From NCBI RefSeq assembly GCF_000381005.1, contig NZ_KB908401.1, forward strand, positions 1 through 35,141: a stretch of 35,141 nucleotides of DNA, read 5' to 3'. Source of the DNA: Selenomonas bovis DSM 23594. Lineage in GTDB: Bacteria > Bacillota > Negativicutes > Selenomonadales > Selenomonadaceae. The notes beneath the pieces are model-generated. The model was not told the DNA's origin. It did not search any database and saw only the letters and a program-made list of their open reading frames with translations. Shown one piece after another: positions 1 to 35,141 of the stretch (position 1 is its first letter; every line of letters begins with the position of its first letter). The position numbers and the translations under genes were made by a program.

Positions 1-135
1 CATTTCAGGACGCGTTCTGAGGCAAAGTCTGCAATTTTCGAGTATATCTGGATTTTCTACAATCGCCAGCGAATCCATTCGGCTAATGGCTACCGTACAC
101 CAGAGGCATACTACAATGAACACCGAGTCGCCTAG
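1..135 (+). pseudogene. IS3-family transposase, C-terminal fragment
   Basis: The frame is open from the window edge and ends at TAG 133-135, giving 44 residues. It reads like the end of an IS3-family OrfB integrase: a segment with YIWIFYNRQRIHSANGYRTP matches the conserved 'Y..FYN..R.H...GY.TP..Y' tail of these proteins. The catalytic DDE residues lie upstream of the window, so I cannot tell whether the element is intact to the left. No terminal repeat could be defined after the stop. The element probably caused the truncation of the HicB gene that follows. Confidence 0.8.
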
Positions 136-233
136 AACATCTTCTCAAGGAGATTAGCCGTTATCTAGTCGCTACAGTTGCAACCCATAAGGATCCGGAA
201 AGGTATGTAAAACCAAGCAATTTTAAGATTTAA

Positions 234-500
234 AGAGCTTCCTTTCGTTTAAAGATTCTAATCGTCGGGGGACAGGCCAAACCGCCGACGCTGATTGCAT
301 CGCTCGATGTGCCGAAAGACTCAACGGTTGCGCTCGTCCGCTCGGATACGTTCGCATACAGCAAGAAAGTTGACACAAGAGACATTCGCAAGAGCGTATC
401 TATTCCCGCGTGGATGGACAGCTTGGCACGGGAACACAACCTGAATTTCTCGAACGTCCTGCAGAACGCCATCTGCAGAGAGCTGAATATCGCACAATGA
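234..500 (+). pseudogene. HicB-family antitoxin, N-terminally truncated
   Basis: The frame opens after a stop at 231-233 and ends at TGA 498-500. The C-terminal half resembles type II HicB antitoxins: a 'LIASLDVPKDSTVALVRSD' stretch, an aromatic/KKVDTR element, then the ribbon-helix-helix-like segment with RKSVSIPAWMDSLAREHNLN and FSNVLQNAI. The N-terminal partial RNase-H-fold domain (about 50-60 residues in the family) and its start codon are missing; only a GTG at 309 is available in frame. No HicA toxin gene is visible on either side. I read it as a remnant cut by the IS3-family element immediately upstream. The family assignment rests on the C-terminal pattern only. Confidence 0.65.
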
Positions 501-536
501 GTCAGGCCGTCTGTGTTGGAGTACCCGGGTAGTCTA

Positions 537-563
537 TAACTATTTGTAACTATTTGTTATAAT
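537..563 (+). promoter_or_regulatory. Promoter with tandem 10-bp repeat before the ImmA-like gene
   Basis: A perfect -10 box TATAAT lies at 558-563. Directly upstream the decamer TAACTATTTG occurs twice in tandem (537-546 and 547-556), covering the spacer and -35 region; no good -35 hexamer is seen. The repeats could be an operator for a repressor of the ImmA-linked type, but no repressor gene is visible nearby. A strong ribosome binding site, GAGGAGGTGA, follows at 571-580. Confidence 0.55.
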
Positions 564-641
564 GAAAACAGAGGAGGTGAGGTAGATGACCGCGAAGAAA
601 CAACAGGCCATTTTTCGCAAGCGGAACGTGCAGCCAGTAAA

Positions 642-1100
642 TTGCTCCGGGAACAGAGCGCGCTAAAAACGCCAATCAACGCCATACGACTAGCGAAGGC
701 CCTTGGATATGAAGTATATCAAGCGAGTTTCAAGGACAACGCTATCAGCGGCGGCGTCAACTTCCAAAAACAGGGCGGGAAAATATACTTGAACAGAAAC
801 GACTCACCGACGCGCCAGCGCTTCACATTGGCACATGAACTTGGACACTGCATCATGCACAGGGAATACTATCGGAATGGTATCCTCGAGCGGATTGATG
901 TGTTTCGTAACCCGGAGAACCATAGCCAGGAAGAAGTAGAAGCAAACGCTTTTGCAGCGAATCTGCTCATGCCGGAACAGATGGTGAGAGAAATGTGGAA
1001 GCGATGGGGATACACAGAGATACTGGCGGATATCTTCAAAGTATCATTATCGGCTATGTCGTATCGTCTATATAATTTCCACCTGAAAGGAGATTGGTGA
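642..1100 (+). CDS. ImmA/IrrE-family metallo-endopeptidase (5' end probably frameshifted)
   Basis: This is a zinc peptidase of the ImmA/IrrE family (152 aa from TTG 642). It carries the metal-binding helix HELGHC at about residues 67-72 (FTLAHELGHCIMH), and the downstream 'EEVEANAFAANLLMP' segment supplies the third ligand Glu. Family members cleave phage-type repressors or DNA-damage regulators. The start is doubtful. The strong Shine-Dalgarno at 571-580 serves ATG 586, but that frame stops at 664-666 after 26 codons. The frame of the peptidase reads naturally upstream of TTG 642 (SQAERAASKLLREQ), as family N-termini do. One extra T in the T5 run at 611-615 would join the two, so the gene is either frameshifted, translated from TTG, or affected by a base-calling error. 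A small membrane-protein gene follows immediately. Confidence 0.8.
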   Translation: MLREQSALKTPINAIRLAKALGYEVYQASFKDNAISGGVNFQKQGGKIYLNRNDSPTRQRFTLAHELGHCIMHREYYRNGILERIDVFRNPENHSQEEVEANAFAANLLMPEQMVREMWKRWGYTEILADIFKVSLSAMSYRLYNFHLKGDW

Positions 1101-1101
1101 A

Positions 1102-1486
1102 ATGCCTGCTGACAGGGAGGAAGACGAGATACAGGAATTTTCGGATAAATCATAGACGATAGTGTAAGAATCAGGGACGTCGATACCTTGACTGAATCAG
1201 ACGCGCCCAACTCCGACAACCTTAATATCTATATAGCCAGTCAGATTATCAGAACATGGACAGAGCAACATCAGTCAGACATTCGACTACGAAAGAAATT
1301 TGCCAGATACCTGCTGATACTCCTTCTAAATGAAACAATTATTGTCATGGGAGTTTTCGTTGGTGTTGGTCTGCGGCAACTCGTATATTCGGAAAATACA
1401 GTGCAGCTATTTTTGACATTATCCATCGGACAAATCGTTGGAGCAATCTTTATCATAGTCAAATATTTATTTTCGAAAGACAGTCA
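1102..1486 (+). pseudogene. Small two-helix membrane protein, frameshifted and cut by an IS30 remnant
   Basis: An ATG at 1102, eight bases behind the Shine-Dalgarno-like AAAGGAGA, starts a 17-codon frame (MPADREEDEIQEFSDKS) ending at TAG 1153. The adjacent frame, open from 1149, continues with IDDSVRIRDVDTL and a hydrophilic stretch. Two hydrophobic helices follow, around YLLILLLNETIIVMGVFVG and LFLTLSIGQIVGAIFIIV. One inserted base near 1149-1152 would fuse the frames. After about position 1486 the sequence turns into IS30 transposase, so the C-terminus is lost. I do not recognise the family. Its position suggests it is the partner of the ImmA-like gene, as small membrane proteins often accompany such peptidases. 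Confidence 0.55.
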
Positions 1487-1669
1487 TATGGCCTGTTTCG
1501 GGATTTCATCCCCAAAGGCACATCGATGGAACCGTTCTGCAATGAGGACATTCTGAACATGGCAGATGCACTTAACCAGCGTCCACGGCGTATGCTTGGT
1601 TACCATACGCCAATGGAATTATTCGAAGTATTCCTCGATGAAGTCTATACTATTGATAATGCTTCTTGA
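1487..1669 (+). pseudogene. IS30-family transposase, C-terminal remnant
   Basis: The frame ends at TGA 1667-1669 and encodes about 60 residues with the IS30-family tail: LFRDFIPKGTSM, then ADALNQRPRRMLGYHTPMELF. These match the conserved 'R.F.PKG..........LN.RPR..LGY.TP.E.F' block. The DDE catalytic core is absent. It begins abruptly after the membrane-protein fragment. A related but different IS30 fragment lies near 34.3 kb on the other strand. Confidence 0.8.
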
Positions 1670-1882
1670 TTATATTTCTGTTCAATAAGGGATGGGGAGA
1701 GTTAGTTCCCCACCCATTCTGATGGAGTGCCAAAAGTTGTCACCCATAACGGGCGACTTGCCGCCCATAGACGATTTAACACGGTATAAAATCGTTGGGG
1801 ATGATAAGGGAGACACTAGCGAAAATATTTTGGGAAACTACGAACCCCCAGTAATATCAAGGCTTTGCAGGAGTGAGGATAA
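1670..1882 (+). other. Intergenic region before rbgA with a possible ORF remnant
   Basis: An open frame (1692-1886, 64 codons) ends with TGA overlapping the rbgA start as ATGA, an arrangement typical of translational coupling. The predicted peptide (it ends ISRLCRSEDK) resembles no family I know, so it may be the tail of a lost upstream gene or chance. GGGATGGGGA at 1690-1699 and TTCCCCACCC at 1707-1716 form a short inverted repeat without a T tract. I see no convincing promoter here. Confidence 0.3.
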
Positions 1883-2809
1883 ATGACGGAAAAGAATAAT
1901 ATAAAGGAACTGCCAAGATTACAATGGTTTCCCGGCCATATGCGCAAAGCACAGCGCCTTATCGAAGAAAATCTAAAACTAGTAGATGTCATTATTGAAC
2001 TTTTAGATGCACGGGTTCCTGCCAGTAGTGCAAACCCTATGCTAGCCGAAATGATTGCGGGAACCCCCAGGTTGATCGCACTGAATAAATCAGATCTAGC
2101 CGACCCTGCCATGACAAAGGCATGGCTTAACTATTTTCATATACAAGGCATAAAAGCTGTTGCTATTGATGCAAATAAGGGAAAAGGAATGAAACAGCTT
2201 ATGTCAGAGGTAGAGGATTTAGCGCGTCCGCGAACGGAACGGTTTGCTAAAAGTGGTGGACGGCCGCGCGCGGCACGGTGCATGATTCTGGGAATCCCTA
2301 ATGTGGGGAAATCCTCCTTGATTAATCGTCTTGCTGGCGCAGCAAAAACAAAAACAGCAAATATGCCGGGAGTAACGCGCGCAAAACAATGGATAAAAAT
2401 TGACAAAAACCTCGACCTGCTTGATATGCCTGGCATTCTTTGGCCGAAGTTCGAAGATTCATCTGTCGGGTTGAAATTGGCCTTTACAGGTGCCATCAAT
2501 GATGATATTTATGACCAAGAGCAAGTAGTGGAATTGCTCTTGGAGGCACTTCTTCGCGATGCACCGAAACGCCTTATCGAACGTTTTAAATTGCCAGAGC
2601 CACTTCCCCAGCGAGGTCATGAGCTTTTAGAGCTGATTGGGCGAAAACGAGGCTGTTTGGTAAAAGGCGGAAATGTGGATATCGATAAAGCACAGCGAAT
2701 TGTCATGGCAGAATTTCGCGCAGGAAAGCTTGGTCACGTAACTCTCGACCAGGTACCCACGAGCTCAACGGAGATGGATACAAATGAAAAAGTTACCTCA
2801 GCACATTGA
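1883..2809 (+). CDS. rbgA: Ribosome biogenesis GTPase RbgA (YlqF)
   Basis: RbgA acts late in 50S subunit assembly, promoting incorporation of late ribosomal proteins. The 308-residue product is a circularly permuted GTPase: the G4 motif NKSD (68-71) comes before the P-loop GIPNVGKS (137-144), followed by the G2 region MPGVTRA and the G3 motif DMPG (181-184). The N-terminal QWFPGHMRKA signature is the family hallmark. The C-terminal helical ribosome-binding domain is present (to about residue 285) and the length is near the family's usual 280-300. Start ATG 1883 has GGAGTGAGG upstream. The 3' end overlaps rnhB by 26 bases, indicating an rbgA-rnhB operon. In Bacillus this pair follows trmD; here trmD is 25 kb away on the other strand. 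Confidence 0.96.
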   Translation: MTEKNNIKELPRLQWFPGHMRKAQRLIEENLKLVDVIIELLDARVPASSANPMLAEMIAGTPRLIALNKSDLADPAMTKAWLNYFHIQGIKAVAIDANKGKGMKQLMSEVEDLARPRTERFAKSGGRPRAARCMILGIPNVGKSSLINRLAGAAKTKTANMPGVTRAKQWIKIDKNLDLLDMPGILWPKFEDSSVGLKLAFTGAINDDIYDQEQVVELLLEALLRDAPKRLIERFKLPEPLPQRGHELLELIGRKRGCLVKGGNVDIDKAQRIVMAEFRAGKLGHVTLDQVPTSSTEMDTNEKVTSAH

Positions 2810-3575
2810 TGTGAGTAAAATCACCCTGCAGGAAATGGAATGCGTTCTTATGTCAGATGACATAGATGCCTCTTTTGTAACAGCCTGTAAGGCAGACTCC
2901 CGTAAAGCAGCACAACGTCTTGTACGCCGTTACGAAAGGAAACAAGCAGAGCGCGCTCGTGTAGCAGCATTATATAAATATGAGAATGCTGCAATTGCCG
3001 AAGGGGCACGGTATATAGCTGGTGTCGATGAGGCGGGACGAGGTCCTCTGGCCGGGCCAGTATCTGTCGCAGCTGTCATTTTACCGAATGACTTATATCT
3101 GCCAAAACTCAATGACTCGAAAAAGCTTTCTTCCAAAGTACGAGAAGAGTTGTTCGAGGAAATCCATGCGAAGGCTATCGCAATCGGCTCTGCGCTGATT
3201 GATGCAAAAACCATTGACCGTATCAATATTTATCAAGCTACAATCAACGGCATGTATGAATCTATTTTCTCGCTTTCTCCCCAGCCACAGAAAGTCCTGA
3301 TTGATGCCGTGAAGCTCGACCGCTTATCTATTCCTTCAGAATCTATCATTCACGGAGACGCCAAATCAGCCTCGATTGCAGCGGCCTCTATCATCGCGAA
3401 GGTGACACGCGATCATTTGATGGATGCGTATGACCGGCAATACCCGGAATACGGTTTTGCACAACATAAGGGATATGGTACAGCAGCGCATCTAGCCGCT
3501 TTGAAAAAATATGGTCCATGCCCAATTCATCGTTTATCATTTGAACCTATTCGTTCGATGTATCCTATAGAATGA
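2784..3575 (+). CDS. rnhB: Ribonuclease HII
   Basis: RNase HII cuts the RNA strand of RNA-DNA hybrids and starts removal of misincorporated ribonucleotides from DNA. The 263-residue protein has an N-terminal extension of about 75 residues (the RNase-H-hybrid-binding helical region usual in Firmicutes RnhB). The catalytic core then begins with IAGVDEAGRGPLAGPV, with D82 and E83 as metal ligands. Later come KLNDSKKLS, LIDA (catalytic Asp) and the block with SIIHGDAKSASIAAASIIAKV, followed by TRD. ATG 2784 lies inside the end of rbgA with GGAGATGG upstream. Complete by length and motifs. Confidence 0.96.
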   Translation: MKKLPQHIDVSKITLQEMECVLMSDDIDASFVTACKADSRKAAQRLVRRYERKQAERARVAALYKYENAAIAEGARYIAGVDEAGRGPLAGPVSVAAVILPNDLYLPKLNDSKKLSSKVREELFEEIHAKAIAIGSALIDAKTIDRINIYQATINGMYESIFSLSPQPQKVLIDAVKLDRLSIPSESIIHGDAKSASIAAASIIAKVTRDHLMDAYDRQYPEYGFAQHKGYGTAAHLAALKKYGPCPIHRLSFEPIRSMYPIE

Positions 3576-3594
3576 TACAGAAGGAGGGAATGAC

Positions 3595-5613
3595 ATGCCA
3601 ATGGAAGCTGGGGCAGTCGGTGTACGCCCCGCGCTCCGGCCACAAGCGCAAAATAATGTAGATGATGTTGCGCGTAAAGACAGTGATGGAGCCGCAGATG
3701 GTTTTCGCCCGCAAACAAATGTTGCTATAAAAAATGCCATAGATGATATGGCAGGCGTACTATCAAAAATCGCTGCAAACGAAAATAAGGCAATGGCAGA
3801 AATGCCTCAGGATTTGCAGAGGGTTCTGCAAAACGTATTAAAGAACGCATTTTCCTTTAACAGGACGCTATCAGAAGGATTGGGCAGTACCATGGAAAGT
3901 CAGCGCTTTTCCATGGAGCAGCTAACTTCCGTGGCACGTACGCTTACACAAATGGCTACACTGGCAGAAAAAGGATATGATGTTCAGTTCAGCGACGGCT
4001 TGCAGACGCTTTTGACGAATTTAAAAGGAGCCATTACTTCTACCGAGCACGGTCAAGATCTGGAACCCGTGCTAATCCTCAAGGAATCCTTCGAACTGCT
4101 CAATGGAAAAGAAGCAGCAGATCTCCCACAGGCATTGCAACAAATGATTGCACAACTGCAAGAAGTAAGAACTCCAGCAACACCAAACAGCAATCTATTA
4201 AAAGGTCTCCATCAATTGATCCGCTATTTCATGCCACAAGGAAAACTTCCGCAACCCTCCGAGACTACAGGCCAGCAAATGAGTCCAGGATCAACAGGTA
4301 AGCAGACATCGCCAAATACTTGCGCACCGGCTGGTAGCGTTATATCACAGAAATTTACCGCAGATCTGGGACAGGAAGAAGCGATGACACAAGCAAAAAG
4401 CGCCACGAAAGGATTTACTGCAAACGCGGCACAAGAAACAACCCCCCCCCAAGCAACAGTCTCGAATGCTACTCTGCAAACGAAAACCATACCAAAAATA
4501 GAACAGGGATCCATAATCGGCAAAGGACAAACATCAAGCGTACAGCAGACAGAGACAAAATCTGTAGTAGATGCAAACCGCCCTTTGCAAAAAAATGACT
4601 TCCTACTTACTGAAAAGCAAAATATGAAGCACACCACCAGTACGGAGGAAAATTTGGCATCAACACCGCAAAAAGAGTCAGCACAAAGTGCACGCTTCCC
4701 TTCGCAAGACCCTTTACTAAATGGATTGAAGATGTCACAACATTTTGCTGAGCGACAACAGACTACAAAAAATGTATCATCTAATAATCTTCCCAAAAAC
4801 AATCCAGAACAAATCATAGAGAAGAATACCCGGGAAACGGCCGACAGGCAGATTACAGCAAGAGAGGCAAGAGAGTTCTTGATGAAGCAGCCATTCGAGA
4901 ACTCTCCCCAACTGATATCGAGCTTGAAAACCGCGGTGTCACGCCTCTTGCGGCAGGGAAATTTATCGCTAACGGAAGCACAATCCCTGCAACGTTTCGT
5001 GAAAGAGCAGGGACAGGTATTTTCTCCGAAAGAAGCTCGTCAGATTGAAACTCTATTGCGGCTTTGCCAACAAAATATACCAGCAACAGTCCAACAGGCT
5101 GCTATCCAACAGAATCTGCCGGGATTGCCGCGTTTATGGGCATTCATGCAGTTATGTGATCTTGCAGTTGCCAAACGACTGAACGCACGGCAATTAAAAA
5201 AGGCTGGTCATGAGATAGCAGATTTTGCAACTTCCATGCGAAGCTCCATGGAGGGCGATCATGCTATCCAACCAGGCCAGCGTTCCATGAATTTCATGAT
5301 GCCGCTTTATCTGGGGGAAAATGAGCAAAGCTATCCGGCATACATTCATGTTTATGATGAAACACAGGAGGACAAGGAAACCGGGGTATTAAAAAAAGAG
5401 ACGTGGTTGAGGCTCTGTGTCCTCACGGATCATCTTGGTGCAGTGGAACTCACTTGCCGTGTTTATGATAGGGAACATCTCGATATCCGTCTGTTCTTTG
5501 CGGGTAATGATACGGCACAACAATTCCGCTCCTTTGTTCCAGAACTGCGCAGAAAATTACGTAATTCAAAGCTCCATCTCGAAGACATTGCCATTGACGC
5601 AGCCAATGACTAA
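3595..5613 (+). CDS. FliK-like (YlqG-type) hook-length-control domain protein
   Basis: The 672-residue protein starts at ATG 3595 behind AGAAGGAGGGAATGAC. Residues 1-210 are helical and Gln/Leu-rich. Residues 210-430 are a low-complexity Thr/Gln/Ser/Lys linker. The last ~120 residues resemble the FliK/Flg_hook C-terminal domain (MNFMMPLYLGENEQ, AVELTCRVYDREHLDIRLFF, FVPELRRKLRNSKLHLEDIAID). This layout and the position after rnhB match B. subtilis ylqG, a FliK paralogue outside the flagellar operon. The usual next gene, the FlhB-tail-like ylqH, is missing; instead there is a non-coding stretch with a palindromic element. A nine-C run sits inside the linker (4442-4450), so the frame is exposed to slippage. 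Function is unknown; the FliK similarity is moderate. Confidence 0.75.
   Translation: MPMEAGAVGVRPALRPQAQNNVDDVARKDSDGAADGFRPQTNVAIKNAIDDMAGVLSKIAANENKAMAEMPQDLQRVLQNVLKNAFSFNRTLSEGLGSTMESQRFSMEQLTSVARTLTQMATLAEKGYDVQFSDGLQTLLTNLKGAITSTEHGQDLEPVLILKESFELLNGKEAADLPQALQQMIAQLQEVRTPATPNSNLLKGLHQLIRYFMPQGKLPQPSETTGQQMSPGSTGKQTSPNTCAPAGSVISQKFTADLGQEEAMTQAKSATKGFTANAAQETTPPQATVSNATLQTKTIPKIEQGSIIGKGQTSSVQQTETKSVVDANRPLQKNDFLLTEKQNMKHTTSTEENLASTPQKESAQSARFPSQDPLLNGLKMSQHFAERQQTTKNVSSNNLPKNNPEQIIEKNTRETADRQITAREAREFLMKQPFENSPQLISSLKTAVSRLLRQGNLSLTEAQSLQRFVKEQGQVFSPKEARQIETLLRLCQQNIPATVQQAAIQQNLPGLPRLWAFMQLCDLAVAKRLNARQLKKAGHEIADFATSMRSSMEGDHAIQPGQRSMNFMMPLYLGENEQSYPAYIHVYDETQEDKETGVLKKETWLRLCVLTDHLGAVELTCRVYDREHLDIRLFFAGNDTAQQFRSFVPELRRKLRNSKLHLEDIAIDAAND
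4442..4450 (+). repeat. Poly-C tract (9 C) inside the FliK-like gene
   Basis: Nine consecutive C encode part of Thr-Pro-Pro-Gln at about codon 282-285. This is by far the longest G/C homopolymer I see in the window. Gain or loss of one base would truncate the protein before its conserved C-terminal domain. Confidence 0.85.
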
Positions 5614-5646
5614 TTCATCCGGCTGCATCATTCCAAATGTCGTTTA

Positions 5647-5754
5647 GGAAGCGCTGATAAAATGAGGTGCTCCGGATTTATGCGGATGCGCTGTATCTCC
5701 CTAGGAGACAACGCAGACGCGTGAAGACGGAGTGCCGAATTAATCAGTGATTCC
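5647..5754. repeat. 108-bp MITE-like imperfect palindrome
   Basis: The left half (5647-5700) and the reverse complement of the right half (5701-5754) align along their whole length, with shared blocks CTGAT, CTCCG, GCG.TGCG.TGT and TCTCC. The ends are GGAAGCGCTGAT and, inverted, GGAATCACTGAT (10 of 12 identical). TTA flanks both ends (5644-5646 and 5755-5757), a possible 3-bp target duplication. It would fold into one long hairpin with its tip at about 5700. It has no coding capacity. It lies where ylqH would be expected and may also terminate transcription from the rbgA operon. Confidence 0.7.
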
Positions 5755-5906
5755 TTAATCCATTCGACGCAGTCCCCTTCTCAACACAAAGTGCAAAAAC
5801 GTTTTCCTGTATGAACCGGAATTCCTGATGAATACGATCATGTAATCACGTAAATACGAAATGCAAACTATATCAGTATCATCCAGTATCGTCCAAAAGA
5901 AAATGC

Positions 5907-5935
5907 TTTACATGTTCCCTTTTCTGTGATAATAT
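5907..5935 (+). promoter_or_regulatory. Sigma-70-type promoter for glutamine synthetase
   Basis: The -35 box TTTACA (5907-5912) and -10 box TAATAT (5930-5935) are separated by exactly 17 bases. Transcription would start near 5942, leaving a leader of about 135 nt before the gene at 6079. Between the palindromic element (ending 5754) and this promoter I see no gene or other signal. Confidence 0.7.
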
Positions 5936-5958
5936 AAGTCTTGTCCAAAAGAATAATT

Positions 5959-6041
5959 AGGCAATGGAGCCTTGCAGAAAGAATGATTTTGTCGTCTACG
6001 GCGTACGAGATTGTTCCTTTCGGCATGGCTTTTATTTTTTT
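5959..6041 (+). promoter_or_regulatory. Structured leader with mutually exclusive hairpin and terminator
   Basis: AGGC-AATGGA-GCCT (5959-5972) forms a small hairpin with a six-base loop that has A at loop position 1 and G at position 4. Its 3' side overlaps AGCCTTGC (5968-5975), which can instead pair (7 of 8) with GCATGGCT (6023-6030). That second stem is followed by TTTATTTTTTT (6030-6041), as in an intrinsic terminator. The two folds exclude each other. This resembles leaders controlled by ANTAR-domain antiterminators, which bind hexaloop hairpins with A1 and G4 and are known before nitrogen genes. I can find only one convincing hexaloop; those leaders have two. Confidence 0.4.
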
Positions 6042-6078
6042 GTGCAGATAATCTGCAGAAAGAAAAGGGTGGTTTAAC

Positions 6079-7965
6079 ATGTTAGATGAGTTACTGTATG
6101 TGATTCCCGCAAATACAGCAAGGGAAGAAGTCAAGAAAGCGCTCGAGGCACATCCGGAAATCAAGTTCGTCTCGCTCGTCGGCATCGATATGGCGGGCAA
6201 CGATACAGATGAAAAGATTCCCATGCGAATCTTCCTCAAGGACATGGATGAGTTCTATGCTGGCACAGCAGTACAGACGGATGGATCCTCCGTCGTACTG
6301 CCGGGAATCGCTACGCTGAACAATGCGAAAGTCGATATGCCAGTGGATCCGTCTGTAAATTGGTTCGTCGACTATAACTTCGAGCATTACGACGAAGAAA
6401 CGGAAAAGCCCATCGGTACCCTGCGCATCCCATCCTTCCTCATCCATGAGGGCAAACGCGTTGACTCGCGTGCCGTGTTGGCAGACTCCCTCTCTTATGT
6501 CAAAAAGAGTCTTCTGGCTCTTTTCCAGGAGCATCAGGATATCAGCGGTCTTGCTGTGAAGGGTTCCGATATTGCTGATATTTCCTTTACCTCCGCAACG
6601 GAGCTCGAGTTCTGGGTCAAGACGCCGCTTGAAGAAGCAGATATCGAAGAAATGTCCGCTTCCCAGGTGATGCAGGAACAGTACTGGGAGCGCACGCATG
6701 GCGCTGTTCGCACGGCGCTTGAGGAATGTGTCCTGACACTGGAGCGCTACGGTCTGAAATGTGAAATGGGCCATAAGGAAGTCGGTGGTCTCAAGGCGCA
6801 GGTAGATGAGAATGGCCGTATGACGCATGTCTGCGAGCAGCTCGAAATTGACTGGCGCTTTGCAGATGCTGTCCAGGCTGCAGACAATGAAATTTTCGTT
6901 CGCACAATCGTGCGTGAGATTTTCCGTAGCAATGGCTTGGAAGTTTCCTTCCAGGCAAAGCCGATGATTGGTCTGGCTGGCAACGGTGAGCATACGCATA
7001 TCGGTATGGCTGCTGTCCTCAAAGACGGCAAGCTTGCGAGCCTTTTCGCAGCTGCAAAACCTGAAGAGGATTTCATGAGCGTCGTCGGCTATGGCGCTAT
7101 CATGGGCCTGCTCAAGAACTATGAAGTAATCAACCCGTTCGTTTCTGCAACGAACGATTCCCTTAACCGTCTGAAGCCCGGCTTCGAGGCGCCGGTCTGC
7201 ATCGTCACCTCGCTGGGTCATACGCCTGCAATCCCATCCCGTAACCGTACGATTCTCGCCGGACTCATTCGCGACCTCAAGAATCCGATGGCAACGCGTT
7301 TCGAGCTTCGTGCCTGCAATCCGTATACGAACACGTACCTCGTGCTTGCTGCGATTTATTCTGCAGTGCTCGATGGCGTGAAAGCCACCATTGGCAAGAC
7401 GACGAAAGAATGCCTGGCAGAGCTTTCCAAGAATGCTGGAGAGGATGGGTTCTATCTCGAGAAAGATCGCGCGTATCGTTCCGAAGACGATGTCTTCGAG
7501 GACTATACGGATGAGGAGCGCAATCGTCTCTTTGGTGCGCCCCCCGCAACGGTCTGGGAGAATATGCAGGGCTTCGAGACGTATCCTGAGAAGGTCAAAG
7601 TCATCACGGCTGGCGGTGCGTTGCGTGAGCAGATTATCAGCGCCTTCCGTGCTGGCGCTCTCCTCCGTTGGAAGACTGAGCTCGTAAGCCGTATCATTCC
7701 TGAGAATCGTGAAATCGTACGCAAGGCGAAAGAAATCAAGAGCGCTTACGTTACGGATCAGGATTCTTATAATTGGAACAAGATCAACGGCATCCGCACG
7801 TATCTCGCGAAAGACAGCATCGATGAGAAATCTCTCTTCACGCTGTTGATCAACGCGCTGAACGAAAAGGACTATGCAACGGCTTCCGGACTGCAGGTCG
7901 AGATGTATGACAAGGTAGAAGAGCTCAAGAGTCTCTACGATGCGTACGCGAAGAACATGATTTGA
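6079..7965 (+). CDS. Glutamine synthetase (long clostridial-type, about 630 aa)
   Basis: Glutamine synthetase joins ammonia to glutamate using ATP, in the cytoplasm. The 628-residue sequence keeps the catalytic landmarks: ATELEFWV (E175, E177), MGHKEVGG with E234, the ATP/ammonium-region GNGEHTHIG (H305, H307), INPFVSATNDSLNRLKPG, SRNRT (R388, R390) and ATRFELRACNPYTNTYL (R407, E409, R411). It is longer than GSI (about 450) and shorter than GSIII (about 700), with a C-terminal helical extension of about 170 residues. Similar long forms occur in clostridia and Negativicutes. I leave the symbol empty because the subclass is uncertain. ATG 6079 follows AAAAGGGTGG. It is monocistronic, with its own promoter, leader and terminator, and codon use suggests high expression. 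It may feed glutamine to CarAB encoded downstream. Confidence 0.9.
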   Translation: MLDELLYVIPANTAREEVKKALEAHPEIKFVSLVGIDMAGNDTDEKIPMRIFLKDMDEFYAGTAVQTDGSSVVLPGIATLNNAKVDMPVDPSVNWFVDYNFEHYDEETEKPIGTLRIPSFLIHEGKRVDSRAVLADSLSYVKKSLLALFQEHQDISGLAVKGSDIADISFTSATELEFWVKTPLEEADIEEMSASQVMQEQYWERTHGAVRTALEECVLTLERYGLKCEMGHKEVGGLKAQVDENGRMTHVCEQLEIDWRFADAVQAADNEIFVRTIVREIFRSNGLEVSFQAKPMIGLAGNGEHTHIGMAAVLKDGKLASLFAAAKPEEDFMSVVGYGAIMGLLKNYEVINPFVSATNDSLNRLKPGFEAPVCIVTSLGHTPAIPSRNRTILAGLIRDLKNPMATRFELRACNPYTNTYLVLAAIYSAVLDGVKATIGKTTKECLAELSKNAGEDGFYLEKDRAYRSEDDVFEDYTDEERNRLFGAPPATVWENMQGFETYPEKVKVITAGGALREQIISAFRAGALLRWKTELVSRIIPENREIVRKAKEIKSAYVTDQDSYNWNKINGIRTYLAKDSIDEKSLFTLLINALNEKDYATASGLQVEMYDKVEELKSLYDAYAKNMI

Positions 7966-7991
7966 TTGTTGGACCACCCATCAATAGCGAG

Positions 7992-8022
7992 AACGGTTGT
8001 GCTTTCAGGCACAGCCGTTTTT
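7992..8022 (+). terminator. Intrinsic terminator after glutamine synthetase
   Basis: AACGGTTGTGC (7992-8002) pairs with GCACAGCCGTT (8009-8019), all pairs canonical apart from one G-T, with loop TTTCAG. Five T follow at the 3' end (8018-8022). Confidence 0.9.
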
Positions 8023-8043
8023 GCTGTCTAATAAGAAATTTTT

Positions 8044-8072
8044 TTGTCAAGCAGGAACTAAGCCGATGAAAT
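8044..8072 (+). promoter_or_regulatory. Possible promoter for the beta-CASP nuclease gene
   Basis: TTGTCA (8044-8049), a 17-base spacer and TGAAAT (8067-8072) precede the gene. The -10 match is weak, but a strong terminator lies just upstream, so a promoter is needed somewhere in this gap. Confidence 0.35.
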
Positions 8073-8113
8073 CAGAATAATACAACAAAGAGCATCAGAG
8101 GGGAGTGTTATTT

Positions 8114-9727
8114 ATGAGACTCGAATTCATTGGTGCAGCCCACACAGTGACCGGTTCCTGCTATTTACTGGAATCACAGGAAAAACATTTCTTGATTGAC
8201 TGCGGTATGTTCCAAGGCTCGAAACGTGTCCGTGAGCTCAACTATGAGGAGTTTCCTTTCGTACCAGCAGATATCGAAGGTGTTCTCCTGACACACGCAC
8301 ATGTAGATCATTGCGGCCTGTTACCAAAGCTTGTCAGAGAAGGTTTCAAGGGAACTATATATGCGACAAAGTCTACCTGCGAGCTTTGCCAGATCATGCT
8401 TCCGGATTCAGCGCATATCCAGACATCCGATGCCGAACTGCTGAACCGCAAGGGACGTCGGCGCGGTGATACGCCTGTGCAGGCACTTTACAGCATTGAT
8501 GATGCGATGGAGGCGCTCAAGCACCTTTCGTCAGTTCCCTACGAGAAAGATCTCCAGCTGGCTGATAACATCCGCGTGGTTTTCCGTGATGCCGGGCATA
8601 TTCTCGGTTCAGCCTTTTTAGAAGTCTATGTTACGGAAAATGGTAAAACGACGAAACTCGTTTTCTCTGGTGATATTGGTCAGCCCAATCAGCCGATTCT
8701 CAAAGACCCCGCACGTGAAACAGGGGCAGATTTCTTGATTGTCGAATCTACCTACGGCGATCGCCTGCATCAAATCTACGATAAAGAAACGAAACTGTTA
8801 GAGGTCGTCAATGATACCATGGACCGCGGCGGTAACCTCATTATTCCGTCCTTTGCTGTGGGACGGACACAGACGCTGCTTTACTACTTCTATAATTTGT
8901 GGAAACAGGGACGAATGGACGGCGATATCCCCATCATCATTGACAGTCCTCTCGCCATCGCTGCCACACGTGTTTTCTTAAAGAATTTTCAGGATTTTGA
9001 CGAAGATGCCCTGGCATTGTTCAAAAAAAGCGGCAAGATTCCGCGCTTCCCCCAGGTACGCGTTTGCGAAACAGCCGCAGAATCAAGAGCACTGAACAGT
9101 GAAGAGGGGAGTGCCGTCATTATTTCTGCGAGCGGCATGTGCGATGCAGGACGTGTCCTCCATCATTTGAAGCATAACCTTTGGCGCCCGGAATCAACAA
9201 TCCTTTTCGTTGGTTATCAAGCAGAGGGAAGTCTCGGCAGACGACTCGTGGACGGCATAAAGCGCGTGCGCGTATTGGGCGAGGAAGTCGCTGTCAAGGC
9301 GCAAATCATGACGATGAATGGTTTTTCTGCCCATGCCGATTCGAATCAGCTTCTAGATTGGATCTCAGGAATCCAAAATCCTGCACCTGCAAAAATCTTT
9401 ATTGTACACGGCGAAGCACAATCACAAGAAGCACTCAAAGCGCGCATTCAGAAAGAATGCAAAGTAGAAGCCTATATTCCCTTCCGCGGTGACCTCGTTC
9501 AGATTGCGGGGAGAGCTTCTGAGATTCAGCCATCGAATGTACCGGAAGTCTCTGTAGAGATGGAAATGGAAGATGTCTTGCGCGATTTCGATGCAGATTA
9601 TCGCCAGTTGCGCCAGAAGGTCTTGTCGCTTGTCCTGAGACAGCCGAAACAGATGGAGCCGATCATCAAGGTGCTCACAAAGGGGCGCAATTATTTGCGC
9701 AAGCTGTTTGCGCCGTACAATATTTGA
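8114..9727 (+). CDS. MBL-fold beta-CASP exonuclease/RNA-processing protein
   Basis: The 537-residue protein belongs to the metallo-beta-lactamase/beta-CASP superfamily (YsH1/CPSF73-like bacterial group), whose members process RNA. The zinc motif HAHVDH is at residues 61-66, preceded by FLIDCGMFQG. FRDAGHILGSAFLEV gives a further His ligand, and LVFSGDIGQP the bridging Asp. The beta-CASP insert follows, with PSFAVGRTQTLL, IIIDSPLA, SASGMCDAGRVLHHL and GFSAHAD. A C-terminal RMMBL-like part (IFIVHGEAQSQEALK) ends the domain. About 75 helical residues follow. ATG 8114 is chosen because GAGGGGAG lies 8-16 bases upstream; a GTG at 8105 is inside that site. It stands alone between two transcription units. 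Substrate cannot be told from sequence. Confidence 0.9.
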   Translation: MRLEFIGAAHTVTGSCYLLESQEKHFLIDCGMFQGSKRVRELNYEEFPFVPADIEGVLLTHAHVDHCGLLPKLVREGFKGTIYATKSTCELCQIMLPDSAHIQTSDAELLNRKGRRRGDTPVQALYSIDDAMEALKHLSSVPYEKDLQLADNIRVVFRDAGHILGSAFLEVYVTENGKTTKLVFSGDIGQPNQPILKDPARETGADFLIVESTYGDRLHQIYDKETKLLEVVNDTMDRGGNLIIPSFAVGRTQTLLYYFYNLWKQGRMDGDIPIIIDSPLAIAATRVFLKNFQDFDEDALALFKKSGKIPRFPQVRVCETAAESRALNSEEGSAVIISASGMCDAGRVLHHLKHNLWRPESTILFVGYQAEGSLGRRLVDGIKRVRVLGEEVAVKAQIMTMNGFSAHADSNQLLDWISGIQNPAPAKIFIVHGEAQSQEALKARIQKECKVEAYIPFRGDLVQIAGRASEIQPSNVPEVSVEMEMEDVLRDFDADYRQLRQKVLSLVLRQPKQMEPIIKVLTKGRNYLRKLFAPYNI

Positions 9728-9734
9728 TCCTCTC

Positions 9735-9763
9735 TTGCAAAAGATTCAGCAATACGGTATAAT
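9735..9763 (+). promoter_or_regulatory. Promoter of the pyr operon
   Basis: TTGCAA (9735-9740), a 17-base spacer and a perfect TATAAT (9758-9763). Transcription would start near 9770, giving a leader of about 290 nt before pyrB. Confidence 0.8.
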
Positions 9764-9803
9764 GTGCCTAACAAGCGGAGCGGGACTCCGTGAAAAAGAG
9801 TAT

Positions 9804-9869
9804 ATGCCTTTTAAAATGCGTACTGCGAGACGCATAAAGGAGCCCAATAAACGCATGAAGTTTGTTTGA
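9804..9869 (+). CDS. Candidate leader peptide of the pyr operon
   Basis: A 21-codon frame starts at ATG 9804 (MPFKMRTARR...) and ends at TGA 9867-9869, seven bases before the terminator stem. A weak AAAAAGAG lies just upstream as a possible binding site. A ribosome stopping here would cover the base of the terminator stem. This is the geometry of pyrBI-type coupling attenuation in enterobacteria, where low UTP slows polymerase so that the ribosome can keep up. The peptide itself is basic and not family-like. Translation is a hypothesis. Confidence 0.4.
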   Translation: MPFKMRTARRIKEPNKRMKFV

Positions 9870-9876
9870 AGCCATT

Positions 9877-9913
9877 GAGCTTTCTTATGCTGACGCATAG
9901 GAAAGCTCTTTTT
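9877..9913 (+). terminator. Intrinsic terminator (attenuator) in the pyr leader
   Basis: GAGCTTTCTTATGC (9877-9890) pairs with GCATAGGAAAGCTC (9895-9908), 13 of 14 canonical, loop TGAC; five T follow (9909-9913). It lies between the operon promoter and pyrB, so it must be bypassed for expression. No PyrR-binding consensus (AGUCC...GAGGCU type) is visible. Confidence 0.85.
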
Positions 9914-10057
9914 ATGTAAACCCACAAATGCGTAAACCAGAAGAAGCATCACGTTTGGCTGGATTTACTACAAAGTTAGTGCAGAACATCCGCATAATGA
10001 ATCTGGATGTGCGCAACTTATATGATGTCGGCCATTTTCTACGAAGGAGTGATCAGC
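9914..10057 (+). other. Untranslated region between attenuator and pyrB
   Basis: This stretch holds one ATGCGT (9928-9933) of the set described in the findings, a short CATCC/GGATG inverted repeat (9989-10011) and the pyrB ribosome binding site AAGGAG (10044-10049). No gene or second promoter is evident. Confidence 0.4.
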
Positions 10058-11005
10058 TTGGAGAAAAGCACCGTGTCCCTGCGTGGACGCAATGTTCTCG
10101 GCTTGGAGGATTTCAGTCCTGAGGAAATCCATCTCGTGCTCGAAACAGCCAAAGAGATGAAAAACATTATTCACCGAGATATCAAGAAGGTTCCCACGTT
10201 GCGCGGAAAATCCATCGTAACACTTTTCTATGAGCCGAGCACGCGTACGCGCACTTCGTTTGAGCTCGCCGGTAAGTATCTTGGCGCGGATGTCGTAAAT
10301 ATTACGTCTGGTACGAGCAGCATCGTCAAGGGCGAAAGTCTGCGGGATACGCTTTATACTGTCGAGGCAATGGGGGTAGACGCCATCGTCATGCGCCATA
10401 AGGCTGAGGGCGCGGCGGAGTATGCCTCTCGCATTGTCAGTCCTGTCATTCTCAATGCCGGAGATGGAGCGCACGCGCATCCGTCGCAGGGGCTATTGAA
10501 TCTTTTTACGATTCAGGAACATAAAGGGAAGCTGGCAGGCTTGAAAGTCGCCATCCTCGGCGATGTCCTGCACAGTCGCGTCGCGCGCTCTGATATCTAC
10601 GGCATGCGCAAAATGGGGATGGAGGTACACATCGCTGGCCCCAAGACACTGCTGCCACGTTACCTCTATGAAGAATCTGGCATTTTTGTTCACGAGCGGA
10701 TTGAGGATGCCATCAAAGATGCGGATGTCATCGAGGTCCTTCGCATCCAGCTCGAGCGTATGAAAGGCGGCCTTTTCCCAACGACACGTGAGTATGCACG
10801 CATCTTCGGACTCAACGAAGCACGCCTTGCCCTGGCCAAGGACGATGTACTGATCCTTCATCCAGGACCAATGAATAAGGGATGGGAGATTTCTCCATTC
10901 GTTGCCTATGGGAAAAATTCTGCCATTCAGGAGGAGGTTCAGAATGGCGTTGCCATTCGCATGGCACTGTTTACTTTGGTCCTGACGGGAGGGAAACAGG
11001 AATGA
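10058..11005 (+). CDS. pyrB: Aspartate carbamoyltransferase catalytic chain
   Basis: PyrB condenses carbamoyl phosphate with aspartate, the committed step of pyrimidine synthesis. The 315-residue product shows FYEPSTRTRTSFE (58-69; carbamoyl-phosphate loop), the GTSSIVKGESLRDT loop, MRHKAEGA, HPSQGLLNLFT and the C-terminal HPGPMNKGWEI. TTG 10058 is chosen because AAGGAG ends eight bases upstream and MEKSTVSLRGRNVLGLEDFS matches family N-termini; upstream in-frame codons have no site. No pyrI regulatory-chain gene follows, as in most Firmicutes. The stop overlaps the pyrC start (ATGA), so translation is probably coupled. Confidence 0.95.
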   Translation: MEKSTVSLRGRNVLGLEDFSPEEIHLVLETAKEMKNIIHRDIKKVPTLRGKSIVTLFYEPSTRTRTSFELAGKYLGADVVNITSGTSSIVKGESLRDTLYTVEAMGVDAIVMRHKAEGAAEYASRIVSPVILNAGDGAHAHPSQGLLNLFTIQEHKGKLAGLKVAILGDVLHSRVARSDIYGMRKMGMEVHIAGPKTLLPRYLYEESGIFVHERIEDAIKDADVIEVLRIQLERMKGGLFPTTREYARIFGLNEARLALAKDDVLILHPGPMNKGWEISPFVAYGKNSAIQEEVQNGVAIRMALFTLVLTGGKQE

Positions 11006-12288
11006 AAGTTCTGCTGAAAGGCGGCAGGGTAATGAATCCTGCTGTAGATTTTGACGAAACCGCTGATGTGCTGATAGAGAACGGAAAAGTGGCAAAAATT
11101 GCCAAAGACATCCCTACAGATGATGCTGATGTGTATGATGTTACCGGCAAACTCGTTACGCCAGGTCTGATTGATCTGCATGTACATTTCCGTGAGCCTG
11201 GCCAAGAGGCGAAAGAGGATTTCGAGTCCGGTTCCAAGGCGGCTGTAGCCGGCGGCTTTACAACTGTCGCTACTATGCCTAACACAAATCCTGTTGTCGA
11301 CTCCGCTGCTCTCGTCCGCAGCCTGAAGAAACGAGCAGAGGATGTTGCACGTTGTCATGTGGAGATCATCGGCGCCGTAACCAAGGGGCAGCAGGGAAAA
11401 GAACTTGCAGAACTGGGTGACATGGTGCAGGCCGGTGCAGTTGCCTTCTCTGATGATGGACATTTCGATCCGACCGCAAAGGTCTTGCTTAATGCCTACG
11501 ATTATCTTCATGCCTTTGACAAGGTCATCATCAATCACGAAGAAGAAACCTCTCTCGTAGAAGAGGGTGTCATGAATGAAGGTCACCGGAGCGCGATGCT
11601 CGGAATGAAGGGGAGACCGACGGTCGCAGAGGACATCGCGGTGGCACGTGATGTCCTGTTGGCAGAATACGCTGGTGCTCGCGTCCACGTAGCTCACATG
11701 AGTTCCGCCCGCGCAGTGGATATCGTCCGTCAGGCAAAAAAACGCGGCGTCCGTGTAACTGCGGAAGTGACACCGCAGCATCTGACGATGACAGATGACT
11801 GCGTCAATCTCTATGATTCTTCGACGAAAATCAATCCGCCGCTGCGCACGCAGGCGGATTGCGACGCCTTGCTGGCAGGACTCAAGGACGGCACGATTGA
11901 TGCCATCGTGACAGACCACTCTCCACACGCACAGGAGGAGAAAGATCGCGAATATATGTTCGCACCGAGCGGTTTCCCCGGACTGGAAACCTCGTTAGGT
12001 GTCATGCTGACAGATCTTTATCATGCGGGAAAGCTTGACCTCAAGACCCTCATTTCCAAGATGACATGGGAGCCGGCCAAAGTCTTCAAACTCGACGCGG
12101 GAACACTCAATGTCGGTAGCGCAGCTGATATTACCGTCATTGACCTGGACAACGAATGGGTCGTCGACGCGAAGAACTTCTACACGAAGGGAAGTCATTC
12201 CCCATTTATTGGACGGAAGTTTAAGGGAAAAGCCGTCATGACGTTTGTAGATGGCAAGATGATGATGCGTGATGGCAAGGTAGAATAA
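11002..12288 (+). CDS. pyrC: Dihydroorotase (class I)
   Basis: PyrC cyclises N-carbamoyl-aspartate to dihydroorotate. The 428-residue amidohydrolase has the metal motif DLHVHFREPGQ at about residues 57-67 and the carbamylated-lysine-region signature EDFESGSKAAVAGGFTT (substrate Arg of FREPG). Further on are NHEEE, HVAHMSSARAVD with metal His, TAEVTPQHL, and the catalytic TDHSPH. The chosen start is ATG 11002 (MKVLLKGGRV), overlapping the pyrB stop, with GGGAAACAGG upstream; a longer frame into pyrB has no support. Length is typical of the 425-430-residue bacterial class I enzyme. Confidence 0.95.
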   Translation: MKVLLKGGRVMNPAVDFDETADVLIENGKVAKIAKDIPTDDADVYDVTGKLVTPGLIDLHVHFREPGQEAKEDFESGSKAAVAGGFTTVATMPNTNPVVDSAALVRSLKKRAEDVARCHVEIIGAVTKGQQGKELAELGDMVQAGAVAFSDDGHFDPTAKVLLNAYDYLHAFDKVIINHEEETSLVEEGVMNEGHRSAMLGMKGRPTVAEDIAVARDVLLAEYAGARVHVAHMSSARAVDIVRQAKKRGVRVTAEVTPQHLTMTDDCVNLYDSSTKINPPLRTQADCDALLAGLKDGTIDAIVTDHSPHAQEEKDREYMFAPSGFPGLETSLGVMLTDLYHAGKLDLKTLISKMTWEPAKVFKLDAGTLNVGSAADITVIDLDNEWVVDAKNFYTKGSHSPFIGRKFKGKAVMTFVDGKMMMRDGKVE

Positions 12289-12307
12289 GGGAAGAGAGGC
12301 GTTTTCA

Positions 12308-13387
12308 TTGACACTGAAGGGAAAGTTGATTCTCGAGGACGGTAGCGTGTTCTACGGAGACTTGCTGAATAATATGAAAGCAACCGGCGAGGTCGTTTTC
12401 AATACCAGCATGGTGGGCTATCAGGAAAGCCTGACAGATCCTTCCTATTGCCGCCAGATTCTAACACTCACATATCCTTTGGTCGGTAACTATGGTATTG
12501 CGGACATTTTCATGCAGTCACGAAAATCTTTTGTCAATGGCTTCGTGATTGGCGAACTTTGTGCGCATGGCAGCAACTGGCATTATGAAACGGGCTTGTC
12601 AGATTTCCTCACCAAACAGGGTGTTCCATGCCTCTATAATGTCGATACACGCGCGGTCACACGCCGTATCCGCAATTCCGGTACGATGAAGGGAATCATT
12701 GTCGCAGAAGATGTGACAAAAGCGGAAATTGACGAGCTCTTTGCTGTCCCAATCAAAAAAGATGTCGTCATGGAAGTCACGACACCAGAACCTTACACAA
12801 TCGAAGCAGAAAATGAGGATGCCCCCTTCGTCGTTGCCATGGACTTCGGCGTCAAACGCAATATCCTGAAGTCGTTGCACGAAAAAGGCTGCAAGCTCAC
12901 CGTAGTACCGGCAGGTACCAAGGCGGAAGATGTCCTTTCACTCCAGCCAGACGGGATCTTCCTCTCGAATGGCCCTGGAGATCCCGCCGATGTGCCAGAC
13001 ATCGTAGAAGAAATCAAAAAGCTCATCGGAAAGAAACCTATTTTCGGCATCTGCCTCGGCCATCAGCTGATCGCACGCGCTCTGGGTGCCAAAACTTATA
13101 AATTGAAGTTCGGCCATCGCGGTACAAATCAGCCGGTCAAGAATCTGCGGACAGGGCGCGTGCAGATTTCCTCCCAGAACCATGGATACGCAGTGGATGC
13201 AGATTCCCTGGCGGGCCTGCCGCTTGAAGTGACGCATATCAATGTCAATGATGGAACCATTGAGGGAATGCGTCATACCAGTCTGCCGCTGTTCTCCGTT
13301 CAGTATCATCCAGAGGCTGCTCCGGGACCTGACGATAACATGTACTTATTTGACGAGTTCTGGTCCATGCTGAAGAAGGGGGAGTAA
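12308..13387 (+). CDS. carA: Carbamoyl-phosphate synthase small (glutaminase) subunit
   Basis: CarA hydrolyses glutamine and channels ammonia to CarB. The 359-residue protein has the N-terminal CPSase domain (KLILEDGSVFYG, TGEVVFNTSMVGYQESLTDPSY) and a C-terminal class I amidotransferase. The nucleophile is in FGICLGHQL; the FGHRGTNQPVKN segment and the HPEA catalytic pair (YHPEAAPGP) are present. The start is TTG 12308, eight bases after GAGAGGC; no ATG is available in frame nearby. It lies 19 bases after pyrC and 3 before carB. Confidence 0.95.
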   Translation: MTLKGKLILEDGSVFYGDLLNNMKATGEVVFNTSMVGYQESLTDPSYCRQILTLTYPLVGNYGIADIFMQSRKSFVNGFVIGELCAHGSNWHYETGLSDFLTKQGVPCLYNVDTRAVTRRIRNSGTMKGIIVAEDVTKAEIDELFAVPIKKDVVMEVTTPEPYTIEAENEDAPFVVAMDFGVKRNILKSLHEKGCKLTVVPAGTKAEDVLSLQPDGIFLSNGPGDPADVPDIVEEIKKLIGKKPIFGICLGHQLIARALGAKTYKLKFGHRGTNQPVKNLRTGRVQISSQNHGYAVDADSLAGLPLEVTHINVNDGTIEGMRHTSLPLFSVQYHPEAAPGPDDNMYLFDEFWSMLKKGE

Positions 13388-13390
13388 TCC

Positions 13391-16300
13391 GTGCCAAAAA
13401 AGAAGAATCTCAATAAAGTAATGGTCATTGGTTCCGGCCCAATCATCATCGGGCAGGCGGCAGAGTTCGATTATGCAGGTTCGCAGGCTTGCCGTGCGCT
13501 CAAGGAGGAAGGCCTGGAGGTCGTCCTCGTTAATTCCAACCCCGCAACCATCATGACAGATACGCACATCGCAGACCGCGTATACATCGAGCCATTGACG
13601 GTTGATTTTTGTGAAGCCATCATTGAGAAGGAACGCCCCGACGGCCTGCTCGCGACGCTCGGCGGACAGGCAGGACTGAATCTCGCGGTCCAGCTAGCAG
13701 AAAAGGGCGTTCTGGAAAAATATCATGTGGAACTGCTTGGCACGCCGCTCAAAGCAATCGAACGCGCGGAGGACCGTGAGCTCTTCAAGGAGACCATGCA
13801 AAAGCTTGGCGAGCCGATTCCAGAAAGCACCATTGTTGAAGATGTTCCCTCCGCTGTCGCCTTTGCCAATGAAATCGGCTATCCTGTCATCGTGCGCCCT
13901 GCCTATACCATGGGCGGCACCGGCGGCGGCATTGCGGAAAATGAAGAAGAACTCATCGAAATCGTCATCAAGGGCCTCAATTACTCCATGATTGGCCAGG
14001 TCTTGATCGAGCGCAGCGTTGCCGGGTGGAAAGAAATCGAGTATGAGGTCATGCGTGACGGCAATGACAACTGCATTACCGTCTGCAACATGGAAAACTT
14101 CGATCCGGTCGGCGTGCATACAGGCGATTCCATCGTCGTCGCACCATCGCAGACTCTTACGGATCACGAATATCAGATGCTGCGCAGTGCCTCACTCCGT
14201 ATCATTCGCGAACTCGGAATCGAAGGCGGTTGCAACGCGCAGTATGCTCTCGATCCGAACAGCAACCGCTACTATGTGATCGAAGTCAATCCCCGCGTGA
14301 GCCGTTCCTCGGCACTTGCTTCCAAGGCGACTGGCTATCCCATCGCCAAGGTCTCCGCAAAAATTGCCATCGGCTATATGCTCGATGAAATCACGAACGC
14401 GGTCACTCAGAAAACGAAAGCCTGCTTCGAACCCACACTTGACTACTGTGTCGTGAAATTTCCACGCTGGCCGTTTGATAAGTTCGTGTATGCAGACCGT
14501 ACGCTCGGTACGCAGATGAAGGCGACAGGCGAAGTCATGAGCATCGATCGTAATTTCGAAGGTGCGCTGCTCAAGGCAGTACGTTCTCTTGAAATTGGTG
14601 TTCATCGCCTTCATATGGAAAAAATGGATGAGTGGCCGGATGAACGTGTGAAGAAAAATCTCGCGCGCATCAACGACGAGCGCATTTTCGTGATTGCCGA
14701 GGCGCTACGTCGCGGCGTTGCTGATATCGACACCATTCACGATATCACGAAAATCGATAAATGGTTCCTGCATAAAATCAAGAACATCACGGATGTCGAG
14801 CTGCGCCTGACGCAGGAGAGCCTCACGCCGCGCCTGCTCGTGGCAGCCAAAGATGTCGGACTTGCCGACCGCTCCATCGCAGAGATTACGGGAAAGACGC
14901 TAGATGAAGTGCGTACGATGCGCATTTCCGACGGCATCCTTCCTCGTTATAAGATGGTCGATACCTGCGCGGCAGAGTTCGAGGCTGCAACGCCGTACTA
15001 TTACTCGACCTTCCACGCTCAGGAGGATGAGGTCAAGGTATCCAAGGCGCGCAAGGTCATTGTCTTAGGTTCCGGACCGATCCGCATCGGGCAGGGCGTC
15101 GAGTTCGACTACTGTTCCGTCCACTCTGTCTGGGCGCTGCGGGAAATGGGCATCGAGGCCATCATCATCAATAACAACCCCGAAACTGTTTCAACCGACT
15201 TCGATATTTCGGATCGCCTTTATTTCGAGCCGCTGACGACAGAAGATGTGCTCAACATCATCGACAAGGAAAAACCTGAAGGCGTCATTGTACAATTCGG
15301 CGGACAGACGGCCATCAACCTCGCTGCCTCTCTGCAAAAGGCCGGTGTGAAAGTCTTCGGCACCTCAGTCGACGATATCGACCGTGCAGAGGATCGCGAA
15401 CGCTTTGACGAGGTACTCACGCAGACGCACATCCCGCGTCCGCGCGGTATCAGTGTCACCAATCTCCAGGATGCGATTGACGGGGCTGCTGATATCGGCT
15501 ATCCGGTCATGGTTCGTCCCTCCTATGTCCTCGGCGGCCGTGCAATGGAGATTGTCTACAACGAAGCAGAACTGCGCGACTACATGAGCCGTGCCGTCAA
15601 AGTAACGCCAGACCATCCGGTACTCGTCGATCGCTATATGGAAGGAACTGAGGTCGAAGTTGATGGCATCTCCGACGGTGTCGATGTTATCATCCCTGGT
15701 ATTATGGAACACGTAGAACGTGCGGGCGTCCATTCGGGAGATTCCATCGCCGTCTATCCGCCACAGACACTTTCCTCTAAGGTTATCTATACCATCATCG
15801 ATTATACGAAGCGACTCGCTGTAGCACTTCACGTCAAAGGTCTCCTGAACATCCAATTCGTCGTCGTCAATGACGAGGTCTACATCATCGAGGTCAACCC
15901 TCGGTCCAGCCGCACGGTGCCGTTCCTCTCAAAAGTTACGGATGTCAAGATGGTCAATCTCGCGACGCGTATCGCACTCGGCGCTACCGTCAAGGAGCTC
16001 GGCTATCATTCCGGGCTTGTACCACCGAAGCCATATGTCGCCGTCAAAGCGCCGGTATTCTCATTCGCGAAAATGACGGATGTCGATATCGCCCTCGGCC
16101 CAGAAATGAAATCGACCGGCGAAGTCATGGGCATTGACTACCATTACGCACGGGCGCTCTACAAGGCGATCATCGGCTCAGGTATGAATGTGCCGACGAA
16201 GGGATGCATTCTTTTCACCGTTGCTGACAAAGATAAGGATGAAATGAAGCAGCTCGCCAAAGCGTTTTCCGATATCGGGTTCGAGATTTGTGCAACGGAA

Positions 16301-16618
16301 GGTACTGCCAAGACCATCCAGGCAATGGGAATTGACGCGGAGATTGTAGGTAAAGTACATGAACGCAGCACAGACATCATTCAAATGATCAAATCTGGCA
16401 AGATCAACATGGTCATCAATACATTGACGCAGGGGAAGCACTCTATGAACGATGGCTTCAAGATCAGGCGCGCCACGGTAGAGCACGGCGTTGCTTGCCT
16501 GACTTCGCTAGATACGGCTTGGGAAGTGCTCAGGGTTCTTTCCTTCATGCGTGACCGCCGCCTCGTTTATAGTCTTGCCCTGCAGGATTACGTTGGAGGC
16601 GGTGATGACCTTGCCTGA
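13391..16618 (+). CDS. carB: Carbamoyl-phosphate synthase large subunit
   Basis: CarB makes carbamoyl phosphate from bicarbonate, ammonia and two ATP. The 1075-residue protein is the standard duplicated ATP-grasp enzyme. The N-half opens with [21 protein letters not shown]; the C-half repeats it at about residue 560 with [20 protein letters not shown]. Glycine-rich ATP loops are TMGGTGGG and [10 protein letters not shown], and both halves have IEVNPR.SR metal-binding strands. The last ~140 residues are the MGS-like allosteric domain ([31 protein letters not shown]). GTG 13391 follows AAGGGGGAG. The 3' end overlaps pyrK by 14 bases. Carbamoyl phosphate from this pair may also serve arginine synthesis. 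Confidence 0.96.
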
Positions 16619-17375
16619 AAAGATGACAGAAACCGCTACCGTCATGGCACAGCAGGAGGTTGCCCCTGGCGTATACCGCATGGAACTTTCTTCCCCGGCG
16701 GTTGCAAAAGTCGCGCAGCCCGGTCAATTCGTCCAGGTACGAATCTTTAACGGCAATCATATTCTGCGTCGCCCGCTTGGCATTGCGGAATGTGACTCTG
16801 CGCGCGGCTGCTTCACGATGTTTTATCGCATCGTCGGCAGTGGTACTAGGGATCTTTCCTTGCTCGTACATGGCGAAATTCTCAATGTTCTCGGCCCGCT
16901 TGGTCATGGTTTTGCTACCGCTTTCCATCATCCACTGCTCATCGGTGGCGGCATGGGCCTTTCTCCTTTGCTTTCCTACGCACAGGCAAAGAGGGGAGCC
17001 TGCGATATCCTTATGGGCGGCAAGAACGCCGAAGAGCTTTTTTGGCAATCCTTCTACGCACCATACGTCCAAAAGACCTTTCTGACTACGGATGATGGGA
17101 GCCTGGGCAGCCGGGGATTTACCACTACGATTTTTCCGCAGGTTCTCAAGCAGGACACCTACGATGGCGTCCTCGTCTGCGGTCCGGAGATCATGATGCG
17201 CGGTATCGCAAAAATGGCGGCACAAGCTGGCATTCCATGCCAGGTCTCCTTGGAGAAGCGCATGGCCTGCGGTTTGGGCGCCTGCCTCTCGTGTTCCATT
17301 GACATGACAGACGGCAGAAGGAAAAAAGTCTGTAAAGACGGCCCTGTCTTCTGGGCAGAGGAGGTGTTTGCATGA
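16605..17375 (+). CDS. pyrK: Dihydroorotate dehydrogenase B electron-transfer subunit
   Basis: PyrK passes electrons from PyrD to NAD+ through FAD and a [2Fe-2S] cluster. The 256-residue protein has a ferredoxin-reductase-like FAD domain (RRPLGIAE with the flavin-binding Arg; GPLGHGF), an NAD-binding part ([12 protein letters not shown]) and the C-terminal cluster motif C-x4-C-x2-C-x12-C (CGLGACLSC...C). ATG 16605 is selected because GGAGG at 16595-16599 has ideal spacing and homologues start there; frames extending into carB are unsupported. The stop overlaps pyrD as ATGA. Confidence 0.94.
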
Positions 17376-18313
17376 ATTGCGTAGCGAAAGATACCTTGCT
17401 CGCCACAGATTTATGCGGCATCAAGATGAAAACACCGATTCTCACAGGCTCGGGGACCTTCGGCTTTGGCGAAGAATTCGCTGATTTCGTCAATCTTTCA
17501 AGCATCGGCGGTGTTGTCGTCAAAGGAACAACACTGAAGCCACGACGTGGTAATGATGGTGTCCGCATCACGGAAACGCCGGCCGGCATGCTCAACTGCA
17601 TCGGTCTGGAAAATCCAGGCGTTGAAGTATTCCTCAAAGAAACGCTGCCACGGATTCGTCAATACGATATGAACGTCATCGTCAATATTTCCGGCAGCAG
17701 CGTGGAAGATTACGGATTGTTGGCAGAAAAACTCGACGCAACAGATATCGCAGCCATCGAGGTCAACATTTCCTGTCCTAATGTCAAAGAGGGCGGCATT
17801 GTTTTCGGTACTGATCCAAAAGCTGCCGCTGCTGTGACACGGGCCGTAAAGTCTCATACAGGAAAACCTGTTATTGTAAAACTCTCACCAAATGTGACGG
17901 ATATCGTCTGTATGGCAAAAGCCGTTGAAGATGCTGGTGCCGATGCGATTTCTCTTATCAATACACTCCTCGGCATGCAAATAGATATCAGAACTTGGGC
18001 GCCCGTGCTCGGCAACATCACCGGCGGACTTTCCGGCCCTTGCGTGAAACCAGTTGCTGTTCGCATGGTCTGGCAAGTCGCACAGGCCGTTCATGTGCCT
18101 ATCATCGGCATGGGAGGCATCATGTCAGCAGAGGATGCCGTAGAATTTTTCCTTGCCGGCGCGAGCGCAGTGGCAATCGGTACGGCAAATTTTACAGACC
18201 CAAGTTGCATCACAAAGATTTCTGACGAGCTTGCTGCCTATCTCGCGGCTCATCGATTGGAAAACATTCACGATCTGATTGGCAAAATCAAGATTCCGCA
18301 AAAGGAGGCGTGA
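17372..18313 (+). CDS. pyrD: Dihydroorotate dehydrogenase class 1B, catalytic subunit
   Basis: PyrD oxidises dihydroorotate to orotate with FMN; class 1B enzymes work as a PyrD2-PyrK2 complex using NAD+. The 313-residue protein has the FMN-binding [12 protein letters not shown]-type start, [24 protein letters not shown], the catalytic-base cysteine in VNISCPNV (a Ser in class 2), and the FMN phosphate site [11 protein letters not shown] and GTANF. The adjacent pyrK confirms class 1B. AGAGGAGG precedes ATG 17372, and pyrF follows after 3 bases. Confidence 0.95.
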
Positions 18314-18316
18314 AGT

Positions 18317-19033
18317 ATGGCAGACGAACGACTCATCGTCGCTTTAGATTTCCACCGCATGGAAGATGTAAGGCATCTCGTGGAAACCTTAGGCGACAGC
18401 GTCGCTTACTATAAGGTAGGCATGGAGCTCTTTTACAGTGTCGGCGGCGAAGTGGTACGCTGGCTGCGCGAGCAGGGAAAGCATGTATTCCTCGACCTCA
18501 AACTGCATGACATCCCCAATACGGTTGCAGGGGGCCTTTGTTCGCTCATGCACCTCGGCGCTGATATTCTGAACGTACATGCATCCGGCGGCTTTACAAT
18601 GATGCAGACGGCTGCGCAAAAACTGCACGACGCGGCAGATGCGGCAGGAATTCCATGTCCTAAGCTCATCGCGATTACTGTTCTCACGAGCATGGGACAA
18701 GAGGATTGGTCGCAACTCGGACAGACACATACGATTCCTGATACCGTCGTCCGCTTTGCAAAACTTACGAAACAGGCTGGACTTGACGGCGTTGTCGCGT
18801 CGCCGCAGGAAGCAGCCATGATCCGCCAAGCATGCGGCAAAGATTTTCTCATCGTTACACCCGGCGTACGCCCGGCGGGAGTGTCCGTGGACGACCAGAG
18901 CCGTATTGCAACGCCTGCCGCTGCACTGGCGAACGGCGCTACGCATCTCGTGATAGGCCGACCAATCCGTGCGGCAAAAGATCCGTGTGAGGCCGCTTTG
19001 GCAATCTTAAAAGAAATGGAGACAGTAAAATGA
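18317..19033 (+). CDS. pyrF: Orotidine-5'-phosphate decarboxylase
   Basis: PyrF decarboxylates OMP to UMP, the last step. The 238-residue TIM barrel has LIVALDF, YKVGMELF and the catalytic K/D array in FLDLKLHDIPNTV. Also present are HASGG, VVASP, the phosphate-binding VTPGVRPAG, and IGRPI with the terminal phosphate Arg. Start ATG 18317 follows AAAGGAGGCGTGAAGT. It overlaps pyrE by four bases (ATGA). Confidence 0.95.
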   Translation: MADERLIVALDFHRMEDVRHLVETLGDSVAYYKVGMELFYSVGGEVVRWLREQGKHVFLDLKLHDIPNTVAGGLCSLMHLGADILNVHASGGFTMMQTAAQKLHDAADAAGIPCPKLIAITVLTSMGQEDWSQLGQTHTIPDTVVRFAKLTKQAGLDGVVASPQEAAMIRQACGKDFLIVTPGVRPAGVSVDDQSRIATPAAALANGATHLVIGRPIRAAKDPCEAALAILKEMETVK

Positions 19034-19605
19034 CGGAAGAAGAAGTAAAGGACCTCCTCATAAAAACACATGCGATTATGAACGGCCATTTCCTGCTGAC
19101 CTCAGGTCTGCATAGCCCGCATTATGTAGAGAAATTCAACGTCCTGCAACATCCGCGATATACGCAGCAACTCTGCGAAGCCATGGCAGAGAAATTCAAA
19201 GATGCTGATATCGAGACAGTCGTCGGCCCAGTAACCGGCGGCATCCTGCTGGCACATGAGACAGGAAAAGCACTTGGTACGCGTGCCATTTTCACAGAAC
19301 GCGAAAATGGCAAGATGACGTTCCGCCGCGGGTTCTCATTGCACCCAGGAGAGCGGTGTCTTATTGTCGAAGATATTGTCACAACAGGAGGATCTATCAA
19401 AGAAGTGATTGATGTCGTGCGCGCACACGGCGGCATTCCCGTTGCGGTCAGCATGCTGGTGGATCGCAGCGGCGGTAAAGTCAACTTTGGCGATGTTCCG
19501 TGCACCGCACTCTTGCATCTCGATGTCGAAACGTACAAACCGGAGGAATGTCCGCTTTGCAAGCAGGGAATCCCGATGACAAAACGTGGACGGACGGGGA
19601 AATAA
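19030..19605 (+). CDS. pyrE: Orotate phosphoribosyltransferase
   Basis: PyrE transfers the ribosyl-phosphate of PRPP to orotate, forming OMP. The 191-residue product has the N-terminal hood region (GHFLLTSGLHSPHYVEKF), GPVTGGILLAHE, the catalytic-loop region TERENGKMTFRRGF, and the PRPP motif CLIVEDIVTTGGS at about residues 115-127. The C-terminus has a short Cys-bearing tail (EECPLCKQG), common in the group found in Firmicutes. It is the last gene of the operon and is followed by a terminator. Confidence 0.95.
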   Translation: MTEEEVKDLLIKTHAIMNGHFLLTSGLHSPHYVEKFNVLQHPRYTQQLCEAMAEKFKDADIETVVGPVTGGILLAHETGKALGTRAIFTERENGKMTFRRGFSLHPGERCLIVEDIVTTGGSIKEVIDVVRAHGGIPVAVSMLVDRSGGKVNFGDVPCTALLHLDVETYKPEECPLCKQGIPMTKRGRTGK

Positions 19606-19681
19606 AACGAGGCGTACGACGACAAGACAACAAACAGTTGCCTTTTGCATCAGCAGGCTGATACACTTTATGTAGCAACCA

Positions 19682-19719
19682 ATCAAGGGAAGAGGCCAAA
19701 CCTCCTCCCTTGATTTTTA
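19682..19719 (+). terminator. Intrinsic terminator of the pyr operon
   Basis: ATCAAGGGAAGAGG (19682-19695) pairs with CCTCCTCCCTTGAT (19701-19714) with one mismatch, loop CCAAA. A T run (19714-19718) follows. Confidence 0.9.
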
Positions 19720-19729
19720 TGGTTTAATG

Positions 19730-19758
19730 TTGACAATAGGAAAAGTACACATTAAGAT
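19730..19758 (+). promoter_or_regulatory. Promoter of the tyrosine recombinase gene
   Basis: A perfect -35 TTGACA (19730-19735), a 17-base spacer and TAAGAT (19753-19758). It lies between the pyr terminator and the recombinase, giving a leader of about 25 nt. Confidence 0.75.
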
Positions 19759-19790
19759 AGAAGTGTAAAATAATTCGAGGTGAAGCCATT

Positions 19791-20849
19791 TTGAAAAATG
19801 TTACTCCACAGCCTCCCCAGGAACTGTTCACAGACAAAACATTGCCCCATCATATACTACCAGCCAGTACCAGCAAGACAGTGGCTGCCACTGATACTGC
19901 CACTATCTCGCAGGCATATTTTCTTGCGCACTGGAAGCAAATCCTACCACGCTATATCGGTCATGGCCGTCCCTCTGCAGATACGATGAATCACTACAGT
20001 TCATATATCCAACAGTTTTTCGATTGGTGTCAGACCATGAAGACGCCCCCCTTGGCTATTACAGACTTTGAAATGCGCGGTTTTGTAGAATGGCTGTATG
20101 GTCATGGCTATAAAGATGACACCATTGCTGTCAAACTCGTATCCATCCGCCGCTTTTACCTTGCTGCACAACGCCTCGGTTTGATTGCTGAAAATCCTTG
20201 TCAAGATATTTATGTCCCTAATGCCACGCCAGATGAACTCATTCGTTTTTTCACGCCAGATCAACTCTACGAAATCTGTCAATTTTACGAAGAGGATGAA
20301 AATCTATTTCGCCGGTACCGTAACATTGCCATCGTCTACCTGATGGGCGTCGAGGGAATGCGCAATGTTGAAATTCATCGCATGAACCGCGAAGACATCG
20401 ACACGGAGATCGGTTCTATTTTTGTACACGGTAAGGGCCATGACCGGCGCATTTTCCCCTGCCCAGAAACCATGTCGTTCTTGCATCACTACTTATCACA
20501 CTATCCACCAGAACCCAAAAAGGATGGCCCCTTTACGCCGATGTTTCTTTCCGATTCCCATAAAAATCTTTGGGGACGCCTTTCTCGCAATGGGATTCGC
20601 TTCATCATGAATCAGGCACTTGTCGAAACCGGCTTCAAGCGGCCAGGACTTAGCTGCCATGTTTTTCGTCATAGTGCTGGCACCAATCTTTATGCTGCAA
20701 CGAAGGATTTGCGTCTCGTCCAAGACACGTTGGGACATCGTGACCCGAAGACAACAGCTCGCTATGCACATTTACAAGAACGTATGGCAAAGCGACAAAC
20801 GGCTTCCATCGTACCGCGTCCTGCAGACGCGCGAAACAAAAACGACTGA
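19791..20849 (+). CDS. Stand-alone tyrosine recombinase (XerC/D-like)
   Basis: The 352-residue protein is a site-specific recombinase of the phage-integrase/Xer superfamily. After a ~35-residue Pro/Thr-rich N-terminus comes a SAM-like DNA-binding domain (about 40-135) and the catalytic domain with the full residue set: R191 (GVEGMRNVEIHRM), K215 (HGKGHDRR), H290 and R293 (CHVFRHSAGTNL), H316 (LGHRDP) and nucleophile Y325 (TTARYAH). The TTG start has GAGGTGAAG upstream. It has its own promoter, no excisionase or cargo gene, and sits between pyrE and purC, so it does not look like part of a prophage. It is longer than XerC/D (about 300). It could be a housekeeping Xer variant or an orphan integrase; its target site is unknown. 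Confidence 0.85.
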   Translation: MKNVTPQPPQELFTDKTLPHHILPASTSKTVAATDTATISQAYFLAHWKQILPRYIGHGRPSADTMNHYSSYIQQFFDWCQTMKTPPLAITDFEMRGFVEWLYGHGYKDDTIAVKLVSIRRFYLAAQRLGLIAENPCQDIYVPNATPDELIRFFTPDQLYEICQFYEEDENLFRRYRNIAIVYLMGVEGMRNVEIHRMNREDIDTEIGSIFVHGKGHDRRIFPCPETMSFLHHYLSHYPPEPKKDGPFTPMFLSDSHKNLWGRLSRNGIRFIMNQALVETGFKRPGLSCHVFRHSAGTNLYAATKDLRLVQDTLGHRDPKTTARYAHLQERMAKRQTASIVPRPADARNKND

Positions 20850-20977
20850 TCGAAGTAGTTCAAATTCTTCCTCCAAAATCATCCCCGCTTCCTGCGAAAA
20901 AGTATCGAATTTTCATCTCAATTATGGTACTATTATATGGAAGGAAGTTTCATCAATCATTTTGGGAGGCTGTGTTT

Positions 20978-21850
20978 ATGAAAGAATACAAACCGTTCAA
21001 ATCCGGCAAGGTACGCGAGGTCTACGATGCTGGCGACAGCATCATCATGGTCGCGACGGATCGTATTTCTGCTTTTGATCATATTTTGAAAAACAAGATA
21101 ACGAAAAAAGGCGCTATCCTGACACAGATGTCTAAATTCTGGTTTGATTTCACAAAGGATATCCTCCCCAATCACATGATTTCGGTCGATAATGCCGATA
21201 TGCCTGAGTTTTTTCAACAGGAACAGTTCGTCGGCAATAGCATGAAATGCAAAAAGCTGAACATGATTCCCATGGAATGCATTGTACGAGGCTACATTAC
21301 TGGCAGCGGCTGGGAAAGCTATAAAGAAAACGGTACGGTTTGCGGCATCAAACTCCCAGCAGGTCTCAAAGAATCAGAAAAACTGCCGGAGCCGATTTTT
21401 ACGCCAAGCACGAAGGCTGAGCTCGGTGACCATGATGAAAATGTCTCACTAGAACAGGGCGCAAAAGTACTCGAGAAATCTTTCCCCGGCCATGGAATGG
21501 AATATGCGGAAAAAGTCCGCGATTATACGATTGCCATTTACAAAAAATGTGCGGACTATGCACGGACACGTGGCATCATCATCGCTGATACGAAATTTGA
21601 GTTCGGCTTGGATGAGCATGGCCAGATCGTCCTCGGTGATGAAGTTCTGACGCCGGACAGTTCTCGTTTCTGGCCTTTGGAAGGATATGCGGCGGGGAAA
21701 TCTCAGCCATCCTATGATAAGCAGTTCGTACGTGACTGGCTCAAAGCGCATCCTGACAGCGATTATGAACTGCCTCAGGATGTCATTGACAAGACAATCG
21801 CGAAATATAAAGAGGCATACCAGATGCTGACAGGAAAAGAATTCCACTAA
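20978..21850 (+). CDS. purC: Phosphoribosylaminoimidazole-succinocarboxamide synthase
   Basis: PurC (SAICAR synthetase) joins aspartate to CAIR in purine synthesis. The 290-residue protein has the glycine-rich nucleotide site GKVREVYDAGD, ATDRISAFD, the substrate loops PMECIVRGYITGSGWESY, FTPSTKAE.GDHDEN, and IIADTKFEFG followed by LTPDSSRFW. ATG 20978 is chosen because TGGGAGG ends eight bases upstream and MKEYKPFKSGK fits the family; a longer frame upstream lacks a site. It is the long (about 290-aa) form, not the 235-aa Bacillus form. No other pur gene is in the window. Confidence 0.94.
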   Translation: MKEYKPFKSGKVREVYDAGDSIIMVATDRISAFDHILKNKITKKGAILTQMSKFWFDFTKDILPNHMISVDNADMPEFFQQEQFVGNSMKCKKLNMIPMECIVRGYITGSGWESYKENGTVCGIKLPAGLKESEKLPEPIFTPSTKAELGDHDENVSLEQGAKVLEKSFPGHGMEYAEKVRDYTIAIYKKCADYARTRGIIIADTKFEFGLDEHGQIVLGDEVLTPDSSRFWPLEGYAAGKSQPSYDKQFVRDWLKAHPDSDYELPQDVIDKTIAKYKEAYQMLTGKEFH

Positions 21851-21867
21851 ATTAAACTTCATAAGAC

Positions 21868-21917
21868 AAAGCCTTCCGACTCCGCAATCATACGGAATCG
21901 GAAGGCTTTGTTGTTTT
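21868..21917 (+). terminator. Terminator between converging purC and ynbB-like gene
   Basis: AAAGCCTTCCGACTCCG (21868-21884) pairs with CGGAATCGGAAGGCTTT (21893-21909) with one wobble-type mismatch; the loop is CAATCATA. T-rich sequence (TTTGTTGTTTT) follows on the plus strand, and a weaker T-rich run occurs on the minus strand, so it may serve both directions. Confidence 0.85.
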
Positions 21918-21965
21918 CTACAAGCGCATGTTCAAAGCACTGCGCATCCAGATGAGGAGGCTTAT

Positions 21966-23213
21966 TCACCTGTTGTTCAAATCCTCAATGGCCTGTGCTG
22001 CGCCCATGATGCCGATGCAGGCATGCTCAAAGGTAAGACCGCCTTGCAGATAGACGTTGTACGGCGGACGCAAAGGACCATCCGCACTGAATTCAATGGA
22101 TGCGCCTTGGACGAAGGTCCCCGCAGCCATGATAATTTTATCCACATAGCCCGGCATATCCCATGGCTCTGGCGCAGCAAAGGAATCGACCGGCGAATAT
22201 TTCTGAATACCACCGCAAAAAGCGATGAGTTTTTCCGCTGAACCGAGCTCGATTGCCTGGATGATATCTCCACGCGGTTCTGTCGGCAAAGGCGACGTCC
22301 GGTATCCCAGCTTAGCGAACATGCCTGCGGCAAAAATAGCCCCTTTGATTGCTTGTGCCGTCACATGTGGCGCAAGGAAAAAACCTTGGAACAGCAATCT
22401 GTTATTGGAAAGGCTTGCTCCGAGTTCATCCCCCATACCGGGTGCTGTCAGACGATAGGAGGATAACTCCACAAGCTCTTTCCGCCCCGCGATATAGCCG
22501 CCAGTCGGTGCAAGACCGCCTCCTGGGTTTTTGATGAGAGAGCCCGCCATGATATCGGCACCAACCTGCGTAGGCTCAAGCGTATCGACAAATTCCCCAT
22601 AGCAATTATCGACAAAGCAGATACAGCCAGGATTCACGCGGTGCACTTCCTCCGTGATGCAGCGGATATCATCAATGGAAAGTGGCGGCCGCATACTATA
22701 CCCACGAGAACGCTGAATCTCCACCATCTTTGTCCTATCGGTAACGATATGTTTGATATTCTCGATATCCACGTGCCCCTCTACTAACGGAAGCTCTCGG
22801 TATCGGATGCCAAATTCTTTCAGGGAACCAGGGCTAGGAGCAGCATAGCCAATGACTGTCTGCATGGTATCATAAGGTGTCCCCGTCAAGGAAATGAGCT
22901 CATCGCCAGGACGCAGAATACCAAATAAGACCGTTGCCAAAGCATGCGTACCACTCACAAACTGCGTCCGTACCAATGCCTTTTCGGCACCAAAAACATG
23001 CGCATATAATTCTTCAAGTTTGCCGCGCCCAATGTCATCATAAGCATATCCTGTCGAAGTATTGAAATGTGCATCGGATACCTTGCATTCTCGCATGGCA
23101 TCAAGCACCTTCAACGTATTGGCCTCGGAAATCTCGTCTAACGACTGAAATGCTTCGGCAGAATCGCGAAGCACTTCCTGCTTTATCTCCTTTAATTTTT
23201 TTGAAAATGTCAT
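21966..23213 (-). CDS. PLP-dependent methionine gamma-lyase-family protein (YnbB, 'aluminium resistance')
   Basis: The 415-residue protein belongs to the fold-type I PLP enzymes named aluminium-resistance/methionine gamma-lyase family, as B. subtilis YnbB. Seen are the substrate region STGYAYDDIGRGKLEELYA, the aromatic-stacking region RTQFVSGTHALATVLFG, CFVDNCYGEFV with the PLP-pyridine Asp, and the Schiff-base lysine in GSLIKNPGGGLAPTGGYIAGR. The ATG at 23213 follows AAAGGAGTAGAAGGG. The biochemical substrate is not established. It lies 18 bases behind hflX; an hflX-ynbB pair is conserved in Firmicutes, which supports co-transcription. Confidence 0.88.
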   Translation of the reverse strand: MTFSKKLKEIKQEVLRDSAEAFQSLDEISEANTLKVLDAMRECKVSDAHFNTSTGYAYDDIGRGKLEELYAHVFGAEKALVRTQFVSGTHALATVLFGILRPGDELISLTGTPYDTMQTVIGYAAPSPGSLKEFGIRYRELPLVEGHVDIENIKHIVTDRTKMVEIQRSRGYSMRPPLSIDDIRCITEEVHRVNPGCICFVDNCYGEFVDTLEPTQVGADIMAGSLIKNPGGGLAPTGGYIAGRKELVELSSYRLTAPGMGDELGASLSNNRLLFQGFFLAPHVTAQAIKGAIFAAGMFAKLGYRTSPLPTEPRGDIIQAIELGSAEKLIAFCGGIQKYSPVDSFAAPEPWDMPGYVDKIIMAAGTFVQGASIEFSADGPLRPPYNVYLQGGLTFEHACIGIMGAAQAIEDLNNR

Positions 23214-23231
23214 AGATACCCTTCTACTCCT

Positions 23232-25046
23232 TTATTGATCTGCTATCACATACTTGGAAAATAGATGTAAAAGATTCTGTGGAACATTGGCGGTCACGCG
23301 TATGCCGTATGCGAGGAATTCCTGCGACACGATTGCATTCTTTTCGTGGAGTAAAGCGGGCAACCGTCCTTTCTCAAATGGCAGGAGAAGCTGTAACATT
23401 TTCCTGTGCTCAGAAAAGAAAGCATCAAGACGATCGGCCAGTGTCGTTAGATTCTCCCCTGTCCACGCAGAAAGCAAAATACCATCACGATCACGCAAAA
23501 GCACCTGCTCCCGCAGATGATCCTCACAAAGATCCACTTTATTGAAAACATAGAGCGTGGGCTTTCTTTCCACCTGGATTTCACGCAGGACTCGCACAAC
23601 CGCCTCGATCTGTTCCTCATACTGCTGACTGCTTGCGTCGACTACATGGAGCAGGAGATCTGCTTCTCTGACCTCCTCTAACGTTGCTTGAAAGGCGGGC
23701 ACCAAAGTATGTGGCAGTTTCTGGATAAAGCCAACTGTATCTGTCAACAGGATATCCTGTCCGCTCTTTAACGTGATGCGACGTGTCAAAGGATCAAGCG
23801 TCGCAAATAGCTTGTCTTCCGCAAAGGCGCCTGCGCCAGTGAATGCATTGAGCAATGACGTTTTTCCAGCATTCGTATACCCCACCATGGCTACGAGGGG
23901 AACGGCTGCTGCTTTCCTTTGCTCACGATGCAAACGCCTATGCTTGCTGATGGCCTGAAGTTGTGTTTCGAGGACATGGATGCGTTTACGGATACGGCGA
24001 CGGTCAAGCTCTAGTTTCGACTCTCCTGGCCCCCTCGCACCGATACCGCCACCAAGGCGTGACATGAAGAGTCCCTGACCGCCGAGACGCGGCAAATGAT
24101 AACGCAACTGTGCCAGCTCAACCTGCAGCTTTCCCGCTTTCGTACGTGCCCGTTGTGCAAAGATATCGAGGATCAGTGCTGTGCGGTCAATGACCTTGCT
24201 GCCCAAAGCCAGTGTGAGGTTCCTCTGCTGGGACGGCGTAAGTTCATCATCAAAAATGACCATAGTCGCACCAGTCTGTTGTATTGCTAGGGAAAGTTCC
24301 TCTACCTTGCCACGTCCGAGGAAAAAAGCTGCGTCTGGCTTCCCTCTGCGCTGGATGCACGTCCCGATGACAGCGGCACCAGCTGTGTCTGCAAGGCGCT
24401 GTAGCTCCGCCATGCTGTCTTCGATGGAAAGCACAGCAGCATGGCTCTCAATCTCCACCCCCGCCAAAAGAGCGGTTTCTTTTTTCTTGCCGGTTGTCCG
24501 TTCTATATGCTTCAACAGCTTTTTTTGAATCGATGCCAAAAGCCGATTCACATCGATCCGCAGGAGATCCCTCTCTCGACAAGGACCTACAACCGTAACG
24601 TCCGGCGTTCCATCTTCCTGGAAATCCCCTGTCAAGAATCCCACGGTGCCGAAAATCTCTCCCTTGTCTGTTTTGCTGATGGCCCCCATAAAATCAAAAG
24701 ATATGCGGCGCAAGGATGAGATATCTGGCTCACTAAGGGTAGAATCACCGCCGGGATGTGTATGCAAGCAACGGATGCCAGAAAGGCCCTGCAAGCGCCT
24801 TGTACCTACCTCTGGCAGATCCACAGTTGCATGGTCGCCGATAGAGACAGCCATCACGCGTCCGTTGCCATTTAGGTAAACAGCAATCTCTCTGCCCATT
24901 TGCTGCGTAAGATCAAGTAACTCTTCATCAAGCTCCGGTGTCGAAAATTGCTCTCGCGGTACCAAATATGTATAAATCTGCTCGAGACGTTGAACAAGCG
25001 ATGTCTTGAGATTCGTCGAATCTCCATAAAGAATTGATTTCTTCAC
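23232..25046 (-). CDS. hflX: GTPase HflX with N-terminal JAMM-motif extension
   Basis: HflX binds the 50S subunit and splits stalled or stressed ribosomes. The 604-residue protein is about 180 residues longer than E. coli HflX. The HflX part runs from about residue 195: [40 protein letters not shown], then the G domain with P-loop GYTNAGKTS (389-397), G3 DTVGF (436-440) and G4 NKVD. The N-terminal 170 residues carry E53, then HTH (95-97), seven residues, S105, two residues and D108. This fits the JAMM/MPN+ signature E...HxHx7SxxD of zinc isopeptidases and RadC-like proteins. The start is GTG 25046 behind GAGAGG. It lies between a NdpA-like gene and the ynbB-like gene. Confidence 0.93.
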
Positions 25047-25076
25047 TACTGACCTCTCATAAGGGATTATACTTCC

Positions 25077-26078
25077 TCATCCCCTGTTGATGATGCTGGC
25101 AATATGCTTCAGCGTAATAGAAAGCGTACCATCCGCTTCATTGTGAAATTCAACAAACTGAGTATTATCAAAATAATCGGTCGGGATGGCCAATTCTATG
25201 CCGGTATCCGTCTTGAGTTTATGTTTGGCCACTTTTTTCAGCGTCGCTTCCTGATCCATTTGCACCGGTTTATCAAATCCCTGTTCCTCAAGCCGCCTGT
25301 TATAATCGGCTTGCATGGCCGGCTGTTCCTTGAATACTTCCTCCCCTGCGCGTTTCAAATCCAGCTCATTGGAAATCTCCATGTGTTCTGCCACATAATT
25401 TTTTGCAGCAGCCGCCGCAGCAACAGCATCCTGGCCAAACGATTCCGCCACTGCAGCTGTCGTTTTTTCCAAGCTTTTCAAAGCATCCTTCTGCGATGGC
25501 TCCATACTGCACTCTAGGACAACTTCCGGCAGCAGATATACCGACTCCCCCTCCATCGTATACTTCTTGGCTACAAGTGACAGTTGCAAAGATGCAGCAT
25601 CGATGATGACGAACTCATCCATACGCTGAGAAAGATTCGGCATAATGGCATAATGATTAATGATTTCATTCTGCACACCATGTTCCGTCTGACACACCTG
25701 ATGGACGTATCCTACATGGTTGTTGCACTTGAATAAAATGAGCTTTCTCTGTTCATCCACATGAACATCAAGAAGAATGATATCTGCTGATGCAACCTCC
25801 TCTGTATGAAGTAAAGAATTTTCCAAATGCTTCGCAAGTTCCTGGGAAAACGCGACGAAGGTGGATTCCCCATTCAAATACGCTGAAATTTTCGCTTTGC
25901 AGGCACTATCCTCATAGAAGTCGCCACTCTTCGCATCTTGGCGGGCGAGTGATTTTTCAATATGCTTCTGCAGGAACATCTGAATATTCTCCTGCAGATC
26001 CATTTCCTGCTCCGAATATACCGTAACACCGGAATTAAAATCCAATACATGCAGGATTGCTTTATCGATCGTAATCAA
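25077..26078 (-). CDS. NdpA/YejK-type 37-kDa nucleoid-associated protein
   Basis: The 333-residue protein resembles the nucleoid-associated NdpA family: an N-terminal MITIDKAILHVLDFNSG, the central segment with ADIILLDVHVDEQRKLILFKCN and later QNEIINHYAIMPNLSQRMDEFVIID. A C-terminal part (LKTDTGIELAIPTDYFDN, VEFHNEADGTLSITLKHI) completes the family pattern. Family members co-purify with the nucleoid; the molecular role is poorly defined. The start is TTG 26078, which overlaps the stop of the upstream gene (TGATTG) and has GAGGGGGAAG upstream. Family assignment is by overall pattern, so moderate certainty. Confidence 0.75.
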   Translation of the reverse strand: MITIDKAILHVLDFNSGVTVYSEQEMDLQENIQMFLQKHIEKSLARQDAKSGDFYEDSACKAKISAYLNGESTFVAFSQELAKHLENSLLHTEEVASADIILLDVHVDEQRKLILFKCNNHVGYVHQVCQTEHGVQNEIINHYAIMPNLSQRMDEFVIIDAASLQLSLVAKKYTMEGESVYLLPEVVLECSMEPSQKDALKSLEKTTAAVAESFGQDAVAAAAAAKNYVAEHMEISNELDLKRAGEEVFKEQPAMQADYNRRLEEQGFDKPVQMDQEATLKKVAKHKLKTDTGIELAIPTDYFDNTQFVEFHNEADGTLSITLKHIASIINRG

Positions 26079-26780
26079 TCATGCTTCCCCCTCATGTGCA
26101 GCAGCATCTGCTGCCTGGCGTGCCTCTCTCATGCGTGGCACAAGATACTTTTCTAACTTCTCCTGCAACTCGACAAGCTCATTGGAATCGAAATCGTAAG
26201 TAACATCTGGAATCGAGTGAATTCGCGCTTCGCCAAAAAATTCGTCCCGATACATATTATAATATATCGTCACATCACTGGCGTGCGTAAAATCAACATA
26301 ATCGATAATGATATAGGATCCATTATTGATTTTCACTGGCTGCTGTGGGTTGATAAACAGCTGATACCCCTCAAGAGTTTCCGGCAATTCTTTAGCAAAT
26401 GCCCAATCGCAGATGCCTTTTTTTATTACAAGACTGCTGATGTTCTTCGGATTGAAGGTGACCATATCTTCAAGCAACTGCATCAATTCCTTGGAAAGCT
26501 TTTCTCCAAATATTTCCAAAGAATTCGTAATATATTCGATACGACAAAATTCTACAAAACCGACTTGCATGCGCAGCTTGTATTCATGTGTTTCCTCATG
26601 ATAATAGGCAGTGACGCTTTTATGAATAACTGCATTCTCATAACTGAAAATATCATAGCGATCATCAACCGGTACGCATAGCGCACGATAGAGAAATCCA
26701 TGACATTCTCGCGGCAAGCTGTCAAGAAGAGGCCAGCCTTCCAGCGCATGTTCTATCTTTTCCACCGTATCCTGATGCAC
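26079..26780 (-). CDS. Conserved-looking protein of unknown function upstream of NdpA-like gene
   Basis: I do not recognise this 233-residue protein. It is soluble, acidic overall and mixed alpha/beta by appearance, without signal peptide or membrane segment. A central part has the pattern NNGSYIIIDYVDFTHASDVTIYYN, and the C-terminus is a helical Glu/Arg/Ala-rich tail (LVELQEKLEKYLVPRMREAR). GTG 26780 is preferred as start because GAGGTGA lies five bases upstream; a TTG at 26804 is the alternative. The stop directly abuts the NdpA-like start, so the two are translationally coupled, and the products probably work together. No catalytic motif is visible. Confidence 0.7.
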   Translation of the reverse strand: MHQDTVEKIEHALEGWPLLDSLPRECHGFLYRALCVPVDDRYDIFSYENAVIHKSVTAYYHEETHEYKLRMQVGFVEFCRIEYITNSLEIFGEKLSKELMQLLEDMVTFNPKNISSLVIKKGICDWAFAKELPETLEGYQLFINPQQPVKINNGSYIIIDYVDFTHASDVTIYYNMYRDEFFGEARIHSIPDVTYDFDSNELVELQEKLEKYLVPRMREARQAADAAAHEGEA

Positions 26781-26973
26781 AACGTTCACCTCACAGCACA
26801 ACAAGGTTTCTTCGTCTCAAGGGAAATGAGGTGCCTCGGTCTTGCGCATCCGTACAGTCTCCACTCGCCTTGATCCATATTCCATCCCCTCAAAGCGATA
26901 TGACGCATTCATCAAGATGAATGCCCTGCACATCCACGTAAAGCCAAAGCACCTCTTACAAATCAAAACATCA
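26781..26973. other. Region between trmD and the unknown gene, with a 20-bp perfect dyad
   Basis: GCATTCATC (26905-26913) and GATGAATGC (26916-26924) form a perfect inverted repeat separated by AA. It lacks a T tract, so an operator is as likely as a terminator. A minus-strand frame of 60 codons (26817-26999, TTG start, no ribosome site) with a CKRC and further cysteines covers the region, but I cannot support it as a gene. No clear promoter for the downstream gene was found. Confidence 0.4.
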
Positions 26974-27720
26974 TCATTTTTGCAGGTGATTTCCCGCAAT
27001 GCGCAAAAATGCCTGCTCCTTTTCCGTTAAGGAAGCCTTATCCAGTAAATCAGGGCGACAACGCTGCGTCATGAGGATCGCCTGCTGACGGCGCCACATA
27101 CGAATTTTTGCGTGATCTCCAGAAAGGAGGATGTCTGGAACCTGCTTCCCTTCAAAATCTCGCGGACGGGTGTACTGCGGAAAGCCGAGCAACCCTTCAT
27201 AAAAAGAATCTGTAGGAGCGGACTCCTCATCTCCTAAAACACCAGGAATCATACGCGACACAGCATCGGTAATGACCATAGCCGGTAATTCTCCCCCCGT
27301 CAAGACATAATCACCAATGGATATTGCCTCATCCGCGAGGTCATAGATGCGCGCATCAAAACCTTCATAATGTCCGCAAAGAAAGATAAGCTGTTCATAC
27401 GAAGCAAGTTCTTTCGCTTTTTTCTGTGTAAATGTCTGACCAGATGGATCCATGATGAGAATACGGCGATTGTCTGCATACATAGCAGTCTGCGCTAAGA
27501 CAGCACGCACCGCACGATACATCGGTTCTGGTTTCAGCACCATGCCGGCACCGCCGCCAAAAGGCGAATCATCGACATGCTTATGTTTATCGAACGAGAA
27601 TTCCCGGAAATTCGTATAATGGAGTTCAAGAATCCCCTTGTCGACGGCCCGCTTTGTGATACTAGCACCAAAAGGCCCGGAAAACATCTCGGGAAAAAGC
27701 GTCACATAATCAATGCGCAT
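26974..27720 (-). CDS. trmD: tRNA (guanine-N1)-methyltransferase TrmD
   Basis: TrmD methylates G37 next to the anticodon and prevents frameshifting. The 248-residue protein has the SPOUT trefoil-knot core: LFPEMFSGPF, FGGGAGMVLKPEP, FLCGHYEGFDARI, and the SAM-binding knot ISIGDYVLTGGELPAMVITD, followed by the RMIPGVLG linker and helical C-terminus. ATG 27720 (MRIDYVTLFPEMF) is chosen over a longer frame because homologues start there. It overlaps rimM by 11 bases. In most Firmicutes rplS follows; here it is absent. Confidence 0.95.
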   Translation of the reverse strand: MRIDYVTLFPEMFSGPFGASITKRAVDKGILELHYTNFREFSFDKHKHVDDSPFGGGAGMVLKPEPMYRAVRAVLAQTAMYADNRRILIMDPSGQTFTQKKAKELASYEQLIFLCGHYEGFDARIYDLADEAISIGDYVLTGGELPAMVITDAVSRMIPGVLGDEESAPTDSFYEGLLGFPQYTRPRDFEGKQVPDILLSGDHAKIRMWRRQQAILMTQRCRPDLLDKASLTEKEQAFLRIAGNHLQK

Positions 27721-28252
27721 CGATAAGCTCCCCTGGCATATCCACAAACATGCGCCTCTGTTCGAGATTGATTTCCTTGACCACCGACTTCAACGCCGGA
27801 ATCAACAGCTCGCGTCCATCGTCTGCACGGACTTGGTACACGTCATTGGCACCTGTGCGCAAAACCTCTGTAATGGTCCCAAGGACGTTCCCTTCCATAT
27901 CGAAAACCGCGAGCCCGATGATATCAAAAGTATAGAACTCACCCGCAGCGAGGGGAGCAGCTTCCTCGCGAGTGACCGTCAGCAAGCGGCCTGTCAAAGC
28001 CATTGCCTGCTCGCGCACGGGATACTCCTGAAACTTCAAAAGAACGAACTGTTTATGGTAGCGACAGCTTTCAATATGCAAAAGCTCATCTCCCACCATG
28101 ACTTCTCGCATATCCTTGAACCGTTCGGGAAAATCCGTCAATGGAATAATGCGCATTTCGCCATGAATGCCCTGTGCAGCTCCTACACGGCCAATGGTGA
28201 TACGATTTTTGGGAGGCTGCTGCTCAGCCGCGGATGGCGACGATTTTATCAT
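27710..28252 (-). CDS. rimM: 16S rRNA processing protein RimM
   Basis: RimM binds S19 and assists maturation of the 30S head. The 180-residue protein has the N-terminal RimM barrel (ITIGRVGAAQGIHGEMRIIPLTDFPERF) and a C-terminal PRC-barrel (FYTFDIIGLAVFDMEGNVLGTI, NDVYQVRADDGRELLIPAL, VKEINLEQRRMFVDMPGEL). ATG 28252 with GGTGGAAG upstream is preferred; it overlaps the end of ylqD by 29 bases. Position between ylqD and trmD is the standard one. Confidence 0.93.
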   Translation of the reverse strand: MIKSSPSAAEQQPPKNRITIGRVGAAQGIHGEMRIIPLTDFPERFKDMREVMVGDELLHIESCRYHKQFVLLKFQEYPVREQAMALTGRLLTVTREEAAPLAAGEFYTFDIIGLAVFDMEGNVLGTITEVLRTGANDVYQVRADDGRELLIPALKSVVKEINLEQRRMFVDMPGELIDAH

Positions 28253-28646
28253 CTTCCACCAACACTTCCACATTCATGAGTTCACGCATGTCGTCGCCAA
28301 TATGGACGTCTACCTGACGTTCAAGCGTTCCCTGGACAATTTCCGCGCCAATGGCGAGCTTTTCCATATCTTCCTTGCGCTTCTGCGTCTCAGCACGGAA
28401 AGCAAGACGTTTCTGACGTTCCTCACCGAATTGTGCCTCGATGGCTTGCGCACGGTGCATGCTTTCTGGCGTAGGCTCTGCCGGCGTATTCTCCTGCAAC
28501 ACACGCTTCTCCTGAATGCTGAGCTGCTGCAGCTCGAGATCGACGTGAGCGAGGTTATCTTCAAGTTCCTTGAGGATTTTCTCTTTGAGCTTTTCTGTTA
28601 ATTTAGCCTTAACCGTGACCGGCATCTTAAGCGAAATGCTGTCCAT
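28224..28646 (-). CDS. ylqD: YlqD-family protein
   Basis: The 140-residue protein matches the small YlqD family found between khpA and rimM in Firmicutes. It starts with ISLKMPVTVKAKLTEKLKEKI and is mostly a charged coiled coil (ELEDNLAHVDLELQQLSIQEKRVL; QRKRLAFRAETQKRKEDMEKL-like), ending in a small beta-rich part (LERQVDVHIGDDM, VLVEDDKIVAIRG). ATG 28646 has a perfect TAGGAGG upstream. Function unknown; the context suggests ribosome or RNA biology. Assignment rests on context and pattern. Confidence 0.8.
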   Translation of the reverse strand: MDSISLKMPVTVKAKLTEKLKEKILKELEDNLAHVDLELQQLSIQEKRVLQENTPAEPTPESMHRAQAIEAQFGEERQKRLAFRAETQKRKEDMEKLAIGAEIVQGTLERQVDVHIGDDMRELMNVEVLVEDDKIVAIRG

Positions 28647-28712
28647 TATTTTCCTCCTAAAATAAATCAAAGGGCCGAATGATTCATTCATCGACACTTC
28701 ATCATCGGTTCC

Positions 28713-28758
28713 AAAAGAAAACGCGGCAAAGACTCTCTAATCGAAGGATCTCTGCCGC
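28713..28758 (-). terminator. Terminator-like hairpin between khpA and ylqD
   Basis: On the minus strand GCGGCA...TGCCGC (arms 28753-28758 and 28723-28728), extended by AGA/TCT pairs, is followed by GTTTTCTTTT (28722-28713). It would reduce read-through from khpA into ylqD-rimM-trmD, giving graded expression within the cluster. Confidence 0.6.
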
Positions 28759-28795
28759 ATCTCTCAAGAAACTGCTGTATTCACAAACAGTTCCC

Positions 28796-29023
28796 CTAAA
28801 CAATCTCAACCGTGACCTTTTTTTCTTCGCGAGTGGCAGCGGCTTTGACAACAGTACGCATCGCTTTGGCGATACGTCCCTGCTTGCCGATAACCTTACC
28901 CATATCATCCTCGGCCACATGAAGCCGGAGCATCGTCTGACAATCCTCCTCTTTTTCCTCCACATTGACCTTTTCCGGATGATCCACTAAAGCTTTGGCG
29001 ATAACTTCAACAATTTCTTTCAT
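28796..29023 (-). CDS. khpA: KH-domain RNA-binding protein KhpA
   Basis: KhpA (YlqC) is a single-KH RNA-binding protein that works with KhpB/Jag in Firmicutes. The 75-residue product has the KH core with the GxxG loop in GKVIGKQGRIAKAMRTVV and the N-terminal IVEVIAKALVDHPEKVNV. ATG 29023 follows AAAGAGG. It sits 27 bases behind rpsP, its usual place. Confidence 0.93.
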   Translation of the reverse strand: MKEIVEVIAKALVDHPEKVNVEEKEEDCQTMLRLHVAEDDMGKVIGKQGRIAKAMRTVVKAAATREEKKVTVEIV

Positions 29024-29050
29024 GCTGATGCCTCTTTCTCTCCCGAAAGC

Positions 29051-29320
29051 TTAGTGTTTTTTGCTCTCTGCGAATTTCGTCATGATACCCTGCTTGCTCA
29101 GAAGAGACTTCACAGTATCTGTCGGCTGAGCACCCTTGCTCATCCAATCAAGGACCTTTTCCTCGTCCACTTTGACAACAGCCGGCGTCTGAGACGGGTC
29201 ATAGTTGCCAAGAATTTCGATGAAACGGCCATCACGCGGTGCACGGGAATCCGCAACAACAATACGGTAGAAAGGATTCTTCTTCGCACCCTGGCGATTC
29301 AAACGAATCTTTACTGACAT
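29051..29320 (-). CDS. rpsP: 30S ribosomal protein S16
   Basis: The 89-residue protein is a full-length S16, a 30S assembly protein: [33 protein letters not shown], then LGNYDP and the helix around [18 protein letters not shown]-type sequence. ATG 29320 has an ideal AAAGGAGGTGAAG. It follows ffh by 28 bases, the standard Firmicutes order. Confidence 0.97.
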
Positions 29321-29348
29321 GAAACTTCACCTCCTTTAATGGAATATA

Positions 29349-30746
29349 TCAATGAAAGAATGGGAGCTTCCCACCGAGACCGCCAAGACCTCCGAGGTTC
29401 GGGAGTCCGCCGAAGTTCGGCAACCCCTTCTTTCCGCCCTGCATCTTTTTCATTTTCTTCATCATTTTTTTCATCTCAGCGAACTGTTTCAGAAGCTTGT
29501 TGACATCCTGCACATGCGTTCCTGAGCCCATAGCGATACGTTTGCGTCGACTGCCATTGATAATCGAGATATTCGCGCGTTCCTTTGGCGTCATCGCGCG
29601 AATAATTGCCTCGATACGACGCATCTCTTTGCCATCGAGATCGATATCCTGTCCAGCAAGCTGCTTCTTCAAGCCTCCCATTCCTGGAATCATACCAAGT
29701 ATGTTCTCTAGGGAACCCAGTTTTTTGACCTGCTGCATCTGCGCGAGGAAATCATCCAGCGTGAACTCATCCTTGCGCAGTTTCTTGGCCATCTTCTTGG
29801 CTTCTGCTTCGTCAAAGGTCTGCTGTGCCTTTTCCACAAGGCTGAGGACATCTCCCATCCCCAGGATGCGCGATGCCATACGATCCGGATGAAAAGGCTC
29901 CAGAGGGTCGAGCTTCTCCCCCATACCAACAAATTTGATAGGCACGCCTGTAACCGCTTTGATGGAGAGCGCCGCACCGCCGCGAGCGTCGCCATCGAGT
30001 TTCGTCATGACAACGCCATCTAGACCGAGCTGATTGTGAAAGCTCTGCGCAACATTTACCGCTTCCTGGCCTGTCATCGCATCGACAACCAGGAGAATCT
30101 CGTGCGGGTGGACATTCCCCTTGATGTCTTTGAGCTCATTCATGAGCTTTTCGTCCACTTGCAGGCGACCGGCTGTATCGATGATAATGACATCATTGAG
30201 GTGTGATTGTGCATAATCAACAGCGCCTCTGGCAATTGCAACCGCATCTGTCCCCGGCGCCATCTTGAACACCGGCAACCCCAGTGATGCGCCAATCACC
30301 TCCAGCTGCTTGACCGCAGCTGGACGATAAATATCGTCAGCGACGAGCAAAGGCCGCTTCCCCTGTTGTTTGAGCGAAAGCCCCAGCTTACCAGCCGATG
30401 TTGTTTTACCTGCGCCCTGCAAACCGACCATCATGATGATTGTCGGCGGCTGTGAGCTCATATGAATACGGCTCTGTGTCCCGCCCATCAACGCAGTGAG
30501 CTCTTCATCGACAATCTTGATGACAACCTGTGCCGGTGTAAGCGTTTCGAGAATATCCTGACCGATGGCACGCTCTTTTACAGTCTTGACGAAGTTCTTG
30601 ACGACTTTGAAATTCACATCCGCCTCGAGCAGTGCCATACGCACTTCTCTCATAGCCTCATTGACATCATCTTCCGTCAGCTTGCCATGACCGCGCAATT
30701 TCTTGAAGGTCTGTTGTAATCTATCGGACAAACTTTCAAAAATCAA
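29349..30746 (-). CDS. ffh: Signal recognition particle protein Ffh
   Basis: Ffh binds 4.5S RNA and signal sequences and delivers ribosomes to FtsY at the membrane. The 465-residue protein shows the N domain, the G domain with P-loop GLQGAGKTT (about 108-116), DTAGR, TKLDGDARGG and the GMGEK closing motif. The Met-rich M domain has GMIPGMGG, the RNA-binding block RRIEAI..MT and SRRKRIAMGSGTHVQDVN. It ends in a Met/Lys then Gly/Leu-rich tail. ATG 30746 overlaps the ylxM stop by four bases, as usual for this pair. Confidence 0.97.
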   Translation of the reverse strand: MIFESLSDRLQQTFKKLRGHGKLTEDDVNEAMREVRMALLEADVNFKVVKNFVKTVKERAIGQDILETLTPAQVVIKIVDEELTALMGGTQSRIHMSSQPPTIIMMVGLQGAGKTTSAGKLGLSLKQQGKRPLLVADDIYRPAAVKQLEVIGASLGLPVFKMAPGTDAVAIARGAVDYAQSHLNDVIIIDTAGRLQVDEKLMNELKDIKGNVHPHEILLVVDAMTGQEAVNVAQSFHNQLGLDGVVMTKLDGDARGGAALSIKAVTGVPIKFVGMGEKLDPLEPFHPDRMASRILGMGDVLSLVEKAQQTFDEAEAKKMAKKLRKDEFTLDDFLAQMQQVKKLGSLENILGMIPGMGGLKKQLAGQDIDLDGKEMRRIEAIIRAMTPKERANISIINGSRRKRIAMGSGTHVQDVNKLLKQFAEMKKMMKKMKKMQGGKKGLPNFGGLPNLGGLGGLGGKLPFFH

Positions 30747-31099
30747 TTCTGAACCTCCTCTCGGCCAAGGAACGGCACAAGTGCAGTAAGCATGGAAGCT
30801 ATCTGCTGGCTGTTCTCAGGTGTTTGTATCTGCTTCAATTCCTGGCAAATCCTGCCCAATATTTTTCGCTCTTCCTGGCAGCGTGCAACAAGCCGAAGCC
30901 GCTTTTCATACAACTGCATCGTACGAGCCGCACGGTGAATATTATCATAGGCTGCCTGGCGAGAAATACCAAGTTCCTCGCCAATCTCAGACAACGACAA
31001 ATCATCATATAAATGTAAGTGTAGGCACTCTTGCTGCTTTTGCGTAAGCAATGCACCATAAAAATCAAAGAGATCGGAAAGATAGAGAAATTGCTCCAC
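30743..31099 (-). CDS. ylxM: YlxM family DNA-binding helix-turn-helix protein
   Basis: YlxM is a small sigma-70-region-4-like protein encoded before ffh in Firmicutes and thought to modulate the SRP operon or SRP activity. The 118-residue product has LFDFYGALLTQKQQECLHLHLYDD followed by the helix-turn-helix LSLSEIGEELGISRQAAYDNIHR, and a helical tail. GTG 31099 is preferred because CAGGTGG precedes it and homologues begin close to this point; a GTG at 31108 is possible. It is the first gene of the cluster, behind a near-perfect promoter. Confidence 0.9.
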   Translation of the reverse strand: MEQFLYLSDLFDFYGALLTQKQQECLHLHLYDDLSLSEIGEELGISRQAAYDNIHRAARTMQLYEKRLRLVARCQEERKILGRICQELKQIQTPENSQQIASMLTALVPFLGREEVQN

Positions 31100-31127
31100 A
31101 CCAACCACCTGCTGCTCATCCCATTGC

Positions 31128-31194
31128 CAAGTAAATTTCCTTGACGATGGATATTATACGCAATCTGCCCGGTATTGTCAAGGAAAATTCCTTG
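31128..31194 (-). promoter_or_regulatory. Promoter of the ylxM-ffh cluster with paired inverted dyads
   Basis: On the minus strand, TTGACA (31176-31181) and TATAAT (31153-31158) are perfect consensus boxes with a 17-base spacer. Two 16-bp near-palindromes flank them: CAAGGAAAATTCCTTG at 31179-31194 (overlapping the -35) and CAAGTAAATTTCCTTG at 31128-31143 (just after the start point). Their centres are 51 bp apart. The pair looks like a repressor operator arrangement; no candidate regulator other than YlxM itself is adjacent. Confidence 0.8.
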
Positions 31195-31201
31195 GCAGAA
31201 T

Positions 31202-32065
31202 TTATTTTTCGCCCATCTGTGCGAATCCATAATCCAGCAGTGCGGCGGCTTCGAGGAATCGGCTTTCATCATCATCAGAATGCATGACCACAGCAATGAG
31301 CTCATGGCTGTCCCTATCCGCGGCTACCGTCAGACAACCACGGGCAGCGCTCGTCCATCCTGTCTTACCGCCGACCATACCTTCGTAATTCCCAAGCAGT
31401 TCATTGGTATTGACACAATACTCTACACGTCCCGCAGGACGGATATAATAAATGTTTGTGTCCTTGGTACTGACAATCTTACGGAAAATCTGATTTTGAA
31501 ATGCTGCTGCTGCCAGTTTTTCCATATCGCGTGCAGTAGAGTAGTGATCATCATCCGGCATCCCGTTCGCATTCACGAAATGAGTATTCGTCATCCCCAG
31601 GGAAGTAGCGCGGCGGTTCATTCGCTCCGCAAAATAATCAATATCACCGCCGCTCAATGACTCTCCGACAGCAGTCGCCGCGCCATTATCCGAAATGAGC
31701 ATCATCTGTGTGATAAGATCCTGCATGCGGATTTGGTCTCCAGGATGCATACGCGTACATTCCACATCAGCGGCATTGGGACTGACTTCGACGATACTTC
31801 CAAGACGCCCGCTCTCAATGGCCAGCAAGCAAGTCATCATCTTCGTCATGCTAGCAGGATATTCTCGTTTGTCAGCGTTTTTCTCATACAGCACGCGCCC
31901 TGATCCTGTGTCGACGACAATGGCTGCATCTGCTGTGATCTCAGGTGGCACAGCTGCCAATGCCTGCGTAGAAACAGCAAAGAGTATCAATAGCAAGACG
32001 ATCATAGATGGAAGCTGACGCCGTACATGTCTGGCACTGCTACAAAAAGTTTCGTTACACCACAA
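31202..32065 (-). CDS. Serine-type D-Ala-D-Ala carboxypeptidase (DacF/PBP5-like)
   Basis: This low-molecular-weight penicillin-binding protein trims the terminal D-Ala of peptidoglycan stem peptides outside the membrane. A signal peptide (RRQLPSMIVLLLILFAVSTQALA) precedes the peptidase S11 domain with SxxK in PASMTKMMTC, SxN as SDN in LISDNGAAT, and KTG in VGGKTGWTSAARG. The usual C-terminal beta domain and amphipathic anchor of PBP5 are missing; the protein ends soon after the catalytic domain (287 aa). The start is uncertain: TTG 32065 follows AAAAGGGGGC and keeps a full n-region, while ATG 32005 has no ribosome site. It forms its own transcription unit. Confidence 0.85.
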   Translation of the reverse strand: MWCNETFCSSARHVRRQLPSMIVLLLILFAVSTQALAAVPPEITADAAIVVDTGSGRVLYEKNADKREYPASMTKMMTCLLAIESGRLGSIVEVSPNAADVECTRMHPGDQIRMQDLITQMMLISDNGAATAVGESLSGGDIDYFAERMNRRATSLGMTNTHFVNANGMPDDDHYSTARDMEKLAAAAFQNQIFRKIVSTKDTNIYYIRPAGRVEYCVNTNELLGNYEGMVGGKTGWTSAARGCLTVAADRDSHELIAVVMHSDDDESRFLEAAALLDYGFAQMGEK

Positions 32066-32099
32066 AGAAAAGCCCCCTTTTAAGATGTATCCCGCGAAA

Positions 32100-32128
32100 A
32101 GTATACATCCCAAAGGGAGCATTGTCTA
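32100..32128 (-). promoter_or_regulatory. Promoter of the carboxypeptidase gene
   Basis: On the minus strand TAGACA (32123-32128), a 17-base spacer and TATACT (32100-32105). A hairpin GATGTAT/ATACATC lies around the start point, between the promoter and the gene. Confidence 0.55.
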
Positions 32129-32140
32129 TAGCAAACTCAA

Positions 32141-32236
32141 CGCACAAACGTCCACTTCGTGGACATTGTGCGCCCGCTCTTACAGTAAATCCGGTCAATC
32201 ACGCTGCGCCTGTGGCTTGCGCTCTTGGGGATTTAC
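32141..32236 (-). other. Highly structured intergenic segment with two hairpins
   Basis: Hairpin 1: CGCACAA (32141-32147) with TTGTGCG (32166-32172), then GTCCAC with GTGGAC around a TTC triloop. Hairpin 2: GTAAATCC (32185-32192) with GGATTTAC (32229-32236), enclosing a GCGC/GCGC stem. Neither has a T tract on the minus strand. They lie between the small unknown gene and the carboxypeptidase promoter and may be a 3' UTR processing or termination structure, or a small RNA. Confidence 0.5.
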
Positions 32237-32256
32237 ATAGTAACAGAAAACAGAGC

Positions 32257-32646
32257 CTACTTTCCTTCTCGTTTCTCAAACTCTTGCGCTTTCCGGTAAT
32301 CATAAATAACGCCGTACTGCAACCAGCTGTCAATAGAGGCAATCAGGATGTTCATAATCGTATGTGCACTCAGATTGAAGTTACTGATTTCGCAAATCAA
32401 GATTTTTTCCTGCGTCTTGATATGGCAGAACTCCACGCGAATCTCATATGGGCGAAACGTCAGCAGATATTCGTTCGAGGTACTTTTTTCCTTAAGCAGC
32501 ATATGTTTGAGATCGCCCGGCTGGACAGGAACAAAACCAAACTGCTGCACGCGTTCGACAAGCTGCGGCTCTGTCTCCTTGTGGAAATGCGCATTGATTT
32601 CATCGCGTTTCTGCTCAAGCTCCGCGAAGACCGGAAAAATAATCAT
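32257..32646 (-). CDS. Small protein of unknown function downstream of the AGCS symporter
   Basis: I do not recognise this 129-residue soluble protein. It begins MIIFPVFAELEQKRDEIN, has a central beta-rich stretch (YLLTFRPYEIRVEFCHIKTQEKILICEI) and ends with the helical SIDSWLQYGVIYDYRKAQEFEKREGK. No signal peptide or membrane helix is present. ATG 32646 has GAGAGGAGTC upstream. It starts 27 bases after the symporter stop, so the two are probably co-transcribed. Confidence 0.75.
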   Translation of the reverse strand: MIIFPVFAELEQKRDEINAHFHKETEPQLVERVQQFGFVPVQPGDLKHMLLKEKSTSNEYLLTFRPYEIRVEFCHIKTQEKILICEISNFNLSAHTIMNILIASIDSWLQYGVIYDYRKAQEFEKREGK

Positions 32647-32673
32647 GATAAGACTCCTCTCATCTTATAGGTT

Positions 32674-34128
32674 TTATCTCATGCTTTGGTCATAAGCCTC
32701 AGCAGGGATGTCTGCAGGGTCGGCCTGATAGTCAATAAACTCTCCCTTTTTTTCGTGCGCGACAACCTTTTCTTCATAATCAAAACATTCCTTGGCAATA
32801 TCTTTATTCAGCCACAGCAAGCAAATAAGGTTAGGAATAATCATAAGACCATTCATCGTATCAGAGAAGTTCCAGACAATCTCAAGCGTCGTCGTCGCGC
32901 CTACAAACGTTACAAGCGAGAATAAAATCCGATATGCCATAATGACAGGACGTTGTTTCACAAGATATTCCAACGCCTTTTCTCCGTAATATTCCCAGCC
33001 GAGAATTGTGGAAAACGCAAAAAGGGAAATAGCGATGGATACAATCAACTTGCCATAATCTCCGAAAACCGTTGAAAAAGCCAAAATCGTAAGCTGAACA
33101 CCGGAAATAAGCTTCCCCGTTGCAGGATCAGTTGCCCCAAGCACACCGGATGAGGCAATGACAAGGCCTGTCAGCATGCAGATAATCATCGTATCAAAAA
33201 ACGTTCCCGTCATATTGACATAACCTTGCCGCGAAGCATGATCGGTACGAGCAGCAGCCGCCGCAATCGGTGCAGAACCAAGGCCGGCCTCGTTGGAAAA
33301 CACACCGCGCGCGACGCCCCAGCGCATTGAAGTCAGCATTGATGCGACGATAGAACCACCGATACCACCGGCAACAGAATCAAATGAGAACGCCATACGG
33401 AACATTTCTACTACCCCCGCGGGAACAGCCGCAAAATTCACCGCAATGACGACAAGTGAGGCAAAGAAATAAAATACGGCCATAGCAGGAACTACGACGC
33501 TAGAAACAAGGCCGATACTGCGAATACCACGAATCAAAACACTGATGGCCGCAATCGTGATGATTCCCCCTACGAGCCAGGTAGGAATCTCGTAGCTAGA
33601 AGAAAGTGCCGCAGCAATAGAATTTGCCTGCGTCATATTGCCAATTCCGAAGGATGCCAATACCACGAAAACGGAAAATAAAAACGCCAGCAACCGCCCA
33701 AAACCGTTGTGAATACCGTTCTTCATCGCATACATCGGTCCACCGGCCATTTCCCCCACGCTATTCGTCTCACGATATTTCACAGCAAGTACGGACTCCC
33801 CGTACTTCGTAGAAAGCCCGAACGCTGCGGAAATCCACATCCAGACCAGTGCGCCAGGGCCACCGAGTACCATTGCCGTAGCAACGCCGACAATATTACC
33901 GGTGCCGATGGTGGCAGACAAAGCTGTCATCAAAGACTGGAATGGGGTAATATCTCCCGCATGATTGTCGCGTTTAGAAAATACCATTCGTATTGCATAG
34001 CCGAGATTACGCCATGGCAGAAACTTCAATCGTACAGTCAAAAAAACACCCGTCCCTACCAAAAGGACTAACATCACTGGTCCCCAGACAAAATTATTCA
34101 CTGCCGAGAGGATTGCTGATACATCCAT
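32674..34128 (-). CDS. Sodium:alanine symporter family protein (AGCS)
   Basis: The 484-residue integral membrane protein belongs to the alanine/glycine:cation symporter family (AlsT/DagA type), which imports alanine or glycine with Na+. The family block ALSATIGTGNIVGVATAMVLGGPGALVWMW lies at residues 68-98, with KYGESVLAVKYRE and GGPMYAMKNG following. Further motifs are GVARGVFSNEAGLGSAPIAAAAA and STVFGWEYYGEKALEYL-type C-terminal sequence. About 11 hydrophobic segments are visible, ending in a short cytoplasmic Glu/Lys tail. ATG 34128 follows GGGAGGCTGGAG. The exact substrate (alanine, glycine or glutamine) is not decided by sequence. Confidence 0.93.
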   Translation of the reverse strand: MDVSAILSAVNNFVWGPVMLVLLVGTGVFLTVRLKFLPWRNLGYAIRMVFSKRDNHAGDITPFQSLMTALSATIGTGNIVGVATAMVLGGPGALVWMWISAAFGLSTKYGESVLAVKYRETNSVGEMAGGPMYAMKNGIHNGFGRLLAFLFSVFVVLASFGIGNMTQANSIAAALSSSYEIPTWLVGGIITIAAISVLIRGIRSIGLVSSVVVPAMAVFYFFASLVVIAVNFAAVPAGVVEMFRMAFSFDSVAGGIGGSIVASMLTSMRWGVARGVFSNEAGLGSAPIAAAAARTDHASRQGYVNMTGTFFDTMIICMLTGLVIASSGVLGATDPATGKLISGVQLTILAFSTVFGDYGKLIVSIAISLFAFSTILGWEYYGEKALEYLVKQRPVIMAYRILFSLVTFVGATTTLEIVWNFSDTMNGLMIIPNLICLLWLNKDIAKECFDYEEKVVAHEKKGEFIDYQADPADIPAEAYDQSMR

Positions 34129-34177
34129 ATACTCCAGCCTCCCTAAAAAATTAATTCTTTCATGCTGATAAAAGGAG

Positions 34178-34264
34178 AAGCAGCGCTGCTCCTAGAACGC
34201 CAAGGTTTCTTTGCAAGCAACGCTGCTTTTATTTTATTTTAAATACATTGTATCACTTTGTCAA
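34178..34264 (-). promoter_or_regulatory. Promoter and attenuator-like leader of the AGCS symporter gene
   Basis: On the minus strand TTGACA (34259-34264), a 17-base spacer and TAAAAT (34236-34241) form a strong promoter. The transcript would begin with AAGCAGCG (34228-34221). That segment can pair with CGCTGCTT (34185-34178); alternatively, AGCAGCGCTGCT (34190-34179) is itself a perfect palindrome. The two folds compete, and TCTCCTTTT follows, as in an attenuator. Confidence 0.55.
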
Positions 34265-34312
34265 CTAGTTGCGTACATGTATACATAAACGCCATTGTAA
34301 GTTTACAATAGA

Positions 34313-34600
34313 TGGACGCTGGTTAAGGCGATTATTGTTTTCGTTGCTCCCTCGTTCGTATGAACAGAAGCTATGCGCGTAGAAGTAACGTATTCCCAAT
34401 CCTTCGAAATGGTCGGCAGTCATGAATTCCGAGCCGTTGTCGCTCGTTATCGTTTTGAAATCTTCTTTGCTGTATGCTCCGCTGCGCAGGATTTCATCGA
34501 AAGTCTGAATCTCGCTTTTCATGCTTTTGTCTCGCATCTTTCGCACAATTTCCCAGCGCGTCTTCCGTTCTGTGAGGGCCAGAAGACGGCCGATTGATGG
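34313..34600 (-). pseudogene. IS30-family transposase, internal fragment with deletion
   Basis: A minus-strand frame (34265-34660) contains IS30 DDE-domain sequence: LLALTERKTRWEIVRK, FKTITSDNGSEF (second catalytic Asp) and YAHSFCSYERGSNENNNR (catalytic Glu about 33 residues on). After NNNR the frame jumps straight to LNQRP, which belongs about 30 residues further on in intact relatives, and then becomes unrelated. The N-terminal DNA-binding part is also missing. It is therefore a deleted remnant, not an active element. Confidence 0.75.
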
Positions 34601-34652
34601 ATGCGTCGGTGCTGCGCGGCTGATGAAGTCATTCCCCGGCCGAACCATCCCT

Positions 34653-35141
34653 TGCACCAAGACACTCTACAATATGCTGTAGACTAACAAACTGCCGTTC
34701 TCGCTCTTCGATCTGTCTCATGCCTTAGGACGGAAGCAGCACAGAAAGTGGAACCACAAGAACAAGCGTATGCTCGGAGGCAGCATAGAGGAGCGTCCTT
34801 CGATTGTAGCTGCTGCACAGAGATTGGCCATTGGGAAGTGGACACGCTTGTGAGTCGGCGTCAGGGTCGCGAGGCGGTCATCTTCACGACTGTGGAAAAG
34901 GTATTACGCAAGTTTATCGCCATCCGTATCCCCGGGCGAACCAGATCCGGTATAGAGGTCGCTATGACGAAGATGCGCGAGGAATTTGGTGATGAGAACT
35001 TCAGCAAGTTCTTCAAGACGATGACAGCTGATAACGGCCCGGAATTTGAGACATTCTCTCAGTATGAGCAGCTTGGCACGAAGATCTATTTCACGCACCC
35101 GTACAGCTCATGGGAACGTCCTCAGAACGAGCGGCACAATG
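34653..35141 (+). pseudogene. IS30-family transposase remnant, broken, running off the window
   Basis: Reading from 34653 the frame gives CTKTLYNML, a TAG stop at 34680-34682, then NKLPFSLFDLSHALGRK and KNKRMLGGSIEERPSIV. Near 34820 the frame shifts and continues as EIGHWEVDTLVSRRQGREAV, KTMTADNGPEF and FTHPYSSWERPQNERHN to the window end. These are the linker and the DDE catalytic core of IS30 transposases (Asp in VDT, Asp in ADN, Glu in QNE). One in-frame stop and one frameshift make it inactive as read. Its sequence differs from the neighbouring minus-strand fragment, so two distinct IS30 elements are nested here. Confidence 0.8.

What the first reader, a model, noticed from the sequence alone, without database searches (positions are those of the whole stretch)
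23232..25046. Intact JAMM metalloprotease motif fused to the ribosome-splitting GTPase HflX
The N-terminal extension of HflX (residues 1-170) contains E53 in [16 protein letters not shown] at 95-97, and S105/D108 at exact JAMM spacing (HxHx7SxxD). The HTHPGG context is like RadC and other MPN+ proteins. All predicted zinc ligands are present, which suggests an active or recently active isopeptidase/peptidase attached to a ribosome rescue factor. It could cleave a tagged or nascent peptide when HflX splits stalled ribosomes. The motif is seen directly; JAMM chemistry is family knowledge; the coupling to ribosome rescue is inference. Long HflX forms exist in Clostridia and Negativicutes, so the fusion may be widespread but overlooked.
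Basis: partly seen in the sequence, partly recalled or inferred. Interest (0 to 1): 0.65.

Follow-up and report, generated by a model that had tools for sequence, protein, structure and literature searches.

The report
Ribosome-splitting GTPase carrying a zinc-peptidase domain
In many Clostridia-like bacteria the ribosome-rescue protein HflX carries an extra front domain that looks like an intact zinc peptidase of the deubiquitinase (JAMM) type, a long-conserved fusion that appears unannotated and whose target is unknown.

Summary
The gene at 23232-25046 (-) encodes 604 aa: an N-terminal JAMM/MPN+ domain (about residues 1-165), a helix, and a complete HflX (190-604). They are not a chance motif. 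Of 299 genomes of the phylum, 49 match the domain by single-sequence search, each time fused to the HflX core; all five residues are kept in 47 of 49 at 31% median pairwise identity. Among the window's nearest relatives (same class) 40 of 40 copies are intact. The family profile's PDB hits are AMSH-type JAMM deubiquitinases (best E 7e-4) and Prp8; it aligns with RadC at E 2.1e-6; the AlphaFold model (pLDDT 89.8) lies nearest to MPN domains. Curated models miss the window protein's domain: scores are under the cut-offs. I saw no paper describing it in the searches I ran. Inference only: zinc binding, hydrolysis, coupling to ribosome splitting. The substrate is unknown. Verdict: real, old, widespread in Bacillota (other phyla untested); a new combination of two known families; interest 0.62.

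The parts
23232..25046 (-). JAMM-HflX fusion gene, 604 aa, GTG start, stop included
24552..25046 (-). N-terminal JAMM/MPN+ domain, residues 1-165
   Evidence: AF2 model pLDDT 89.8; VIA-align rows span model residues about 31-168; profile hits
24888..24890 (-). E53, predicted general base, start of a strand
   Evidence: 47 of 49, 78 of 78, 40 of 40; role recalled from JAMM family knowledge
24756..24764 (-). H95-T96-H97, H95 and H97 predicted zinc ligands
   Evidence: same calls; aligned to HNH of RadC and HTH of AMSH-LP/sst2
24732..24734 (-). S105, predicted serine that stabilises the intermediate
   Evidence: same calls; role recalled
24723..24725 (-). D108, predicted third zinc ligand
   Evidence: same calls; role recalled
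24480..24551 (-). connecting helix and short linker, residues 166-189
   Evidence: helix 166-184 in both models
23235..24479 (-). HflX core, residues 190-604 (N-terminal, helical, G and C-terminal domains)
   Evidence: TIGR03156 residues 192-541; PF13167, PF16360, PF01926
24015..24053 (-). conserved loop [13 protein letters not shown], residues 332-344; by analogy the HflX loop that reaches the peptidyl-transferase centre
   Evidence: sequence; low pLDDT 324-338; that the helical domain's loop reaches the PTC is from PMC12493154 section 4; that it is this loop is recalled
23859..23882 (-). P-loop GYTNAGKT, residues 389-396

Best explanation
This is HflX with an intact JAMM/MPN+ metallohydrolase domain fused to the N-terminus of its ribosome-binding part. 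Most likely the domain binds one zinc through H95, H97 and D108, with E53 as base and S105 stabilising the intermediate, and cuts a peptide or isopeptide bond. The HflX core delivers it to the 50S intersubunit face: the fusion point is where the short N-terminal extension of mycobacterial HflX is attached, which sits near uL16, helix 38 and H69-71. So the peptidase would meet its substrate when HflX enters a stalled or hibernating ribosome or holds the split 50S. Shown here: fusion, fold-level similarity, conserved active-site residues, intact GTPase motifs. Inferred: zinc, catalysis, place on the ribosome, timing by GTP. The substrate is unknown; a ribosome-bound protein (stalled nascent chain, hibernation factor or ribosomal protein) is my first guess.
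For: Five active-site residues kept in 47 of 49, 78 of 78 and 40 of 40 homologues (overlapping sets). PDB profile hits (19 sequences up to E 10) are AMSH-type JAMM proteases and Prp8 only; RadC profile E 2.1e-6 with [14 protein letters not shown] over HNHPSGDPTPSQED. Model pLDDT 89.8; the 50 listed VIA-align rows are all MPN/JAMM chains by title or by my knowledge of the subunit, best PfJAMM1 Z 7.3, rmsd 3.3, 110 aligned. In the same frame as the HflX core in 49 of 49 census proteins, 78 of 80 named ones (two cut by contig ends) and 40 of 40. Among 60 near relatives 39 of 41 HflX-bearing genomes have the fused form. Position of an HflX N-terminal extension on the ribosome: PMC12493154 section 4.
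Against: No biochemical datum. Z values of 5.3-7.3 are below 8, and Foldseek gave no match under E 0.001, with unrelated chains (LOV, GAF, sensor domains) mixed in from rank 6. Active-site geometry in the model could not be measured. E53 lies just outside the hhalign match. Six homologues that I read keep the domain or a remnant without a full site (L049, L050, L161-L164), and they do not all decay the same way: f40 lost all five residues, f84 lost both histidines but keeps the Glu, Ser and Asp. So the domain can outlive its site. Gene neighbourhood gives no substrate. Prp and RqcH do not co-vary with it.
Confidence: 0.58

Rival explanations
1. The domain is a real JAMM zinc peptidase, but its substrate is not on the ribosome: it trims or removes a ubiquitin-like or sulphur-carrier protein, or digests a peptide, and HflX is only its partner in expression or a GTP-controlled switch.
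For: Known prokaryotic JAMM enzymes act on ubiquitin-like proteins (PfJAMM1 with SAMP2 and a bacterial Ubl-deubiquitinase complex are among the listed folds). The same genome also holds a Prok-JAB protein in a 174-aa frame.
Against: No ubiquitin-like or E1-like gene was seen to recur beside the fusion in 80 named loci: I looked at the 22 widest clusters of frames of 100 aa or more and the 14 widest of frames of 45-140 aa; smaller clusters were not looked at and the identification was by eye. The fusion is to a ribosome-binding protein with its GTPase motifs kept.
Confidence: 0.2
2. The domain is mainly structural: an MPN module that helps HflX grip or pry the 50S (as the mycobacterial extension disorders H68-H71), with the metal site serving stability, not catalysis.
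For: Lineages without a full site still keep the domain or a remnant (L049, L050, L161-L164). MPN domains without activity exist in translation and splicing factors (eIF3h and Prp8 are among the hits; their inactivity is recalled). The mycobacterial extension acts mechanically (PMC12493154 section 4).
Against: S105 and E53 are not zinc ligands in JAMM enzymes (family knowledge) yet are as invariant as the ligands. In f84, though, Glu, Ser and Asp survive the loss of both histidines, so they may have a second use.
Confidence: 0.19
3. Chance resemblance: HTH...S..D is an accident in an unrelated extension.
For: The pattern arises in 208 of 200,000 shuffles; single-sequence Pfam scores are under the cut-offs.
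Against: Conservation across the family, profile and fold matches, one relative at the RadC cut-off (G307).
Confidence: 0.02

Closest known systems
HflX (TIGR03156), ribosome-splitting GTPase
   Same: N-terminal, middle and G domains matched; 466 bits over a cut-off of 216.75
   Different: About 190 extra N-terminal residues with a JAMM domain; E. coli HflX has a 22-residue extension (PMC4770234 passage), mycobacterial HflX 39-58 residues (PMC12493154 section 4)
RadC-like JAB domain (PF04002)
   Same: HNHPSGDPTPSQED aligns without gaps over [14 protein letters not shown]; hhalign E 2.1e-6; nearest Foldseek hit 2qlc
   Different: Window domain 15.6 bits, under the cut-off of 22.1; fused to a GTPase; RadC is a separate gene in the same genome
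AMSH/AMSH-LP/Sst2 JAMM deubiquitinases
   Same: IHTHPTQT..SSVDL over the profile's ciHTHPsgs..LSevDl; best PDB profile hits, E 7e-4 to 1e-3
   Different: Only about 30-60 residues aligned; no ubiquitin in these bacteria known to me
PfJAMM1 (archaeal JAMM protease, solved with SAMP2)
   Same: Best structural row, Z 7.3, rmsd 3.3, 110 aligned
   Different: 11% identity; the chain is 129 residues, not fused to a GTPase in that structure
Mycobacterial HflX N-terminal extension
   Same: Attached at the same end of HflX; such extensions are noted also in several Clostridium and Paenibacillus (PMC12493154 section 4)
   Different: 39-58 residues; no peptidase motif mentioned in the section and passages I read

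Membership tests
JAMM/MPN+ metallopeptidase | E...HxHx(7)SxxD motif, conserved in the family | tested here: met
   47 of 49, 78 of 78, 40 of 40 (overlapping sets, pattern bias)
JAMM/MPN+ metallopeptidase | MPN fold | tested here: met
   AF2 pLDDT 89.8; 50 of 50 listed VIA rows MPN/JAMM by title or by my knowledge of the subunit, Z 5.3-7.3; moderate Z, Foldseek E 1.2e-3 at best
JAMM/MPN+ metallopeptidase | sequence-profile relationship | tested here: met
   PDB profile search E 7e-4, hits AMSH-type and Prp8; hhalign with RadC E 2.1e-6, probability 89
JAMM/MPN+ metallopeptidase | zinc binding and peptide/isopeptide hydrolysis | not testable with these tools
   needs protein
RadC (PF04002) | score over the curated cut-off | tested here: not met
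   15.6 of 22.1 bits for the window domain; one relative, G307, reaches 22.1 in a 604-aa frame. I do not file it as RadC.
Prok-JAB (PF14464) | score over the curated cut-off | tested here: not met
   15.0 of 25 bits for the window domain
HflX (TIGR03156) | score over the equivalog cut-off | tested here: met
   466 bits against 216.75
HflX (TIGR03156) | GTPase motifs G1, G3, G4 | tested here: met
   residues 389, 436, 502
HflX (TIGR03156) | splits 70S ribosomes | not testable with these tools
   needs ribosomes

The most novel reading that the evidence does not exclude
A bacterial ribosome-splitting GTPase that is also a protease: GTP-driven entry of HflX into stalled or hibernating ribosomes brings a JAMM peptidase to a ribosome-bound polypeptide and cuts it, a built-in proteolytic arm of ribosome rescue, old in Bacillota and lost repeatedly.
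Probability: 0.35. Interest if true: 0.82.

Novelty: new variant of a known kind. Interest (0 to 1): 0.62.

Why it matters
The HflX proteins in the papers I saw are those of E. coli, Listeria, S. aureus and mycobacteria, among others. Among sampled genomes of this phylum that carry HflX about a quarter (54 of 228) have this extra domain, and 47 of those 54 have the full set of peptidase residues. If it cuts something on the ribosome, bacterial ribosome rescue has a proteolytic step, with a defined active site, simple point mutants and natural site-less homologues as controls. If it does not, it is still an annotation gap covering an old, conserved domain.

Tried and rejected
Substrate clues from neighbours: clustering of frames of 100 aa or more in 80 named loci (22 widest clusters looked at) found, besides the fusion, a ynbB-like gene in 23 loci, then a LexA-like one in 11 (names by eye; wider clusters on the opposite strand are shadow frames). 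Frames of 45-140 aa (14 widest clusters looked at) gave a ferredoxin-like gene in 11 loci and no ubiquitin-like one that I recognised. Prp replacement (the peptidase that trims bL27, recalled): Prp present in 34 of 42 fusion genomes and 33 of 38 without; rejected (42 of the 47 intact-fusion genomes used, five under 90% complete dropped; the 38 were picked by me from the HflX-positive list). RqcH family co-occurrence: 80 of 80, not informative.

Spread outside the phylum: not tested, because a centre outside the phylum could not be named. The named hits were 78 Bacillota and 2 unplaced of the 80 kept out of 239, but the scan pattern came from this family.

Literature (library of open-licence PubMed Central papers only): 'HflX' with 'JAMM' gave three papers, where the word is 'jammed', 'jamming' or an author's name (passages). 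'HflX' with 'MPN domain', 'JAB' as a whole word, and 'Mov34' gave none, and HflX/Clostrid/metalloprotease/JAB together none. 'HflX' with 'N-terminal extension' gave 11: I read passages of two and a section of one, the rest as listing. JAMM with bacteria, GTPase, fused, ribosome gave 14: passages of one, passages of two more that were also, the rest as listing. Two broader searches were seen as listings only (20 of 1388). I saw none that describes the fusion.

Long HflX frames of 740-830 aa (family f50; L145, L150, L152, L158) have no match to the domain profile; in the three I printed the HflX core begins within about 45 residues.

Full report
What is there. The gene at 23232-25046 on the minus strand is one open frame of 604 codons with a GTG start. 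Residues 192-541 match the HflX equivalog model at 466 bits (cut-off 216.75), and three Pfam parts of HflX match above threshold. The first 190 residues have no match above a cut-off: RadC (15.6 bits, cut-off 22.1) and Prok-JAB (15.0, cut-off 25) appear only below threshold, and NCBIfam gives nothing for this part.

Is it more than chance. The bare pattern HxHx7SxxD arises in 208 of 200,000 shuffles of this protein, so I tested conservation. A single-sequence search with residues 1-200 over 299 genomes of the phylum found 49 genomes at E <= 0.001. I read all 49: each time the matching domain is in the same frame as the HflX core (for L049 the BLAST missed the N-domain, which searches match). 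Not every core is full length: L022 is cut near a contig end, and the three proteins of family f5 (L038, L040, L042; 535-537 residues) match the core only up to about 95 residues before its end. 47 of 49 keep E, H, H, S and D; L049 and L050, both of family f40, have lost all five. Median pairwise identity over the 49 is 31% in the N-domain and 49% in the core. With the two degenerate rows left out, the invariant columns of the domain are E53, G62, G70, H95, T96, H97, P98, S105 and D108, that is, the five predicted catalytic residues and four others.

Wider sampling. A scan of named bacterial contigs kept 80 of 239 confirmed relatives; 78 could be read as fusions, two are cut by contig ends (L097, L102), and one of the 78 (L122) has the core split over two frames. 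78 of 78 keep all five residues. Pattern bias: each contig was found through GIRCIHTH or REIAVYINR-like peptides, so part of this agreement is built in; S105 and D108 are in neither pattern. At least eight of the 80 are contigs of census genomes, judged by equal contig length. Ranks of the 80: 78 Bacillota and 2 unplaced; 44 Clostridia, 17 Negativicutes, 19 without class. They include Selenomonas, Mitsuokella, Megamonas, Phascolarctobacterium, Caloramator, Acetivibrio and Christensenella. Among the 60 genomes drawn as the window genome's nearest relatives (itself included), 39 have the domain, in 40 places, all 40 in frame with the core and intact (G000, G029 and G144 are also in the phylum census). 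41 of these 60 have HflX at all, so two, G348 and G349 with 460- and 450-residue frames, have HflX without the domain.

How common in the phylum. HflX is found in 228 of 299 genomes. The family profile finds the domain in HflX-bearing frames in 54 of 299: the 49 above plus G152, G179, G204, G277 (family f84) and G177 (f92). G150 (L161) shows two weak pieces, E 0.03 and 0.013, and would be a 55th. Of these additional ones I read L161, L162, L163 and L164 (G150, G177, G152, G204); G179 and G277 were not read. None of the four has the full site: in f84 (L163, L164) HTHP reads FTRL while the Glu, Ser and Asp positions are kept; in L162 the first His, the Ser and the Asp are gone; in L161 the whole motif stretch no longer aligns. 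The remaining 19 genomes' matches, and a few second matches, lie mostly in frames of 196-251 residues at E 8e-5 to 0.009 and are probably RadC or similar; I did not check them.

What the domain is. The profile of 47 sequences, searched against all PDB sequences, gives 19 distinct sequences up to E 10: AMSH-like protease, Sst2 and STAM-binding protein (JAMM deubiquitinases) from E 7e-4, and below them Prp8, whose matching part is an MPN-type domain by family knowledge. Member by member, 19 of 47 match Prok-JAB and 17 of 47 match RadC at E <= 0.1, best 5.6e-5 and 5.8e-4. Profile-profile comparison with 17 RadC domains gives E 2.1e-6, probability 89, with [14 protein letters not shown] over HNHPSGDPTPSQED; E53 lies one residue outside the aligned stretch, so its assignment rests on invariance and its place at the start of a strand. 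One close relative (G307, 604-aa frame) reaches Pfam's RadC cut-off. AlphaFold2 with the 47 sequences gives pLDDT 89.8, pTM 0.84. Foldseek's best PDB hits are RadC 2qlc (E 1.2e-3, probability 0.97, TM-score 0.27 by query length), BubCD and Npl4 MPN, with unrelated chains from rank 6 and no hit under 0.001. On re-alignment with VIA-align 2 the 50 listed rows are all MPN/JAMM chains by title or by my knowledge of the subunit, Z 7.3 (PfJAMM1, rmsd 3.3, 110 aligned) down to 5.3. Z under 8 alone may be a common arrangement, and the list draws on Foldseek's own ranking; together with the profile results and the motif it settles the family for me. I could not measure distances in the model.

HflX part. 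P-loop, DTVGF, NKVD and the GGGIGxRGPGExK loop are intact in the window protein. By exact pattern these four are found in 40, 49, 49 and 34 of the 49 census rows and in 57, 75, 75 and 63 of the 78 named rows; rows that miss an exact pattern were not examined one by one (some are cut). In the 43-row full-length alignment G389, Y390, T391, N392, G394, K395 of the P-loop and G333, G334, G336, R338-E342 of the loop are invariant. The full-length model has pLDDT 84.4 but pTM 0.60, so the mutual placement of the domains is open.

History. A quick maximum-likelihood tree of 106 HflX cores (61 intact, 6 degenerate, 39 without the domain; named rows thinned to 14 by me; rooted on E. coli) needs 8 changes for presence or absence of the domain; the three labels together also need 8, against a shuffled mean of 36.9; strongly supported branches force only one per label. 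The backbone is poorly resolved. The simplest reading is an old fusion, mostly inherited, with several losses of the domain. The degenerate rows fall in two places (f84; f40 with f83 and f92), which the different ways of decay also suggest, but one origin is not excluded. Gains and losses cannot be told apart by the count.

Mechanism. In mycobacterial HflX the short N-terminal extension touches uL16 and helix 38 and reaches the H69-71 junction (PMC12493154, section 4 read). The JAMM domain is attached to the same end of HflX by a helix and a short linker (residues 166-189). If HflX binds alike, the peptidase sits on the intersubunit face and not at the exit tunnel. That favours substrates there: a factor in the A site, a hibernation factor, a ribosomal protein tail, or the tRNA side of a stalled complex after splitting. 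All of this is inference. HflX of S. aureus is called a minor 100S disassembly factor (PMC7196661, abstract). Two candidate links were tested and gave nothing: Prp (34 of 42 against 33 of 38) and the RqcH family (80 of 80).

Novelty. Both parts are known; I did not find the combination in the papers I could search, many of which I saw as listings only. The 2025 review notes extensions in several Clostridium and Paenibacillus HflX proteins without a domain assignment in the text I read. I therefore call it a new variant of a known kind.

Noticed in passing
21966-23213 (-): Downstream gene resembles ynbB (aluminium-resistance/methionine gamma-lyase-like, name recalled), and a gene of this kind lies downstream of the fusion in 23 of 80 named loci; hflX-ynbB order is also that of B. 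subtilis by recall.
   Followed up: partly
L049, L050, L161, L162, L163, L164: HflX proteins that keep the N-terminal domain or a remnant without a full JAMM site: f40 lost all five residues, f84 lost both His but keeps Glu, Ser, Asp.
   Followed up: partly
L220 and L250 (genome G316): Two intact JAMM-HflX copies in one genome.
   Followed up: no
L122 (Fervidicella metallireducens): JAMM-HflX split over two reading frames, a frameshift or sequencing error.
   Followed up: no
L038, L040, L042: JAMM-HflX of family f5 is 535-537 aa and appears to lack the C-terminal domain of HflX.
   Followed up: no
L145, L150, L152, L158: HflX frames of 740-830 aa (family f50) without a JAMM match; from the three printed, the extra length lies behind the start of the core.
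   Followed up: no
window genome and relatives: Many genomes of the window's family lack HflX altogether, e.g. three of seven same-genus genomes counting the window's own.
   Followed up: no
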